DNA of 64,000 nt from NCBI GenBank assembly GCA_021818715.1, contig JAKATN010000001.1:1-64000 (forward strand), written 5' to 3'. Numbering within the stretch: the first letter of the stretch is position 1; every line of letters starts with the position of its first letter. Source of the stretch: Thermoplasmata archaeon (GTDB lineage Archaea > Thermoplasmatota > Thermoplasmata > Thermoplasmatales > Thermoplasmataceae). The position numbers and the translations under genes are program-made. The notes under the pieces were generated by a model. The model was not told the DNA's origin. It made no database searches and worked only from the letters and a program-made list of their open reading frames with translations. Shown here one piece after another: positions 1 through 64,000 of the stretch.

Positions 1-45
1 TGGTCAGCATCAGATTGCGTAAAAATATACACCACGATAAAATAA

Positions 46-119
46 GGTTCTGTCAAGTCTTGTTGATCTGATCTCCTGTAAAATTTCGGTTGATGAAAAA
101 TATTAGACTTTACAGAACC
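46..119. mobile_element. 74-bp relic or mini-element with ends like the adjacent transposon
   Basis: Bases 46-90 match the left terminal repeat of the element at 128 apart from two missing bases. Bases 105-119 (AGACTTTACAGAACC) match the outer 15 bases of that element's right end with one change. The piece therefore has two inward-facing ends and almost nothing between them. No target duplication is visible around 46-119 itself. It could be an internally deleted copy or debris of an earlier insertion. Its outer end stops exactly where the 8-bp target duplication of the large element begins. Confidence 0.55.
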
Positions 120-127
120 ACTCTTGG
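120..127. repeat. target site duplication, left copy
   Basis: ACTCTTGG abuts the left terminal repeat and is repeated exactly at 5368-5375 outside the right terminal repeat. Its eight-base length is the usual product of IS6-type transposition. Confidence 0.8.
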
Positions 128-174
128 GGTTCTGTCAAGTCTTAGGTTGATCTGATCTCCTGTAAAATATCGGT
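128..174 (+). repeat. left terminal inverted repeat of the transposon
   Basis: It begins GGTTCTGTCAAGTCTTAGG and ends TAAAATATCGGT. The reverse complement of 5321-5367 differs at one position (ATATCGG versus ATTTCGG). Together with bases 105-119 it forms a hairpin with 15-bp arms (one mismatch) and the target duplication as the loop. Confidence 0.9.
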
Positions 175-225
175 TGCTAAAAGACCAAACGAGGTTTTTT
201 ATATTGTCTGGAGTTACTTTATTGT

Positions 226-945
226 ATGACTTTGACAATCGTTCTCTCCGTAAATGAGGGAATGGTCTTCGCTACAGATAGTCGAGGTACTATTGGAGAT
301 CCTAGAGGTATCACAGCGCAGAATGATACCATCAAAAAACAGTTTAAGATAGATAAGCATATAGTGATACAAACTTCTGGAGCAAACGAGACCGGAGCCA
401 TATTCATAGATGAGATACAAAGATGGCGGGAGTCTTGCAAAAGTGAGCCCAGTATCACCGAGACCATGCTAAAATTGAGAGAGATTCTCAAATTAAAATA
501 TGATGATTGGTATTCTAAGATACCAGCTTTTCCTGTAAAAGACCAGCCCCAGAGACCTGCATTAAACCTTACGATAAGTGGTTATGAAAAAGTAGGAGGG
601 AAAAATGTTGAAAGAATATACTTGCTTAGTAGCCAGACAGACTTTGCACCACAACTTTTTAACACTGGAATCTGCATGACTGGCATACCACTTTATGCAA
701 TTTACCTTACACTACGTCTGTACTCTAGGGATATGCCATTAGATGGTGCAAAGGGGTTAGCTTCATATGTAATAGCGGAGACAGCTAGTCAAGATGGGAA
801 GGTAGGCGGACCGATTCAGATGATGCTGATTGAACAAAATGGTAATGTGACAGAAGTTGACGACAATGAGCTTAAGAAGATAAATACCGAGAATGAAAAC
901 GTTAACCTTAAGTTAAAAGAACTGTTTAGAAAAAAAAAGAATTGA
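226..945 (+). CDS. proteasome beta-subunit-like Ntn hydrolase carried by the transposon
   Basis: This 239-residue protein starts MTLTIVLSVNEGMVFATDSR, resembling the start of a mature proteasome beta subunit or HslV. If Met1 is removed, Thr2 would be the N-terminal nucleophile, Asp18 falls where the family's Asp17 lies, and Lys37 or Lys38 could serve as the catalytic lysine (Lys33 in the family). A glycine-rich turn around TSGANETG follows. There is no propeptide and the last 35 residues are charged. A TATA-like stretch at about 195-202 suggests a leaderless transcript starting at the ATG. It is the first gene inside the left end of the element. A role as a peptidase, or as a non-catalytic relative, is inferred from fold-like similarity only. 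It is distinct from housekeeping proteasome subunits, which show higher similarity to each other. Confidence 0.6.
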   Translation: MTLTIVLSVNEGMVFATDSRGTIGDPRGITAQNDTIKKQFKIDKHIVIQTSGANETGAIFIDEIQRWRESCKSEPSITETMLKLREILKLKYDDWYSKIPAFPVKDQPQRPALNLTISGYEKVGGKNVERIYLLSSQTDFAPQLFNTGICMTGIPLYAIYLTLRLYSRDMPLDGAKGLASYVIAETASQDGKVGGPIQMMLIEQNGNVTEVDDNELKKINTENENVNLKLKELFRKKKN

Positions 946-961
946 AAAAGAAAGGGATGAT

Positions 962-1129
962 ATGGTAATCAAAATTGAGAAAGTGAACAATGAGAAAAGA
1001 ATGAGAGAGATTTTGGAAACTTCCATCTGTTATGACAATACTGACAATATAGTCTTCAATGTTAGAATTGATGGACAGATAGTGACAAGTAACAAGGATA
1101 TCTTAAAGGCCGAATTCACTGATTCATAG
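962..1129 (+). CDS. 55-residue protein of unknown function in the transposon
   Basis: The reading frame starts MVIKIEKVNNEKRMREILE and ends at TAG 1127-1129. It follows the Ntn hydrolase-like gene by 16 bases, with AAAGGGATGAT before the ATG as a plausible ribosome site, so the two are probably cotranscribed. Its 3' end overlaps the 3' end of the transposase on the other strand by 14 bases. The product is charged and soluble with no recognisable motif. It could be a small partner of the upstream protein. The call rests on its position and ribosome site only. Confidence 0.45.
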   Translation: MVIKIEKVNNEKRMREILETSICYDNTDNIVFNVRIDGQIVTSNKDILKAEFTDS

Positions 1130-2222
1130 ATGCATTCTGAATTAGCGTCGTCCATTTATCATTCCCATTGACAACGATCCCGCATGCATCCGCAGGTGTT
1201 TTTCCTTTCAGTGCTTCATGTGGTCTCACGTAGTTATGGTATAGCTGATAGCCTTTCAGGATCGGGCTGTCTTTTGTCTTGAGTCCCCTGAACACCTTTT
1301 CTCTGTCCCTGATTTCTCCATTCATCCTTTCCATCTTGTTATTGTTTTTGTCCTCAGCAAGATGAATGTGCCTTATGTGTTTCGTAGTCTGCCTGTTTGA
1401 GTAAAATTCCTTCCTGTATGCATCATGGAAATTGGCCGCTCCATCACTTATGAAAACCGCTGGCTTCTTCCCTGTTATCCGCTTTGCTTCCTGATACATT
1501 GGTCTTACATCGGATGTACCCTTGTTGTCCGCAACCATCTGTGAAATCCAGAATCTTGTTTCATCATCCATCATGGAGAATAGGTATGTTAGATTACCAC
1601 GAACCTTGAGATATATCTCGTCGGTTCTCCATACATCGCTTACCTGTGGCGTTATCCTGTCAAGGTATTCTTCCATCAGTGACACGTATTTGCCAATCCA
1701 GTTGTATATGGTCTGGTGCGATACCTGAACGCCAAGGAGCTTCAATGCCCTCATGGTATTTCTCAGGGATTCCCCAGAAAAATACAGTTGCATTGCGGTG
1801 GTGATCGCCTTCGGGTTATGCTTCATTTTCTCAAACCCTATGTTTAGGGAAAATGTCCTGTTGCATGTTTTGCACTTGAACCTCTGAATTGCGATCTCCC
1901 TGTTTTTCCTGATTCCAGTCTTGACTATCTCAGAAGAATGGCAGAAGATACAACCTGATATACTGACAGGCTCAATGACCACATTCTTCCTGACCTCATC
2001 CCTCAAACTGAGCGAGAATTTCACGGCAAACGCATGTTTGCATGTTACTCCCCTCTCCATGTGATCGGGGCAGTTGCATTCCCATCCTTTGTCCGTCAGG
2101 ATCACAGAATATTTTCTGTCGGATGACTGAGATTTTACTTCATAACGCACACTGTTGATCCTTCTTACACCACCGCTTTCAAGGATTTGTTTCCCTTTAA
2201 TTTCTCTCGGTGTTTCAATCAT
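1116..2222 (-). CDS. IS6-like DDE transposase with N-terminal SWIM zinc finger
   Basis: This 368-residue transposase probably moves the surrounding element. A SWIM finger lies at residues 49-63 (C49-x-C51, C61-x-H63). A zinc ribbon with CxxC pairs follows at about 91-94 and 117-120, then a helix-turn-helix at about 140-180 and an IS6/IS240-type catalytic core. Candidate acidic residues are Asp201 (TDEIYLK), Asp260 (ISDGAANF) and Glu298 (NNKMERMNGE). The motif YHNYVRPHEALKGKTPA near the C terminus is typical of this core. All domains are present with no frameshift, so it looks intact. It is convergent with the 55-residue gene and divergent from a zinc-ribbon gene. IS6-type enzymes usually lack a SWIM domain; an added DNA- or protein-binding role is inferred. 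Confidence 0.88.
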   Translation of the reverse strand: MIETPREIKGKQILESGGVRRINSVRYEVKSQSSDRKYSVILTDKGWECNCPDHMERGVTCKHAFAVKFSLSLRDEVRKNVVIEPVSISGCIFCHSSEIVKTGIRKNREIAIQRFKCKTCNRTFSLNIGFEKMKHNPKAITTAMQLYFSGESLRNTMRALKLLGVQVSHQTIYNWIGKYVSLMEEYLDRITPQVSDVWRTDEIYLKVRGNLTYLFSMMDDETRFWISQMVADNKGTSDVRPMYQEAKRITGKKPAVFISDGAANFHDAYRKEFYSNRQTTKHIRHIHLAEDKNNNKMERMNGEIRDREKVFRGLKTKDSPILKGYQLYHNYVRPHEALKGKTPADACGIVVNGNDKWTTLIQNASMNQ

Positions 2223-2330
2223 TTAATTCACCTACTGATTAGTATATTAGTAATAGGTATATCGTATATTAAAGTACCGACTATTGGTATATTACCACAA
2301 AGTATATACTGCTCTTATGGATTTACATTC

Positions 2331-2462
2331 ATGGCAATCATTCAGATTAAGGGGTTTAGATGTGAAAGGTGTGGTCATGAATGGGTAAAGCGAGGTGAAG
2401 AAATGCCTAAAGTATGCCCGAAATGCAAGAGCCCTTACTGGAACACGTCTAGGAAAAAATAA
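2331..2462 (+). CDS. 43-residue zinc-ribbon protein in the transposon
   Basis: The protein MAIIQIKGFRCERCGHEW... carries two CxxC knuckles (CERC and CPKC) about 15 residues apart, a complete minimal zinc ribbon. The frame is open further upstream, but those residues look non-coding and the ATG at 2331 gives a compact domain. It ends two bases before the convergent 3' end of the restriction-modification gene. Such free-standing ribbons can bind nucleic acid or a protein partner. No specific function is visible. Confidence 0.6.
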   Translation: MAIIQIKGFRCERCGHEWVKRGEEMPKVCPKCKSPYWNTSRKK

Positions 2463-2464
2463 TC

Positions 2465-5014
2465 TTACATGGTAAATTCACCAAAGTCTTCTTTTAGCTT
2501 GCTAATTTCACCTTGAGCGGCCCATCTCTTTTCAAACAATTGTTCAATCCGACTGCTGATATTTTTTCTTTCTTCTTCCGAGTTTGATATTGGTAGTTTT
2601 AACTCCATCCACCTGTTACCGATGTTAGGCAAGGTTGTGTCAACCATAACCTTATTAAAAAGCTGTTTCTGTGTCAACTGGTGAGAGAATAGATATAACA
2701 AATAAAACGGAGTTATGTTATATTCGTTCTCTTCTTTAACAACCCTGAATACAATGCTGTGATGGTTCAGAAGAATCTCAGTATCATACCGGGAAACAAT
2801 AGCAACGCTACCTACCCTATAGCTACCCTCCTTTACAAAGACAATATCACCTACTTTTAGATTTACGCCATGCCCTTTTATCTTCTTGTATATCTCGATT
2901 GGAACCATAGCGGTCGGATTCTTATAAAGTTCCCAACTAACTATGTCTGCTGCTCTGACGTAAGGTATTTCACCTCTCCCTTTGAATTCACTTGGTGGTG
3001 CGCCATGCCCTCTGTATTTTTTGATTATTTCCTTTTCGATCAACTCTGATACTGGCACTAACGAAACGTTTTGGCTCTTAGCTTCGGCCTCTAATCTTTC
3101 TATTCGTTTTTTCCAATAATATCTAGGCACATACATATCATTTCTTATTTCTTCTGCTTTAACTGTAAATACATATTTGTTGGTGGGGTCCCTCGGGTTG
3201 TCCAACTCTTTCCTAATAATTTCTGTATCATCCCACACAACTCTTGTAAAATTCTGTCTTTCACTATCGTAGCGATAAATGACCTCCCCTCTATGATTGT
3301 GACCCATTTCTTCGGCCACTCCAAAGACTATTTCTTGTTGTTGAGCCATTCCCTTTTCATAGACCATTAAAATAGTCTTAGCATTATTGTGTGGTCTAAA
3401 TGTATTGTGTGGTAAATCAATAATAGCCCTAATATTGCCCCTTTCCTTTATGTAGTTTAAAACATACCTGACTTTCGGAGCATGAAAATAAGTTTCTGGA
3501 AGTACAATAGCTAGTATTCCCTTGTCATCCAGCATCTGTAAGCACCGTTCCACAAATAATGTTTGAGGTTCAGTTGCTTTTACCTTATCTGTTCGGTTCC
3601 ATCCTGCCTCTGGTATAAATTTCCACACATGCCCCAAATCAAAATGTTTTGCCTCTTCTTTTAATACTTTAATTTTTGACCCAAAAGGTGGATTTGTTAG
3701 AATAACATTGAATCTCTTGAAAGCATTATCATTCTGGACGAAAATTTCCTTTGGTTTTGGATCAAAATCTTTTGGTTCATGTAACGTGTTTTGAGCCACG
3801 ATACCACCACGTCCATCGCCTACAATGGCCATGTATGCCTTTGAAATCTTAACCAAATCTGGTTCTTTATCAATCCCGAAAAATGTTTTTTCCGCTATCT
3901 CTTTTTTTAATTTATCTAAGTTGGGGCTGCCACGATACTTTTTATCATCTTCCATCTGTTTCCAAATGTGCTCAAGAGAATAAATAAGAAACCCCCCACT
4001 GCCACATGCAGGGTCAAGTATTTTCTGTCCTGGCTTGGGATCGACTAACTTTACCGCCGTTTTAACGATTTCCCTAGGCGTGAAAAATTCCCCTTTTTCA
4101 CCTACCAATTTTGATTCTGCAAATATTTCAAAAGCGTCTCCCACAACATCTTTATCAGTCTTATGTAGGCCATATCTTTCAAGTTCTCCGACTACTATAG
4201 CAATGGACCTATCTTCTAATTTAATTTCATCATTCTTATCAAAAACCCCGTCTTCAGAAAGCTCGGCTTTCACATCCTCAAATAATTGCTTTATATTTTT
4301 TGCGACTTCTTCAGGTGATTCCGCAAAACCGATTTTGAATTTTGGTGGCTTATCCTGAAAATATCTTTCGTCCCATATTTTACAGAAGATCAGTTTTATC
4401 ATTTCATTCCCTAGTTTTTCCCTCCTGCTAATATTGGTGTTTGCATATAATGTGTTCAATATTCGCTTGAATATTAATCTTAAGTTACTGGCAGGGATAA
4501 GCTTTTCTTTAGTTATCCTACCAATATCTTCCCATGTTTGACCTTTGCTTGGGATTTGAAACACAAAGTCTCTTCTCACTTCACCAGTTTGGGGGTCCTT
4601 GTAAAGGTATTCGATATCATCACCATTTGTCCAGACACCCCATTGAGCAGAAGACGCAGACATGTAACTTTGAAGCTGCCTTATACCATCTTCTCTATGG
4701 GGTCTCTTAGTTTCGACGATTCCTAAAATATCTTGGTTTTGATCTCTCTTATTCTTATCAGTAGTTTTGTAGATAACTATATCTGATCTATCGCTAGAGT
4801 TTTTTGGGACAGTTTTGGAACCACGTTGAATAAAAACCTCTATATCCATTTGGTCGAAATCATAGTCATAATCATCCTTCAGTATTTTTTCATAGTCCTG
4901 TCGGACAGGTTCCTCCGGCTTTCGGTAATCAACCGGTTTACCGGTTGCAATATCAAATCGATATCCTTCTTTCGGTGGAACTGCTTTACCGCTTAAGTTT
5001 GCCTGTGGAACCAT
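2465..5014 (-). CDS. one-chain restriction-modification enzyme (nuclease, N6-adenine methylase and specificity domain)
   Basis: The 849-residue protein combines the three activities of a type I system, as in type IIG/IIL enzymes. Residues about 40-160 resemble the HsdR N-terminal nuclease: Asp78 in SDIVIY, then E101-x-K103 in VETKRP, a PD-(D/E)xK arrangement. HsdM-like helical sequence follows at about 170-310. Methylase motif I is DPACGSGGF at 334-342 and motif IV is NPPF at 441-444, indicating adenine methylation. Residues from about 650 form one HsdS-like target-recognition domain (PNIGNRWMELKLPIS). No translocase helicase is present, so cleavage near the site is expected. The gene is A+T-rich and is the largest cargo of the transposon. 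Motifs for all activities are intact. The recognition site cannot be read from the sequence. Confidence 0.87.
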   Translation of the reverse strand: MVPQANLSGKAVPPKEGYRFDIATGKPVDYRKPEEPVRQDYEKILKDDYDYDFDQMDIEVFIQRGSKTVPKNSSDRSDIVIYKTTDKNKRDQNQDILGIVETKRPHREDGIRQLQSYMSASSAQWGVWTNGDDIEYLYKDPQTGEVRRDFVFQIPSKGQTWEDIGRITKEKLIPASNLRLIFKRILNTLYANTNISRREKLGNEMIKLIFCKIWDERYFQDKPPKFKIGFAESPEEVAKNIKQLFEDVKAELSEDGVFDKNDEIKLEDRSIAIVVGELERYGLHKTDKDVVGDAFEIFAESKLVGEKGEFFTPREIVKTAVKLVDPKPGQKILDPACGSGGFLIYSLEHIWKQMEDDKKYRGSPNLDKLKKEIAEKTFFGIDKEPDLVKISKAYMAIVGDGRGGIVAQNTLHEPKDFDPKPKEIFVQNDNAFKRFNVILTNPPFGSKIKVLKEEAKHFDLGHVWKFIPEAGWNRTDKVKATEPQTLFVERCLQMLDDKGILAIVLPETYFHAPKVRYVLNYIKERGNIRAIIDLPHNTFRPHNNAKTILMVYEKGMAQQQEIVFGVAEEMGHNHRGEVIYRYDSERQNFTRVVWDDTEIIRKELDNPRDPTNKYVFTVKAEEIRNDMYVPRYYWKKRIERLEAEAKSQNVSLVPVSELIEKEIIKKYRGHGAPPSEFKGRGEIPYVRAADIVSWELYKNPTAMVPIEIYKKIKGHGVNLKVGDIVFVKEGSYRVGSVAIVSRYDTEILLNHHSIVFRVVKEENEYNITPFYLLYLFSHQLTQKQLFNKVMVDTTLPNIGNRWMELKLPISNSEEERKNISSRIEQLFEKRWAAQGEISKLKEDFGEFTM

Positions 5015-5099
5015 ATTATTACATATCTATATCTTATTTCAAATTTTGCTAAATTAAATAAAGTTATTGGAATTTTAATATGCTCCCACAAGACCGATG

Positions 5100-5273
5100 C
5101 TATCTTGGAATCGTAAACTTTGTTGCCCCATCAGAAGTATAAACATTAAATTTCTCCTGGCAATGACGGCACCTGAACCTTATCACGACATATGATCGGA
5201 ACATCCATTCATTGAGGAGTTCCATTTCTGATTCGTTTTTGCAACTAGGGCAAAAATGTTTAACTATCTTCAT
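5100..5273 (-). CDS. 57-residue zinc-binding protein near the right end of the transposon
   Basis: The protein MKIVKHFCPSCKNESEMEL... has two cysteine pairs (CPSC and CRHC) spaced as in a treble-clef or zinc-ribbon domain. The ATG at 5273 is chosen because GGTGAG lies just upstream on this strand; the longer open frame to 5315 adds a poorly conserved-looking stretch. It is the last gene before the right terminal repeat and lies upstream of the restriction-modification gene in the same direction, about 85 bases away. It could be a small regulator of that gene, but nothing in the sequence proves this. Confidence 0.55.
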   Translation of the reverse strand: MKIVKHFCPSCKNESEMELLNEWMFRSYVVIRFRCRHCQEKFNVYTSDGATKFTIPR

Positions 5274-5320
5274 ACGACAACTCACCATTGAGATGTATAT
5301 TATATTAACTACCAAGAACT

Positions 5321-5367
5321 ACCGAAATTTTACAGGAGATCAGATCAACCTAAGACTTGACAGAACC
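5321..5367 (-). repeat. right terminal inverted repeat of the transposon
   Basis: This is the inverted copy of 128-174 with a single mismatch. It is followed immediately by ACTCTTGG (5368-5375), the second copy of the target duplication, and then by the thermosome TATA box. Confidence 0.9.
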
Positions 5368-5375
5368 ACTCTTGG
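5368..5375. repeat. target site duplication, right copy
   Basis: ACTCTTGG is identical to 120-127. It lies six bases before the TATA-like box of the thermosome gene, so the transposon landed at the upstream edge of that promoter. Confidence 0.8.
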
Positions 5376-5381
5376 CAACAC

Positions 5382-5389
5382 TTATATAG
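5382..5389 (+). promoter_or_regulatory. TATA box of the thermosome gene
   Basis: TTATATAG lies about 28 bases before the ATG at 5417, which fits a start site within a few bases of the start codon. The transposon's target duplication ends six bases upstream, so the original sequence beyond the BRE has been displaced by 5.2 kb. Confidence 0.6.
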
Positions 5390-5416
5390 AAGTTTATTTT
5401 TACCTACTCGATAGCT

Positions 5417-7051
5417 ATGCTAGGAGGACAGCCAGTTTTCATATTAAAAGAAGGAACTAAGAGGGAGTCAGGCAAGGATGCCATGCAGAACAACATTGAA
5501 GCGGCCAAGGCAATTTCAACCTCTGTCAGATCCACCCTCGGTCCGAGGGGAATGGACAAGATGCTTGTTGATTCACTCGGGGACATTGTCATAACCAATG
5601 ATGGAGTTACAATCCTGAAAGAGATGGACGTTGAACATCCGGCTGCAAAGATGATGGTCGAGGTATCCAAGACTCAGGACAGTTTCGTAGGCGATGGAAC
5701 GACCACTGCTGTTATAGTCGCTGGTGCTTTGCTTTCAGAGGCAGAAGGGCTGATAAAGCAAAATGTCCACCCAACCGTGATCTCGGAAGGCTACAGGATG
5801 GCATCGGCCCAGGCAAAGAAGATTCTCCACGATATGTCAAAGCCTGTCAAGATCGATGACAAGCCCCTTCTTACAAAAATGGCTGAAACTGCACTGAGCA
5901 GCAAGAGTGCATCAGGCAGCAAGACCAAGCTCGCCGAAATCTCGTATGAGGTTGTAAAGAGCGTTGCCGAAAAGGTGGAAAACAAATATACAGTTGATTT
6001 TGACAACATCCAGTTAGTGAAGAAGAAAGGCGGAGAAATCGACGACACGGAATTGATTTACGGCATCATAGTGGACAAGGAGAAGGTCCACCCCGGAATG
6101 CCGGACTTTGTGCATGGAGCCAAGATTGCTCTTTTGAATGCCGCGCTGGAGATCAAGAAACCCGAGTTTGACACAAACATAAGGATCGACGATCCCTCCA
6201 TGATACAGAAATTCCTCCAGCAGGAAGAATCCATGCTCAGGGAAATGGTCAGGAAGATAAAGGCAACCGGCGCAAACGTCCTCATAACACAGAAGGGTAT
6301 AGACGACCTGGCGCAGCACTTCCTCTCCAAGGAAGGCATATATGCAGTAAGGAGGGTAAAGAAGAGCGATGTGGAGAAGCTCGCCAAGGCAACGGGTGCC
6401 TCAATTGCAAGTTCTATCGATGAACTGACATCCTCCGATCTTGGATCAGCTGAGAATGTGGAGCAGAAGAAGATAGACGAAGACTACATGACTTTTGTAA
6501 CGGGCTGCAAGAATCCCAAGGCTCTGAGCGTTCTGATAAGGGGCGGGACGGAGCATGTGGTGGACGAAATTGAGAGGTCGATAACAGATTCCGTCCATGT
6601 GGTTGCAGCGGCGATCGAAGACGGCAAATACACCTCAGGTGGAGGTTCCTCAGCTGCTGAGATTGCGTTCAGGCTTGGCGAATATGCAAAGAAGGTAGGC
6701 GGCCGTCAGCAGCTCGCTATAGAAAAATACGCAAACGCAATGGAAGAGATACCCAGGGCGCTTTCGGAGAACGCCGGTCTGGATCCGATCGACATCCTCA
6801 TAAAGATAAGGAGCAGGCATGCTGAGGGTCAGAAATACCACGGGATCAATGTCTATGATGGGGAAGTCCAGGACATGATCAAGGCTGGAGTGATAGAGCC
6901 GATCAGGGTCGGGGAGCAGGCCATAGAATCTGCCACAGAGGCTGCAGTCATGATACTGAGAATTGATGACGTTATCGCTACCAGAGCAGGTTCAAAAGGC
7001 CCTGGTGGTGGCGGTTCCCCGCCAGGCGGAGAAGGTTCATCCGAAGATTGA
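5417..7051 (+). CDS. ths: thermosome subunit (group II chaperonin)
   Basis: This 544-residue ATP-driven folding chaperonin matches archaeal thermosome/CCT subunits over its full length. The ATP-binding GDGTTT motif is at residues 92-97, preceded by [10 protein letters not shown] and NDGVTIL. The equatorial, intermediate and apical regions are in the usual order and the C-terminal ATPase segment includes [11 protein letters not shown]. The tail is rich in Gly, Pro and Ser ([13 protein letters not shown]) rather than the GGM repeats common in bacterial GroEL. The start follows a TATA box at leaderless spacing. A strong stem-loop covers the stop codon. The gene stands alone in its transcription unit. 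Whether it is an alpha or beta subunit cannot be decided here. Confidence 0.97.
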
Positions 7052-7076
7052 ACTCACTTTTTTTGAGTTCATCTTC
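7043..7076 (+). terminator. stem-loop at the end of the thermosome gene
   Basis: GAAGA(T)TGAACTCA pairs with TGAGTTCATCTTC around a CTTTTTT loop, a 13-bp stem with one bulged T that begins inside the coding sequence and includes the stop codon. AATTTTAAAT follows. It probably ends transcription or protects the mRNA 3' end. Confidence 0.6.
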
Positions 7077-7121
7077 AATTTTAAATCACAATTTAGTTAT
7101 ATTCATTAAATATGCGAGAGC

Positions 7122-8072
7122 GTGCAGAATACTTACGCCCAGATATACAGAAAGCAGCACTACGGAATGGTCGGCAAGCACTCCGCAGTGAAGGTGTGCC
7201 ACTGGACAAAGTCCCAGCTCACGGGAGGCGAGGGATGCTACAAGGACACATTTTATGGCATAAGTTCACACCAGTGCATACAGATGACGCCCGCTGTCAA
7301 CTCCTGTACTGAAAACTGCTCATTCTGCTGGAGATTCCAGGGATTTGACTCTATGCACATTTCCGACGAGGACGATCCCGAATTCATTCTTGAGAACTCT
7401 ATCATCCAGCACAAGAAACTGCTTTCAGGGTTCAAAGGCAACCCCAGGGTGAGCATGGAAAAATGGGAGGAGTCTCAGAACCCGAAGCACATAGCTATTT
7501 CGCTGACCGGCGAACCTACAATATATTCCAGACTCGGGGAGTTCATTGCACTTGCCACAGAGAGAGGTTTCTCAACTTTCCTGGTTACCAATGGAACCCT
7601 TCCTATGGTACTGGAGAAGCTTGATCCGCTTCCAACGCAGCTTTATGTCACAGTAGCGGGGCCCACCAGGGAGATTTTCAACGAAGTGCTAAACCCGTCA
7701 ATCGGCAATGCCTGGGAGAACTTCAACAGGACTCTGGATCTTCTTCCCTCGCTCAATACAAGAAAGGTGATCAGGCACACCCTGGTCAAGGACGTAAACA
7801 TGCCCTTCATTGATGAATATTATAAACTTGACTCCAGGGCATCGCCTGATTTTATAGAATCCAAGGGATACGTTCACGTGGGTCAATCTATGGACAGGCT
7901 TTCTGCATCTAATATGCCGCCGCACGATATGGTAGTGCAGTTCTCAAGGGAACTCGGAGAAAAACTTGGATATGAGTTCACCGCCGAAAGAAGGGAGAGC
8001 CGGGTAACGCTGCTCTGCAGGGACCCTTCAAAAGCAAGGATCGATTTCAGCAAAATAGGAAGCACTGTATAA
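7122..8072 (+). CDS. tyw1: 4-demethylwyosine synthase TYW1 (radical SAM, tRNA-Phe modification)
   Basis: TYW1 joins pyruvate carbons to N1-methylguanosine 37 of tRNA-Phe to build the tricyclic wyosine core. The 316-residue sequence shows both iron-sulfur sites of the family: Cys26, Cys39 and Cys52 in the N-terminal part, and the radical SAM triad CxxxCxxC at Cys62, Cys66 and Cys69. LTGEPTIY and FLVTNGT are conserved TYW1 segments. GTG at 7122 is the assigned start. An ATG ten bases earlier is in another frame, so the exact start is uncertain by a few residues. It is followed after 13 bases by thymidylate kinase and the two are probably cotranscribed. Confidence 0.93.
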   Translation: MQNTYAQIYRKQHYGMVGKHSAVKVCHWTKSQLTGGEGCYKDTFYGISSHQCIQMTPAVNSCTENCSFCWRFQGFDSMHISDEDDPEFILENSIIQHKKLLSGFKGNPRVSMEKWEESQNPKHIAISLTGEPTIYSRLGEFIALATERGFSTFLVTNGTLPMVLEKLDPLPTQLYVTVAGPTREIFNEVLNPSIGNAWENFNRTLDLLPSLNTRKVIRHTLVKDVNMPFIDEYYKLDSRASPDFIESKGYVHVGQSMDRLSASNMPPHDMVVQFSRELGEKLGYEFTAERRESRVTLLCRDPSKARIDFSKIGSTV

Positions 8073-8085
8073 AGAGGGAAATGAT

Positions 8086-8748
8086 CTGACCTTCATCGCA
8101 CTGGAAGGAATAGACGGGTCAGGTAAGACCACACTTTCCAGGAAGCTGCGGGCCTTCTATTCAGAGAATGGGAAGAAAGTGTACCTGACCCAGGAGCCTA
8201 CATCCTCAATGAAGGTTGACGAAAATCTTGCTGGAAGCAGGGATGCCAAATCTGCTTACGAGCTTCTTGTGAAATTCACGGAAGACAGGGTAATGCATTC
8301 CAGGATCGTGAAGGAGAAGCTCGACAACGGATATGTCGTCATTTCGGACAGGTATCTCCTGTCCAGCGCTGCATATCAGGGTGCTCTCATAAGGGACGAT
8401 TACGGTAGCACTGCGGAACTCCTCCGGTTTATACTTCTCCTGTCATCCCCCATCGAGGCATGGCCGGATATGGTATTCCTGCTCGACATAGATCCTGAAA
8501 TTTCACTGGAGAGGATCCGTGCAAGAAATGAGGTGTCTGGATTTGAGGACCTTGCTTATCTGAGGAAAGTGCGGAACCTCTATCTGGAGATTGCCAGGCT
8601 GCTCTCCGCACCCGACGGTGAAAATACAGGATTCGGAACCGGGCAAACTTTATGGAACAACCTGAAAAGAATAGAGATAGTGGATTCCTCGATCAGGAGG
8701 AAGGACCTAATTTCCAGGTGCATCAGCCTGCTTGGGCAGTCAGACTAA
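8086..8748 (+). CDS. tmk: thymidylate kinase
   Basis: The enzyme phosphorylates dTMP to dTDP. The P-loop GIDGSGKTT lies at residues 8-16 if translation starts at CTG 8086. QEPTSS, DRYLLSSAAYQG and FLLDIDPEISLERI are the substrate and lid segments of the family. The first GTG (8179) would delete the P-loop and cannot be the start. No ATG, GTG or TTG precedes the P-loop in frame after the upstream stop. GAGGG at 8074-8078 sits seven bases before CTG, so a CTG start is the best reading. That gives 220 residues, the family's normal length. The last four bases overlap the convergent methionine aminopeptidase gene. Confidence 0.9.
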   Translation: MTFIALEGIDGSGKTTLSRKLRAFYSENGKKVYLTQEPTSSMKVDENLAGSRDAKSAYELLVKFTEDRVMHSRIVKEKLDNGYVVISDRYLLSSAAYQGALIRDDYGSTAELLRFILLLSSPIEAWPDMVFLLDIDPEISLERIRARNEVSGFEDLAYLRKVRNLYLEIARLLSAPDGENTGFGTGQTLWNNLKRIEIVDSSIRRKDLISRCISLLGQSD

Positions 8749-9626
8749 ATCGTGGTGACTATCACGTCATCGGACATTACCAGTATGGTGTGTTCTGCTT
8801 GAGAAATCAACGAACCGGAATGCTCCCTGAGCACAGGAAAGGTCATAATCTCCTTCCGGGCCAGAGATTCCCTGAGCATCTTTTCCGGGTTGTCAACCTT
8901 TCCCTGCAGCCATCTTGACGCGAATGGCAGTGTGTTGAATTCCCTGAAAAAAAGACCGGACTTATCAATTCTGGGGCCGTCCAGCATATAGATGTTACCG
9001 GGTTGCCCGTTATGGATCATTCCAATGCCGGTTGAAGCAAAAGGTTCGATTGCGACCAGTGAACCTGGTTCTATTGTAGTCATGTTGAGGTCGTTATAAT
9101 TTGGGATGAATATGGAGGAATGAAGATCATTCCTACCTATGCCATGTCCTCCAAGATTCTTTACAGGCCTGAACCCGAATGACGTTATGACCTCCTCAAT
9201 TTTCGCGCCTATCTTGGATACTGGCACATTGGGTCTTATCACTTTCAGCGCTGATTTCAGGGCTTCCTTGGAGGCATCTATGAGATCACTGTGCTTTCCA
9301 GTTTCCCCCACCTCTAAAGTCAGGGCGTTATCAGAGCAGTATCCGTCATCGCTCGCCCCTATGTCGACCTTGACTACATCCCCGGTATGAAACGCCTTCT
9401 TGTCATTTATGGAGGGGGTATAGTGTGCAGCTTCACTGTTGACAGACAGGTTCAACGGGAACGACGGAACAAGTCCCGACTCGCGTATCATGCTCTCTAT
9501 TGCAGTTGCGACGGAAAGCATAGTGGAACCTGGTTCTATCAGCGTGAGGGCAAGCTCCAGCGCCTTTTTGCCCACAACTCCCGCATTTCTTATCTTTTTC
9601 ACCGCATCGGCGTCTGGTAAGCTCAA
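8745..9626 (-). CDS. map: type II methionine aminopeptidase
   Basis: The enzyme removes the initiator methionine from nascent proteins. The 293-residue length matches archaeal type II enzymes. Metal-site segments are recognisable: VKVDIGA and DDGYCSDNAL supply the aspartates, NLGGHGIG the histidine, and the C-terminal part the glutamates. The sequence HYTPSINDKKAF is typical of the type II N-terminal half. The insertion that separates type II from type I enzymes is present between the catalytic lobes. It is transcribed toward tmk and overlaps its stop codon by four bases, so the two transcripts are convergent. Confidence 0.95.
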   Translation of the reverse strand: MSLPDADAVKKIRNAGVVGKKALELALTLIEPGSTMLSVATAIESMIRESGLVPSFPLNLSVNSEAAHYTPSINDKKAFHTGDVVKVDIGASDDGYCSDNALTLEVGETGKHSDLIDASKEALKSALKVIRPNVPVSKIGAKIEEVITSFGFRPVKNLGGHGIGRNDLHSSIFIPNYNDLNMTTIEPGSLVAIEPFASTGIGMIHNGQPGNIYMLDGPRIDKSGLFFREFNTLPFASRWLQGKVDNPEKMLRESLARKEIMTFPVLREHSGSLISQAEHTILVMSDDVIVTTI

Positions 9627-9852
9627 GGCGATTTTGGATGCACAGGAAATAGATTACACTTGCCTTTTATTCCCGAGATCTGCATGTCCCCTTTAACCAG
9701 TCATTTTAGTTGCCTAGGTCCATGATTCAGCGCCCAAGGTTTGAACTCCTGATGAATGCGCCAGAAATTGTATAAAAAACTGCGGAGGTTGACTCTAGGG
9801 TTGTAACGGGCTATGATTACCGGCAGAATGCAGGAGCAATCATATGCTGCGA

Positions 9853-10197
9853 TCAGTGAGCTTTCTCATAATTCGCGATTGCCTTCTCCAGTATCGTCGA
9901 CTCCTTCGGTTCAACAACCAGGAAGTGGCTTTTTTCAGGGTTCACGGGTTTGAGAATCTTCACTATCTCCTTGGTTTCAGGATCAAACTCGATCAGCCCG
10001 ATCGGGAGTTTTCCCCTGGCCATTGAAATTAGCCACACTGATTCCTCATTCTCTCCGCTTAGGGTAGGACTGTAAAACACCACATATTCACCATAGAGGA
10101 ACATGGTGGAGATCTGCCTCATACCAAGGGAAAAACTGTTCGAGGCCACCATGAGAAGATCCGGGACGCTATTGAATACCTCATACTCAAATTTCAT
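9853..10197 (-). CDS. 114-residue protein of unknown function
   Basis: I do not recognise this protein. It starts MKFEYEVFNSVPDLLMVASN and looks soluble, with alternating hydrophobic strands (FLYGEYVVFYSP, SVWLISMARGKLPIG) suggesting a small beta-rich domain. The C-terminal part is charged and helical. The ATG at 10197 is preferred over one two codons upstream because a TATA-like element at 10216-10224 places transcription near 10198. The gene is divergent from an MFS transporter and both appear to read from the same A+T-rich 50-bp gap. A regulatory link to the transporter is possible but not shown. Confidence 0.6.
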   Translation of the reverse strand: MKFEYEVFNSVPDLLMVASNSFSLGMRQISTMFLYGEYVVFYSPTLSGENEESVWLISMARGKLPIGLIEFDPETKEIVKILKPVNPEKSHFLVVEPKESTILEKAIANYEKAH

Positions 10198-10215
10198 GAG
10201 CAAGTAAGGGAATAC

Positions 10216-10224
10216 ATAAATAAT
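10216..10224. promoter_or_regulatory. shared TATA region for divergent genes
   Basis: CATAAATAATAACG reads as a TATA-like box in both directions. It lies about 25 bases from the GTG of the MFS gene on the right and about 20-25 bases from the ATG of the small gene on the left, so the two core promoters overlap. Confidence 0.4.
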
Positions 10225-10247
10225 AACGTTTCAAGATCGGGCGCTAT

Positions 10248-11717
10248 GTGGAAGGATCAAGTTATATCCAGAATCCGGAGAGCATTTTAATCATCGGCGG
10301 GATTAAGTACCTATTGACAGGGAGATACTCCAATCCCAGGATTCTGCTCTCCACTTCCCTAGGATCATTTATTACCCCGTTTACCAGCAGCGTGATCTCC
10401 TTTTCAGTGCCTGAAATAGGCAGTGCCTTCCATGCATCTTTCTTTGCAATGGTCTGGGTCCCGATGACCTATCTTATCGTAATTTCAACAACCATGATTT
10501 TACTGGGAAAGCTTTCTGATAACTTCGGGCGAACAAGGTTTTACTCTATTGGCCTTCTTATTTTCGGCATCGGCGGGATTTCTGCCACCTTTTCAACCAG
10601 CGTTTTTTATCTGTCTGCGTCAATAGCCGTAATGGGAATTGGCGCCTCATTTTTCGCCGTAAACTCTACTGCAATCCTGAGTTCCGTCTATCCGCCGGAA
10701 TCCAGAGGCGGGGCCCTTGGAATCAATGCCATGTCCGTATATCTGGGGCTCACCAGCGGCCCGGTAGCTGCAGGTTACCTTATAAACTACATGGGATGGC
10801 AGTCCGTTTTTTACCTCGTCTCAGCATATGCATTTCTTTCGCTTATCCCGGTCTTTCTGTACCTGAGGAAGCTGGATCTGCCAGCTAAAAGGGAACGTAT
10901 GGATCTGGCCGGTTTTGTCCTGTTCTTTTTCTCCATGCTCCTGACAGTGCTATTCCTGAGCCTGACTGAAATCAGCGGAATTTTCCCTGCGGTATACTTG
11001 CTGATCGCCGGAATGCTACTGCTTGCTGTGTTCCTCCTCTATGAGAGAAGGAAAGAAAACCCGATTCTTGACGTCAGGCTGTTCACGCGGAGCAGGACTT
11101 TCTCGGCAGCCAACTTTACTGCATTCCTGAATTATGTGAGCACATTTGCGATTGTTTTTGTATTCTCCATTTATTTCTCGGTAGTTGCAAACCTTCAGCC
11201 ATCGCAGTACGGGATCATACTCAGTGTTGAACCCGCGGTTATGGTCATTTTTTCGCCACTGAGCGGGCGGTTATCCGATAGGATTGGGTCCCGGATACCA
11301 GCTTCTCTCGGTATGCTAATCATTTCCATGGCATTCTTCTATATAGGCTACGAAATCGGTCATGTGCCGCCGGCAGAACTGGTTTACCCCCTGGCAGTAA
11401 TAGGGCTGGGGTTCGGGTTGTTTTCTGCCCCTAATACCAACTCAGTAATGGGATCAGTGGAACGGAAGGACCTGGGCACCGCTTCCGGGGTTCTAGGGAC
11501 AATGAGGTTCGTGGGCCAGTTAATGAGTCTTGCAATAATGGGGACAGTCCTCGCGGAATCAGTGCCCCGCTCCACAATGATACAGCTGTTTTCAGGCGTG
11601 AGTTCAAACTTCACGCTGTTTGACATGAGCGGATTTATGGAGGGGATGAAACTGGTGATGATAACCTCAGGGATTTTAAGCATGGCAGGGGTTTTTACTT
11701 CTCTGGTAAGGAAATAG
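10248..11717 (+). CDS. MFS drug/solute exporter, 14-helix DHA2-like type
   Basis: This 489-residue integral membrane protein has about 14 hydrophobic segments. The MFS loop 2-3 signature appears as GKLSDNFGRTRFYSIGL, with a related GRLSDRIGSRIPASL in the second half, and motif C is in the fifth helix region (GLTSGPVAAG). This pattern fits proton-driven drug:H+ antiporters of the DHA2 class. The substrate cannot be told. GTG 10248 is used because it sits at leaderless distance from the TATA region; the first 25 residues are hydrophilic and a later start is possible. A second DHA2-like exporter is encoded at 24454-25902. Confidence 0.88.
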   Translation: MEGSSYIQNPESILIIGGIKYLLTGRYSNPRILLSTSLGSFITPFTSSVISFSVPEIGSAFHASFFAMVWVPMTYLIVISTTMILLGKLSDNFGRTRFYSIGLLIFGIGGISATFSTSVFYLSASIAVMGIGASFFAVNSTAILSSVYPPESRGGALGINAMSVYLGLTSGPVAAGYLINYMGWQSVFYLVSAYAFLSLIPVFLYLRKLDLPAKRERMDLAGFVLFFFSMLLTVLFLSLTEISGIFPAVYLLIAGMLLLAVFLLYERRKENPILDVRLFTRSRTFSAANFTAFLNYVSTFAIVFVFSIYFSVVANLQPSQYGIILSVEPAVMVIFSPLSGRLSDRIGSRIPASLGMLIISMAFFYIGYEIGHVPPAELVYPLAVIGLGFGLFSAPNTNSVMGSVERKDLGTASGVLGTMRFVGQLMSLAIMGTVLAESVPRSTMIQLFSGVSSNFTLFDMSGFMEGMKLVMITSGILSMAGVFTSLVRK

Positions 11718-11907
11718 GAATTTCCATGCGGGGATGCCTCATTTCACCAGTACTGCGGCACTTTCTCCGCTTTGAGATACCAACTAACTGCTGCATTGAT
11801 CGTCTCAACTATTTCAGACCAGTTCCCTGGATGATTTGCATATAAACACGCCATATAGCGCCCAGAGATAGCATAAAATTTTAAACCGATGCGAATTATG
11901 AAGATTC

Positions 11908-12228
11908 ATGACATGGTACAAGGTGCTCAAAGAGGAATCCCTAAAAGAAGGTGATATTTTCAAGGCAACCGCAGGCTCCAAGGAACTGATTGTGATGAGA
12001 GCCGCCGGAAAATTGTATGCAACATCAAATCTGTGCACGCATGAACAGTATGACCTGGCTGAGGGATTCATTGATGACGGGAATATCGTCTGCCCTAACC
12101 ACTTCGCAATTTTCAAGCCCCAGGACGGATCGGTCGTAAGCAACCCTGAGGGTTCCGGGCCAATCGGCCCCCTGAAATCTTATCATGTAAAAGTGGAGAA
12201 CGGGGACATCTTAGTGGAAGTTGAATGA
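11908..12228 (+). CDS. Rieske-type [2Fe-2S] ferredoxin
   Basis: This 106-residue soluble electron carrier has the two Rieske boxes, Cys43-x-His45 (CTHEQYDL) and Cys62-xx-His65 (CPNHF), that hold the cluster with two Cys and two His ligands. It lacks an oxygenase catalytic domain and a membrane anchor. The spacing and length match free ferredoxin subunits of the NirD/BphA3-like kind. The last four bases overlap the ATG of the fused electron-transfer flavoprotein gene, so the two are translationally coupled. That pairing suggests electron exchange between Rieske centre and flavoprotein. The partner dehydrogenase is not in the window. Confidence 0.92.
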   Translation: MTWYKVLKEESLKEGDIFKATAGSKELIVMRAAGKLYATSNLCTHEQYDLAEGFIDDGNIVCPNHFAIFKPQDGSVVSNPEGSGPIGPLKSYHVKVENGDILVEVE

Positions 12229-13934
12229 GGATACTTGTATTTGTAAAGCAGATACCAGAGGTTACCCAGGTAAAATTCGATCCTGCAACAAACAGGATTG
12301 TAAGGGAGGGAGTGCCTCTCCAGATAAATTCCTTCGACAAGAAGGCAATGGAGGAAGCTGCAAGAATAAAGGAGAAGCACGGGGCTGAAGTGATAGCTGC
12401 AACAATGGGTCCCCCTTCTGCGAGTGACATCCTTGTTACCTGCATGAAATTCGGTGCCGATTCAGGGTACCTGATCTCAGACCGCAGGCTGGGTGGATCA
12501 GATACCCTCATCACATCAATGGCGCTCTCTGCCTTCGCAAAGAAGTTTTCACCAGACCTCATTTTTTGCGGAAAATATTCCCTTGATGGGGAAACGTCCC
12601 AGGTGCCAGCCGAAATTTCCACATTTCTTGGGTACGATTTCAGATCTTCGGTTTCCCAGCTGAAATTTGAGGGCGATCTGGTCACAACTGTACAGGATCT
12701 GGAAGCCGGCTTTCTGACAAGCAGCGCGAAATTGCCGCTTGTGATCTCTGTCAGCGAGAAGATTAACAAGGCCCGCTTCATCCGCCCGGGCGGCCCGGAT
12801 TTCTCAGACAAGATCAATACGGTAGGTCTGGACTTTCTCGGAATTTCTCTCAACGGCATGCAGGATTCTCCGACCGTTGTCGAGGGGACGGAGAGCGTTA
12901 GCAGCCGGAGAAAAGTTAAATTAATAGGAGACGTGGATGAATTTATCACACTGATTTTGAATGCCAGGAGCGAGGATGCGGTATCTGAGGAATCCATGAG
13001 TCTGAAGGATGCCCCGAATGGCAGCAGGGAAGCATGGGTGATAGCCATTGATAACCCGGATACGGTGAGGGAAATCTCCACAAAAGCTGCCGAGATCACC
13101 AATGGAGAAGCAAGGATCGTAATAATCGGGAATCTCGATCCGGGGGCCCTCAAGAACTGCCCCGCTCACGAGTACCAAAAGCTTGAGACCAACTCCAGCC
13201 ATGCCATAGCAGGATACATTGCCGAGGGAATAACACGCAGCGCTCCACGATTCGTGTTGTTCCCATCCACCGTAAATGGCAGGGACATAGCTTCTTTTGT
13301 GGCTGCAAGGCTAAAGCTCGGGTTGACGGCAGACTGCGTTGATTTAAAGCTTGAAGGCGATCGCCTGGTTCAGTATAAACCAGCTTTCGGAGGAGGCATA
13401 CTGGCGAGGATTCACTCGAAAACCGAACCGGCAATGGCAACAATCAGGCCTGGCATTTTCCAGGCCAGGGTATGCAACTATGATTTCCCGGTGAAAACTG
13501 TCGAACTTGGCTATAACCGCTCGGAGAGCTTCGAAAGGCTACCCTCAGAATTCCGGCCGGTGACGAATAATGGGATGGTGATTGGGATCGGGAAAGGTCT
13601 TCTTGCCAGGGAAAATGTACCCAGGGTGATTGAACTGGCGGCAATGCTTGATGCATCAGTTGGGGGAACAAGGCCGATAATCGACCTGGACTGGTTGCCA
13701 AGGCAGCAGCAGATAGGCCTGACCGGTGTCAGCATATCTCCAGCCGTATACCTGGCAATCGGCATTTCTGGGCACGACAATCACGTCGTCGGATTCAGGT
13801 ATGCAGGAAAAGTGTTCTCCGTAAACAAGGATGGCAACGCCCCAATTTTTTCATACTCAGACTATGGATTCATTGGAGATTCCCTGGAATTCCTGGGCAG
13901 GTTTGCCGCCAGGCTTGAAAAACTCAGTACGTGA
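12225..13934 (+). CDS. fused electron-transfer flavoprotein, beta then alpha subunit
   Basis: One 569-residue chain joins EtfB (residues 1 to about 250: MRILVFVKQIPEV, AADSGYLISD-type AMP-site region, DGETSQVPAEI) to EtfA (from about 270). The C-terminal FAD segment is complete: SVGGTRPIIDLDWLP, QIGLTGVSISPAVYLAIGIS and GFIGDSLEF. The protein carries electrons from acyl-CoA and other dehydrogenases to the quinone pool. Beta-alpha fusions are found in some archaea. It overlaps the Rieske gene by four bases and its 3' end overlaps the convergent membrane protein gene by 11 bases. No EtfQO-like oxidoreductase is present nearby. Confidence 0.93.
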   Translation: MRILVFVKQIPEVTQVKFDPATNRIVREGVPLQINSFDKKAMEEAARIKEKHGAEVIAATMGPPSASDILVTCMKFGADSGYLISDRRLGGSDTLITSMALSAFAKKFSPDLIFCGKYSLDGETSQVPAEISTFLGYDFRSSVSQLKFEGDLVTTVQDLEAGFLTSSAKLPLVISVSEKINKARFIRPGGPDFSDKINTVGLDFLGISLNGMQDSPTVVEGTESVSSRRKVKLIGDVDEFITLILNARSEDAVSEESMSLKDAPNGSREAWVIAIDNPDTVREISTKAAEITNGEARIVIIGNLDPGALKNCPAHEYQKLETNSSHAIAGYIAEGITRSAPRFVLFPSTVNGRDIASFVAARLKLGLTADCVDLKLEGDRLVQYKPAFGGGILARIHSKTEPAMATIRPGIFQARVCNYDFPVKTVELGYNRSESFERLPSEFRPVTNNGMVIGIGKGLLARENVPRVIELAAMLDASVGGTRPIIDLDWLPRQQQIGLTGVSISPAVYLAIGISGHDNHVVGFRYAGKVFSVNKDGNAPIFSYSDYGFIGDSLEFLGRFAARLEKLST

Positions 13935-14523
13935 ATCTGCTGTATCTGTGATATCTTGTCTTCTCCATGTACTGCAGCGTCAGCCCGAGCACAAAGGTTG
14001 TAGCTGCAATTACCTGTGCCACCGTGTCATTCATTCCAGCAGTGTAGAGAGCAAACCACATCAGCAGTGCGCCAATCACAGCTGCAAGTACTGCAGTAAT
14101 TCTGTCATACAGGGCATACGCTATCACGAACGCCAAAAGGCCAGCAATCACGTCATACACGAAGTTCGGATACACGGCGGTACCCACCAGATATACGAGA
14201 AAGGCTATGGCTCCAGGCAGGGCTATATGAATTAGCCCCTTCACAAGAACTGCACCAGCTACTGCCCCTATCACCAGTATAAGGTAGAGGGGGAGCGAGG
14301 TGGTCGAAAAGTCCTTAGAAAGGTACAGTGCAAAAATGACCCCGAAGTAAGCACCAACCATCATCAGCAGGGTAGTCCATGCGAACGATCCCTTAAAAAT
14401 AAGGAATATTGAGACCAGAACGATCAGAAAGGTGGACAAATAAAGGTAGCCGGAAGGGAGGAAGTTGAAGACCTGGGATAATCCTCCTGTGTACTTGGTG
14501 AGGATGGTGAAGATGTCCGACAT
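13924..14523 (-). CDS. polytopic membrane protein of unknown function
   Basis: I do not recognise this 199-residue protein. It has about seven hydrophobic segments separated by very short loops, beginning around residue 22, and ends with a basic, Tyr-rich tail (EKTRYHRYSRFTY) that should be cytoplasmic. There are no obvious catalytic or metal-binding residues. It resembles, in layout only, small DUF-type bundle proteins. A TATA-like GTTTATATAC about 25 bases before the ATG indicates a leaderless transcript. It is convergent with the flavoprotein gene. Confidence 0.75.
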   Translation of the reverse strand: MSDIFTILTKYTGGLSQVFNFLPSGYLYLSTFLIVLVSIFLIFKGSFAWTTLLMMVGAYFGVIFALYLSKDFSTTSLPLYLILVIGAVAGAVLVKGLIHIALPGAIAFLVYLVGTAVYPNFVYDVIAGLLAFVIAYALYDRITAVLAAVIGALLMWFALYTAGMNDTVAQVIAATTFVLGLTLQYMEKTRYHRYSRFTY

Positions 14524-14705
14524 ATGTATGACATTACAATAACAGTATATAAACGTTCGTCAAGCCGCCCAAAAGGCACAGGAAGCATTAAGATGACACA
14601 TCTCAGCATGGTTCAGGGGTGGAGTCAAACGCTGTTGTTTTTCACCCGATTAATTTCCCGGGAGTGTAGATTGCAGGGATTTTAGCATTCGCGGCCCTAT
14701 GCAGA

Positions 14706-15188
14706 TTAATGACCCTTTTCGGTCTTTGCCGGGTATCGTTTCCCTTCATGACCGCATACCGGGCATACCCTGCTTTCAATCGTCCTGCCGCATCCTGTGC
14801 ACCTGTATACCCATTTTATCATCCTGGAGATGCCGGGTTTCTCAACGGTCTCAGCCTTTATGCCAAGCGATCTGCACAGGTTCAGGACTGAATAATCATC
14901 AGAAAGGAGAATGCCGTTCGCCTGAAGTGCGAGGGCAACGATCTCAATATCCGTTTCAGAAAGCGACCTCAGGTCGCCGGATGCTGCAGCCGCACTGCGC
15001 ACGCGTTCAATGTGATCCCTGTCAGGTGTACGGGTGGAAATGATCTCTCTCAGGCTGCCAATCTGGGCGCCGAGCCTGCCCATGTTGATTTCATTGAGCA
15101 CCGAATCAGTGGTAATGTTCTCTCCTGAGAGCAGGTTGACTGATCTTGACAGCAAGGCCGCCGTGTCGAGCACGTGCACCGCAGTCAT
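14706..15188 (-). CDS. nob1: Nob1-like ribosome maturation endonuclease (PIN domain and zinc ribbon)
   Basis: Nob1 cuts the 3' end of pre-16S rRNA during small-subunit assembly. The PIN domain spans about residues 1-110, with acidic residues in VLDTAALL, SVLNEI, LSETDIEIVALA and LLSDDYSV. A zinc ribbon with CTGC and CPVC follows at about 127-150. The 160-residue length is normal for archaeal Nob1. Its ATG overlaps the stop region of the upstream NADHX-repair gene by four bases, so the two are coupled. Confidence 0.93.
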   Translation of the reverse strand: MTAVHVLDTAALLSRSVNLLSGENITTDSVLNEINMGRLGAQIGSLREIISTRTPDRDHIERVRSAAAASGDLRSLSETDIEIVALALQANGILLSDDYSVLNLCRSLGIKAETVEKPGISRMIKWVYRCTGCGRTIESRVCPVCGHEGKRYPAKTEKGH

Positions 15189-16579
15189 AGCTGATGCGCC
15201 TTCATCCTTGCGTCGTTGATGACAAATGGAAATTTCTCCATCATGTCCATCGCTGAATACCAGTAACCCTTTTCCACAAAGGCAAGCTCACCAGCAGTCT
15301 TATTGACATAGGCGGCAAATGAGGCAGCATTCAGTAGCGGCATCCCTCTTGCTACAAACCCGGCAACCAGGCCGGCAAGCATGTCGCCTGTTCCCCCCAT
15401 CGTCATCCTGGCATTTCCACCAACACCGTGGAAGGTAGTCTTTCCATCTGTTATAATGTCCGTTCTTCCCTTGAGCAAAACCACGCATCCCGTCTCACGC
15501 GCAACCAATCTGGCGTTTCTCTCCGTTGCGCTTAACCCTGAAAATATCTCAAACTCCCCATGATGGGGGGTCACCACGACCTTCTTTCCCTTCAACATAC
15601 TCCTGTCGATTATCTTGAGGGTGTTGGCGTCGATCACCATCGGAATCCCGCACTTCCGGATAATATTTTCAGCAGCTTCCCTGTCGAATCCCTCCTTTCC
15701 CATGCCCGGGCCTATGAGAAGGCAATGCGATCGGTTGATTTCATCAATGCTTCCGCTGTCCAACTCATTCAGCATCAGTTCCGGAGAATAGCCGTAAAAG
15801 GCCATCATCCTGTCTTTCGGGAGATATACTTTGACGAGGTCCACGCCGGTCCTGAGTGCCGAGAGTGAAGTCATTACCCCTGCACCAAAGGACTCCCATC
15901 CCGCAATTACAGACACAATTCCGTTCATTCCCTTGTGGGAATCAGCCTCCGGGATTGGATAGAAGATGAAGTCGCCCGGCCCTGCGTCGGAAAAACAATC
16001 TTCAGGTATTCCAATATCAGCTATCCTTATTATTCCTGAGTTTCCCTGAGTCATACCTTTTTTCCTGCCAGTGAAGGTTACAGTAACTGACGGCTTGACC
16101 CTCTCCCTGGTTCCAAGCCCGGTCGGTACGTCCACAGAAAGGATTCCCTTTCCAGATCCGTTCATCATCCTGACGGCAGAGAGTACAGGTTCTCTAAGTG
16201 ACCTCTTTGACCCTGTGCCGAGCAGGGCATCCACTATATAATCCGTCTTTGCAACTTCCACTTCCGCATCTTCAAAAGAAGCAATTCTCCCATGATATTT
16301 TTCCATGGCATTAGCAGCAAGTTCCGTCTTAACCTTCCCGCCACCGGAAGCAATGATCACAGTTGTCTCATATTCGCCGGAAAGGAGTCGTGCCGCGGTT
16401 ATCCCGTCTCCACCATTGTTGCCTGTCCCGCACAGAAATAGGATCCTGGATCCCTTTCTGACAGTTTTTCTTATCTCCTCTGCTACCGCACTGCCCGCCT
16501 TCTCCATGAGCACATCAAGCCCTCCATGGAAGGCAGCGTAATTGACCTCAGCCCGCCGGATGGTTGCAAAATCCAGCAT
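15185..16579 (-). CDS. nnr: bifunctional NAD(P)HX epimerase/dehydratase
   Basis: This repair enzyme converts damaged hydrated NADH and NADPH back to the active cofactors. The N-terminal YjeF-type epimerase domain spans about residues 1-200 (LFLCGTGNNGGDGITAARLL). The C-terminal ribokinase-like dehydratase spans about 210-464, with DANTLKII, VVTPHHGEFE and the ADP/anion motif GGTGDMLAG. Both domains look complete. The gene is immediately downstream of the Ogg2 gene with no gap, and overlaps Nob1 by four bases. These genes form one minus-strand operon of housekeeping and repair functions. Confidence 0.94.
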   Translation of the reverse strand: MLDFATIRRAEVNYAAFHGGLDVLMEKAGSAVAEEIRKTVRKGSRILFLCGTGNNGGDGITAARLLSGEYETTVIIASGGGKVKTELAANAMEKYHGRIASFEDAEVEVAKTDYIVDALLGTGSKRSLREPVLSAVRMMNGSGKGILSVDVPTGLGTRERVKPSVTVTFTGRKKGMTQGNSGIIRIADIGIPEDCFSDAGPGDFIFYPIPEADSHKGMNGIVSVIAGWESFGAGVMTSLSALRTGVDLVKVYLPKDRMMAFYGYSPELMLNELDSGSIDEINRSHCLLIGPGMGKEGFDREAAENIIRKCGIPMVIDANTLKIIDRSMLKGKKVVVTPHHGEFEIFSGLSATERNARLVARETGCVVLLKGRTDIITDGKTTFHGVGGNARMTMGGTGDMLAGLVAGFVARGMPLLNAASFAAYVNKTAGELAFVEKGYWYSAMDMMEKFPFVINDARMKAHQL

Positions 16580-17200
16580 CTATTTCAACACCTTTCCGGT
16601 GGCCTGCTTCCACAGTATCAGATCCAGTATGCCAGGCTCAAGGTCATGTTTCATTGACAGGTCCACAAACTTTTTCTCTATTTCCAGGTACCTTTTTGCG
16701 GTCAAGCTCCTGGGAATTTTTATGTTCAGGGAAGAACCCAGGAACCTTAGTATGTGTTTGTCAAGAATAGCAAAATCGAAAACGCCAACGTTCCTTAGGA
16801 AATGGGACGCCTCCTTGTAACCTATTCCGTATACCTCACGCACGAGATACTCCCTGGCCTCGTCAGGGTTCGTACTGTTCACTATATCCGGAAGTTCGTC
16901 CACAATCCATCGTGAGTTGTAAATATAGGCGCTGCGGGTATTGTAGAAACGGTACCTTGCCAGCTTGAGGGCGTTCCTGAGATCCATCTGGTCGTACGTA
17001 AGGAATGCCTGCATTCCCAGGGCTTCCTGCATCCGTATGCCCAGTTCAGCCGAGGTGTTTGCCGCCAGGATGCAGAAGCAAAGTTCAAAAAAAAGCTGTT
17101 CTTTGCCTGCTGTTTTGAGGTTCCTGAAATTTTGTGCCTTTTCAATAATGTCGTCGGAAAGAAGGATCTGGAATCCCTTTTCTTTCCCGACGTTCTCCAT
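16580..17200 (-). CDS. ogg: 8-oxoguanine DNA glycosylase/AP lyase, Ogg2 family
   Basis: The enzyme excises 8-oxoguanine and nicks the DNA at the resulting abasic site. The 206-residue length fits the Ogg2 type (about 207). The helix-hairpin-helix carries the catalytic lysine, Lys129, in GIGYKEASHFLRN, and Asp147 in ILDKHILRF is the conserved catalytic aspartate. It lacks the N-terminal domain of eukaryotic OGG1. It lies six bases downstream of superoxide dismutase on the same strand, so an oxidative-damage context is plausible. Confidence 0.93.
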   Translation of the reverse strand: MENVGKEKGFQILLSDDIIEKAQNFRNLKTAGKEQLFFELCFCILAANTSAELGIRMQEALGMQAFLTYDQMDLRNALKLARYRFYNTRSAYIYNSRWIVDELPDIVNSTNPDEAREYLVREVYGIGYKEASHFLRNVGVFDFAILDKHILRFLGSSLNIKIPRSLTAKRYLEIEKKFVDLSMKHDLEPGILDLILWKQATGKVLK

Positions 17201-17206
17201 AGGTTC

Positions 17207-17821
17207 TTACTTGAATACCTGGTAGCACTTCAGGGCTTTTGCGTACCTGTTATGCACGTCACTCCAGCTCACGTTCTTCATGAAGGCGTCAAGGTATCCA
17301 GCCCTCTTTGGCCCGAAGTCAACGTAGTAGGCATGCTCATATACATCAAGGGCAAGGATCACAATCGCATTCCATATCCCGTTTGTGTTATGCACATCAG
17401 CACCGATATTCCTCAGCTTTCCGGTATTCAAGTCGAAAACAAGCAGGGACCATCCCCTGAAAGCCGTGCCGGTAGCCTTGAAATCCTCCACCCACTTCTC
17501 GTAACTTCCAAAATCCTTTTCGATTGCCTTCTTCAGGTCTTCGGGCACAGAACTTTTCTGGTTCTTGAGGTTCTCGAAATACAGCTCGTGAAGAAGAGAG
17601 CCGTCATAGTTGAAAGTTTCTTCAAGCTTCAGCTCCCTGAACTCGCTGTAGTTCTGATTGGCCTTGGATCTGTCAGCAGACTGCAGCTTTTCCCATATCT
17701 CGTTAAGCTTGTTCACGTATCCCTTGTAATGAGTCTCAAAATGGTAATCGATCTGCTGTGAGGAGATCCCTTCGAGCCCGCTGGGTTTCAGTTTGTCCTT
17801 GTGTTCCCACTTTTCAGCCAT
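17207..17821 (-). CDS. sod: Fe/Mn superoxide dismutase
   Basis: The enzyme dismutates superoxide to hydrogen peroxide and oxygen. The four metal ligands of the family can be placed: His27 (DYHFETHYKGYV), His78 (LLHELYFENL), Asp159 and His163 (LDVYEHAYYVDF). The usual Trp of the DxWEHAYY motif is Tyr161 here, a conservative change seen in some members. Whether iron or manganese is used cannot be read from sequence. AGGTGAACAA precedes the ATG as ribosome site and an A+T-rich box lies about 25 bases further upstream. It heads the operon SOD-Ogg2-Nnr-Nob1. Confidence 0.95.
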   Translation of the reverse strand: MAEKWEHKDKLKPSGLEGISSQQIDYHFETHYKGYVNKLNEIWEKLQSADRSKANQNYSEFRELKLEETFNYDGSLLHELYFENLKNQKSSVPEDLKKAIEKDFGSYEKWVEDFKATGTAFRGWSLLVFDLNTGKLRNIGADVHNTNGIWNAIVILALDVYEHAYYVDFGPKRAGYLDAFMKNVSWSDVHNRYAKALKCYQVFK

Positions 17822-17874
17822 TTGTTCACCTTGGTTCGAATTGACACCGGGTTTAAAAATCTATTTGAAAATAA

Positions 17875-18105
17875 TCATTTAACTTCGGAGCGCACTGGGA
17901 AATGCTGCTCTTCCCAGAAACTATCCAGGACCCGGATCCGATCAGTCCTTATACCCCTGGAAGAACCCTTCATTGTTCCAAGCCAGTCCTCCAGGCTTTC
18001 GTCATCTGCTGTTCTTGACCTGAAAATCTGGTACTGGCAGTCCGGGCAGGTGAACCCTGTGAAAACAAGGGTACCGCATACGATGCAATGTTTCTTGACC
18101 GCCAT
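17875..18105 (-). CDS. 76-residue zinc-ribbon protein of unknown function
   Basis: The sequence MAVKKHCIVCGTLVFTGFTC has cysteine pairs CIVC and CPDC that should bind one zinc, followed by a charged tail. ATG 18105 is preferred to the GTG at 18120 because TTATTTA at about 18125-18131 places transcription near 18104, giving a leaderless start. The gene lies between the GPN GTPase and SOD on the same strand. Proteins of this kind often belong to ribosome or RNA-polymerase accessory factors, but no family is recognised here. Confidence 0.7.
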   Translation of the reverse strand: MAVKKHCIVCGTLVFTGFTCPDCQYQIFRSRTADDESLEDWLGTMKGSSRGIRTDRIRVLDSFWEEQHFPVRSEVK

Positions 18106-18299
18106 CGTAACACCATACACAGAGTAAATAAGCCTTTTTCAATAACTAAAAATGAGTAGCATGGGGTTTATTAACAATTCTAAAGGGCTTAAGAACCCAT
18201 AAGAAAGAAAAGTGCGTTTCAATTTATTTCAGGCTACAATATAGATATGATCCCAGCCGAACGTTCATGGGAATTATAGTGGAAGCATGAAGGCAAATG

Positions 18300-19079
18300 T
18301 CATTCGTCCCTGTACATTGTGTCCGTATCTTCCCCGCCAGAGAACATGAGAGACATCTGCGAATAAATATCCTCGAAGCCTTCGGCATTCACGGAAGATG
18401 TGGGAAATATCCTGGTCATCAATCCGGATTCCCTGAACGATTTCACCATCTCGAGATAGAAGTCCTTCACCATTTTCTGCTTCTCCTCGGCGAATGCATC
18501 ATAGAGGATCTCCGGGTCGTTTTCCCAGCTCATTATCCTATCCATCTGATCAGGGGATATGAGATCGGACTTGTTCAGCACAAAAAGCATTGGCCGGAAA
18601 AACCTGAAGAATACGGAACCGAATAGCATTTTCTGGGAGATGAAGCCGGAAGGTGTGGAACCTACGACCGCATCTGCAAGGAAGCAGATCATCCCCTTGT
18701 CACCTGCGAGAGAATCTACCAGCATGGGGCTACCCTGCCTGAAGCTGAACAGCTCCACCTGCCCTGGGGTGTCGAATATCACGTAGTGATCGGAAAGTTC
18801 CTCCAGCTGGGAGATTATTGATTCAGTATGGTCCAGTATGAGGTCTGCTGCAACTACCTGCGCACCGTTAGGCCCAAGGCCATATTCCTTCATCACGGCG
18901 TCAAGGGAGATCACATCCCTGATGTCTATGTCAGGGGTGTAAGGTGAATATTCAACTCCCGGGTCCAGGTTCACGATTGCAGACTCGTATTGCTGGCTCT
19001 GGAGCCAGTTATTGAGGGTATTGCAGAATGTAGATTTTCCGGTGCCGGCCGGGCCGGTCACAAAGAGTCCTCCCCGCAT
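18300..19079 (-). CDS. GPN-loop GTPase
   Basis: This 259-residue GTPase belongs to the XAB1/Gpn1-3 family, which in eukaryotes helps assemble RNA polymerase II; the archaeal role is not well defined. Walker A is GPAGTGKST at residues 9-17 and the family-defining Gly-Pro-Asn loop is at 69-71 (GPNGAQ). Further nucleotide motifs are FDTPGQVELF (G3) and FVLNKSDL (G4). The protein probably forms the usual homodimer. Its ATG lies one base after the stop of the PolD gene, so it is cotranscribed with the replication gene upstream. Confidence 0.95.
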   Translation of the reverse strand: MRGGLFVTGPAGTGKSTFCNTLNNWLQSQQYESAIVNLDPGVEYSPYTPDIDIRDVISLDAVMKEYGLGPNGAQVVAADLILDHTESIISQLEELSDHYVIFDTPGQVELFSFRQGSPMLVDSLAGDKGMICFLADAVVGSTPSGFISQKMLFGSVFFRFFRPMLFVLNKSDLISPDQMDRIMSWENDPEILYDAFAEEKQKMVKDFYLEMVKSFRESGLMTRIFPTSSVNAEGFEDIYSQMSLMFSGGEDTDTMYRDE

Positions 19080-19080
19080 T

Positions 19081-22000
19081 TCAGACCTCCAGTGTTCTCA
19101 ATTCAGGTTCGGTCTCATCTGTCCCGAAAGTGTCGTCAATTGTCCTCTTGATGTTGTATATCCTTGCCTTGAGGTAGTCAGGTACCCGGTACTGTTCAGC
19201 TATCTTTATGGTCTCGTCAAGGTATTTCACTATCCCGCCCTTGTGGACGGTGAGATTGATTTTATCGGAACCGCACTTGATGCATTTTCCAGAAAGCGTT
19301 ATCCTCCTGTATTTCTTGTTGCACTTTGTGCACCTGAACGTCTGTGAAAAAAACCCGCGGAAATTGCCGTAAATGTCCGGCAGGAAATGTGAATTCAGCA
19401 CCCTGGCAGCCACATCATCCCTGTCCACTGCCCGGATGATCCCTGCAAGGTTCAGCTGTCGCTCTATTTTTTCCTCCATGGTACCGATGGTCTTGTAGGA
19501 AGACACCATCACTCCAGAATTCAGATCTCTTGTAAGGTTAGTGAACCCGAGCCCTGCATAACTTCCGGTTTCCTCTATCATCCGCTTTAGGGGCTTCATC
19601 ATCTTTTCAATCTCGGAAGGGCTGGATCCCCTTTCTGCTGCCTGGTAAAACTCGAGCGGATATTCCCATAGTGTGTCTACGTTGAGCACTTCCTTGTCCA
19701 CTTCTTCCGGGCTGAGGAATTCTGTGAGCACAAGAGGTGCGTCCATCTGTCCCCCCGTGGTGGCCGGCAGAAATTCCTTGGAGAAATTCACGAGCCCATC
19801 CAGCATCAGCATCAGGCTGTCTTCGTCCCCGTCACAATTTCTCCTTTTTGCAGCATGGAAAAGCGGATGCGCATAAGCGCCGGAAGCCCTGGTGAATCCT
19901 ATAATCCTGCCTGCTATGCCTCCGGACGTATGGGGCGCAAGGCCGATTATCGACTTCCCGATAAGGTCCTCCCTTGTTTTGCACGAATAAAAGGGCGAAA
20001 GCTTGTAGTATCTGCTGAGGAGATCATCCATCAGGTTCGATACCTTAAGAAGGTAATCTCCTGCGTCATATGGAATTATGACGTCCTGCGGGTATATCTC
20101 ATTCAGTTTTCCCGGAACATAGCCAAGTTCAAATGCCAATTCATCGGACATGCCTATTTCGGAAGGCACGAAGTGCGTAAGAGGCAGATCGGATACGTCG
20201 TATCTGCATGTGCCGTCCTTATTGACGGAAACATCGTTCTTTGCCCTGAGGATACCCTTCTCAAGAGGTTCGCAAGCTTTTCTGCTCGACATGAGCTTCT
20301 TGACGCCTTTCAGGAGCTTCACTTCTTCCAGCGTGATGCCGATCCTGTCTTCAGCCGCTTTTATAATCTCGGAAATGTTCACATTGACCGTATTTTTTCT
20401 TTCTGATTTAGCGGTCCTGCCACCGCATTTTTCGCACAGAGGGGTTATGGTTATGTTTCCGCAGTTGACGCAGGCTCTGGGCAATGCCTCTGAAATATAG
20501 TCCCCGTTTGAGGACAGATTTGCTTCGCCAATTGACCGCCTGGAAGTGCCGAAATCCTCCACGGGAAAGAGGACATGAACAAGGGGCTTCATTTTCCTGG
20601 CTCCAGCCTTTTCCGGCCTTCCCATCCTTGCACCTATCCGCGTCGGAGACTTAGGGACAATCTTCAGGCCCGACAGATGTTCAAGCGTTTCAATCATATT
20701 GCCTGAATCCACTGGTTCCCCCAGTGAGACCGGGGAAGATCCCTCAAATGTTATGCCAAGGGTAGTGGCCATGGGATAATACTCCTTAATGGCTATATAT
20801 CCAGCCTCCAGCGAAAATGGGATTCCAAGCGATTTCAGTATCCGAACGATCTCGCCGTCGGCGGGAAAACGCATCTCATCCCCTTCCAGGGAGCCGGTGA
20901 GCACTGATTTCCTCAGGTTCCGCAGTCCATTGAAATCAAGATCATGCCAGAAGTAATCGAACTGAGGGTGGAGCGGCAAACCGTATTTTTTCGAGATCAT
21001 GACGGCCTCGAATTGGTCCGGATCCGTTTCGGCATATTTCGAGCTGTCAAATTTTTCCTTGCATAGCTTCAGCCACCACTCCCTGCAGAAGGACGGCTTC
21101 TCCAGCTTATGATTGTTTTCCAGGAACTCTCCATACCCGATGAGGATCTCACCTATGTCGGTGATTTCCGTCACCTGATTCTTGACAGCCCTGGCGGTTT
21201 CAGCATCATTGACCCTGATATGCCTGCCGTCAGAAAGCATGACCATGGGGCCGTCAATTGTCTCGCAGGGCGTTACAGCAGCTGCTTTGCCTGGAAGTTC
21301 GATCTTGATCTGTGAACCCACCGCAATAAACCCGTCAAGCAGCTCCATTGTTGCAGGATTTATACCGGCCGCAGCAAGCCCAGTAAGCCGGCTTCTTCCA
21401 TACCTGAGCCGGAAACCTCCCGGCCTGCCCGGATGGCTGAAGACCGGCCTTCCCGCAATTATATCCTTCAGGAACTTGTCGTCCTTCTTCTCGGTGCCAA
21501 CGGATTTGCTCGAACCGGATATTCTTTCAAGGAAAGACCACTCGTTAAGGTTTAACTTCGAAGTGTACTTCAGCACTTTCTTTGATTTCTGTATCAATCC
21601 CTCGCATAGCACAAGGCACATGCCCCCCCTGATTCTGTTGGTGGATATCCTTTCCATATCCCTGTGGCCTGAAATTTCCTCGTCCTCGCTTCCCTCGCCA
21701 TCTATCATCACTGGCGCGTTTGAGACAACAAGCCTGATCTCCTCATCTGACGGGAGATACTGCAAATGTTTCAGCCTGTTATAACTCTGGATCTCTTCCA
21801 TGTTCCTTTCAATCTCATCTTCAGTCGCATTGTATTCGCCGATTCCAAGGTCCCGCCTGACTATGTCGGCTATCAGAACGCTCAATGCCTGAGCAGTTCC
21901 TCCCGCACTCCTGATAGGCCCCGAATAAACAACAGCGACGTATTCCCTGCCAGGGTCGCCTCGGATATCCACGGATCTGATCCCTTCGAGAGGGGCAACA

Positions 22001-22365
22001 AGTATGCCTTCGGTGAGTATAGCGAGCCCTACCCTGACCGCGATATCCAGGGCCTTACGCCTGTCCTTCCACGGATTGAGTTTTGCGACTTCCTTTGAAG
22101 CCCCTATTGCGACCTCCTCCCTGCTCAGGTCTGCTGGCATCTTCCTCATAATTTCCGCCAGCCCGTCAACTTCCAGAAGAGCCTCGATACGCGCTGCCAT
22201 ATCAGAGGCAAGAGGGACTTCCACCCTGTCCGTTACGTCCTTCCCAAGTTTTCTTGCATCAGACGCTACGGAATATACCCGCCTGATGTCGGAAGAGAGT
22301 TTCTTCCTGTAATCGACCAGTTTCCCGGCGGTCAGCTTCTCAATTTCCATTTTTTCAGGATTCAC
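19081..22365 (-). CDS. polC: D-family DNA polymerase, large catalytic subunit DP2
   Basis: DP2 is the polymerising subunit of the two-subunit euryarchaeal replicase PolD. The 1,094-residue sequence aligns in order with the family: IRSVDIRGDPGREYVAVVYS near the N terminus, a CxxC/CxxC zinc site (CVNCGNITITPLCEKCGG), the catalytic NCDGDEDSLMLMLD segment with its conserved aspartates, and a C-terminal zinc site (CTKC and CIKC). No intein interrupts it, unlike some euryarchaeal DP2 genes. The small subunit DP1 is not in the window. It overlaps the SCP2-like gene by four bases. Confidence 0.97.
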   Translation of the reverse strand: MNPEKMEIEKLTAGKLVDYRKKLSSDIRRVYSVASDARKLGKDVTDRVEVPLASDMAARIEALLEVDGLAEIMRKMPADLSREEVAIGASKEVAKLNPWKDRRKALDIAVRVGLAILTEGILVAPLEGIRSVDIRGDPGREYVAVVYSGPIRSAGGTAQALSVLIADIVRRDLGIGEYNATEDEIERNMEEIQSYNRLKHLQYLPSDEEIRLVVSNAPVMIDGEGSEDEEISGHRDMERISTNRIRGGMCLVLCEGLIQKSKKVLKYTSKLNLNEWSFLERISGSSKSVGTEKKDDKFLKDIIAGRPVFSHPGRPGGFRLRYGRSRLTGLAAAGINPATMELLDGFIAVGSQIKIELPGKAAAVTPCETIDGPMVMLSDGRHIRVNDAETARAVKNQVTEITDIGEILIGYGEFLENNHKLEKPSFCREWWLKLCKEKFDSSKYAETDPDQFEAVMISKKYGLPLHPQFDYFWHDLDFNGLRNLRKSVLTGSLEGDEMRFPADGEIVRILKSLGIPFSLEAGYIAIKEYYPMATTLGITFEGSSPVSLGEPVDSGNMIETLEHLSGLKIVPKSPTRIGARMGRPEKAGARKMKPLVHVLFPVEDFGTSRRSIGEANLSSNGDYISEALPRACVNCGNITITPLCEKCGGRTAKSERKNTVNVNISEIIKAAEDRIGITLEEVKLLKGVKKLMSSRKACEPLEKGILRAKNDVSVNKDGTCRYDVSDLPLTHFVPSEIGMSDELAFELGYVPGKLNEIYPQDVIIPYDAGDYLLKVSNLMDDLLSRYYKLSPFYSCKTREDLIGKSIIGLAPHTSGGIAGRIIGFTRASGAYAHPLFHAAKRRNCDGDEDSLMLMLDGLVNFSKEFLPATTGGQMDAPLVLTEFLSPEEVDKEVLNVDTLWEYPLEFYQAAERGSSPSEIEKMMKPLKRMIEETGSYAGLGFTNLTRDLNSGVMVSSYKTIGTMEEKIERQLNLAGIIRAVDRDDVAARVLNSHFLPDIYGNFRGFFSQTFRCTKCNKKYRRITLSGKCIKCGSDKINLTVHKGGIVKYLDETIKIAEQYRVPDYLKARIYNIKRTIDDTFGTDETEPELRTLEV

Positions 22366-22691
22366 TTGAAAAGTTCGGTCAGGAAGAGTTTATCGAAAAG
22401 TGACGCCTTGATCTTAATTTTCTTCTCCATGTATGCGGCCATAGGATCGATCTGCCTGGCTATTATCTTGTTGAATGTATCCGAGTCTACGGAAATCTCG
22501 ATATCCGAAGCCTGATTCCCTGGAACGACATCCCCGACCTTCCCTTCGGCTATCTGGAAATTATAGGATTCCTTCCCGTCGAATATTACCAGGAAGCTTT
22601 TCCTCACGGTACTGAGCTTTTTGGCAAACTTCTCGTCGTTCTTGATTCTTTCATTTACCCTGTTTTTCAGTTCTTCCAAAACTTCCTTCAT
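22362..22691 (-). CDS. SCP2-like (sterol carrier) domain protein
   Basis: The 109-residue protein consists of one SCP2-type lipid-binding fold: an N-terminal helix, then strands [19 protein letters not shown] and [17 protein letters not shown], and the helical C terminus with [16 protein letters not shown]. Such proteins bind hydrophobic ligands. Its partner in archaea is unknown. It overlaps both neighbours by four bases, CTP synthase upstream and PolD downstream, so the three are translated as a coupled unit although their functions seem unrelated. Confidence 0.85.
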
Positions 22692-24280
22692 TTGGACTCC
22701 CCAGCTTTTTCGGCCGCCTTTAAGACCAGATATTCGTGAACCCTTGATGGATTTAACGGTCTGGATTTGAATTCGCTATGGTACTGCGTGGCAATAAAGT
22801 TTTCCCTATCCGCGAGCTCAAGAATTTCCATCCTTATACCCTCCGTATCCTTGCCTGAAAAATGCAAACCGGCTCTTTCGAAATCATCAATGTATTTCGG
22901 GTTCACTTCGTACCTGTGCCTGTGCCTCTCCGTGATCCCGGCCTGGCCATATATTTCCCAGGCCCTGGTGTTTCTTTCAACCACGACCGGGAGTGATCCC
23001 AGCCTCATTGTCCCCCCCATGTCCTTTACCTGGTGCTGCTCCGGCAGGAGATCTATAACGGGATGACTGGTGCCAGGATCAAATTCCGTGCTGTTCGCAT
23101 CCTTGAATCCAAGCACATTCCTTGCAAATTCAATTACCGCTGTCTGGAAGCCCAGGCATATTCCGAGGAAGGGAATCCGGTTCTCCCTGGCATACCTTAT
23201 TGCTGCGATCTTGCCCTCGACCCCCCTATACCCAAATCCTCCAGGGATAAGAATTCCGTCTATATCCGCGAGATCGGACTGATCTATCTTCAGCTTGTCG
23301 GAGCTTATCCAGCGAATCCTTACCTCAATGCCATGTTTACCGGTCACATGGGTGAACGCTTCCTTGTGGCTGATGTATGCGTCGGTGAGCTCGATGTATT
23401 TCCCGACCAGGCCGATATTGACCGTCTTCCTTGGATGAACGATGTTTTCCCTGTAATCTTTCCACCTGTCCTCGAATGTCAACCCTGCGATGCCCAGCCT
23501 GCCAAATATGTAGTCCAGGACACCCTGCGATCTCATAATCTCCGGAAGCAGATAGGGATTTTTCACGTCACTCACGCCGATTATGCCGCTCTCAGGAACG
23601 TCTGTGAAGAGAGAGATTTTCCTTCTGGATTCCGCATTGAGGGTTCCTTTCAGGCGCGCAAAAAGCACGTCGGGCTGGATACCGATGCTTCTCAGCTGGC
23701 TCACACTGTGCTGGGTAGGCTTAGTTTTCTGCTCCATTGAATCCCCTATTTCTGGAATCAAGGTCACATGGGCGAAAATGAAATGGTCGCCGTCCCTGCG
23801 CATCTGTCTCAGTGCCTCCAGGAATGGCATCGACTCAATGTCTCCTACGGTGCCACCCACCTCAATTAGCACGACATCAGATTTTGATTTCCTTGAAACA
23901 TCCCTGAGCCTGTTCTTGATCTCATTGGTAATGTGGGGAATTATCTGGACCGTGCTTCCCAGATAGTCGCCCTTTCTTTCCTTTTCAATGACGCTCTTGT
24001 AAATTTTGCCCGTGGTTATGTTGTTGCTGCCTGTCAGGCTTATGCCCATAAATCTCTCATAATTGCCCAGGTCCAGATCGACCTCGCTTCCGTCATCCAG
24101 CACGAAAACCTCGCCATGCTGGTAAGGATTCATAGTTCCGGCGTCGTAATTGAGGTAGGGGTCTATCTTGACCGCGCTGACACGCAAACCTGAATTTACA
24201 AGAAGGTGTGACAGGCTCGAAGTTATGGTACCCTTTCCCAGACCGGATATTACCCCCCCGGTTATTGCAATGAACTGCAT
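22688..24280 (-). CDS. pyrG: CTP synthase
   Basis: The enzyme makes CTP from UTP, ATP and glutamine. The synthetase domain (residues 1 to about 265) begins [20 protein letters not shown] and contains [20 protein letters not shown]. The class I glutamine amidotransferase domain follows, with the nucleophile cysteine in FLGICLGFQ at about residue 376 and the His/Glu pair in [10 protein letters not shown] near the C terminus. All parts are present in 530 residues. It is the first gene of the PyrG-SCP2-PolD-GPN block, whose upstream gap at 24281-24453 should hold the promoter. Confidence 0.97.
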
Positions 24281-24453
24281 CTTGGATAAGCCCGATTGAT
24301 TTAATTAACTTTCTTTGACTGCAGAAAAATGGATGCGGAACGTGATTTCCAGGCATTTGGCATATATGTGACGTGAGAAACTACACAGGGGAGGCAGGTT
24401 GCAGCATCGCCCGTTATTCGGGACAAATGACACCTTCCAGAATAAGCATGCGC

Positions 24454-25902
24454 TTATTTTCCTACTGCGCCTTCTGCAAGAATCACGGACTGCCCTTCAG
24501 CAGGAGTCCTTGCAAATACGACATTCCTCATCAGGAGGGTGAAAATGACAGACACACCCAGGAACACCATTCCAAAGAGGTAAACATAATTGAATGCAGT
24601 TGAAGTGGGTACCGAAAGAACCGTTCCTCCTATGGTAAGTGTGACTGAGTACATTGTCTCAATCACCCCGGCAATTGCGACGGCTATTGCCGTCCCTATG
24701 TTCCTGAAAACTACGTTCATGCCGGTTGATGCCCCCGTTCCCCCGGGAGGGGATGAAACTATCAGAATGTTGATCACGCCAACGAACATGAACGACATGC
24801 CTACCCCGAGTAAAACGATGTCCTCAAGAACATCCAGTTCCGTCCCTCTGTGAAGGTAAAGCATCAGGAAAGAACTGAAAAGTACGACCGTTGAGATCAG
24901 TATCGTGATCTTTGGCCCGTAGCGTCTGGTCACCACAGCCGACAGGGGTGCAAATCCCATGGACACCAGAGCCATGGGGAGCATCAGCCAGCCGGACAGT
25001 ACGACGGACATCCCAAAACCATATGGAACCGGATCCTGCAGCAGCTGGGGGATGGTATAGAACAGGAAGAACATACCGGAAAGAGCGAAAAGTCCAGTAA
25101 AATTCGAGAGAAACACGTTCCTGACAGCGAGCAGCTTCATGCTTATGAAAGGTTGATCAAATTTCATCTCCACCATGATAAAGAGCAGTATCAGGGCAAC
25201 AGAAAGCAGAAAAATGGTGACAACTGCAAAAGAGGTCCAACCCAGATATTCGCCCTCCGAAAGCCCGAGTATCAGCAGCAGAACTCCTGAGGAAAGCAGC
25301 AGGACCCCCGCGTAATCGATTCTCTCTGACATCCTCACGGATGAATCCCTGAGGAAAATCAGCGAAAGCACTGTCAGGGCGATTGCAACCGGTATGGCTG
25401 AATGGTACGACCACTGCCAGCCATAATTCTGAGTTATCCAGGAGCCAAGCACAAGCCCTAGGGCTGCACCCCCCATGAAAGTCGAGCTCACAATTCCCTG
25501 TGCAAGAGGCAGTTCCTCCTTTGGAATCTGGTCATTGAGCAATGCGAACGCAACAGGGAACATTCCCATGCCAAGTCCCTGGACCGCCCTCACTGCGATA
25601 AATTCTGCCAGATTCTGTGCAAATCCGCCGAATGAAACTGAAACAGTGTAGACGAAAGCAATGATTACGAAAATGCGCTTCTTTCCATAGATGTCGGCAA
25701 GCCTGCCGAATATGGCGGCGGCAATTGTCCCTGAAATAACGTAAGCAGTGATTACCCAGGAAAGGTAATCATAATTTGTGCTGAAATCCACCTTAAGTAT
25801 CGGAATTGCAGGAATAACCATTGTCTCAACGTACATTATCAGGATGCCCATGAACGCCATGATAGCGATGGTCAGTTCCGCGTGCCTTGAGTATGAATAC
25901 AT
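24454..25902 (-). CDS. MFS transporter, 14-helix DHA2-like type
   Basis: The 482-residue membrane protein has about 14 hydrophobic segments. The MFS signature between helices 2 and 3 is GRLADIYGKKRIFVII, and RAVQGLGMGMFPVAFALL follows as in DHA2 exporters. The ATG at 25902 is preferred because a TATA-like box at about 25929-25936 gives leaderless spacing; the open frame continues to 25959. It is unlike the exporter at 10248 in detail. Substrate unknown. A drug, acid or metabolite exporter is the likely class. Confidence 0.87.
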   Translation of the reverse strand: MYSYSRHAELTIAIMAFMGILIMYVETMVIPAIPILKVDFSTNYDYLSWVITAYVISGTIAAAIFGRLADIYGKKRIFVIIAFVYTVSVSFGGFAQNLAEFIAVRAVQGLGMGMFPVAFALLNDQIPKEELPLAQGIVSSTFMGGAALGLVLGSWITQNYGWQWSYHSAIPVAIALTVLSLIFLRDSSVRMSERIDYAGVLLLSSGVLLLILGLSEGEYLGWTSFAVVTIFLLSVALILLFIMVEMKFDQPFISMKLLAVRNVFLSNFTGLFALSGMFFLFYTIPQLLQDPVPYGFGMSVVLSGWLMLPMALVSMGFAPLSAVVTRRYGPKITILISTVVLFSSFLMLYLHRGTELDVLEDIVLLGVGMSFMFVGVINILIVSSPPGGTGASTGMNVVFRNIGTAIAVAIAGVIETMYSVTLTIGGTVLSVPTSTAFNYVYLFGMVFLGVSVIFTLLMRNVVFARTPAEGQSVILAEGAVGK

Positions 25903-25984
25903 GGTCTGAAAAAGCGAGGGTCCCTCGGTATAATAACCTATTGTGTAATATCTATTCAATAATAGCGGTTAAAAAGTTGCAGGT

Positions 25985-26857
25985 TCAGTCAATTTCTGAT
26001 AATATGACAGGAGTCAGGTCCCCCTTGCGGTAGCGGTAGTATGAGGATAGAGCCATGGAGAGTACCATCAATGAGCCGCCCGCGACAGTGAACACTGACA
26101 GGATCTCGCTGCCTATTAGCACCGAAGAAATAGCTGCAAATACGGGTTCAGCCACGAATATTATTCCGGCAAATCCAGGGTCAATGAACCTCAGGGCCAT
26201 GTTCTGGGCGTACATGGCAAAACTTCCGGCCAGAATAGCAGTGAAGACCAGCGTGAAGACAAGGTAGTAGTTGAACACAAGGAACTCGCCTGGATATAAC
26301 GGAATTGCAGCAAAGGAAAATATTGAAACAAACAGGAGCGTATAGAACGTGAATGGCCAGATATCAGTTCGAGGGGAATGTCTGGAAACATATGCAATCT
26401 GGAGCGCAAAGGCTACTGCGCAGATCACCGTCAGCAGATTCCCTATTTGAACGTTCAGCTCATTGAGTGCAAAGGCGGACATCACTATCAATCCCGACAG
26501 AGACAGAAAGGAAAACGCAACATCGTAACCGCTGATCCTCATCCTCAGGTAAACTACGGAAAAGACCGGAATAAGAACAACATAGAGGCCAGTTATTATG
26601 CCTGAATCTGCAGCAGAAGTGTAAACCAGCCCTACGGTCTGGAAAAAGTATCCCATGAAAAGCAGGAGTCCTGAAGAGAAACCGGCAACAATATTGTCGC
26701 GTTTGTACAACCCCCCATGCTTTAATACAAGCGGCAGCAGGAATGCGGCAGAGACCATGAATCGTATGGCCAGGAAAACAACCGGTGTAGTGAAATTCAT
26801 CGACTCCTTGATGAGGGGGAAGGTAACCCCCCAGAACACGGTGACAAGGAGGAGCAT
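25985..26857 (-). CDS. EamA/DMT-family transporter
   Basis: The 290-residue protein has ten hydrophobic segments arranged as two five-helix EamA repeats, the second carrying the family-like LRFIDPGFAGIIFVAEPVFA. The first repeat begins LVTVFWGVTFPLIKES. Such proteins export or exchange metabolites such as amino acids or nucleosides. It lies 20 bases downstream of the geranylgeranyl reductase gene and is probably cotranscribed with it. Substrate cannot be assigned. Confidence 0.88.
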   Translation of the reverse strand: MLLLVTVFWGVTFPLIKESMNFTTPVVFLAIRFMVSAAFLLPLVLKHGGLYKRDNIVAGFSSGLLLFMGYFFQTVGLVYTSAADSGIITGLYVVLIPVFSVVYLRMRISGYDVAFSFLSLSGLIVMSAFALNELNVQIGNLLTVICAVAFALQIAYVSRHSPRTDIWPFTFYTLLFVSIFSFAAIPLYPGEFLVFNYYLVFTLVFTAILAGSFAMYAQNMALRFIDPGFAGIIFVAEPVFAAISSVLIGSEILSVFTVAGGSLMVLSMALSSYYRYRKGDLTPVILSEID

Positions 26858-26877
26858 CAGTACATATGGTACTTTGT

Positions 26878-28014
26878 TTATCTCTTTACCAGGAGGTATT
26901 TCACGATCTCCGGATTCCTTGCTATTACTGATAGTACCACCCTTGAGGGATAATCTATATCGCCCACCCTATTTATGACTGAGGTAATTTCCGGCGTGGA
27001 AATGATACTGTAGAGCCTGTCAAACGTATTATCAGACAGTGAGGAAAATAACTTCTGGACCAGGCCGTCAAACCACAGTTCAAGGCCAAGTTTCTTCTTC
27101 CACAATCTCTGGTATGCAGAAAGTTTACGCATGCCGACTCTGTCGTGCTCTATTGCGTCTGCTATAACCCCGGCACCGCATTCAGACGACACTATGCCAG
27201 TGTAAATCCCTCCGCCACTCAGTGGCTTGACTATACCTGCAGCGTCCCCGACAAGTATGCTCCTATCGCTGTAGGTGCGCCTGAGGTATGATATTGGAAT
27301 TGCGCCGCCGTTAATTCCCAGTACCTTATCCTTTCCGAACCTGGCGTTGAGATTATCAAAGAATTTCTTTGCCGTGGGGTAAAGAGAACCAGTCCCGATC
27401 TTGGTTGTATCGCCAGCCGGAGTGGCCCAACCAAAGAATCCCCCAGACGTTCCCGACCCTAGATATACCTCCACACTGTCCTGGTCTGGAAGCTCGTATG
27501 CCGCATCCACTTGGTACGCTGAGACAATTCTTCTCGGCCTGTTTCCGTAAATATCGCGCCTTACCCTGCTGTTGACGCCATCTGCGCCCACAACGACCCT
27601 GGCCCTCTCTTCGACAAGATTTCCGGATTTCCTGTACCTGACCTCAACGCATTCCCTGCTTTCCCGAACGCCAATTACCTTTGAGTCTATGCTGAAATCT
27701 GAGCCTGCATCAATTGCCATACCAGCAACGTCCTTGTCAAAGCGATCCCTGTCCATTACGATCGTCTTTTCCGACTTCCTGATATGGGTGCTCTCACCGT
27801 TGGGAAAAATGATGCGTGCTCCATTTACCCTGTTGACGCCGGCCTTGGTGTGAACATATTTCATGACGCGTTCAGAAACCAGTCCAGTGCACTCTACAGG
27901 CTTGCCCACTTCCCTGTGCTCTTCAAGGATTAGGGTGTCAAGGCCACGCTTCGAGAGATCATAGCCCATGTACGAGCCAGAAGGTCCGGCACCCACAACT
28001 ATGACGTCCCGCAT
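26878..28014 (-). CDS. geranylgeranyl reductase family flavoprotein (archaeal lipid saturation)
   Basis: This 378-residue FAD enzyme probably reduces the double bonds of geranylgeranyl chains in archaeal ether lipids. The N terminus has the dinucleotide fold GAGPSGSYMGYDLSKRG, then EEHREVGKPVECTGLVS with the cysteine typical of this family, and the second FAD motif SILVGDAAGIVKPLSGGGIYTG. The C-terminal part is helical. Related enzymes act on other isoprenoids, so digeranylgeranylglycerophospholipid is the likeliest but not the only substrate. It is divergent from the deoxyhypusine synthase gene. Confidence 0.9.
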   Translation of the reverse strand: MRDVIVVGAGPSGSYMGYDLSKRGLDTLILEEHREVGKPVECTGLVSERVMKYVHTKAGVNRVNGARIIFPNGESTHIRKSEKTIVMDRDRFDKDVAGMAIDAGSDFSIDSKVIGVRESRECVEVRYRKSGNLVEERARVVVGADGVNSRVRRDIYGNRPRRIVSAYQVDAAYELPDQDSVEVYLGSGTSGGFFGWATPAGDTTKIGTGSLYPTAKKFFDNLNARFGKDKVLGINGGAIPISYLRRTYSDRSILVGDAAGIVKPLSGGGIYTGIVSSECGAGVIADAIEHDRVGMRKLSAYQRLWKKKLGLELWFDGLVQKLFSSLSDNTFDRLYSIISTPEITSVINRVGDIDYPSRVVLSVIARNPEIVKYLLVKR

Positions 28015-28152
28015 GGCGGAACATAAATGACGGCAATAATAACTTGACTGAGCAGGTAGTCAGGGATTTCATCCCTCTCATTAAATATCCATCCGGGAGA
28101 TGAAGCCTTCCGCTAAAAACAAAAACTAATACCGGACATGGATTAATGAACC

Positions 28153-29085
28153 GTGAAAAGGAGCGATCTTCTTGGACGGAAAGTGGAGGATTTTCACGTC
28201 AATCGAAACACCACCATAGCTCAGCTGATGGGGTTATTTGGCAAATCGGGTGGATTCTCAACGGAGAAAATATACGCCGGGAAGGAGATACTTTCAGAAA
28301 TGTTCTCCGGGGAAAACACCACTTTCATCTCTTTTCCAGCAGACATAATATCTACCGGGTTGCGGGGGGTGATCTCTGATCTTATCTCGAGCGGGCTGAT
28401 CGATGCCGTTATAACGACATGCGGAACCATAGATCATGACATCGCAAGATCATATGGCTCGTATTATTGCGGCGATTTCGGCATGAGCGACGAAATGCTC
28501 AGAGAACACGGAATAAACAGACTCGGAAATGTCCTCGTCCCGGACGAGAGCTATGGCACGCTCATTGAAAAGGAAGTCCAGCCATTCCTGGAGCAAGCAT
28601 ACGAACAGAAGAAGGAGTGGGCTACTGTTGACCTGATCATGGAATACGGCAGGACCATCAATGACAAAAATTCCATCCTTCGCAATGCGGCTATGAAGAA
28701 AATCCCGATTTTCGTGCCGGGCATAACAGACGGGTCCTTCGGCTCCCAGCTCTGGTCTTTCTATGAGACTCACAGGGATTTCAAAATTAACCTTCTTGAG
28801 GATGAGCACAGGCTTGCGGACATAATCTACGATGCTAAGAAATCGGGTGCACTGATGATAGGCGGCGGGATATCAAAGCATCACACCATCTGGTGGAACC
28901 AGTTCAGAAACGGGCTGGATTATGCGGTTTATCTCACGACTGCTCAGGAGTATGACGGATCCCTCTCAGGAGCTAAGCTTGAGGAGGCAATTTCCTGGGG
29001 GAAACTGAAACCCAGGGCACGGTACGTAAACATAATAGGGGAAGCAACTGCGTTATTGCCGCTGCTGGTGGGCGAATTCCTTTGA
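28153..29085 (+). CDS. dys: deoxyhypusine synthase
   Basis: The enzyme transfers the aminobutyl group of spermidine to a lysine of translation factor aIF5A. The 310-residue sequence contains TTCGTIDHDIARSYG-type NAD-site residues, FVPGITDGSFGSQLW, GGGISKHH and SLSGAKLEEAISWGKL, where the lysine at about residue 284 is the expected imine-forming residue. GTG 28153 is the start. An ATG at 28146 is in another frame. The 3' end is three bases from a convergent small gene. aIF5A itself is not in the window. Confidence 0.95.
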   Translation: MKRSDLLGRKVEDFHVNRNTTIAQLMGLFGKSGGFSTEKIYAGKEILSEMFSGENTTFISFPADIISTGLRGVISDLISSGLIDAVITTCGTIDHDIARSYGSYYCGDFGMSDEMLREHGINRLGNVLVPDESYGTLIEKEVQPFLEQAYEQKKEWATVDLIMEYGRTINDKNSILRNAAMKKIPIFVPGITDGSFGSQLWSFYETHRDFKINLLEDEHRLADIIYDAKKSGALMIGGGISKHHTIWWNQFRNGLDYAVYLTTAQEYDGSLSGAKLEEAISWGKLKPRARYVNIIGEATALLPLLVGEFL

Positions 29086-29088
29086 CAT

Positions 29089-29439
29089 TCAGAGAAAACT
29101 GAGCCAGAGCATAACCGGGTCATCATGGCCATGTAAATCGGTAGACGTTTCGCCAAAACTGCTTCTTGTGACGAACCTGAAAAAGAATACTTCATGAGCA
29201 ATCAGCGTTCCATACATGACATGCTCCACTTCCTCCCCGTTTGGCTTGTGTGGAATAGCTTCAGGGAAGTCTGGCGTGAAATGCAACTCAATGGAATTCT
29301 TATTCCTACTCATTGTGTATGAGTGATTGGAATTTACAAGTTCTTCCAGCTTGGAAAGTTGCACGGAAGGCAGATCAGGTTTCATTTGATGCAGATTACC
29401 GTGGAATATTTTACTTTTGACAATCGTGGGAAGCAACAT
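29089..29439 (-). CDS. hypothetical protein, about 116 residues
   Basis: I do not recognise this product. It starts MLLPTIVKSKIFHGN from the ATG at 29439 with a weak GAAGGA-like site upstream; the frame extends to a TTG at 29475. The sequence mixes a Leu-rich helix (LSKLEELVNSN), strands (SIELHFTPDF, EVFFFRFVT) and a His/Asp-rich stretch near the end (DLHGHDD). It is convergent with deoxyhypusine synthase at a three-base gap, which favours a real gene. Codon pattern is unremarkable. It may be lineage-specific. Confidence 0.42.
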   Translation of the reverse strand: MLLPTIVKSKIFHGNLHQMKPDLPSVQLSKLEELVNSNHSYTMSRNKNSIELHFTPDFPEAIPHKPNGEEVEHVMYGTLIAHEVFFFRFVTRSSFGETSTDLHGHDDPVMLWLSFL

Positions 29440-29737
29440 CTTCCAGTCCTTCACAATACGGCTATCCACTTGCAAGGAATAGGGAGGCGAAACCTGAGAC
29501 TTGCTGAATTCAACTTATACATCCTGAAAAGTGAAATCACACCCCTGGTGAATTTCTGAACTGCACAGATCAATACCGGTTCACAGATCAGCAGACTTGA
29601 AAGTTCAGGAATGAAAGCTGCAGAATAGGCCGGCAAAAACGCAGGGCCATTCTATTGTTGAATTTCATATAATTTATATCCATTCATTGTGGTTTCCGGA
29701 CGCCAAAAACTATATCACAATCCTGAATCTGATAATC

Positions 29738-30652
29738 ATGTATTTCATCAGCGAGTCCGAAGTAAGGGCAAATCTCGACTATTCTGAACTTATAGATGGG
29801 CTTGAACAGGCTTTTGTCAGGATCTCAGCCGGAAAAGCCATCCTTCAGCCCAGGATACGATCTTCTATAGGGGGAATTACGCTGAACACCCTCCCCTCAA
29901 TTATCCCGGACCTCGGGGTTGCAGGAATAAAGTCTTACCTCAATAACGGGAAAGCCACCACGTTTCAATACATTATGTTCAGTATCAGTGATCCTAGCCC
30001 AGTAGCCTCTATTGAGGCAAACTATCTTGGACAGATAAGGACAGGCGCCCTTTCCGCGCTGGCATCCAGGCTTCTTTACAGGAAGCGCAAACCAAGGCTT
30101 CTGGTCGCAGGCAGTGGATTCCAGGCAGAATCACAGCTAAAAGCTCATTTCAGCGTCTTTGAACCGGAGCAGACTCTGATATATTCAAGGAATCCTGAAC
30201 ATGCTGAATCATTCCTGAGAAAAATGGAATTGTTCACGGGCCAACCTATCAGGATGGAAAAGGATATTGCCACCGCTGTCAACGATTCTGATCTGATCTG
30301 TTCTGCCACAAGCGCCAGGGAACCTTTCCTCAAAGGAGAATATTTTAAGAATGATTTTCACCTTAATTTGGTAGGATCCAATATTCTCAGCAGAAAGGAG
30401 GCTGACACGTCCGTGTTTCTTAATGCTGAATCGGTTATTGTTGAAAGCAAGGAGCAGGCAATGATGGAAAGCGCGGAGATAATTGAATTGATGAAAGCCG
30501 ATCCAGGCTACCAGGTGGTTGAACTAAAGGATCTTGTGACAACCCGTGACGAGTTTTCCGGTAAAAAAAGGACAATATTCAAGTCCATGGGCAACGGTAT
30601 AGAGGATCTGGTGGCATCATATCTTGTCTGCAGGAATATGGGATTACTGTAG
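29738..30652 (+). CDS. ornithine cyclodeaminase/alanine dehydrogenase family protein
   Basis: The 304-residue NAD(P)-binding enzyme belongs to the OCD/mu-crystallin family. RPRIRSS-like substrate residues (LQPRIRSSIG), GIKSYLNNG, SIEANYLGQIRTGALSALAS and the Rossmann segment LLVAGSGFQAESQLKA are present. It may cyclise ornithine to proline, make alanine from pyruvate, or reduce cyclic imines. The sequence does not decide which. ATG 29738 is used; the open frame extends to a TTG at 29687. TATA-like sequence at 29671-29678 precedes it. The 3' end overlaps a convergent glycosyltransferase gene by nine bases. Confidence 0.88.
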   Translation: MYFISESEVRANLDYSELIDGLEQAFVRISAGKAILQPRIRSSIGGITLNTLPSIIPDLGVAGIKSYLNNGKATTFQYIMFSISDPSPVASIEANYLGQIRTGALSALASRLLYRKRKPRLLVAGSGFQAESQLKAHFSVFEPEQTLIYSRNPEHAESFLRKMELFTGQPIRMEKDIATAVNDSDLICSATSAREPFLKGEYFKNDFHLNLVGSNILSRKEADTSVFLNAESVIVESKEQAMMESAEIIELMKADPGYQVVELKDLVTTRDEFSGKKRTIFKSMGNGIEDLVASYLVCRNMGLL

Positions 30653-31774
30653 CATTCCGTAAATTTCGAGCAACCTGTCTACATGCTTTTCCACAGTATA
30701 CCCTGACGCTGTTGTTGCCGGATCAAGGTCAGACCGAGAGATCAATGATTCTGCAAGATCCGGGATCTGTTCCTCCGCAGTATATGCATCGCCCCCAAGG
30801 CCAGAAGACAGGAATTCAAACTGGGACGAATTTCTGGGAACAAGTATTGGTGTACCGGCTGCCATTGCCTCAATGTCGACCGCACTCTGGTTTTCGAAAA
30901 GGGATGGATTGAAGAAAACATCGGCGGAACGGTAGTATAGGGGTTTATGCTGCTCGGGAATAAACCCCATGAATTTCACCCCTGCGTTGATCCTCTCCGA
31001 CAATATCTTCAGTTCCTCAAGATGAGGACCGGTTCCGCAAACCAGCACCGAAAACCCCCTTTCGGCAAGCCTGCTGCCCGCCCTTGCCAGCACATCAAGA
31101 TTCTTTTCAGCGCCTATCCTGCCCATATAGAGGACTATCTTTGAGGATCTGTGTAAGCCGAGAGCGTTCCTGGCATCGTCCCTGGAGGGAAGATTCCTGA
31201 AGATGCTCAGATCAATGCCTATATCCTGTCTGATGACATTGCGGAACCCGAGTCTCTCAAGAATAGATTTTGTAAATGCGGAAGGCGCAACCACATACCT
31301 GAATTTTCTGTAGAAATTCACCAGATAGAGATTGAAGGCTTTTGATATCATTGTCGATGCCCTCATTCCAAGATGAATGTATCTTGACATCGCCCCAGGA
31401 TCATTGATAAAAGTGTGGAATGTCGCGAGAGGGTTGAGTGAAAACTTTTTTGAGACCCTGCAGGCAAGGTTTCCAATAGATACCGGTGTATGGGAATGCA
31501 CTATTTCCGGCGCAAATTTGACCGCCTCCTTCATTGAGAAGGAAGTTTTCAGCGGTATCCTGTACTGTGGATAGAGTGGAAAGGGAAAGCCTCTCTGCCT
31601 GACTACCTGGAAACCGTCAAACTTCTCAGATCCCGTAATATGTCCGGGCGCAAAAACCCGGACCTGAAACCCTCTTTTTGATAGCTCTGATGCAACCTCT
31701 CTAACTCTGTAAGATACTCCGTCCACGTTGGGATAGAAAGAATCAGTGAAAAGCGCGACCTTCTTATGGTTCAA
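30644..31774 (-). CDS. GT4-family glycosyltransferase
   Basis: The 376-residue GT-B enzyme has the N-terminal acceptor domain typical of GT4 (KVALFTDSFYPNVDGVSYRV, VHSHTPVSIGNLA, ATFHTFINDPGAMSRY) and a C-terminal nucleotide-sugar domain (VLYMGRIGAEKNLDVLARA, VLVCGTGPHLEEL, NPSLFENQSAVDIEAMAAGTP trimmed to its core ENQSAVDIEAMAAG). Relatives build glycolipids, mannosyl-diacylglycerol-like lipids or surface glycans. In a wall-less archaeon, membrane glycolipid or glycoprotein synthesis is a reasonable inference. It is divergent from the secreted protease across a 229-base gap. Confidence 0.92.
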   Translation of the reverse strand: MNHKKVALFTDSFYPNVDGVSYRVREVASELSKRGFQVRVFAPGHITGSEKFDGFQVVRQRGFPFPLYPQYRIPLKTSFSMKEAVKFAPEIVHSHTPVSIGNLACRVSKKFSLNPLATFHTFINDPGAMSRYIHLGMRASTMISKAFNLYLVNFYRKFRYVVAPSAFTKSILERLGFRNVIRQDIGIDLSIFRNLPSRDDARNALGLHRSSKIVLYMGRIGAEKNLDVLARAGSRLAERGFSVLVCGTGPHLEELKILSERINAGVKFMGFIPEQHKPLYYRSADVFFNPSLFENQSAVDIEAMAAGTPILVPRNSSQFEFLSSGLGGDAYTAEEQIPDLAESLISRSDLDPATTASGYTVEKHVDRLLEIYGMLQ

Positions 31775-31870
31775 CCGTTGGTGAAACCAGAAAAATATTT
31801 TATAGTTTAGGTTGATCAGCGTATCTCATCTTATTGAATTATCTTTCTTTGATATGAGTTCCCTGAATAT

Positions 31871-31980
31871 TACCAAATGGTATTTTTCATTAGAGTCATT
31901 CATATTCTATGACTAAAAATCCGAAAATATAGTGGTTTTAAATCAATTTATCCGGGATCATTTGCGATCATGATATATAG
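31871..31980 (+). promoter_or_regulatory. upstream region of the S53 protease: two inverted repeats and a TATA box
   Basis: TACCA-AA-TGGTA lies at 31871-31882. AGTCAT and ATGACT form a second inverted repeat at 31894-31899 and 31909-31914 with a nine-base spacer. TATATAG at 31974-31980 is 24 bases before the protease ATG at 32004, the spacing of a leaderless promoter. The repeats could be operator sites for this gene or for the divergent glycosyltransferase. Confidence 0.4.
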
Positions 31981-32003
31981 ACTAATGTTCATAATTTTTC
32001 CCG

Positions 32004-35000
32004 ATGAATCGCAAAGCATTGGTCTTTGTAATTTTAGCGATTTCATTTGCCATGGTTTTTGGTGCTGTACAATTTGGAATGCAGCATGTGGCGAATAAAA
32101 ACGTAACGCAGAACACCGTGCCAAATATTTTTGCCGGCGTGGTGTCAGGCATACCCAGTTCAGGCGCGATAAACGAGAACACCCATCTGACGGTAATGGT
32201 CACTCTCAAGTACAGGAATCAGCAGGCCCTGAATACACTTCTCGGGGATCTGCAGAACCAGAACTCACCCATGTACCACAAGTTTTTGACGGCTACGCAG
32301 TTTAACCAGCTTTTCTCACCAACGTCAAGCGAGTACTTTTCTTATGTGAGCTATTTCCTATCCCACGGTTTTTCCGTGACGACTTACACGGACAGGGTTT
32401 CGATAATGCTCAAGGGAACTGCATCTCAGTTTGAGTCGGTATTCCACACAACAATAGACAATTTCCATGCGAATGGAAGGACATTCTATGCTCCATCCTC
32501 GCAGGTCTCCTTGTCTATTGGATCGCAGGGGGATATTGCGGGAATCGTCGGATTGAGCGACCAGTTCCAGCCCAAGATCTCACCGATGTTCACGGGTTCC
32601 GGCTCATCGCAGCTGCTCTACGGGGCGGATATGCAGGCAGCCTACCAGCTGAACAAAATTTTCCAGGCAAAGGGATATCCTACAACTGAGACAATCGCTA
32701 CTATTCTCTGGTCAGGGACGGATTCATCCGGTGCGGATGTGGCTCCTTTTGTCCCCTCAGATATAAGCTATTACCTTACCCACAACCTGCCAGCAGGGGA
32801 ACCCATTTCGACAATCTATGGCTACCCAATTAATGGCGCACCACCACCAGGCCCCTCTGCAGCTAACGATCAGTCGCAGGCCAACTACGAAAGCACGCTG
32901 GACCTTGAGATGGCAGGCAGTGCTGCACCCGGTTCAACCGTGGTTGAAGTATACGGGCCAACGGCAACAGAGGCTAACCTTGATGCAGCGTTCGCGGCAA
33001 TCCTCAACCCGAGCTACAATACATCTGTCAATACCGCACTTTCCCATGTGGTTGCTATATCCAACTCCTGGGGTGGAACTGACACCGTTGACAGCACCTG
33101 GAGTTCATACGAGCAGCAGGCAGCTGCCAGAGGAATAACTGTGCTTGCCTCCTCCGGAGATGGAGGAAACACTGGCAGTGCAGCGCCGAGCTTCCCTGCA
33201 ACAGTAGGATATGATACCTATGGAACGCTTTCAGTGGGAGGTGCCGCAATGGTACTTACAGGAAGCACTTCCACTACGGGAAGCGGAACTACAGGTATAT
33301 CAACGCAGTCAGTCTGGTATAACACTCCAAGTTCAGGCGACGGTTCCCAGGGTGGAGTTAGCTCCTCGTATGCGGAGCCCACATGGCAACTGTACAGCTC
33401 TGATGCCAACTCCGTAATTACCGGTGCATCGTCAATCACGGGCGTATCTTCCGGAAGGGGAACACCTGACGTGGCAGGCGACGGAGCCAACATGGAGATT
33501 TACATTACGTACAGCGGATCAAGCAGCTACCAGGAACTCTGGGGAACAAGCATTGCATCGCCCCTTACTGCAGGAGTTGTGGCTGACATGGTTCACTATC
33601 TTGGCAGCAACGAAGGATTCATGAATCCCCTGATATACAAACTGGCTCAGGCTGAATACAACGGTTCGTACGCATCCCAGAAACCATTCTACTTCATCAG
33701 CAACGGATCGAACGGGGATTTCAGTGCAAACAACGGATACAGCCTGGCTGTTGGCTGGGGTTCAATTAACGCCTACAGTTTTGTGCTTGATCAGTCCTCC
33801 ACCAGCCCGCCCGCGAAATACACCGTCACTTTCACAGAATCCGGCCTTCCGTCTGGAACGACCTGGTCTGTCACTCTCGGTGGAATAACGAACAGCGGAA
33901 CTGGAAGCATTTCCTTCTCTGAACCTAATGGAACCTACTCTTACAGTGTAGGGGCAGTCTCAGGATATACCTCGTCTCCGTCCTCCGGCAGTCTGACGGT
34001 TAACGGTGCTGCAGTGTCGCAGGCAATAACATTCACTGCAACTGTTACGGCGAAATACACCGTCACTTTCACAGAATCCGGCCTTCCGTCTGGAACGACC
34101 TGGTCTGTCACTCTCGGTGGAATAACGAACAGCGGAACTGGAAGCATTTCCTTCTCTGAACCTAATGGAACCTACTCTTACAGTGTAGGGGCAGTCTCAG
34201 GATATACCTCGTCTCCGTCCTCCGGCAGTCTGACGGTTAACGGTGCTGCAGTGTCGCAGGCAATAGCTTTCAGCAAGGTCACGACACCGTCTTCAGTGGT
34301 AGTGGCCAAGGTGAATGCAACGTCTTCGAACATTGCGACATACAACTTGCCGGAAGCTGAGGAGATTACGCCAGGGTCAAGCTCTGCGACTATCAACTAT
34401 GTGGCACTCTACTTAAGCGGTAGCGGCTCCGTTGACTTTGGTATAGGCACATCCCTATGGGGAGACAACGTAGTGCCATTCACCTCTGTCAGCGTGGTAA
34501 GCAGCAAGGTCTGGTATAACACCACCTTTTCACCGGTAACCCTATCGGCAGGAACGGACTATTACCTGACGGTTGAGGGTTCTGGATCGATAATGTGGGG
34601 CTATGCGAGCTACGGATCGACAACAGTGGATCTGAACGCACTGCAGGACTACTGGTATGGTACACCCCCCAGCAATGGTCTGCCTTCAGGCACACCAACA
34701 AATGACAACTCGTATCCGAACATATTCACGGTGGGATACTACAGTTCCAGCAGCACTCCTCCTCCAGCAACTTATGGAGTGACCTTCACTGAGTCCGGTC
34801 TGCCATCCGGATCAACGTGGTATGTGAACGTCACTGCAAGCGGGAGCACAAAGAGTTACAGCTCAACATCGACGAGCCTGTCTTTCAGCGAACTAAACGG
34901 ATCGTACACATACAAGGTAGCGTCATTGAGCAAGACCTACGCTCCTAGCGCATACTCAGGCAGTTTCACGGTGAACGGTGCGAAAGTGTCCGAATCTGTG

Positions 35001-35795
35001 ACATTTACAGAAGTGAAGTACACCGTAACTTTCACTGAGTCCGGGCTTCCGTCTGGAACTTCCTGGTCGGTGACTCTCGGTGGCACTGCGTCTTCATCCA
35101 CTTCGACAGCCATATCGTTCTCTGAGCCCAACGGGTCTTATTCATTCACGGTGGGTACAGTGTCCGGATATACTTCCAGCCCGTCAAGCGGTAGCACTAC
35201 AGTCAAGGGATCTTCCACGTCGACTGCAATAACATTCTCGAAGAGCAGCAGTTCATCACCCAACGGAGTTTTCGCGCAGGTGAAGGCAACCGCCTCCAAC
35301 ACTTACTACTACACTCTCCCTGAGGCGGAAGAATTTGACGTGACAAGCACAGTTCAGGTCGACTTCGTTACCCTGAATCTGGCAGGATCAGGAACAGTCA
35401 CGTTTGGAATCGGAACCTCTGTGTTTAAGAATAACGTCCTTGCGACCATTTCCGAAACAGTCAACCTGCCCAATGGAGGATGGATAAATGTCTCATTCCC
35501 CGCAGTGACCCTAAAGAGTGGAACCAACTACTTCCTGAACGTGAACGCCCCATCGAGTAGCTCTGTGCAGTGGGGATACGCCAACTCCGGTACCACTTCC
35601 GTGGACAAGAACGCACTGCAGGACTACTGGTACTCAGGCTCCACGCTGGTCAACGACAACTCTTACCCTGACCTGTTCTCTGTCGGATATTCCAGTTCGG
35701 CAGCGGTCGTGGGTATGAGCGTTGTTCATGCTGGAATTTTGCAGATGCCAGTTATGAACGTGCAGGCCAATTTCAGACCTGTTTCTGAAATTTAA
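32004..35795 (+). CDS. secreted S53 (sedolisin/kumamolisin-type) protease with ESGLPSG beta modules
   Basis: The 1,263-residue exoprotein starts with a signal peptide (residues about 1-22). A pro-kumamolisin activation domain spans about 45-190. The catalytic domain spans about 200-595: Glu296 and Asp300 in NYESTLDLEMAGSAAPG, the oxyanion aspartate Asp386 in ASSGDGG, and nucleophile Ser516 in GTSIASP. These proteases work at acid pH, which suits an acidophile. The C-terminal half has four about 72-residue modules (604, 683, 923 and about 1004 onward) with FTESGLPSG, and two PEAEE...LQDYWY modules at about 766-912 and 1089-1229. There is no C-terminal membrane anchor. It probably degrades external protein for nutrition. 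Confidence 0.93.
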   Translation: MNRKALVFVILAISFAMVFGAVQFGMQHVANKNVTQNTVPNIFAGVVSGIPSSGAINENTHLTVMVTLKYRNQQALNTLLGDLQNQNSPMYHKFLTATQFNQLFSPTSSEYFSYVSYFLSHGFSVTTYTDRVSIMLKGTASQFESVFHTTIDNFHANGRTFYAPSSQVSLSIGSQGDIAGIVGLSDQFQPKISPMFTGSGSSQLLYGADMQAAYQLNKIFQAKGYPTTETIATILWSGTDSSGADVAPFVPSDISYYLTHNLPAGEPISTIYGYPINGAPPPGPSAANDQSQANYESTLDLEMAGSAAPGSTVVEVYGPTATEANLDAAFAAILNPSYNTSVNTALSHVVAISNSWGGTDTVDSTWSSYEQQAAARGITVLASSGDGGNTGSAAPSFPATVGYDTYGTLSVGGAAMVLTGSTSTTGSGTTGISTQSVWYNTPSSGDGSQGGVSSSYAEPTWQLYSSDANSVITGASSITGVSSGRGTPDVAGDGANMEIYITYSGSSSYQELWGTSIASPLTAGVVADMVHYLGSNEGFMNPLIYKLAQAEYNGSYASQKPFYFISNGSNGDFSANNGYSLAVGWGSINAYSFVLDQSSTSPPAKYTVTFTESGLPSGTTWSVTLGGITNSGTGSISFSEPNGTYSYSVGAVSGYTSSPSSGSLTVNGAAVSQAITFTATVTAKYTVTFTESGLPSGTTWSVTLGGITNSGTGSISFSEPNGTYSYSVGAVSGYTSSPSSGSLTVNGAAVSQAIAFSKVTTPSSVVVAKVNATSSNIATYNLPEAEEITPGSSSATINYVALYLSGSGSVDFGIGTSLWGDNVVPFTSVSVVSSKVWYNTTFSPVTLSAGTDYYLTVEGSGSIMWGYASYGSTTVDLNALQDYWYGTPPSNGLPSGTPTNDNSYPNIFTVGYYSSSSTPPPATYGVTFTESGLPSGSTWYVNVTASGSTKSYSSTSTSLSFSELNGSYTYKVASLSKTYAPSAYSGSFTVNGAKVSESVTFTEVKYTVTFTESGLPSGTSWSVTLGGTASSSTSTAISFSEPNGSYSFTVGTVSGYTSSPSSGSTTVKGSSTSTAITFSKSSSSSPNGVFAQVKATASNTYYYTLPEAEEFDVTSTVQVDFVTLNLAGSGTVTFGIGTSVFKNNVLATISETVNLPNGGWINVSFPAVTLKSGTNYFLNVNAPSSSSVQWGYANSGTTSVDKNALQDYWYSGSTLVNDNSYPDLFSVGYSSSAAVVGMSVVHAGILQMPVMNVQANFRPVSEI
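33813..34028 (+). repeat. 216-bp direct repeat, copy 1, in the S53 protease gene
   Basis: This encodes the first ESGLPSG module. By eye it is identical base for base to 34050-34265, with a 21-base spacer, giving a 237-bp in-frame repeat period. Identity at silent positions points to recent duplication or gene conversion. Confidence 0.92.
34050..34265 (+). repeat. 216-bp direct repeat, copy 2, in the S53 protease gene
   Basis: This is the second exact copy of 33813-34028. Modules three and four further downstream are the same protein family but have diverged at the DNA level, so only this pair is recent. Confidence 0.92.
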
Positions 35796-35836
35796 ACTTT
35801 TTATTATTTTTATTATTTTTATTATTTTTTTATTTG
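35796..35836 (+). terminator. T-rich tract after the S53 protease gene
   Basis: The stop codon is followed by CTTTTTATTATTTTTATT and further repeats of that pattern. Oligo-T runs are the main intrinsic termination signal of archaeal RNA polymerase. No hairpin is needed or seen. Confidence 0.65.
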
Positions 35837-36046
35837 ATTAATGTGTTTCGTTTTTGTTTGCTCTGCTGATATACTAATCAAAATAAATGTGCCCGGAGGT
35901 CCTGCCTAAGCCACAATTAACATGTGCGCATGATGTTTTCCCCATTTCTTTTCTATGTTATTGGCAGCGATCCATAGGCTGGCGATTTCGCCTGGATGAA
36001 TCCCCACATCCTTCATGCCGAAATGGTCTGATTGTGCACAATGTTA

Positions 36047-37063
36047 TCAAAAATATCCATGGTACTCAACTTCCACCTTGGGTACCACTATACCGTCTCC
36101 GTTTTCAACAACGCCAATCTCACTGACCTGAACCTTGTTGCGGAGTGTGGACATGATATCCCTCCTGCTTTCCGGATCGATGATGAGAACGAAACCCATT
36201 CCCATATTGAAAGTCTCGTACATTTCTTCATACGATAGATCTCCAAGCTTCCTGATATGATCGAATATTTTCTGGGGTTTTGGAGGATTCTCGATGATAT
36301 ATCTCATCTCCTTCAGTCTCGCGATGTTTCTCAACCCGCCGCCAGTGATATTTGCCATGCCCTTTATATCCACGAGATTCAGGATTTCCATAATCTCCCT
36401 GACGTAAATCCTGGTAGGTTCCAGAAGCAATTCTCCGTATGTTTTCTGCTCTCCCGGGAAGTTGTCATGGAGACTGATTTCATTTTGTGCAAGCAACTTT
36501 CTTATGGTGGTAAATCCGTTTGAATGGACGCCGCTGCTGCCGAGCGAAATGATCAGGTCACCGTCCTTGATTCTCTCTCCATTGATAATCTGGCTCTTCT
36601 GGACTATTCCGAATACAGTACCGGCAATGTCAAGGTGCTTAACGAGATCAGGAACTACCGACGTTTCGCCGCCAATAATGGTAATATTTGCCATCTGTGC
36701 CCCAACATTGAGCCCGTTTCCGAGTTGCCTTGCGACCTCTGGGTCAATCTTGTCAAGTTCCACATAGTCGACCATTGCAATCGGTTCTGCGCCAGACGTG
36801 ATGGTGTCATTCACGTTCATTGCAATGCAGTCTATGCCAAGTGTATCGTACTTTTGCATTTCTTCAGCAATTATTGACTTCGTTCCAACATTGTCGGTGT
36901 TAAAGGCGATCGCAAAATTGCCCAGGTCAACGAGCGAAGTAAAACCGCCGAAGGTGCCTATTGTCTTGAAATCCTCCCTTTTGAACTTCAATTGCCGAAT
37001 AAGATTGTTAATGAACTCCCCCTGTCTCCCACGCTGCTGAATGTCCTGAGAATTTCTCGGCAT
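36047..37063 (-). CDS. purM: phosphoribosylformylglycinamidine cyclo-ligase
   Basis: PurM closes the imidazole ring to give aminoimidazole ribonucleotide in purine synthesis, using ATP. The 338-residue sequence has the family segments FNTDNVGTKSIIAEEM, CIAMNVNDTITSGAEPIAMVDY (quoted in part: MNVNDTITSGAEP), GGETSVVPDLV and LGSSGVHSNGFTTIRKLL. The N terminus carries a short extra stretch. No other pur gene is nearby. TTTTATAAATT about 25 bases upstream of the start on this strand is the likely TATA box. Confidence 0.95.
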   Translation of the reverse strand: MPRNSQDIQQRGRQGEFINNLIRQLKFKREDFKTIGTFGGFTSLVDLGNFAIAFNTDNVGTKSIIAEEMQKYDTLGIDCIAMNVNDTITSGAEPIAMVDYVELDKIDPEVARQLGNGLNVGAQMANITIIGGETSVVPDLVKHLDIAGTVFGIVQKSQIINGERIKDGDLIISLGSSGVHSNGFTTIRKLLAQNEISLHDNFPGEQKTYGELLLEPTRIYVREIMEILNLVDIKGMANITGGGLRNIARLKEMRYIIENPPKPQKIFDHIRKLGDLSYEEMYETFNMGMGFVLIIDPESRRDIMSTLRNKVQVSEIGVVENGDGIVVPKVEVEYHGYF

Positions 37064-37237
37064 ATTGTATTGGTTATCGCTCGCTCGCTTTTATAAATTT
37101 TCTATGATTTTCGATAATGGGATGTGAGATGGTGACCCATCGCTGAGCGAGATCATTTAAGAGTCAAAAGTTACATTGGGCACAAAAGCCACAAATAATT
37201 AAATAACATCAATTATATTCAGAACAAAGGTGGAACA

Positions 37238-37669
37238 TTGGTCAAACTAGAATCTCTTGATTACAAGCCCAGGCCCATAGACGAGAACTTCCTTGATGAT
37301 AGTGCCAAGTACCCCGTAACCGGAAAGCATCACGATCATGACGTAAGGGCACAGGGCATCCAGAGAATGGACGCAACCGGAAAACCATATCCTACCAAGT
37401 TGGGAATTCATGGAACCAAGGTGGCAGTAGATTGGGAATCCTGCGTTGCGGACGGCGCTTGCATGGACGTCTGCCCCGTGAGCCTTTATGAGTGGGAGCT
37501 TAACCCTGGGCAAATGGGAACAGGCAACGACAAGAATATCAGCGGCGACAAAGACCTGTTCGCTAAATACCGCACGGACAAATGTGATCCGGTGAGGGAA
37601 AGCGAGTGCATATTCTGCATGGCTTGCGAAAGCGTTTGTCCCACAAGGGCAATAAAGATCAGCCCATAA
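37238..37669 (+). CDS. zfx: zinc-containing dicluster ferredoxin
   Basis: This 143-residue electron carrier is typical of Thermoplasma and Sulfolobus and serves 2-oxoacid:ferredoxin oxidoreductases. The N-terminal extension (GKHHDHDVRAQG) holds the histidines that bind zinc with a distal aspartate. Two cysteine clusters follow, CVADGACMDVCP and CDPVRESECIFCMACESVCP; the first lacks one cysteine spacing of a classical 8Fe ferredoxin, fitting one [3Fe-4S] and one [4Fe-4S] centre. Translation starts at TTG 37238 after AAGGTGG. A hydroxyacid dehydrogenase gene follows closely. Confidence 0.95.
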   Translation: MVKLESLDYKPRPIDENFLDDSAKYPVTGKHHDHDVRAQGIQRMDATGKPYPTKLGIHGTKVAVDWESCVADGACMDVCPVSLYEWELNPGQMGTGNDKNISGDKDLFAKYRTDKCDPVRESECIFCMACESVCPTRAIKISP

Positions 37670-37676
37670 TCATTTG

Positions 37677-38585
37677 ATGAAGAGCCAGGACTATTCCCTG
37701 GGTTTCATAGGTCTTGGCAGAATGGGCAGAGAGATTCTGCCCAGGATTCATTCTCTTTTTCCTGTAAGGGTTGTTTATAACAGGACGAGTTCCGTTTGCA
37801 ACGAAGTACCTTTGGAAGGCATAACTTGTGCATCAGTTCCATCAGAACTGGCGGAAGCATGTAACATAATTTTCCTGAGCCTGACCGACACTGAGGCGGT
37901 GGAGTCAATTTTATTTGGCGATAATGGCACTTCAAAATATCTTAAAAGGGGGACAATCATCGTGGATCTCAGTACAATTTCTCTTGAAGGAACATTGAGA
38001 ATCCATGAACGCCTTGCAAAGTCTGGAATAAAATATCTGGATAGCCCCGTGATAGGCAGCGTTGGGGCAGCCAAATCGGGCAACCTGACATCAGTATGCG
38101 GGGGAGATGAATCAGCATTTAACCGCGTAAGGCCGCTTTTAGCCAGCTTCTCGAGTAAGATTTTCTATCTTGGGGCTTCCGGAAATGGAATTCGGATGAA
38201 GCTGATCAACAATGCAGTGATGGGAATAAATATGTCAGCAATTGCAGAAGCACTGAACCTATCCGGCAGCATTGGGTTACCCAAATCTAAGATAATGGAA
38301 GTTCTTCTTACAGGCGGGGCCTCGTCCAGGATACTGGAACTGAAGAGGGATAAGATAGAAAGAGGCGATTTCTCTCCAGAGTTCTCCCTTGAACACCAGT
38401 TGAAGGATCTCAGGTATGCCGTAGAAATGGCCAGAGATGCAGGCTTAAACCCAGAATTCAGTTCCGCGGCCGAGAAGTTATATGCTGCAGCCGCTACCGA
38501 AGGGTTAGGCAAGGACGATATGTCTGCAGTCGCCTCAGGCGGAGTATCAGGTGCAGCAAAACCGCATAAAGAGGTAAGAGTATAG
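37677..38585 (+). CDS. 3-hydroxyisobutyrate dehydrogenase-like NAD(P)-dependent beta-hydroxyacid dehydrogenase
   Basis: The 302-residue enzyme has the N-terminal Rossmann motif GFIGLGRMGREI, the substrate-binding DSPVIGSVGAAKSGNLT, and the catalytic lysine in GIRMKLINNAVMG. Members oxidise 3-hydroxyisobutyrate, tartronate semialdehyde, glyoxylate-like acids or 6-phosphogluconate-type substrates. The exact substrate is not clear. ATG 37677 is used; TTG 37674 is also possible. The stop codon overlaps the proposed ATA start of the next gene by four bases. Confidence 0.9.
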   Translation: MKSQDYSLGFIGLGRMGREILPRIHSLFPVRVVYNRTSSVCNEVPLEGITCASVPSELAEACNIIFLSLTDTEAVESILFGDNGTSKYLKRGTIIVDLSTISLEGTLRIHERLAKSGIKYLDSPVIGSVGAAKSGNLTSVCGGDESAFNRVRPLLASFSSKIFYLGASGNGIRMKLINNAVMGINMSAIAEALNLSGSIGLPKSKIMEVLLTGGASSRILELKRDKIERGDFSPEFSLEHQLKDLRYAVEMARDAGLNPEFSSAAEKLYAAAATEGLGKDDMSAVASGGVSGAAKPHKEVRV

Positions 38586-39295
38586 ATCCCTATATTTTCC
38601 TCATTACTTTCCTGATTCTGCTGGCCACGCTTTCAATCGCCATGTATTTTGACATACTTACCAGGGAGGTGAATTCCTTTATGTTCGTGCCGTCCATAAT
38701 CGCAGGATCAATAGGATCGTATCTGCTGGGGATGCCTTCTGTAGTTGTGGTTTCCTGGGTTGCATTATTTGCCTGTACTTTCCTTCCACCAGACAATTTC
38801 GTTTATCCCCTGGCAGGCGGGCTTTTCGTCATTACCGCAGTTCTGCTTTTCCTTTCAAGCGCACTCATCCTCTTTGATTCCATCATCATTGCAATACTTT
38901 ACTTCCTAGGCATACGAGAGAAATATTTCGGAATAGCGGACGTTAAAGCCCTTATAGCAGGCGCAATCTCCTTTCCATTTGCAGCGGGTTTTGGATACCC
39001 GGTTTTTCTGCTGATTTCCAATTTGGCGATTCCTGTGCCGTTCCTTCTGATCCTTAATTCATCCGTGGCTGGCTTGCTTTTTATACCATACCTTATTTTA
39101 CTTAACATCAGAAAGAAGAACGGCATGGGGTTATACTGGACATATGCTCTTGGTTACAACGAGGAAGAGTACAACAGGACTCCTTTTAAGTACAGGGTTT
39201 CGGATTACAATGGGCGGAAGATCATGGTATACAAGTCCCCTTTCATGGTGGCTATCTTTGCTTCGGTTGCAGCAGCGGTAATCTTTGGAATTTAG
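38582..39295 (+). CDS. prepilin/preflagellin peptidase-like GxGD aspartic membrane protease with apparent ATA start
   Basis: The protein resembles FlaK/PibD/EppA proteases that cut type IV pilin-like signal peptides. One catalytic aspartate is Asp23 in SIAMYFDILTREV and the other lies in the GxGD-like FGIADVKAL. About six membrane helices are present. The first ATG (38642) would remove helix 1, which carries PYIFLITFLILLATL and must precede Asp23. No ATG, GTG or TTG occurs upstream before the stop at 38567. GAGGT at 38571-38575 is six bases before ATA 38582, and ATAG overlaps the upstream stop like a normal ATGA junction. I therefore start at ATA. The 237-residue length fits the family. No pilin gene is visible nearby. 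Confidence 0.78.
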   Translation: MDPYIFLITFLILLATLSIAMYFDILTREVNSFMFVPSIIAGSIGSYLLGMPSVVVVSWVALFACTFLPPDNFVYPLAGGLFVITAVLLFLSSALILFDSIIIAILYFLGIREKYFGIADVKALIAGAISFPFAAGFGYPVFLLISNLAIPVPFLLILNSSVAGLLFIPYLILLNIRKKNGMGLYWTYALGYNEEEYNRTPFKYRVSDYNGRKIMVYKSPFMVAIFASVAAAVIFGI

Positions 39296-39303
39296 GTGTT
39301 GCC

Positions 39304-40542
39304 TTGAGTATCTTGATCAGGAATGCATCAGAGGTAGTCACTCCGGTGATTGGAAAAAAGGCCAATACGCCAGGGGAGAGTCGCGAACTCCTGGTGCAGA
39401 AGAACTGTTCCATTCTGGTAGAGGATGGGAAGATCGAAGAAACTGATGCGGGGAACATAACCGGTGAAATCACCCAGGTTATAGACGCTTCAGGATGCAC
39501 GGTGTTACCTGGATTTATTGATCCGCACACCCACATGATTTTTGGCGGATCAAGAACAGATGAATTCTACAGCCGCATTGGAGGCATGACCTATTCCAAG
39601 ATACTCGAGCAGGGAGGAGGTATAACCCGCACCGCCAGGGAAACGCAAATGGCGGACCGCAACGGACTTTTCTCGCAGGCAATGAATAGGGTCTGGGATT
39701 CCATCTCCCATGGTGCAACCACAATAGAGATCAAGACTGGTTACAGCCATGAACTATCCGGCGAGTTGAAGATGCTTGATGTAATGGATATGATAGAGGC
39801 CAGTGGGATTATCAACGTTGTCAAAACATTCCTTGGTCTTCATTTTACACCTCCTGGAACCGACGCCCTGGCATTCACGGACAGGGTGATCTCAGAGTTT
39901 CTTCCGCGACTCTCAGGAAGAGCGCAATTCGCCGACGTATTCTGTGATGTCGGCGCATTCAGCACGGTTGACTCCTACAGGTTTCTTGATGCTGCCAGAA
40001 AGTTTGGGTTCAAGCCAAAAGCCCATGTTGATGAGATTGGAAACATCGGTGCAATACAGGCATTGAACGGGATCGGCCTGGCAAGTGCCGATCATATCCT
40101 GAAGAGCAGCGTGGATCAACTGCAACTGCTTTCGAGATCAGGTGGAATCGGTGTCGTTTTACCAATCACCTCTTATTTGCTCGATCCAGGAAATATGCCA
40201 AATATTAAAAAATTTGAAGAAGCCTCGCTTCCGGTTGCGATCGGTACGGATACGTCACCGGCGACGTATTGCCCGGACATGCTCTTTGCAATCTACCTTT
40301 CGGTAAGATTCTGCGGTTTCTCAATTGAGCAGGCCATAAATTCGGCAACCATAAATGCTGCCTGGGCACTGTCGGAGGACAGGAAGGGGGCTGTCGAGAA
40401 GGGATATGACGCGGATCTTATCATCCTTGATACCCCGTCTTACAGGGATATCCCCTACAAATTCGGCACGGAGATAGTCAGAGACGTAATTTCTTCGGGA
40501 AGGCTTGTAAGGAAAAACAGGGTCAATATACTCCAAGCCTAA
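39304..40542 (+). CDS. hutI: imidazolonepropionase
   Basis: HutI hydrolyses 4-imidazolone-5-propionate to N-formimino-glutamate in histidine breakdown. The 412-residue amidohydrolase has the metal-binding GFIDPHTHMIFGGSRTDEF, KTGYSHELSGE, the KAHVDEIGNIG histidine segment and the late GTDTSPATYCPDM aspartate. Translation starts at TTG 39304 with AGGTG five bases upstream. Other hut genes are not in this window. It follows the membrane protease by eight bases and probably shares its transcript. Confidence 0.94.
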   Translation: MSILIRNASEVVTPVIGKKANTPGESRELLVQKNCSILVEDGKIEETDAGNITGEITQVIDASGCTVLPGFIDPHTHMIFGGSRTDEFYSRIGGMTYSKILEQGGGITRTARETQMADRNGLFSQAMNRVWDSISHGATTIEIKTGYSHELSGELKMLDVMDMIEASGIINVVKTFLGLHFTPPGTDALAFTDRVISEFLPRLSGRAQFADVFCDVGAFSTVDSYRFLDAARKFGFKPKAHVDEIGNIGAIQALNGIGLASADHILKSSVDQLQLLSRSGGIGVVLPITSYLLDPGNMPNIKKFEEASLPVAIGTDTSPATYCPDMLFAIYLSVRFCGFSIEQAINSATINAAWALSEDRKGAVEKGYDADLIILDTPSYRDIPYKFGTEIVRDVISSGRLVRKNRVNILQA

Positions 40543-40641
40543 GAAACCGAAAGCAAATCTGGCAATTTCTCTCCTGCAGGAGAAAAATTTCAAATTGCAG
40601 GCATGAAAGATAATATATCCCTATGGAACTGTCAGTTTCGT

Positions 40642-41976
40642 ATGGCCGTAGAAGTCTCTCAGATTTTGAAGAAGCTCAAGGAGGACAACGTAAGGTTTTT
40701 GCAGTTTCAGTTCACGGATATCCAGGGGCTGGTAAAGCTTCTCACCGTGCCCGTGAACAGGTTTGAGTCATCCCTGACAGAAGGAGTTGTTTTTGATGGC
40801 AGTTCGGTTGCAGGGTATGCGCAGATAGAAGAATCCGATATGAGGGCTCATCCCGATCTTTCTACGTACACCCTTATGCCAGATCCGGGATACATGGGAA
40901 AGGTCGTCAGGTTTGTCTGTGATATATATACTCCGTCAGGAGACAGGTTTCTCGGAGACCCGAGATACATACTGCAGAAACAGCTGGAGAGGGTGAGGAA
41001 GAAGAAATGGGAATTCTTCGTGGGGCCGGAGTTTGAGTTCTTCCTTTTCAAAAGGGACAAGGACGGGGCCCCTACAAACACCCCCTCGGACTTTGGCGGT
41101 TATTTTGACAATACCCCGCTGGACGCCGCTGTTGAGATCAGGCAGGAGATACTTGAGAACCTCTACCAGCTTGGCTATCAGCCGGAGGCTGCCCATCATG
41201 AAGTGGCATACGGACAGCATGAAATCGACCTAAGGTATGCCAATGCACTGACAATGGCAGACAGGGTGACAATGCTCAAGACGCTGATCAAGAACATAGC
41301 GCAGAAACATGGGCTCTACGCAACGTTCATGCCTAAACCCGTGAATGGCGTAAACGGCACCGGGATGCACATACATCAGAGCATAATGATGGAGGATGAA
41401 TCCCGGAACATATTCTATGAAAAAGGTTCCAAGTACGATTTCAGCGAGACTGCCATGAACTATCTCGCAGGAGTATTGAAGAACATCACCGACGGTGCAG
41501 CAATCCTGGCTTCATGGGTAAATTCATACAAGAGGCTTATTCCAGGCTACGAGGCACCAGTTTACATTTCCTGGGCAAACAAGAACAGGAGCGCCCTTGT
41601 CAGAGTGCCAGCAGGCGAAAACATGAGGAAAAGGATGGAGCTTCGATGCCCAGACTCTGCAGGAAACCCTTACCTGCAATTCGCGACCGTGCTTGCCATG
41701 GGGCTGGACGGGATAGATAACCATCTTAAGCCGCCAGATCCCGTGGAAAGAGATATATTCGCCATGTCGGCGGAGGAACGCGAACGCAGCGGGATCAAGT
41801 CAATGCCGGAAAGTCTCGGGGAAGCTCTGCACCATTTCAGGGGGAGCAAACTGATGCGCGAAATCCTTGGAAATCATGTATATGAGAATTTCATAACAGT
41901 GAAAGGCAGGGAATGGGATGCGTTCAGATCGCACGTTACGGAATGGGAGTTGAAGAGGTATCTTCCAATCCTGTAA
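40642..41976 (+). CDS. glnA: glutamine synthetase
   Basis: The enzyme makes glutamine from glutamate, ammonia and ATP and forms dodecamers. The 444-residue type I sequence includes FTDIQGLVKLL, VFDGSSVAGYAQIEESDM, PEFEFFLF, HHEVAYGQHEIDLRY, NGTGMHIHQS and NRSALVRVP. ATG 40642 is chosen: TAATATAT at about 40610-40617 puts the transcription start just before it. An upstream ATG at 40603 lies before that TATA box. The C-terminal adenylylation tyrosine loop cannot be judged with certainty. Confidence 0.95.
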   Translation: MAVEVSQILKKLKEDNVRFLQFQFTDIQGLVKLLTVPVNRFESSLTEGVVFDGSSVAGYAQIEESDMRAHPDLSTYTLMPDPGYMGKVVRFVCDIYTPSGDRFLGDPRYILQKQLERVRKKKWEFFVGPEFEFFLFKRDKDGAPTNTPSDFGGYFDNTPLDAAVEIRQEILENLYQLGYQPEAAHHEVAYGQHEIDLRYANALTMADRVTMLKTLIKNIAQKHGLYATFMPKPVNGVNGTGMHIHQSIMMEDESRNIFYEKGSKYDFSETAMNYLAGVLKNITDGAAILASWVNSYKRLIPGYEAPVYISWANKNRSALVRVPAGENMRKRMELRCPDSAGNPYLQFATVLAMGLDGIDNHLKPPDPVERDIFAMSAEERERSGIKSMPESLGEALHHFRGSKLMREILGNHVYENFITVKGREWDAFRSHVTEWELKRYLPIL

Positions 41977-41986
41977 CCAACCATTC

Positions 41987-44677
41987 TTAATTTTCCTTCA
42001 GTAACTGCCCCATCACGTACTGGAGGATACCCCCATACCGGAAATATTCATACTCCACGGGAGTGTCGAGCCTTACCCTCAATTCTGTTTTCCTCTTTTC
42101 ACCGTCATGGGTAGTGAATTCAAGCGTGGCCGAGGAGGGAGTTTCACCATCAAATCTTATTGCAACAGGCTTCATGAAATCTATCGCAAGTTTTGCCCAA
42201 TTCTCCCCTTCCGCAAACTGCAGCGGTATAACTCCCATCCCGGCAAGGTTGCTCCTGTGTATTCTCTCGAAACTTTCCGCTATCACTACCCTGATTCCAA
42301 GCAGGTAAGGGCCCTTGGCTGCCCAGTCTCTTGAACTGCCGGTCCCGTATTCCTTTCCGGCAAATGCGGTGATCGGTATACCTTTCGTGGCGTACTCAAT
42401 TGCAGCATCATAGATCGTGCTGGGCCTCTTCTCGGGGATGAATACTGTGGTTGCCCCTTCCTTATCCACCAGAAAGTTCCTGATCCGTGAATTGGCAAAA
42501 GTGCCTCTCATCATGACTTCATGGTTGCCGCGCCTCGCACCGAAACTGTTGAAATCCTCCGGCTTTACCCCCTTGGAGATGAGATACTGGCCTGCGACGC
42601 TCTTGGCAGAAATTGAGCCGGCGGGTGAAATATGATCCGTAGTTACAGAATCCCCCATGACAAGCAAAGGGTAGCATTGCTCTATGTCCTCAAATTTTCT
42701 TCCTCCGTTTCTGTGGAAATCCCTGAAGTACGGCGGATTCCTTATGTAAGTGCTGCTTTCTTCCCATTTATACGTTTCTGAACCGATCACCTCGATCCTG
42801 CTCCACTCCTCAGAGCTGTTTTCCACGGCAGAATATCTAGATGCATAATCCGACTCTTTCATAGCGGATGCCAGGGTTAAGTCAATTTCATCATTGCTCG
42901 GCCAGATATCCCTAAGGTAGATCGGCTTGCCTTCCCCAGAATTTCCGACAGGTTCCTTCTCAAGGTTTATGACAACGCTTCCGGCGATGGCAAAAGCGAC
43001 CACAAGCGGCGGTGACATCAGGTAGTTCGCACGGACGTCCGAATGAATTCTAGCCTGGAAGTTCCTGTTTCCAGATAATACCGAAGCAACGGCGAGGTTC
43101 CCACTCTTTATGCCCTCTTCAATTTCCACAGGCAGCGGGCCGGAATTTCCGATGCAGGTGGTGCATCCATAGCCTACCAGGTAAAACCCAAGTTTTTCCA
43201 AGTATTTGTCCAGGCCAGCCCTCTTCAAATAATCTGTTACGACCCTTGATCCAGGCGCTAGTGAAGTTTTCACCTTTGGATTTACAGTGAGGCCGAATTC
43301 ACAGGCTTTCTTGGCAAGAAGCCCTGCCGCAATCATCACCTTTGGATTGCTGGTGTTAGTGCAACTGGTTATGGCAGCAATCACGACATCACCATCAGTG
43401 AGGGTCTCCCTCTTTCCCATGATTTCAACAGGCACTGATCTGAGTGATATCGTTCTCTGCTTTCCCGGCTGCTGCTGTCCAGTGCCCTGTTCCTCCATCA
43501 TCTGCAGGAAAGTGTTTCCTATTTTTCCAAGAGGAGCCTGCTGCTGAGGTAAACTTGGACCCGAAATGCTGGTCTCGACCTCCTCAAGATTTACATCTAT
43601 GACCTCATCGTAATCCAGGTCCTTTGGGACACCGAACATTCCCTGGGCTTCCAGATAAGATTTCACAAGCAAAATCCTGTCTTCAGACCTTCCTGTCAGC
43701 CGAAGGTAATCAAGCGTGTTTTCATCAACGGGAAATAACGCAGAGGTTGCGCCGTATTCGGGACACATGTTGGAAACAGTGGATCGATCAGCGGCAGAAA
43801 GCGTTGAAACCCCGCTTCCATAAAACTCAAGTATCTTCCCAACTACATTAGCTTTCCTGAATGTTCTTGTGAGATAAAGAACCAGATCGGTAGCCACTAT
43901 CCCGGGCTTGAGGCGACCATGCAGGTTAATTCCAACCACAACTGGATATTGCAGTGTTATAGGTTCTCCCAGCATCGCTGCCTCAGCTTCAATGCCGCCA
44001 ACTCCCCAGCCAAGCACGCCTATTCCATTTACCATGGTGGTGTGGGAGTCAGTGCCAACGAGTGTGTCGAAGACAGCCAATTTTTCGGATCCATTTCCCC
44101 TCACAGAAACCACATCAGCCAGGTACTCCAGATTAACCTGATGCACTATTCCGACGGAGGGGGGGATCACCCTGACATTGGAGAAGCTCCTGCTTGCCCA
44201 CTTAAGGAACCTGTACCTTTCCCTGTTTCTCTCGAACTCAACTGCCCTGTTCTCATTGAAGGACTTTCCGTTGCCGAAGAAATCAACCTGGACAGAATGA
44301 TCTATGACGAGATCGACCGGTACGGCAGGGTTGATCTTCGCAGGATCTACCTTCAGTTCCATGAATTTTTCCCTCATGGATGCCAGATCAACTATTGCAG
44401 GGACTCCGGTTAAGTCCTGCATCAGTACCCTTGAAATCCTGAACGAAATCTCCTCATCATGAGGGAAGTCTCCCTTAAGGATTGATATCAGTTTGTCATC
44501 CGGAATGCCAAGGTCAGAGGCATTTCTTATCATGGATTCAAGAATTATCCTGATGGCAAGTGGCAGCCTTGAGACGTGTTCGGAAATGTGTCTGAGTTCA
44601 GGAAGAGAAAAATAAGTGAACTCTGTGTTTCCCACTTTCAGCCGTTTTTTGATCTGGAATTTATCCACTTTACTCAT
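41987..44677 (-). CDS. acnA: aconitate hydratase, AcnA/IRP1 type
   Basis: Aconitase isomerises citrate to isocitrate in the TCA cycle. The 896-residue length and domain order fit the AcnA type. The [4Fe-4S] cysteines are in ITSCTNTSNP (around residue 438) and GYGCTTCIGNSGP (around 501 and 504). DSHTTMVNGIGVLGWGVG and the swivel-domain GSSRDWAAKGPYLLG are also present. A short Gln-rich linker (LPQQQAP, TGQQQPGKQ) around residue 375-405 is an unusual insertion. It is convergent with glutamine synthetase, ten bases apart. Confidence 0.96.
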   Translation of the reverse strand: MSKVDKFQIKKRLKVGNTEFTYFSLPELRHISEHVSRLPLAIRIILESMIRNASDLGIPDDKLISILKGDFPHDEEISFRISRVLMQDLTGVPAIVDLASMREKFMELKVDPAKINPAVPVDLVIDHSVQVDFFGNGKSFNENRAVEFERNRERYRFLKWASRSFSNVRVIPPSVGIVHQVNLEYLADVVSVRGNGSEKLAVFDTLVGTDSHTTMVNGIGVLGWGVGGIEAEAAMLGEPITLQYPVVVGINLHGRLKPGIVATDLVLYLTRTFRKANVVGKILEFYGSGVSTLSAADRSTVSNMCPEYGATSALFPVDENTLDYLRLTGRSEDRILLVKSYLEAQGMFGVPKDLDYDEVIDVNLEEVETSISGPSLPQQQAPLGKIGNTFLQMMEEQGTGQQQPGKQRTISLRSVPVEIMGKRETLTDGDVVIAAITSCTNTSNPKVMIAAGLLAKKACEFGLTVNPKVKTSLAPGSRVVTDYLKRAGLDKYLEKLGFYLVGYGCTTCIGNSGPLPVEIEEGIKSGNLAVASVLSGNRNFQARIHSDVRANYLMSPPLVVAFAIAGSVVINLEKEPVGNSGEGKPIYLRDIWPSNDEIDLTLASAMKESDYASRYSAVENSSEEWSRIEVIGSETYKWEESSTYIRNPPYFRDFHRNGGRKFEDIEQCYPLLVMGDSVTTDHISPAGSISAKSVAGQYLISKGVKPEDFNSFGARRGNHEVMMRGTFANSRIRNFLVDKEGATTVFIPEKRPSTIYDAAIEYATKGIPITAFAGKEYGTGSSRDWAAKGPYLLGIRVVIAESFERIHRSNLAGMGVIPLQFAEGENWAKLAIDFMKPVAIRFDGETPSSATLEFTTHDGEKRKTELRVRLDTPVEYEYFRYGGILQYVMGQLLKEN

Positions 44678-44773
44678 TATACCGGATTGACATCAGTCTT
44701 ATGTTTTTTCATTTAATTTTTCCACTATTCGGTATTAAACATGGTGAATCCCATTCCATGAAAAAAGAATGAA

Positions 44774-44797
44774 CGGGAACGGCGGCCGCCGTTCCCG
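44774..44797 (-). terminator. 24-bp perfect palindrome with T-rich tail after the surface protein gene
   Basis: CGGGAACGGCGGCCGCCGTTCCCG is a perfect palindrome (given here as CGGGAACGGC, GGCC, GCCGTTCCCG: a 10-bp stem with a 4-base loop). On the minus strand it is followed by TTCATTCTTTTTTC. It lies 37 bases beyond the stop codon of the surface protein gene and upstream of aconitase, so it probably ends the surface-protein transcript. Confidence 0.6.
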
Positions 44798-44834
44798 AGA
44801 ATAGCCAGGCAAAAAAGGCTGCAGATATGGAATC

Positions 44835-46760
44835 TTAAGGAGAAGACCCCCCTGAATTCCTCCTTCTTGCAACCATCAATCCTGCAATTATTCCGACTAC
44901 GGCAATCGCGACCCCAGCTCCTATGACACCATAATCAACAATTGAAAGTCCAGCCGATGCAGTGGAGGTCCCAGAGGTCCCAGAGTTAAACTGTACGATG
45001 TTCAGGTTAGACCCACTCCCCACGGTTATCTGCTGCGGTGCCTGATAAAGGAAGTGCCCAGCAGCCGTGATTATGAATCCCTGTATCATGTATGTCCCCT
45101 GCGGCAGCATCAATGTTATGTACATCGGGGTTGACTGTATCTGGTACATGCCGAATACTGCGCCAGAGGAATCGTTGAACACGTATCCGTTATCGACCAC
45201 CACTCCCCACTGGACTGTGGGGACAGAGAGCAGACCCTGCTCTGAAAACTGTGTATCGTAAACCAGGTAGGTAGCAGAGACGTCAATTGTGACATTCCCC
45301 CCATTTATTGTGAAAGTCCCGCTGGTAGGGCTGAGGGTAGCAGTAGATCCAGGGTGGACACTCAGGGTATATGTATACGTTCCATCAGGAAGCCCAGCCA
45401 TGGAGGCAACACCGGCAGTGCTGCTGAAGGAAATTTGAGTAGATCCGTAACCGGGTATTGAATAAGGTATACTGACGGAAAACAACGGGAAACTGCTAAC
45501 AGGAGACGGGGTTGTAACGGTAAAAGAAACCTCCCACGATGGTTCCACACTAAGAGATACCGTTGTTACTGAACTGCTTGATACAGTAAAAGTCCCTGAC
45601 GAAGTGCTGATCGCAATTCCAATTCCCAGCGCCATGAAGTTATATGTGCCTGCGAGCAGTCCTGGAATTTCCAGCGTCGAGTTTTTGGAGGAATATCCAG
45701 TTCCGTTTATGTACACCTGCCAGGACCATCCAGAGACCGGTGAGACGGCCGGAGGATTGGAGAGTTTGAAGTATACCGGGTAAGTGGCGGGAGCAACATG
45801 GAATGCTATATTCACTATTATGTTACTCCCTGAAACGGTCACGGATCCAGTGGAGGGTTCTGGAATATACACCGCGGGATTGCCGTCTGTGGCAGTGAAA
45901 GTATAGGTCTGGTTGAAAAGGCTGAAGCCCACGAATTTTGATGAGGACACCGCAGTAGTATTGCTGTTTGAGTAATAAGATCCAGAGGTCGGGGCATCCT
46001 TGACAGAGACCGTGAAGGTCTGTGATGACGGCAGGCCAGATTCATAGAAGTCCACATTGTAATGTTTCATCAGGATTATCGAGAAGTCAAGATTCACGTT
46101 CCTTCCGCTGATGGTGAAAGTTCCGATAGATGGTGAAATCTCAGTGCCCATTGCCGAGGATGCTGTGAATGAATATGTGCCATTGACAAAAGAAGGTTTA
46201 AGGTTCATGGTCATGCTGGTGCTGCCATAGGCAAACGGTCCAAACGGCACAGATACCCCACTAATTGTAACAGACCAGGACCATATGATCCCGGGCATAA
46301 TGGCGGGCGGGTTTGGAATTGTAAGATTGATGCCGTAGGTCTTTCCGGTCGGCGCAACTACGGTCTCGTTATAGAACGACACAAACACGGTAATATTGTG
46401 TCCCTGTACAGTCACGTCGCCACTGGACGGGGTGGGAATGTAGCTGTAATTGCCAGAAGTGGATTGCCCAACATAAAAATAGAAGGTTCCATTGGCTACG
46501 CCTGTCTCGTTCAGGTAGGTTCCATTGCCCGAAAGCCCTGAGTAACCGGAAAGGTCAACCGTCCACAGCACCGAAGCAGGAACTCCAGACTGTTTGAACG
46601 AAACCGTGTAAGTCGGAATGGCCAGAGTTCCTGATGTGGTTACCCTATTGTTCACCTTGGCAGGTTGAGCATCAAATGCCGGGAGGGCAGAGAGAAGTAC
46701 CAGTAAGACTAAAAAAACAGCCAGAACTAATCGCAGATTAGCGGTCTTTTGGAGATCCAT
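44835..46760 (-). CDS. membrane-anchored surface protein with repeated ESGLP-like beta modules
   Basis: The 641-residue protein has an N-terminal signal peptide (LRLVLAVFLVLLVLLSALPAF), a long extracellular region of about six beta-rich modules, and a C-terminal membrane anchor (about the last 35 residues, VIGAGVAIAVVGIIAGLM followed by ARRRNSGGSSP). The modules contain YTVSFKQSGVPASVLWTV and YNVDFYESGLPSSQTFTV, the same family as in the S53 protease at 32004. There is no protease domain, so it may be an adhesin or surface-layer component. ATG 46760 is used because a TATA-like AATTTATTTA lies 20-33 bases upstream. The rich Asn-x-Ser/Thr content suggests glycosylation. Confidence 0.85.
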   Translation of the reverse strand: MDLQKTANLRLVLAVFLVLLVLLSALPAFDAQPAKVNNRVTTSGTLAIPTYTVSFKQSGVPASVLWTVDLSGYSGLSGNGTYLNETGVANGTFYFYVGQSTSGNYSYIPTPSSGDVTVQGHNITVFVSFYNETVVAPTGKTYGINLTIPNPPAIMPGIIWSWSVTISGVSVPFGPFAYGSTSMTMNLKPSFVNGTYSFTASSAMGTEISPSIGTFTISGRNVNLDFSIILMKHYNVDFYESGLPSSQTFTVSVKDAPTSGSYYSNSNTTAVSSSKFVGFSLFNQTYTFTATDGNPAVYIPEPSTGSVTVSGSNIIVNIAFHVAPATYPVYFKLSNPPAVSPVSGWSWQVYINGTGYSSKNSTLEIPGLLAGTYNFMALGIGIAISTSSGTFTVSSSSVTTVSLSVEPSWEVSFTVTTPSPVSSFPLFSVSIPYSIPGYGSTQISFSSTAGVASMAGLPDGTYTYTLSVHPGSTATLSPTSGTFTINGGNVTIDVSATYLVYDTQFSEQGLLSVPTVQWGVVVDNGYVFNDSSGAVFGMYQIQSTPMYITLMLPQGTYMIQGFIITAAGHFLYQAPQQITVGSGSNLNIVQFNSGTSGTSTASAGLSIVDYGVIGAGVAIAVVGIIAGLMVARRRNSGGSSP

Positions 46761-46781
46761 ATAAAGTAATGCGTAAAGCAC

Positions 46782-47333
46782 CTAAATAAATTATCTGTTA
46801 ATATTCAAAAAAAGCGAGTTTAAAAGCCCTGAAGGGTACGAAATCCGGAAAGCGAGCTAATAAACGCTCCATCATGCCGGCATTAATCTGGATATGGCGG
46901 TTAAGAGCCTTGAAATGATGGTCTAATTGTTGGCCATAAGATTATCAGATGGGCATTGCTGCCTGTGATTCCGGGATTTTATTTTCAGGCGTTTCCTTAT
47001 CTTTACATTATTCTCTGTCGATGCACCGTTTCATCGATCCCATAAATTCAGGATGTACTTGTCAGAGGCCTAATAAGGCTAAGCGGCAAGACCACCATTA
47101 TTATTCGGTTACTGGGTATCCCATGTTTCACTTTGAGAGGCTTCAGGCAATCGCTGAGCCTGCAATTAGCCAGTCAGTGGTATTTCCAAATTTCGAATCC
47201 TGGAAAATCAGGAAAGTCATCAAAGGCAGGGAAAAAGTTTGTATGGCTTGAAACTCTTTAGGTGCCTGAACGAATTTGCTGGCTCATCCAATTCCGGCTA
47301 GCTTAAATTTCAGACACTATCTGTGATGCAAAA
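46782..47333. other. 552-base gap with no supported gene
   Basis: A 100-codon open frame at 46949-47251 exists but its product is unlike a folded protein and lacks a start signal. No tRNA, stable RNA or long repeat is seen. The left edge holds the surface-protein promoter and the right edge must hold the promoter of the KaiC-like gene. Confidence 0.5.
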
Positions 47334-48290
47334 ATGGAACAGGACAAAAACAGGGAACTGCTTATTGCGATCAGGGCAATCGCCGAGGAGATCAGGAAGA
47401 GCAACGAAGCCCTTGCAGGATCAGTGGGCAAACTTCAGAAGCTGGTGGAGCAGTTTGTAAGCAATGGGCCGAGAAGGCAGCAGGATCAGATATCAAGGAT
47501 AATAGCCGAAGTTGAGAATGCGCCCCCTGCACCAGATGACGGAGAGGACAAGAGCGTAGAGGTTCCGAAAAGGATATCCACTGGTAATGAAAAGGTGGAT
47601 GAGTTGCTTATCGGCGGCCTGCAGACTGGTGCTAACTGTCTTCTCATTGGCCCACCATTCTCTGGGAAGTACATTCTGGCCTGGAACTTCGTGGGTGAAT
47701 CTCTCAAGGAAGGAGTACCAGTACTGATTATCACCACTGACAGAGACATAAAGGACATTAAGACAGAGATTTCAAAGATATACCCTGACACGGAAAAGGC
47801 GGAAGAGGACGGTTTACTCAGATTCGTAGATATTTATTCGAGAACCATTCAGAAACAGACTTCCTCCAAGTATGCGGTGGTAATTGACAATATTTCCAAC
47901 GTGAGCTCGATGATGAAGAACGTGGACTCCATAACTGCTGGCATGGTAGCCAGGAAGGGATATTATCGCCTTCTGTTCTCCTCATTAACCTCGTACATCA
48001 CGGAACTGGACGAAAAGCTACTACTGAAGTTCATACAGCAGTTCATTCAGAAGAGGAGAGGCGAAAACGGAACCGCCTTTTACCTGATAGAAGGAGGGCT
48101 GTTTGATCAGAAGACCATCGAGGGCGTGGCTTATACAATGGACGGTTCAATTGATTTCAAGAACGATGGTTCGAAGCTTTTCCTCAAGGTCTCCGGGCTG
48201 GGATCGGCAAGATCAAGGGACTGGGTTGAGATTTTCATGAGTGAAACTTCATTCGATCTGGGTTCGTTCACTCTGGAAAAAATCAGATGA
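47334..48290 (+). CDS. KaiC/RecA-like ATPase family protein with altered Walker A
   Basis: The 318-residue protein has a coiled-coil N terminus (about 1-60) and a RecA-fold domain from about residue 78 (RISTGNEKVDELLIGGLQTG). Walker A is GPPFSGKY at 106-113, with Tyr113 where Ser or Thr normally binds magnesium. Walker B is AVVIDN at 181-186. Proteins of this shape include KaiC homologues, GvpD and FlaH/ArlH. Loss of the Ser/Thr suggests weak or absent ATP hydrolysis, perhaps an ATP-sensing role. It stands alone, followed by a possible terminator. Confidence 0.75.
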   Translation: MEQDKNRELLIAIRAIAEEIRKSNEALAGSVGKLQKLVEQFVSNGPRRQQDQISRIIAEVENAPPAPDDGEDKSVEVPKRISTGNEKVDELLIGGLQTGANCLLIGPPFSGKYILAWNFVGESLKEGVPVLIITTDRDIKDIKTEISKIYPDTEKAEEDGLLRFVDIYSRTIQKQTSSKYAVVIDNISNVSSMMKNVDSITAGMVARKGYYRLLFSSLTSYITELDEKLLLKFIQQFIQKRRGENGTAFYLIEGGLFDQKTIEGVAYTMDGSIDFKNDGSKLFLKVSGLGSARSRDWVEIFMSETSFDLGSFTLEKIR

Positions 48291-48333
48291 ACCGACTGGG
48301 ATTTCAGGCTGGGATTGCACATTTCTGCTTTAA

Positions 48334-48350
48334 GCCCCCTTTTTAGGGGC
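48334..48350 (+). terminator. short stem-loop after the KaiC-like gene
   Basis: GCCCC and GGGGC form a 5-bp stem around a CTTTTTA loop, 44 bases after the stop codon. The T-run in the loop may be the true termination signal. Confidence 0.4.
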
Positions 48351-48431
48351 GATCTAGGGAATCGATCAGGAAATGAAGGTTTTTCATAAGATAAGACATA
48401 AGGCATTACACATATAGGGGGTGCAGCAGGA

Positions 48432-48788
48432 ATGATGCCGGGGAAATTTAATTCAAGGGAAATGCGGAGAATGATGGCCCAGATGGGGATTAAGGCCACC
48501 GAGATGCCTGAGGTGAAGAGGATAATTATGGAGGGGGACCAGAAGGATTACATCATAGAAGGCCCGCAGGTGACCAGGATAGAAGCACAGGGGGAAGTCA
48601 CATTTCAGGTCACCGGCAAATTCAAGGAAGTTCTCAAGAAACCTGCACCGCAGGCCGAAGCCAGGTTTCCAGAAGATGATGTCAAGCTCGTTATGGAACA
48701 GGCAAATGTGACCAGGGAGAAGGCAATCGAAGCGCTGAAAAAATCCGGCGGTGAGCCGGCAACCGCTATAGTAGATCTGACTTCATGA
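48432..48788 (+). CDS. nac: nascent polypeptide-associated complex protein
   Basis: Archaeal NAC forms a homodimer that binds nascent chains at the ribosome exit. The 118-residue protein has the NAC domain (MMAQMGIKATEMPEVKRI, QVTRIEAQGEVTFQVTG) and a C-terminal UBA domain of about 40 residues (DVKLVMEQANVTREKAIEAL). It overlaps the CCA-adding enzyme gene by four bases, so two translation-related genes are coupled. A TATA-like stretch lies in the 140-base gap upstream. Confidence 0.95.
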   Translation: MMPGKFNSREMRRMMAQMGIKATEMPEVKRIIMEGDQKDYIIEGPQVTRIEAQGEVTFQVTGKFKEVLKKPAPQAEARFPEDDVKLVMEQANVTREKAIEALKKSGGEPATAIVDLTS

Positions 48789-50086
48789 ACCTTGAAGAGT
48801 TGCTGGAAAACAGCACGCCCACCCAGGCAGAAACGCTCCTTTATATGGAAGCCTACAGGCAGATTGTAGATGCCATCAGAACTGAAATCGACAAGTCGGG
48901 GTTAAAGGCAGAACCAGTTCTAGTGGGTTCTGTTGCAAAGGGAACCAACCTCAAGGGATCCGATCTCGATATCTTCATCGCTTTTTCAAAAGAATACACT
49001 GAAGAACAGATAGAACAGAACGGGATTAAAATTGCAAAGAAGGTGCTTCCAGGAGGGAAAGCCAGGTACGCAGAACACCCTTATATTTCTGGAGAATACC
49101 ATGGCATCAACACGGACATTGTGCCTTGCTACAATATCTCGCCAGGTGAGACCAAAATAAGCTCTGTTGACAGAACTATTCTTCACACCCGGTACGTGAA
49201 TGAAAATCTCAAGGCGTCTGCAAAGAATGAAGTTAGAAAACTGAAGCTTTTCATGAAAGTATCCGGAATTTATGGGGCGGATGTGATTACTTCAGGATTT
49301 TCAGGATACGTTTGCGAGCTCCTGATTATAATAAAGAAAACTTTTGACTCAGTGATCGAGATGGGCGCAACCCTCAGGGGAAATATGAATCTGTCGGAGT
49401 GCGTCGAGCCAAATGCAGGTGCAGGTTCTCCTGTCTGTATTGTTGATCCCACTGACAGCAGGAGAAACGCTGGAGCCGCCGTCAGCCTGGAATCACTGAC
49501 CAAATTTAAGCTGGCATGCCGGCTATACAAGGCCAGAGGATACGAGGGGCTGACGGAAAGCGTTTCAGGAGCGATTGAACATAAAGCAGAACGGGGAACA
49601 GCCTACAGGCTGATTTCCATTGACAGACCAGACAGAACAGATGACGTGTTGTATCCGCAGGCCTTAAGGCTGCTCAGGAAACTTGAAGAGGCATCAATAA
49701 AGGAAGGGTATGGAATCATCGGTGACACCATCTTTCTCAATGAAAAGAAAGTGCTGATCCTTTTGGAATTTGATCGCTCGGTTGTTCCAGAAGTGGTATT
49801 GCATGAAGGGCCGCCCGTCGACAACGGAAACGTGCTGGATTTCCTGGAAAAGTGGAAGGGGGATAGGGTGCTGCGCGGCCCTTATGTAAAGGGAAACAGG
49901 GTTTACGCTGAAATTCTAAGAGAATTCACGAAAATTGATGACTTTTTAGGCAATTTCCTTACCGGACTGGGCCTTGGGGGGAGCCTTGAGAAGATGCGAA
50001 ACTCCCTTGAAATCGTAAATCCGAGCGGAAAGGTCGAATACAATGGACTTATCGACAGCTACCTGTCCAGAGGATTGTTCCGATGA
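48785..50086 (+). CDS. cca: archaeal (class I) CCA-adding tRNA nucleotidyltransferase
   Basis: The enzyme adds or repairs the 3' CCA of tRNAs without a template. The catalytic palm has GSVAKGTNLKGSDLDIFIAF with the two-aspartate DLD pair, and a third acidic residue in GINTDIVPCY. The 433-residue length and the following KLFMKVSGIYGADVITSGFSGYVCELLI region match the archaeal type. A tRNA-Trp gene begins 98 bases downstream; its gene does not encode CCA (TACATT follows), consistent with need for this enzyme. Confidence 0.95.
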   Translation: MNLEELLENSTPTQAETLLYMEAYRQIVDAIRTEIDKSGLKAEPVLVGSVAKGTNLKGSDLDIFIAFSKEYTEEQIEQNGIKIAKKVLPGGKARYAEHPYISGEYHGINTDIVPCYNISPGETKISSVDRTILHTRYVNENLKASAKNEVRKLKLFMKVSGIYGADVITSGFSGYVCELLIIIKKTFDSVIEMGATLRGNMNLSECVEPNAGAGSPVCIVDPTDSRRNAGAAVSLESLTKFKLACRLYKARGYEGLTESVSGAIEHKAERGTAYRLISIDRPDRTDDVLYPQALRLLRKLEEASIKEGYGIIGDTIFLNEKKVLILLEFDRSVVPEVVLHEGPPVDNGNVLDFLEKWKGDRVLRGPYVKGNRVYAEILREFTKIDDFLGNFLTGLGLGGSLEKMRNSLEIVNPSGKVEYNGLIDSYLSRGLFR

Positions 50087-50184
50087 TTGTAACGTGATGT
50101 ACCTTACGCAGGAAGAAATGCTTTTCCCATCAATAATTATAAATCCGACTCTTGATTCACTGCCAAGGGGTCACAGGGACTCAA

Positions 50185-50324
50185 GGGAGTGTGGGGTAGT
50201 CAGGCATCCTAACGGGCTCCAGTCAGGGCGTGATTTTCTATGGGTCAACTGATTTAATGATGATTGACTGGAACAATGATCCGGAAGAAACCCGTAGATC
50301 TGGGTTCAAATCCCAGTACTCCCA
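50185..50324 (+). tRNA. tRNA-Trp (CCA anticodon) with a 67-nt intron
   Basis: The exons fold as a tRNA. The acceptor stem pairs GGGAGTG (50185-50191) with TACTCCC (50317-50323), discriminator A 50324. The D arm is 50194-50210. The anticodon stem pairs ACGGG (50212-50216) with CCCGT (50291-50295). Anticodon CCA is 50219-50221. The T arm is CTGGG-TTCAAAT-CCCAG (50300-50316). The intron 50223-50289 sits between positions 37 and 38, the canonical archaeal site. The exact bulge-helix-bulge is a relaxed form that I could not fix by eye. CCA is not encoded. Confidence 0.93.
50223..50289 (+). ncRNA. tRNA-Trp intron reading as a box C/D 2'-O-methylation guide
   Basis: Box C-like GTGATTT is at 50230-50236, box D' CTGA at 50249-50252, box C' ATGATGA at 50257-50263 and a box D variant ATGA at 50276-50279. 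The D' guide 50237-50245 pairs for nine bases (one G-U) with 50290-50298, placing tRNA C39 opposite the fifth base before box D'. The D guide 50265-50272 pairs with 50218-50225, placing C34 opposite the fifth base before box D. The same two positions, 34 and 39, are guided by the tRNA-Trp intron in Haloferax. Boxes C and D are degenerate. Confidence 0.75.
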
Positions 50325-50619
50325 TACATTTCCTGTTCATGGGCGAACGCGGTATTTTAAAATAAAAATACATCAAATCGCTTTTCGAAGGCAATAAATG
50401 CTTGTTTCAATCCCCTGCCCGAAAATTTTGCTTCTGAATATCACTGGTTCAGCATTTAAATATGGTCGCAAACGAACATGAATTTCAGGTTTGCAAAAGC
50501 AAAAGGCATTCTGCAATTTTATCGATATTGCAAACTAATTGGTTTGATGGGTGGTCGGAGAGTCCGGAACTATAAATTTTTCATCAATTCCGAGTTGACA
50601 AAAAAGAGGCATGGAGATG

Positions 50620-51432
50620 TCAAAATAGGGTTTTCTGCTTTCCGCTACCCGATCTGTTCATTTTTGCCCTCCAGTCGACAGGCTCCAGCCCTAAACCTTT
50701 CAACAACCGGTTCGCAGTTTCAGGTGCGAATCCGGCAAAGTGGTTGTTTGCGGCGGAGAATACGTGGTCTAAGTTGTACTTTTCCTCAAGTATTCTATTG
50801 CTCCATCTTTCAATTTCTGAACCCCTGTCCCTCCTGATTTTCCCGAAATCCCTTTCGTCAATGGAACGGTCCCCCACCAACCTCAGATAGACATCACTGG
50901 AAGTCAGGAAAGGTGGTGTATTCACCACTGCTATCTCGGACCAAACCATAGTTATGTGTTTTTTCTGCAGTACTGAATATAACTCGTCCCTGAACCATGA
51001 CTGATGTCTGAATTCCATTGCAAACCTGATGTCGGTGGGAAGTTCATTTGCGGCCGCCTTCAGTCGATCGAAACCCATTTCGAATGAGAATAGAGGTGGA
51101 AACTGGAACAGTACAACTCCTAGTTTGCTGCCAAGATTCAGTATTGCTGACATAAAGGAGTTAAGTTCTTTGTCAGAATCAAGCAGCATCTTTTCGTGTG
51201 TTATCACCTGCGGGACTTTTGAGGCAAAAAGAAAGCTGGTTGGGGTTGAGTCCCTCCATGAAAGAACAGTGGATTGTTCCGGAATTCCATAAAAGGTAGA
51301 GTCTATTTCGGCAAAATTGAAAACCTTAGAGTATAGTTTGAGGAAATCACCTGGCTTCGTGCCAGAAGGATAAAAGGGTCCTATCCATTGGCGGTAACTC
51401 CATCCGGAACAGCCAATTCTGAAATCAGCCAA
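50620..51432 (-). CDS. DUF72/YecE-family TIM-barrel protein
   Basis: The 270-residue protein begins DFRIGCSGWSYRQWIGPFYP and continues with FAEIDSTFYGIPEQS and FRHQSWF, the landmarks of DUF72. The fold is a TIM barrel with conserved Trp, His and Glu residues suggesting an enzyme or metal site, but no reaction is established. The ending GSGKQKTLF is a hydrophilic tail. It is transcribed toward the tRNA-Trp region and stands alone. Confidence 0.9.
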   Translation of the reverse strand: MADFRIGCSGWSYRQWIGPFYPSGTKPGDFLKLYSKVFNFAEIDSTFYGIPEQSTVLSWRDSTPTSFLFASKVPQVITHEKMLLDSDKELNSFMSAILNLGSKLGVVLFQFPPLFSFEMGFDRLKAAANELPTDIRFAMEFRHQSWFRDELYSVLQKKHITMVWSEIAVVNTPPFLTSSDVYLRLVGDRSIDERDFGKIRRDRGSEIERWSNRILEEKYNLDHVFSAANNHFAGFAPETANRLLKGLGLEPVDWRAKMNRSGSGKQKTLF

Positions 51433-51931
51433 ATCTGTTACCCTCTACCATTATCGAGTATCGTCCTTTCCGTGGCCTCCCCATAATGAAGCAGATAAAA
51501 TTGTATTTCGCGTAATTAAATGCGTCCTTGTATTGAGTCTGGGGAACTGCGGCAAAATATGGTCCTTTTTTTATCGCATGAAAATAGGTAAGCCGTTCCA
51601 GAGAATTTATCCCCTGAGGCTTATAACTTTCCTATAAAATATAATTTACCATACTTTTCCTTACAAGCAGGTTTCGTCAGCCAGAAATGGAATATTGTAC
51701 ATGATCTGGCTAATGACCTCACTCCCACAACCTGCAGAAATAATATGTCCAAAATGTAATGAATGGATCCCTCTCATTCCTGATACCTTATAAAGGTGGC
51801 CAGAACAGGACCTGCAGTTTCAGCTTTATCAATGGAACATATTAAACCAAGGCGTTTAAACGATGCCTCCTCGTAATTTCGTGGGGGGAACTTACCGCAG
51901 TTATTAAGCGAGAAAGAATTACTGATCTGAA
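51433..51931. other. 499-base gap; only a 30-codon CxxC frame noted
   Basis: No gene is supported. A 30-codon open frame at 51701-51793 encodes a CPKC knuckle (EIICPKCNEWIPLIP) but has no ribosome site and only one cysteine pair. The left edge should hold the DUF72 promoter, and TATA-like ATAAAATATAA near 51635 faces either direction. No RNA gene or long repeat is seen. Confidence 0.45.
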
Positions 51932-52243
51932 ATGGATATATCGGAAACAGGTCTCTTGATCATAGTTCTAGCAGACACGGCAGTTAGCCTATTCGCGGGT
52001 GCCTTAATTGGCAGGATACTCACCCGTTATCCCTTTGGGGTTTCAGGTTTCACAGGAGCTGAGGGGTTAATTGGCCGGAAATGCACAGTAACCTCAGTAT
52101 CGCAAAACAGGATTGAAGTGAACGTGGATTCCCAGATATGGACCGCTTACTCTCCTGATAGAGGCAATATCAGCATTGGGGATAAATGCATAGTGAAGGA
52201 TGTTGATGGACTGACTCTCATCATACAGAGAATTCACACATAA
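51932..52243 (+). CDS. NfeD-like membrane protein with OB-fold domain
   Basis: The 103-residue protein has one N-terminal membrane helix (about residues 8-28) followed by an NfeD-type OB domain (GAEGLIGRKCTVTS, RIEVNVDSQIWTAYS, IGDKCIVKDVDGLTLIIQ). NfeD proteins pair with stomatin-like SPFH proteins or with a membrane serine protease. Here neither is adjacent. This is the short form, lacking the protease and multi-helix middle part. It lies 113 bases before the DtxR-type regulator. Confidence 0.82.
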   Translation: MDISETGLLIIVLADTAVSLFAGALIGRILTRYPFGVSGFTGAEGLIGRKCTVTSVSQNRIEVNVDSQIWTAYSPDRGNISIGDKCIVKDVDGLTLIIQRIHT

Positions 52244-52338
52244 TTTGGAAATGTCTGTTTATATGAGACTGTGATGCCCGTAACTGTAGCATGGTTACCA
52301 TAGTGTAATGCTATTAAGACTAGATACATTTAATAACA

Positions 52339-52353
52339 TTAGTATGATACTAA
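52339..52353. promoter_or_regulatory. perfect 7-1-7 palindrome, probable operator of the DtxR-type operon
   Basis: TTAGTATGATACTAA lies three bases before the ATG of the regulator and between it and the TATA-like TTTAATAA at about 52329-52336. A dimeric metal repressor bound there would cover the transcription start. A second short palindrome, ATGGT-T-ACCAT, lies about 45 bases further upstream. Confidence 0.65.
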
Positions 52354-52356
52354 CGA

Positions 52357-52770
52357 ATGTCTCAGATGGCTAACGCAATCACAAAACGAGAAAGGGACTG
52401 TCTCGTTTTTATCGAGGAGTATACTGGAAAGGGTTTCCCTATACGGCTCCATGAAATCGCGTCAACAATGAAGGTCAAATCGCCAACCGCATTTAACGTT
52501 ATAAAACGACTGGAGGAAAAGGGCTTAGTCGAATCTAGGAACGGCATGGTGAGGTTGACAACTGCTGGAAAGGAAGCAGCCAGGAAGATTCTGGTTGTTC
52601 ACAGGACATTTGAATCACTCTTTTGCCAGAGCGGAGTCCCCATGGAAAAGGCATGCGAAGAGGCCAGTGACATTGATTTCCTGATCCCGGAAAACAATGC
52701 ACGAAAAGTGCTAAAAAGGATAGATAACCCAAAGGTCTGCCCTCACGGAAAACCCATAAGGGGGAGATGA
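52357..52770 (+). CDS. DtxR/MntR-family metal-dependent transcriptional regulator
   Basis: The 137-residue protein has an N-terminal winged helix (about residues 8-70: LHEIASTMKVKSPTAFNVIKR) and a dimerisation/metal-binding domain with VVHRTFESLF, EEASDIDFLIPENNARKVL and CPHGKPI, the family's order. No C-terminal SH3-like domain is present. In DtxR/MntR proteins iron or manganese binding triggers repression. The ATG is leaderless with respect to the TATA box, and the palindrome just upstream suggests autoregulation. The transporter gene starts three bases after its stop, so both are one operon. Confidence 0.93.
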   Translation: MSQMANAITKRERDCLVFIEEYTGKGFPIRLHEIASTMKVKSPTAFNVIKRLEEKGLVESRNGMVRLTTAGKEAARKILVVHRTFESLFCQSGVPMEKACEEASDIDFLIPENNARKVLKRIDNPKVCPHGKPIRGR

Positions 52771-52773
52771 TAA

Positions 52774-53742
52774 ATGATCGACCTCAACCTCTGGAACCCT
52801 TCAGACACTGGTTTCCTCGTTATTCTTTTGACTTCTTACCTTCTTGGGGTCGTGCACGGGATCACTCCAGATGAGCATACATGGCCGATCACGTTCTCCT
52901 ATGCAGTAGGCAGCTACAGCACGAAGGGGGGAATGAAAGCCGGAATGCTTTTCTCAAGCGGTTTTACCCTTCAGAGGGCAATACTGTCAGAAATCGCATT
53001 CCTTGCCCTGGCAGGGGTGTTCATGTCCGTCTTTGTGGATGGCGTTGTCTACGTATTTGTAGGCCTGGCAATGTCTCTCGCAGGGATATACATAATGAAG
53101 AAGCAGCGCGTTGCACACTTTCACTCGCTTGAAAAATGGTTATACAGGCTGTTTGGAATTCACAGGCACCAGGAGACCAGGGAGGAAAAGGAGTTCACCC
53201 ACTTATCAAACCCTGTCATCGATGATCAGGGGAATCCAATACCCCTCAAACTCGCGTTTGCTCATGGACTCATAGCCGGTTTTGGCTTTGGAGCATTTGC
53301 GCTAATACTTTACACTGTGCTTGCACCAGCCATGCCTTCTGTCTATTTCGGATTCCTGCCCGGGCTCCTCTTTGGCCTGGGAACAATGACGATGCAGGTC
53401 ATCATCGGTGCGGGATTTGGAGCATGGATGACCAAGGTCAAAAAACTTACAAGCAGGGGGATCCGGGCAGTTTCAGTTGGAATTTCCTCATATGTGCTCA
53501 CCTACGGTGGTCTTGCGTTTTTCGTTGCAGGGATTATACTCATATTGTTCCCGCAGGTCAACGACTTCAGCATAATTACGGGAATAAAGATTCACAACCT
53601 TGACTCCCTAGGGGTAGGATTCTTCTTGGTAGTGATAGTGGTCGTTGTGATTGGAATCCTTGGCTACAAGAGATCGATGAAGTTGGCGGAGGAGATGGGT
53701 TACACCACAAAGGTGGAAGGTAATCCTTTGAAGAACGATTGA
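52774..53742 (+). CDS. NicO/NiCoT-like divalent metal transporter
   Basis: The 322-residue membrane protein has about seven to eight helices. Helix 1-2 carries GVVHGITPDEHTWPI, close to the HxxxxDH-type metal signature of nickel/cobalt transporters and RcnA-like exporters. A cytoplasmic loop is rich in His (HFHSLEKW, GIHRHQE, FTH at about residues 110-150) and LAFAHGLIAGFGFGAF supplies another conserved histidine. Cotranscription with a DtxR-type regulator supports a metal-transport role. Direction and metal (Ni, Co, Mn or Fe) are unknown. It is not an NRAMP or ZIP protein. Confidence 0.75.
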   Translation: MIDLNLWNPSDTGFLVILLTSYLLGVVHGITPDEHTWPITFSYAVGSYSTKGGMKAGMLFSSGFTLQRAILSEIAFLALAGVFMSVFVDGVVYVFVGLAMSLAGIYIMKKQRVAHFHSLEKWLYRLFGIHRHQETREEKEFTHLSNPVIDDQGNPIPLKLAFAHGLIAGFGFGAFALILYTVLAPAMPSVYFGFLPGLLFGLGTMTMQVIIGAGFGAWMTKVKKLTSRGIRAVSVGISSYVLTYGGLAFFVAGIILILFPQVNDFSIITGIKIHNLDSLGVGFFLVVIVVVVIGILGYKRSMKLAEEMGYTTKVEGNPLKND

Positions 53743-53871
53743 CTATATTACATGCAATGATATGCGGGGGCCTCCATCCTCCACATGCTTTCTTAAAATA
53801 ACTGTGGCCAAGTCCATTTTTTCCAATTTCCGTAAGAGGTTTCAAAGGATCGCATTATAGTCCTATCACCT

Positions 53872-54855
53872 TCAGACTGGCCAATCTCTTTCGTCAGAAA
53901 GTTTTGCATCATCAGGTATATACGTAAGGTCAACTATTCCATCATCTGCGGCCGCTTTAAATCCGCAGGATGCACAGGAAACACCATTTAAGGCAATGCC
54001 TTTTGGAAATGGGAGTCCGCACTCGGGGCATACCAGGATATCGTCTATTCCTTCAATTGAACTTCCATTGCCTTCACTCTTCTGCAACAGGTAAAATTTG
54101 TTGGGGAAGGCGAAGAAATCCTGGAAAACAGCACCAAGTTTTATGAAAAAACGCGTTGGCAGGCGTCGCAGTAGGAAGTAATCTTCCAGCCCGGATGAAA
54201 TGCTCTTCAACTCCGTGAGCTTGTTTATCCTGAACAGGTTTCTAATGAACTCCCTCCTCATTGCATAAGTCGGAGACGATGCAGGGTGAACCTCTGAAAT
54301 GTCTTCCCTGGAAAATGTTATTGTTGTGCTTGTACCGCGTTCTGAGTGTGTCTTATGAAAGTGGTATTTCAAGTCGTCCACAAATGTGGAAAGCGAAGGC
54401 TTGGGGCTTATTGAGATTATAAGGAATCCGCCTGGTACAAGGACCCTAGATATTTCCTTCAGGACCCGGTCGGGTAAAGATGCAAAATTGAACACCCTTA
54501 TCATGACCACAGATGAAAATGAACCGTTGGCAAATGGAAGATGATACATATTGGACGCGACGTATTTCCCATCTTTTCTTATTGCACTTCTCTTCGCCTT
54601 TTTAAGAAAGGCCTTATTGATATCTGCAGCCACATATTCGTTAGAGTTTCTCTGTACGATTTCACCAAGCCTGCCATTTCCTGTTCCCAGTTCGAGCACC
54701 CTTCTTCTGTCGACGAAGTTCATCATATCAGATAGGATACTCTTCTCCAGCAGATCGACTTTATCTCTTCCTTTCCAGAGCGATTCGAAGTCGAACTTTT
54801 CAAATCGGCTCACAACCTCCTGGCCTTCCATGACAGAATTTGTGTTTTCTTGCAC
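53872..54855 (-). CDS. SAM-dependent methyltransferase with C-terminal zinc-ribbon
   Basis: The 327-residue protein has a class I methyltransferase core with motif I RVLELGTGNGRLGEI at about residues 52-66, the acidic YVAADINKAFL, and motif IV region VVMIRVFNFASLPDRVL. The last 60 residues hold a Trm112-like ribbon with CPEC and CASC followed by DDGIVDLTY, a segment usually found at the N terminus of rRNA or tRNA methyltransferase partners. The substrate is unknown; the ribbon suggests RNA or protein. It stands alone on this strand. Confidence 0.85.
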   Translation of the reverse strand: MQENTNSVMEGQEVVSRFEKFDFESLWKGRDKVDLLEKSILSDMMNFVDRRRVLELGTGNGRLGEIVQRNSNEYVAADINKAFLKKAKRSAIRKDGKYVASNMYHLPFANGSFSSVVMIRVFNFASLPDRVLKEISRVLVPGGFLIISISPKPSLSTFVDDLKYHFHKTHSERGTSTTITFSREDISEVHPASSPTYAMRREFIRNLFRINKLTELKSISSGLEDYFLLRRLPTRFFIKLGAVFQDFFAFPNKFYLLQKSEGNGSSIEGIDDILVCPECGLPFPKGIALNGVSCASCGFKAAADDGIVDLTYIPDDAKLSDERDWPV

Positions 54856-54970
54856 AGTTGTTTGAAGAAGTTTTTCCTTCTTAATTTAGGTTCCTACCTC
54901 AAACTTTGGAAAGAGAGGTGTACATGATCAGTGGTATCTCGCGATATTCAGGGAAAAACAGTCTGGCCCT

Positions 54971-55900
54971 TCACTGAACGCTTGGCAGCAACTTGTCCGT
55001 TGGTTCAATGTACAGTGTCGTACCCTGATGCGACAATTTGGCGAAACCGTCTCTCTCGAGCAGGTTTGCAAAATCCTTGGGCCTCCTGAACCCAAAGGTT
55101 GCACAGAAGTCCCCCCCATATTTCTTGTGTAGAAAATTTGAGACGGATGCAAAGTTGATCGGATCACCTATCTTTACCGGCGGGTTCCTGCTTCCTATAT
55201 AGGTTACGAGGCTGGAAAGAAGTTCAGGCGGAATCTCCATATCCTTTTTAACCTGCCTGGGTTTCTTTGCTGCTTCAGAATCCTTGGGTTTACGCTCAGA
55301 TGGTACGTTCTTCACAGGCGGTTCTGCGGTTTTTTGTTGCGTCTGATCGTTGTGGTTTGTTGGTTTCACCAGGTCATTGAGATTTGGCTGGAAGAAAATA
55401 TCATTGTCTACGAACATAAATGAAATCCTTCGGATATTCTTGGATTCTGCAGTGGTTGCCTTGGTAATGGGAAAGCGATCGTTTGTGACAACGTAGACCT
55501 TATTTCCCTTTTTCAGGTGGTGCTGTGCGATTTCCCAAATGTAGTCGTCAGCAGAAGAAGCTGCCGGAACCTGCATTACCTGGCCGTCGCTCATCATCTT
55601 TTCGAAGCTGTCCTTGTCATCAATATTGTGCCTTAGGGTTGCGTCAGCAATCGCCAAAATTCGTGACCCAGTGCCGTTAAGGGTATCCAGTGCCTTGATC
55701 ACATTCCCCAGCATCGCACCTTTGCTCCCCTGGCTGTTTCCATAGGCTACATTGTTGGCATCAACCAGGATTACAACCTGAGGTGATCCCGGAGCCTTCG
55801 TCTGAATGTTCTCAACAGTTTGCTCATTCTTCACAGTTTCTGGCACTGCGGATTCCACTTTCTTCTCTTCTTTGTGTTTCTTCTTAAATTTCTCGAACAT
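54971..55900 (-). CDS. NYN/PIN-like ribonuclease with C-terminal HTH-like domain
   Basis: The 309-residue protein has a Lys/Glu-rich N terminus, an NYN (Zc3h12a-like) domain at about residues 40-180 and a C-terminal winged-helix-like region from about 225. Metal-site acidic residues are visible: VILVDANNVAYG, SSADDYIWEIA and VTNDRFPI. The C-terminal part (LLSSLVTYIGSR, ATFGFRRPKDFANLLERDGF) recalls OST-HTH/LOTUS domains that bind RNA. ATG 55900 has GAGGTTC upstream and is chosen over an open extension to 55945. An RNA-cleaving or RNA-surveillance role is inferred. Confidence 0.72.
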   Translation of the reverse strand: MFEKFKKKHKEEKKVESAVPETVKNEQTVENIQTKAPGSPQVVILVDANNVAYGNSQGSKGAMLGNVIKALDTLNGTGSRILAIADATLRHNIDDKDSFEKMMSDGQVMQVPAASSADDYIWEIAQHHLKKGNKVYVVTNDRFPITKATTAESKNIRRISFMFVDNDIFFQPNLNDLVKPTNHNDQTQQKTAEPPVKNVPSERKPKDSEAAKKPRQVKKDMEIPPELLSSLVTYIGSRNPPVKIGDPINFASVSNFLHKKYGGDFCATFGFRRPKDFANLLERDGFAKLSHQGTTLYIEPTDKLLPSVQ

Positions 55901-56245
55901 ATGAACCTCGGAAAATAAACAGGAAGCAGGTGACCGCAAATCCAACTGTCACGGCTTCGTCGTATTGGGAATTTCCGTTCCGGCAATAGTCGGCTAAATC
56001 AAACCCGTGACATTTTAAGGGCAAGCAGATATGGCAACACATGTCGCGCATACACCATCTTGCGCCGTTTATCCTCCTATTTCCAGCTATACGCGTGGCA
56101 ACTATAAACATTTGTCTTTTTTATATTACCTAATTGTACAAAAATATCAGTAAACTGAATCTGCTTCACTCTATTGCACAATCTTTAGGAATATCTATAT
56201 TAGAAAACATTTCAATCAGTTGTATGGAAATGGGTTATGTAATAA

Positions 56246-56419
56246 TCAAAAAATACTGATCGGTGTACGCCCGGCGAGTAAGTGAAAAGAGCCTAAGATT
56301 AGGTCCTGTTGGCTCTTCTTGCTCTCTTCAGTCTCCTGATCCTCTTTTTTCTCCACTTCCATCGCATTTTTCCGCGTTTTTTCCAGTCTCTTGAGCTTCT
56401 CTTCAACCAAGCACCTCAT
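56246..56419 (-). CDS. possible 57-residue Lys/Glu-rich protein
   Basis: The frame starts MRCLVEEKLKRLEKTRKN and continues with a charged helical stretch ending PISIF. The composition fits a coiled coil, but no ribosome site or convincing TATA box precedes it and purine-rich DNA can give such a frame by chance. It is divergent from the ATP synthase operon. It could also be part of a longer untranslated region. Confidence 0.25.
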   Translation of the reverse strand: MRCLVEEKLKRLEKTRKNAMEVEKKEDQETEESKKSQQDLILGSFHLLAGRTPISIF

Positions 56420-56540
56420 TGCTTGAAATCAGTGCAATTTGGATTGCAATTGATCTATCAGGTCTATTGTTGTACAATATTTATAACTTGATGCTAGCCC
56501 ACAGTAAATTATCATTGCAGGTAAAACCTGTCTCTCAGTT

Positions 56541-56547
56541 TTATATA
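56541..56547 (+). promoter_or_regulatory. TATA box of the A-type ATP synthase operon
   Basis: TTATATA lies 33 bases before the ATG of atpK, which predicts a transcript start about ten bases before the start codon. No other strong TATA-like sequence lies between 56450 and 56580. Confidence 0.55.
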
Positions 56548-56579
56548 CGCACGTTGAATCACGAAACGGTGCATCTATC

Positions 56580-56801
56580 ATGGTAGCAGATCCAACTCTA
56601 GCATTAGCCGCTGGTATTGCCATTGCGGGTGGACTCGTTGGTACAGGCATGGCCCAGCAAGGTATAGGAGCGGCAGGTATGGGAATTATTGCTGAGAAGC
56701 CTGAAAAATTCGGACAGGTACTCTTTTTCTTCGTGATTCCGGAGACTTTGTGGATTATCGGCTTCATCCTTGGAATAGTTCTGCTGCTCAACATCCTCTG
56801 A
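56580..56801 (+). CDS. atpK: A-type ATP synthase subunit K (proteolipid c ring)
   Basis: The 73-residue hairpin has two membrane helices joined by the polar loop AEKPEKFGQ. The ion-binding carboxylate is the glutamate in FFFVIPETLWIIGF of helix 2. One carboxylate per hairpin fits a classical proton-driven ring. It is the first gene of the operon, downstream of the TATA box, rather than following subunit I as in many methanogens. Confidence 0.95.
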   Translation: MVADPTLALAAGIAIAGGLVGTGMAQQGIGAAGMGIIAEKPEKFGQVLFFFVIPETLWIIGFILGIVLLLNIL

Positions 56802-56808
56802 ATACAAC

Positions 56809-57378
56809 ATGACTCTAGAGGAAATAGTCAGCGAAATAGAAGAGAACAGGAAGAGCAGCCTGTCCTCCATCAATGGGGAACTTCAGGCAAAAGAGAAACT
56901 GATGGAAAAAAAGTTCCAGGAAGAACTCAAATCTATAGAGGATGAGTATCGAAGGAAATCCGGCCGCGATCTCAAAAGTTTCGAGAATCGTGAGATCGAT
57001 CTGGCAAACCTTGAATCTTCCAGAATAATACAAGCAAGGAAATACGATCTCTTAAAAGATGGTCTGGCCAGGGTTTCGGCTTCTTTCGCGGATTTCACCT
57101 CAGACTCTTATTATCAGGAGTATCTGGCAAGAGGATTTGAAATAGCTAAGGGCAAACTTATGGCCATTGGGGAAATAAGATGCAGAAAAGTAGATGTTGC
57201 GGCAATGAAGAAAATTGCCGGCAATCAGGTCAGGATATCAGAAGGCAATATGTCTGGTGGGTTCCTGGCCACCTCTTCAAACGGGAAAATCGAGGTCGAT
57301 TTTACCCTAGACTCGCTATTTAAAGATTCGATCGAGGAAATCGAAGCATTTCTTTCTTCAAAAATAGGTGAAAAGTGA
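56809..57378 (+). CDS. atpE: A-type ATP synthase subunit E (peripheral stalk)
   Basis: The 189-residue protein has a long charged N-terminal coiled coil (about residues 1-100) and a C-terminal globular domain that caps A and B subunits (NQVRISEGNMSGGFL, DFTLDSLFKDSIEEIEAFL). It starts seven bases after atpK. It pairs with the subunit H encoded at 62695 to form the peripheral stalk. Confidence 0.9.
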   Translation: MTLEEIVSEIEENRKSSLSSINGELQAKEKLMEKKFQEELKSIEDEYRRKSGRDLKSFENREIDLANLESSRIIQARKYDLLKDGLARVSASFADFTSDSYYQEYLARGFEIAKGKLMAIGEIRCRKVDVAAMKKIAGNQVRISEGNMSGGFLATSSNGKIEVDFTLDSLFKDSIEEIEAFLSSKIGEK

Positions 57379-57379
57379 G

Positions 57380-58429
57380 TTGGATCTTACTTACACAGGA
57401 AGTTTTGGCACACTGAAAGCAAACTCCCTCTCTTTTGTTCCCTATCATAAGATGAAGTCAATGCTGGAAATGGATCTAGAAGGCCTTACATCTGCGCTGT
57501 CAGAATTCCCCTATTCCGAGGATATCTCTGCCCTTTCCGGTACGCAGTCAGGGCACGATCTTCTTGAAATGGCGGTGAACAGAAGGCTGGCAAAGAGAAA
57601 TTTTCTTGTTATGAGAAGTGCACCCGGGCAGGTACTGGACTTCATCCAGTTTTATCTCTCGAAATGGGACATCGATAACCTGAAGAGCATAATCTCATCA
57701 AAACTGGTAGGGCTTGAACAATCGGTATCAGATACCTTCCTTCTAAGTTTCAGGGATGTACCAATGGGGGTCTTTGGTGGCATGATCCCGCATGAGGTGT
57801 ACAGATCAATAATCCAGGCAGGGTCTCTTGAACAAATAATTGAATCGGCATCTTCCTACCACGCCGGGAGAGTATTCCTTTCTCAGCTTGAAATCTACAA
57901 AAAACATAAGGATGTATCCATGTTCTTTTCTGCGGTGGACTCAAGTTTCAACAATAAACTGATTACGATGCTCAAGTTCTTTAGGGGTGACGAGTGGATC
58001 GCAAGAAGATACTTCAATGAATTGATGTCCGCCCGCAATGTAGACGTGGTATTGAAGGCACGCACCCTAGGGCTCAAGTTTGAAGTGCTCAAGGGAAGTT
58101 TTGCGGAGACCACTGTGATGGGAGAAGAAAAACTTTTCCAGATTTACTCCAGCAGCGAACAGGATTTGATTCAGAACATAGGCAGCGCCTTCGGCATCAA
58201 GATACCAGGCGGCTACGAATACGACGCGGATCTATCTCTTGCTCTCTGGTACGGCATCAGGAATAAGTATCTGCAAATAATGTCTTCAACCGCATCTTCG
58301 CTGAATTTCATTATGTGGTTCCTGATTAAGTCTGAAGCGGAAAGGGAAAAGTTAAGAGGCATTATCAACGGGAAGAGATATTCTCTTGACAGGAAAAGGA
58401 TAATTGCCCTCACTGGGCTTGCGGAGTGA
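57380..58429 (+). CDS. atpC: A-type ATP synthase subunit C (central stalk base)
   Basis: The 349-residue protein of the V-ATPase d/AtpC family links the rotating shaft to the membrane ring. Helical segments typical of the family run throughout, including MIPHEVYRSIIQAGSLE and FFRGDEWIARRYFNELM. The frame is open from GTG 57368, but AGGTGA at 57366-57371 has proper spacing only to TTG 57380, which I use. That start follows the atpE stop by one base. It overlaps the next gene's leader region. Confidence 0.9.
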   Translation: MDLTYTGSFGTLKANSLSFVPYHKMKSMLEMDLEGLTSALSEFPYSEDISALSGTQSGHDLLEMAVNRRLAKRNFLVMRSAPGQVLDFIQFYLSKWDIDNLKSIISSKLVGLEQSVSDTFLLSFRDVPMGVFGGMIPHEVYRSIIQAGSLEQIIESASSYHAGRVFLSQLEIYKKHKDVSMFFSAVDSSFNNKLITMLKFFRGDEWIARRYFNELMSARNVDVVLKARTLGLKFEVLKGSFAETTVMGEEKLFQIYSSSEQDLIQNIGSAFGIKIPGGYEYDADLSLALWYGIRNKYLQIMSSTASSLNFIMWFLIKSEAEREKLRGIINGKRYSLDRKRIIALTGLAE

Positions 58430-58434
58430 AGGAG

Positions 58435-58770
58435 ATGAAACTAAAGGGTATAGCATTCATAGGCGAACAGGAAATGTCCAAGGGATTCCGCTTGGTGGGA
58501 ATCGAACAGACATTTTCACTCACCGCTGAAAGGGGGGCGGCAAAGCTTGCAGAACTCTTCGAAAGCAACAGTTTTTCTGTCATAATGGTGTCGGATTCCA
58601 TCAGGAGATACATCGACCGGAGGTTCCTTTCCAAGCTTGACATAACGACTGAACCGCTGGTTGTGTTTCTGCCATTCACTGGGGAAAGCGATCAGGAATC
58701 TATAGAGTCGCTTGCGAAAAGAATACTGGGCGTAGACATAGGAGGTGTTAGCATTGGGAACAATAGTTAA
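58435..58770 (+). CDS. atpF: A-type ATP synthase subunit F (central stalk)
   Basis: The 111-residue protein has the subunit F fold, beginning KLKGIAFIGEQEMSKGFRLV and ending with the flexible C-terminal helix (ESIESLAKRILGVDIG). It binds the DF shaft and regulates ATPase activity. ATG 58435 is preferred because GGAGTG lies six bases upstream; the open frame starts at GTG 58426. The 3' end overlaps the atpA start by 17 bases. Confidence 0.9.
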   Translation: MKLKGIAFIGEQEMSKGFRLVGIEQTFSLTAERGAAKLAELFESNSFSVIMVSDSIRRYIDRRFLSKLDITTEPLVVFLPFTGESDQESIESLAKRILGVDIGGVSIGNNS

Positions 58771-60520
58771 GGTTTCTGGGCCAGTTGTGGTGGCCACGGC
58801 CGTAGAAAACGCAAAGATGTATGATGTAGTGAGAGTGAGTGACCTGGGACTTGTAGGGGAAATAATAAAACTCTCCGCCAGCGAAGCAACGATACAGGTC
58901 TATGAGGATACCAGCGGAATTAGGCCTGGAGATAAAGTTGAGAATACTGGAAGGCCGTTGTCCGTGGAGCTGGGGCCTGGGCTGCTGAAGTCAATATACG
59001 ACGGTATCCAGAGGCCGCTTGACGTAATAAGGGAAAAGAGCGGAGATTTCATACGGAGGGGATTGACTGCCCCCCCGCTGGACACAACCAGGAAGTGGGA
59101 GTTCAAGGCAACCGCAAGGACGGGCGATACCGTATCAACGGGCGATATTATTGGGGAAGTGCAGGAAACCGCACTGATCAATCACAAGATAATGATCCCG
59201 GAAGGGACGCAGGGGAAGTTGGAGACACTTCAGTCCGGTACGTACACTGTGGAGGAAGAAATCGGCAGTGTGAAGACTGAAAAAGGTTCCGTAAAGCTTT
59301 ACCTTCGGCAATATTGGCCCGTCAGGAATATCCGGCCAGTCAACAGGAAGCTGCCTCCTTCGGAACCTCTTGTCACTGGGCAGAGGGTAATCGACACGTT
59401 CTTTCCGGTAGCAAAGGGCGGGACTGTTGCAGTTCCAGGGCCATTCGGCAGCGGAAAGACTGTGGTACAGCACCAGCTATCGAAATGGGCTGACAGTGAC
59501 ATAGTGGTCTATGTTGGCTGCGGCGAGAGGGGAAACGAGATGACCGAAATTCTCACCACTTTCCCGGAACTTCTTGATCCGAGGAGCGGAAAACCCCTGA
59601 TGGAAAGGACGGTACTTATCGCAAACACATCAAACATGCCTGTCGCTGCGAGGGAAGCCTCAATTTACACAGGCATCAGCATAGCTGAATATTACAGGGA
59701 CATGGGATACAACATTGCCCTAATGGCGGACAGCACTTCCAGGTGGGCAGAGGCCCTCAGGGAAATATCGGGAAGGCTGGAAGAAATGCCTGGCGAGGAA
59801 GGATACCCTGCTTATCTGGGAAGAAAAGTTTCCGAGTTCTATGAAAGGTCCGGCAATGCAGTGATCAAATCCGCTGAAGAGAGAAATGGTTCGATCACAA
59901 TCGTGGGTGCGGTCTCACCGGCAGGAGGAGATATCTCGGAGCCTGTATCGCAGAATACCCTGAGGGTAACCAGGGTGTTCTGGGCACTGGATGCCTCACT
60001 TGCTTCAAGAAGGCACTTTCCTTCCATCAACTGGTTGAACAGCTACTCCCTGTACAGGGAAGGCCTCTCATCATGGTACAACAAATCCGTCTCTCCTGAA
60101 TGGTCGAAGACTTATGCAACGGCGATGGGGATACTCCAGAAGGAAGCTGAGCTTCAGGAGATTGTGCAGCTGGTGGGCTATGACGCCCTTCCTGAAATAG
60201 AGAAGGCTACACTGGACACCGCCCGGCTTATAAGGGAGGACTTCCTGCAGCAGAGCGCTTTCGATGACATTGATACCTACTGCTCCCTCGCAAAGCAGTC
60301 CATGATGCTTACAATGATCACCCGGTTCGGCGAACTCCAGTCCCAGGCAGTGGAGAAGGGCACACTGATGTCGCAGATACAGGGGATGAATGTCAGGGAA
60401 AGGATTTCCAGAATGAAGGAGATAAAGGATCAGGACTTCGGGAAGTACTATGAGGATTCCATGAATGAGATAATGGAAGCCTTTGTGCCCTTGACTGGAG
60501 GGGTGGTGAAGAATGATTAA
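58754..60520 (+). CDS. atpA: A-type ATP synthase catalytic subunit A
   Basis: The 588-residue catalytic subunit carries the P-loop GPFGSGKTV, the A-specific non-homologous region (about residues 115-190) and [20 protein letters not shown]. It is uninterrupted, whereas Thermoplasma and some relatives have an intein in this gene. TTG 58754 is chosen because GGAGGTG at 58741-58747 is six bases upstream; GTG 58745 lies inside that site. It hydrolyses or makes ATP in alternation with subunit B. Confidence 0.96.
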
Positions 60521-61907
60521 CGTCAACTACAGATCGATTTCACAGATAAATGGTCCCCTTCTCTTTGTCGAAGGGATTGAGAATGCCGCATACAACGAGA
60601 TAGTTACAATAACAATGGAAAATGGCGAGAGCAGAACCGGTCAGGTTCTGGAAAGCAGGAAAGGGATCGCTGTAGTGCAGGTTTTCGGGTCGACGCTGGG
60701 AATGGATACCAGCAGAACAAGGGTGAGATTCACAGGCAGCACTGCAAGGGTAGCAGTATCCTCAGACATGCTCGGAAGGGTATTCAACGGTCTTGCCCTG
60801 CCAATCGACAGTGGCCCGGGCATAATAGGCGGAGAAAAGATCGAAATTGTAGGGGATGCCATTAATCCATATTCAAGGGAAGAACCTTCTGAGTTTATTG
60901 AAACCGGGATATCGACAATTGATGGGATGAATACCCTGGTGAGGGGCCAGAAGCTCCCGATATTCTCAGGTTCTGGGCTTCCGCATAACCAGCTTGCAGC
61001 GCAGATTGCAAGGCAGGCCAAGGTGAAAGGGAAAGACGAAGGTTTTGCGGTCATATTCGGTGCCATGGGTATTACAAGCGAAGAGGCAAACTACTTCATA
61101 AATGAGTTCAGGAGCACAGGCGCAATATCAAGGTCTGTACTCTTTCTTAACCTCTCTTCCGATCCTTCTATGGAAAGGATCATCCTTCCAAGAATTGCAC
61201 TCTCAACGGCCGAATATCTTGCGTACACTGAGAACATGCACATCCTTGTCATCCTGACAGACATGACCAATTACTGTGAGGCATTAAGGGAGATTTCGTC
61301 AGCTCGCGAGGAGGTTCCAGGCAGAAGGGGATATCCTGGGTACATGTACACTGACCTCAGTACAATTTATGAAAGAGCAGGAAAGATCAAGGGAAAAAGC
61401 GGTTCAATCACCCAGATACCCATTCTCACAATGCCTGGTGACGACATCACACACCCGATACCAGATCTTACTGGGTACATTACTGAAGGTCAGATAGTTC
61501 TCAGCAGGGACCTGCTCAGGGGCGGGATATACCCGCCGGTAAATGTTCTGCCCTCCCTGTCCCGTTTGATGAACCAGGGGATTGGAAAAGGAAGAACGCG
61601 TGAGGATCACAGGGGGGTCGCAGACCAAATTTATTCTGCATATGCAAACGGGAGGGACCTCAGATCGCTGAGTGCCATAGTGGGAGAGGAAGCACTCAGC
61701 AAGAACGACAGGACTTATCTTTCATTTGCCACTAATTATGAGAAGAGGTATGTGAATCAGGCGCTGGACGAAGACCGTTCAATCGAAGAAACCCTCGATC
61801 TAGGATGGGAACTGCTGTCAGTTCTTCCAGAGTCAGACATGAAGAGGGTAAAGAGGGAACACGTGAGTAAATACGGCAGATGGAGCAAAGAAGATGCCCT
61901 CAGCTGA
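60513..61907 (+). CDS. atpB: A-type ATP synthase regulatory subunit B
   Basis: The 464-residue subunit is related to A but lacks an active P-loop ([18 protein letters not shown] in place of a Walker A). [20 protein letters not shown] and [22 protein letters not shown], in part, are typical. It binds nucleotide without catalysis and forms the hexamer with A. ATG 60513 overlaps the end of atpA by eight bases, with GGTG upstream. Confidence 0.96.
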
Positions 61908-62550
61908 CGTCAGGCCGACCCGTATAGAACTGATCAATACCAACAGGAGGATCAAGTTTGCCCAGCGTGGCTTAGATTTGCTCAAGATGAAGCGTTCATC
62001 GCTTGTCATGGAATTCTTCAAGATCAGCAGAACCGTTAGAGGAATGCGATCAGATTTGAGGATAAAGCTGCAGGATTCCATTGAAAGCCTCAAGACAGCG
62101 GATGTGATCGACGGATCGGTAGTCGTGGAAGCGATAGCAAACATGTACGCCGAAACAAGAGCAGCTGTTACCACCAAGAACGTGATGGGCGTCAGGATAC
62201 CCACGGTTGAGATCGATCCGGGCACATCGGTCATTTCAGAAATATACAGGGCGACATCCGTACCGGTGGCAATCAATGAAGCCATATCCAGGTTCGAGGA
62301 ATTAATGAAACTCATACTGGAAGTGGCCGAAAAGGAGAGCTCTCTCAGAAGGTTACTCAGGGAGATTGAGAAAACGAAAAGGAGGTCAAATGCCATAGAG
62401 AACATTCTGATCCCAAGGCTGAAAGGCAACTCCAAGTACATCAGGATGAGGCTTGACGAGATAGAGAGGGACACCTTCACCACCCTGAAAACCGTGAAGA
62501 GGAATATTGAAAGGAGGGGAGAAATTGAATCCAATGAAGTACCTCAGTAA
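61894..62550 (+). CDS. atpD: A-type ATP synthase subunit D (rotor shaft)
   Basis: The 218-residue subunit forms the long antiparallel helical shaft. The N-terminal [20 protein letters not shown] and the C-terminal [20 protein letters not shown] are conserved parts. It overlaps atpB by 14 bases and the next small gene by 26, so translation is coupled. Confidence 0.94.
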
Positions 62551-62698
62551 GGATCCAAAGAGATTCATTCCCAGCGTGCCCGATCTCAGCAATCCTGCGG
62601 TACGAAGATTCCTTAGGATAAAATACCTGGTGACAGCAATGAACGTGTTCATAACTTTTGGAGTGCTTCTGCTGCTCTATCTGGAGGGAACATTATGA
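62525..62698 (+). CDS. 57-residue single-helix membrane protein inside the ATP synthase operon
   Basis: I do not recognise this gene. It encodes a basic N terminus (about 35 residues, [18 protein letters not shown]) and one membrane helix near the end (YLVTAMNVFITFGVLLLLYL). Start TTG 62525 has GGAGGGG five bases upstream; ATG 62534 is a second choice. It overlaps atpD by 26 bases and the next gene by four. The position between D and H suggests an accessory or assembly factor of the synthase, or an extra membrane subunit. Confidence 0.7.
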   Translation: MNPMKYLSKDPKRFIPSVPDLSNPAVRRFLRIKYLVTAMNVFITFGVLLLLYLEGTL

Positions 62699-63018
62699 AC
62701 TCAGGAGTCGACGAAATTCAGAGAATAAAGGAAACCGAGGAAAGAGCCCAGCTGGAGATTGACAAAGCGAGGAAGGAAACGGAAAGGACCCTCAGGGAGC
62801 TTGAGGATCGGCACAAATCAGAAATTGCAGATCTCAGGAGCAGGCTGGAAAAGGAGTTTCAGAGATCGCATTCCATACTGGTCGCCAAGACCCAGGAATA
62901 CAGAGAAAAAGTCACGAAGGAAGCGAGGCAAAAGGCAGCGTCCCTGAAGCTGGGCATTTCAGAGAAAGAGATCAAGCAACTTGTGAATGATATCATGAGG
63001 AGAGCAATCGGTGACTGA
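62695..63018 (+). CDS. atpH: A-type ATP synthase subunit H (peripheral stalk)
   Basis: The 107-residue protein is almost entirely a charged coiled coil (EIQRIKETEERAQLEIDKAR and onward) with a short globular end (ISEKEIKQLVNDIMRRAIG). This is the layout of AhaH/subunit G, which pairs with subunit E as the stator. It overlaps the preceding small gene by four bases and precedes subunit I by three. Confidence 0.88.
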   Translation: MNSGVDEIQRIKETEERAQLEIDKARKETERTLRELEDRHKSEIADLRSRLEKEFQRSHSILVAKTQEYREKVTKEARQKAASLKLGISEKEIKQLVNDIMRRAIGD

Positions 63019-63021
63019 ACA

Positions 63022-64000
63022 ATGGTTCTGAAGCCCCGAAGGATGGCGAGGATAAGGATAATCGGTGCAGATTCCGCAAAAGAAAAGGTTGTAGCAGCCC
63101 TTCATGACTTCGGGGTTATCCAGCTTGAGGCCGTCACCGGGGATGTGAAGGACCTCCTGGAACAGGGTAAAACAGAGGAAAGAAGCCGCACGATTCAGGA
63201 CATGCTTCAGAAGTTCAGGGGGTTTGAGAATTCCCTGCCAAAGTTCCATATCAGCGGCAAGAGGGTATTCTCATCCTTCGAGGACGTGATAGAGGAAGCA
63301 AAGACCGTACAGGTTGAACCAAGCATATGGGTACTGAAGAGGGAGGAAGAGGATCTTGACAGCGAAATTAAGCTGATCAGGAGCAGGATCGCCGTTCTGG
63401 AGAGAATGACGGAATTCAATTATGATCTGAGGATCCTCAACGGACAGAATATAGTTTCATTCCTCTTTGAGACAGACGACACTGAATCGCTCAAATCGCT
63501 TCTTGAAAGCGAGGTTCCGGATGCAACAATTGTTCACGTTCAGGGAAATTCGGCAATAGTATGCGTGCCGAGGACAAACGAGCATCTCGTCGGTAAACTG
63601 GCGACAGGTTCTGCACTTGACATAACCCAGATACCTGAAATGAGCGGGCTGCCTTCCTTGCAGCTTTCCGACCTGCGCCAGAAGCTAGAAGCCAGAAAGA
63701 GCAGGCTTGCAGAAGTTGACATAGAGCAGTTGAAACTTTCTGAGAAGTATCTCGAAAAAATCGTCCAGATCAGGGAACAGCTTGAAGTTGAACTGAAGAA
63801 GGCCGAGATATCAGAGAAGCTGGCATCCACGAAGTTCTCCTTCGTGCTCGAGGGGTGGACACCTGATGACACATTCCAGCGCCTTTCGGAAAGGCTCGAG
63901 GAAATCTCGCGGGGCAGGATAATCATTTCCAAGATCGAATCTAACGACATTCCGCCCACGATGCTTTACAACCCGAGAAGGATAAGACTCTTCGAGTTTT
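63022..64000 (+). CDS. atpI: A-type ATP synthase subunit I, N-terminal part (cut by the window end)
   Basis: The reading frame starts MVLKPRRMARIRIIGADSA and remains open for 326 codons to the window edge. The visible part is the cytoplasmic domain of the 116-kDa/subunit a family: strands and long helices (EEEDLDSEIKLIRSRIAVLE) and KFSFVLEGWTPDDTFQRL. The DVEESNDIPPTM-like turn (IESNDIPPTMLYNPRRI) marks the end of that domain. The membrane half with the essential arginine lies outside the window. Confidence 0.92.
   Translation, partial: MVLKPRRMARIRIIGADSAKEKVVAALHDFGVIQLEAVTGDVKDLLEQGKTEERSRTIQDMLQKFRGFENSLPKFHISGKRVFSSFEDVIEEAKTVQVEPSIWVLKREEEDLDSEIKLIRSRIAVLERMTEFNYDLRILNGQNIVSFLFETDDTESLKSLLESEVPDATIVHVQGNSAIVCVPRTNEHLVGKLATGSALDITQIPEMSGLPSLQLSDLRQKLEARKSRLAEVDIEQLKLSEKYLEKIVQIREQLEVELKKAEISEKLASTKFSFVLEGWTPDDTFQRLSERLEEISRGRIIISKIESNDIPPTMLYNPRRIRLFEF

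Follow-up and report, generated by a model that had tools for sequence, protein, structure and literature searches.

The retrotransposons Ty3 and Tf1 of yeasts settle at promoters or immediately upstream of them through contacts with factors bound there; for Ty3 this factor is TFIIIB, which contains TBP together with Brf1, a relative of TFB. Both elements rely on retroviral-type integrases and RNA intermediates, and for both of them tethering is established, whereas we infer it for the archaeal transposons reported here. The contact between Ty3 and TFIIIB is mentioned in a paper that also describes bacterial elements inserting 15-17 bp from the -35 region of sigma-A promoters, namely TnGBS/ISLre2 (p-MULT 3) and the ISKra4 group (p-MULT 4) (PMC3942029). 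These bacterial elements share with the archaeal ones a fixed distance upstream of promoters and the existence of cargo-bearing members (PMC3942029). However, their transposase is of the Mutator type and unrelated, and the promoters concerned are sigma-A promoters instead of BRE/TATA. In addition, the orientation of insertion is fixed for TnGBS and most p-MULT 3 elements, whereas in the archaeal family the promoter may lie beside either element end (17 versus 14). The archaeal family works like the p-MULT elements without being a member of them, and TnGBS/ISLre2 of bacteria is its nearest analogue.

A second comparison concerns the IS6/IS26 family, which has archaeal members of its own and with which the elements described here share the tips GGTTCTGT and 8-bp duplications; the IS6-type DDE domain is the best match of their transposase. 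The longer clostridial IS6 members (clades h/i, that is VII/VIII) likewise have an N-terminal zinc finger (PMC7986276, PMC6807381). The differences are that the archaeal family adds a SWIM finger, that its transposase scores below the cut-off of the IS6 model, that its ends are two-box structures of about 47-60 bp as against a single repeat of 14-20 bp, and that its members measure 1.9-6.8 kb with cargo as against 0.7-1.8 kb in IS6. The statement of a preliminary description of this DNA, that IS6 elements are normally short and carry only the transposase, agrees with the literature, where the one exception, ISDsp3, is the only IS6 member on record with a passenger gene (PMC7986276). Among integrated elements of the same hosts, a thaumarchaeal survey describes IS-like transposons, typically of one or two genes, and casposons, which also occur in tandem and which, unlike the present family, use Cas1 as integrase; we found neither cargo families nor promoter targeting described there (PMC6563490). 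In the open-access papers that we searched, we found neither this family nor TATA-spaced insertion in archaea described; such an absence is no proof. This large and widespread archaeal family is apparently undescribed.

Based on our results, it is highly probable that the window (the whole stretch of DNA analysed, 64,000 nucleotides from a Thermoplasmata archaeon) carries a complete DDE transposon of this large archaeal family, with variable cargo and with landing sites chosen by archaeal promoters. The transposon occupies positions 128-5367 (5,240 bp), its outer limits being set by its inverted ends and an 8-bp duplication. Inverted-repeat comparison gives two terminal repeats of 47 nt (left, 128-174, forward strand; right, 5321-5367, reverse strand) that are complementary at 46 of 47 positions (98%), with one base differing. 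They are flanked by ACTCTTGG at 120-127 and at 5368-5375 (both on the forward strand), an 8-mer that the 64 kb contain at these two places only. The preliminary description had recognised both the long ends with their single difference and the duplication; it had drawn the element as 120-5375, and here the transposon proved real while its limits had to be moved inward, the outer 8 bp on each side being the target duplication. To the right, the BRE position begins with the final base of the duplication, and the TATA box of the target promoter, CTTATATA (5381-5388, forward strand), stands 13 nt from the transposon end. The gene served by this promoter encodes a thermosome subunit (5417-7051, forward strand, start codon at 5417) and is transcribed away from the transposon.

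The transposase (368 aa, 1116-2222, reverse strand) combines a SWIM-type zinc finger (CxC-x9-CxH), a zinc ribbon (CxxC..CxxC), an HTH region and an IS6/IS240-like DDE domain with the residues D201, D260, E298 and R305; in the family alignment, finger and ribbon alike are conserved. The Pfam model DDE_Tnp_IS240 is matched above its cut-off (47 versus 27 bits) and is present in 15 of 15 family members, and the Pfam SWIM model reaches an E value of 0.01 in 5 of the 15. The label "IS6-like" given earlier is right in that IS6 is the best NCBIfam match, and goes too far in that the score stays below the cut-off (109 versus 125 bits). Kinship with Mutator/IS256 transposases is not indicated, Pfam Transposase_mut being below its cut-off (E=0.0018) and NCBIfam IS256 reaching 31 of the required 150 bits. 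Structure prediction for the transposase was of low confidence (pLDDT 59, pTM 0.30) and led to no useful PDB match. As regards the other features of IS6 in the ISfinder sense, where replicative transposition with cointegrates is a further mark, the window element has the 8-bp duplication. The tips GGTTCTGT agree with the GG start and CTGT motif of IS6 repeats, but the long two-box ends differ from a short single repeat of 15-20 bp, and the element is larger than the 0.7-1.8 kb or so of a transposase-only one.

Divergent from the transposase lies a core partner gene for a zinc-ribbon protein of 43 aa with the motif CPKCKSPYW (2331-2462, forward strand), 42-67% identical to transposase-adjoining homologues at four other loci (L200, L239, L205 and L181). 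The cargo comprises a proteasome-like (Ntn-hydrolase) protein of 239 aa (226-945, forward strand; Pfam Proteasome, E=2.5e-5) and a single-chain restriction-modification protein of 849 aa (2465-5014, reverse strand), which joins an HSDR_N nuclease-like domain, an N6 methyltransferase and a type I specificity domain. There are also a small open reading frame of 55 aa (962-1129, forward strand) and a small zinc-ribbon ORF of 57 aa (5100-5273, reverse strand). The 849-aa protein resembles MAD2, the methyltransferase that accompanies the other mad genes in the MADS defence system; its score (345 bits) is far below the MAD2 cut-off of 720 and does not place it in that system, and PADLOC gave no match for the other two element proteins scanned. 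The proteasome-like Ntn-hydrolase of the window (226-945) has counterparts as cargo at L202 (10975-11787), L213 (7950-8759) and L219 (5321-6247).

Such an arrangement might also have arisen as a composite, with two short IS6-type elements or MITEs on either side of genes caught between them, as IS6 elements are known to form pseudo-compound transposons (PMC7986276) and a mini-element with the same ends does adjoin the transposon (46-119). A compound transposon consists of two IS copies flanking cargo, though, and here neither end holds a second transposase or IS copy, the single transposase being located away from the ends. The exact duplication flanks the outer pair of ends only, and relatives repeat the same single-transposase plan with other cargo, so that we consider a composite origin very unlikely. 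In line with the preliminary description, no private inverted repeats surround the transposase (1116-2222) inside the element, and the transposase is single in the 1.39-Mb genome. Beyond the mini-element and its contig-overlap duplicate, that genome holds no further copies of the element.

In order to delimit relatives, we used an automatic rule that is blind to promoters: GG/CC tips, at least 13 of 18 inverted matches, an exact 8-bp direct repeat outside and a transposase inside. From 162 transposase places, fragments and contig ends included, 69 passed and 65 were left after removal of duplicates, the window element among them; five more were delimited by hand, giving a set of 70. These 65 elements have ends of one kind and, element by element, an exact duplication and cargo of their own; they bear out the earlier proposal that the 5.24 kb move as a single unit. 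Transposases of the same type occur in Thermoplasmatota, Nitrososphaeria (here the class of a Nitrosopumilus genome), Methanoperedens-type archaea and Bathyarchaeota, with relatives also within the order of the window organism. They were found on 22 archaeal contigs of named genomes (Thermoplasmata, Nitrosopumilus, Nitrosocosmicus, Nitrosotalea, Methanoperedens, Bathyarchaeota and others). The type also occurs in 26 of 390 genomes from the phylum of the window organism and in 90 of 400 from Nitrososphaeria; viral contigs yielded two relatives only.

The elements have a median length of 3.2 kb (range 1.9-6.8 kb, n=70), and 68 of the 70 contain at least one extra ORF of at least 80 aa, the remaining two being without. 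The 180 cargo proteins fall into 169 clusters, and cargo is almost never common to two elements. Few cargo families recur: the commonest Pfam family among 70 cargo proteins scanned is the proteasome-like one (5 of 70), and DNA methyltransferases or restriction-modification proteins return as well. A short divergent ORF stands just upstream of the transposase in 50 of 70 elements; some of these are surely spurious, and many resemble, by eye, AbrB, ribbon-helix-helix or zinc-ribbon proteins.

The ends of these elements, some 47-60 bp long, tend to contain two copies, outer and inner, of a box that is specific to each element; at the left end of the window element, the outer box CTGTCAAGTCTTAGGTTGA lies at about 132-150 and the inner box CTGTAAAATATCGGTTGC at about 160-177 (forward strand). 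The first eight bases are GGTTCTGT at the left end of 33 of the 65 elements. In 76 of 130 ends, the inner region repeats a 6-mer from the outer box of that same end, compared with a mean of 14.5 and a maximum of 23 when ends are mismatched; this k-mer test is clear, whereas a test for ungapped copies of the outer box in the inner one is weak (10 versus 2 of 130). Judged from their sequences, such ends would fit two transposase binding sites each, and the two-box build accounts for the long repeats noted in the preliminary description.

In many elements, one end is followed on the outside by the 8-bp duplication, then 5 nt, and then a TATA box. Sites were scored with a generic archaeal TATA matrix that had been fixed in advance. 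The offset of 13 nt was first noticed on 16 elements, where it gave 8 matches and every other offset 0-1; the remaining 49 elements are an extension of this sample. Over all 65, 27 of 130 flanks gave a match at offset 13, while the other offsets averaged 0.23. At a score of at least 5, 31 of 65 elements have the TATA box at exactly 13, and random positions in the same loci gave a mean of 0.26 and a maximum of 3 (300 draws). With the radA sites left out, the peak persists (20 versus 0.33), and it is seen in Thermoplasmatota alone, with 5 matches from 8 elements. A TATA-like box is present at offsets 11-15 in 46 of 65 elements and near neither end in the other 19, so the rule is a strong preference and not an absolute one.

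The compact genomes of these archaea, in which most insertions into genes would be lost, raise the question whether insertion is random and only harmless intergenic copies upstream of genes have been retained. Purifying selection would not produce one-base precision, however, and the offsets 12, 13 and 14 gave 0, 27 and 2 matches. A null restricted to positions 20-110 nt upstream of ORF starts gave a mean of 0.40 and a maximum of 3 (300 draws) as compared to the 31 observed, and one and the same base of the radA promoter has been used in 12 genomes. Survivor bias is refuted as the sole cause, and we regard it as very improbable.

Since the TATA box is nearly palindromic, the reversed matrix also peaks at 13, and the direction of the promoter rests mainly on gene starts: the downstream genes point outward and mostly start 41-60 nt from the element. 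The consensus of the BRE is RNWAAW, and BRE-like bases stand where this would place them: among 24 distinct promoters 22 have a purine at offset 7 and 18 an A at offset 10, so that the BRE starts on the final base of the duplication. The target genes include those for thermosome subunits (the window and L104), RadA, TFB, S8e, P1 and SufB, and the same RadA gene was recognised by sequence at six further loci. At two loci it is the TATA box of a TFB gene that stands 13 nt from an element (L213, 10172-11165; L251, right flank of 5621-8689), and these two elements are in front of the gene for the very factor that we propose as their guide.

The radA promoter offers a direct comparison of empty and filled sites. 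Using the two joined flanks of the L202 stack as the query, we found this promoter uninterrupted in about 60 of 250 genomes (for example L259/L301, at 95% identity). In 12 genomes different elements interrupt it, all of them at one and the same base and in the order TATA, 5 nt, duplication, tip (L039, L054, L199, L200, L202, L228, L290, L292, L296, L299/L217, L300 and L303). The search for empty sites proposed in the preliminary description was thus answered at radA and without a clean case for the window element itself: two congeners have an element-free thermosome promoter, with unrelated upstream DNA, and conservation of the promoter starts at base 5382. The window begins at a contig end, and its positions 1-127 are identical to the last 127 bases of contig C16 (4324-4450), so that the assembly break falls exactly on the left boundary of the transposon. 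A mixed population in which some cells have an empty site would be expected to cause such a break, which we take as a hint, and no more, that part of the population carries an empty allele.

Elements also accumulate at single promoters. The tip of a neighbour follows the element end at a distance of exactly 8 nt in 12 of 130 flanks, other spacings occurring 0-1 times apart from 83 nt. Before radA, L200 (3635-12948; G552:C1) has three elements in a row and one more end, with TGTTTCGA standing between them each time, and L202 has two elements separated by TGTTTTAG. Repeated insertion at one promoter distance would leave just such elements separated by a single duplication, each newcomer copying the same 8 bp. 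The window shows the same kind of stack in the order mini-element, ACTCTTGG, transposon, ACTCTTGG, promoter. Its mini-element is MITE-like, 74 bp long (46-119, forward strand), and made of a full two-box end and, on the other side, a short one. Exactly 8 bp separate its right tip from the transposon, so that 120-127 is its right flank too. Its left flank, TAAAATAA, does not match ACTCTTGG, which means that the mini-element has lost its own duplication. Elsewhere in the genome it recurs only as the contig-overlap duplicate on C16. This adjacent mini-element, the contig end with its overlap, the family and the targeting of promoters all go beyond the preliminary description.

We propose the following course of events. 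The transposase would bind the two-box ends, and the complex would meet TFB/TBP on the BRE-TATA and cut at its upstream edge. Insertion would be staggered by 8 bp, and the near end would come to stand immediately outside the BRE, 13 bp before the TATA box. The small divergent gene would regulate the transposase, and cargo such as the restriction-modification gene would benefit the host or the element. As core promoters are left intact, an element next to a housekeeping gene is tolerated, and one promoter can receive further insertions.

The proposal that the transposase finds its position by contacting TFB/TBP (or an open promoter), and not by direct reading of the TATA box, is one to which we give even weight for and against. 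Its main rival, which touches this step only and leaves promoter targeting as it is, holds that the transposase itself reads TATA-like DNA 13 bp from the cut, with no host factor. Nearly all conservation in the targets lies in the TATA box and two BRE-like positions, which a DNA-binding domain could read, and the transposase has several DNA-binding modules. Under direct reading, however, TATA-like stretches elsewhere should be targets as well, and the scored sites mostly have a gene start 41-60 nt downstream; many targets are constitutive housekeeping genes, as would be expected for occupied promoters; and the BRE signal is what TFB reads. Taken together, these points are not decisive. We hold direct reading to be a plausible though less favoured explanation. 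Whether the family as a whole docks on promoter-bound TFB/TBP, in parallel to Ty3 and TFIIIB, and so builds stacks of cargo-carrying elements before housekeeping genes, even that of TFB, is likewise finely balanced in our judgement.

If we are right, a widespread vehicle of gene exchange now has a name in ammonia-oxidising, methane-oxidising and Thermoplasmata-type archaea, together with clear rules for finding it: two-box ends beginning with GGTTCTGT, an 8-bp duplication and 13 nt to the TATA box. The reading of archaeal promoters by a transposon would become testable, with parallels in bacterial sigma-A promoters and yeast TFIIIB. The system could possibly serve for safe-harbour insertion in archaeal genetics, and possibly as a natural marker of promoters in use. 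Finally, the varied cargo, with its 169 clusters in 180 proteins and its recurring methyltransferases and proteasome-like proteins, would be a new hunting ground for archaeal defence genes.

Some minor observations deserve mention. A canonical IS6-like end at window position 48926 (GGTTCTGTTGCAAAG) has no partner end, is probably inside coding sequence and was taken as chance. A spacing of 83 nt to a neighbouring tip was seen in 6 flanks. Two elements in Methanosarcinales-type archaea have duplications that look like 9 bp (L040, 6690-11138, GCACAAACG; L048, 7073-11891, GGTTGTGCG). A 64-bp mini-element at a radA promoter (L289; G443:C4) resembles that at 46-119 of the window and has its own duplication, TGTTTTGA; both mini-elements (64-74 bp) consist of a complete two-box end and a short opposite tip and stand at promoters. 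At L046 (4746-7780) and L052 (9060-11814), the two 8-mers flanking the element are inverted relative to one another (CGATTAAA / TTTAATCG and TTATTTAT / ATAAATAA, respectively) and each element abuts another end at 8 bp; the most likely reading of these inverted flanks is an intramolecular inversion next to an end already present.
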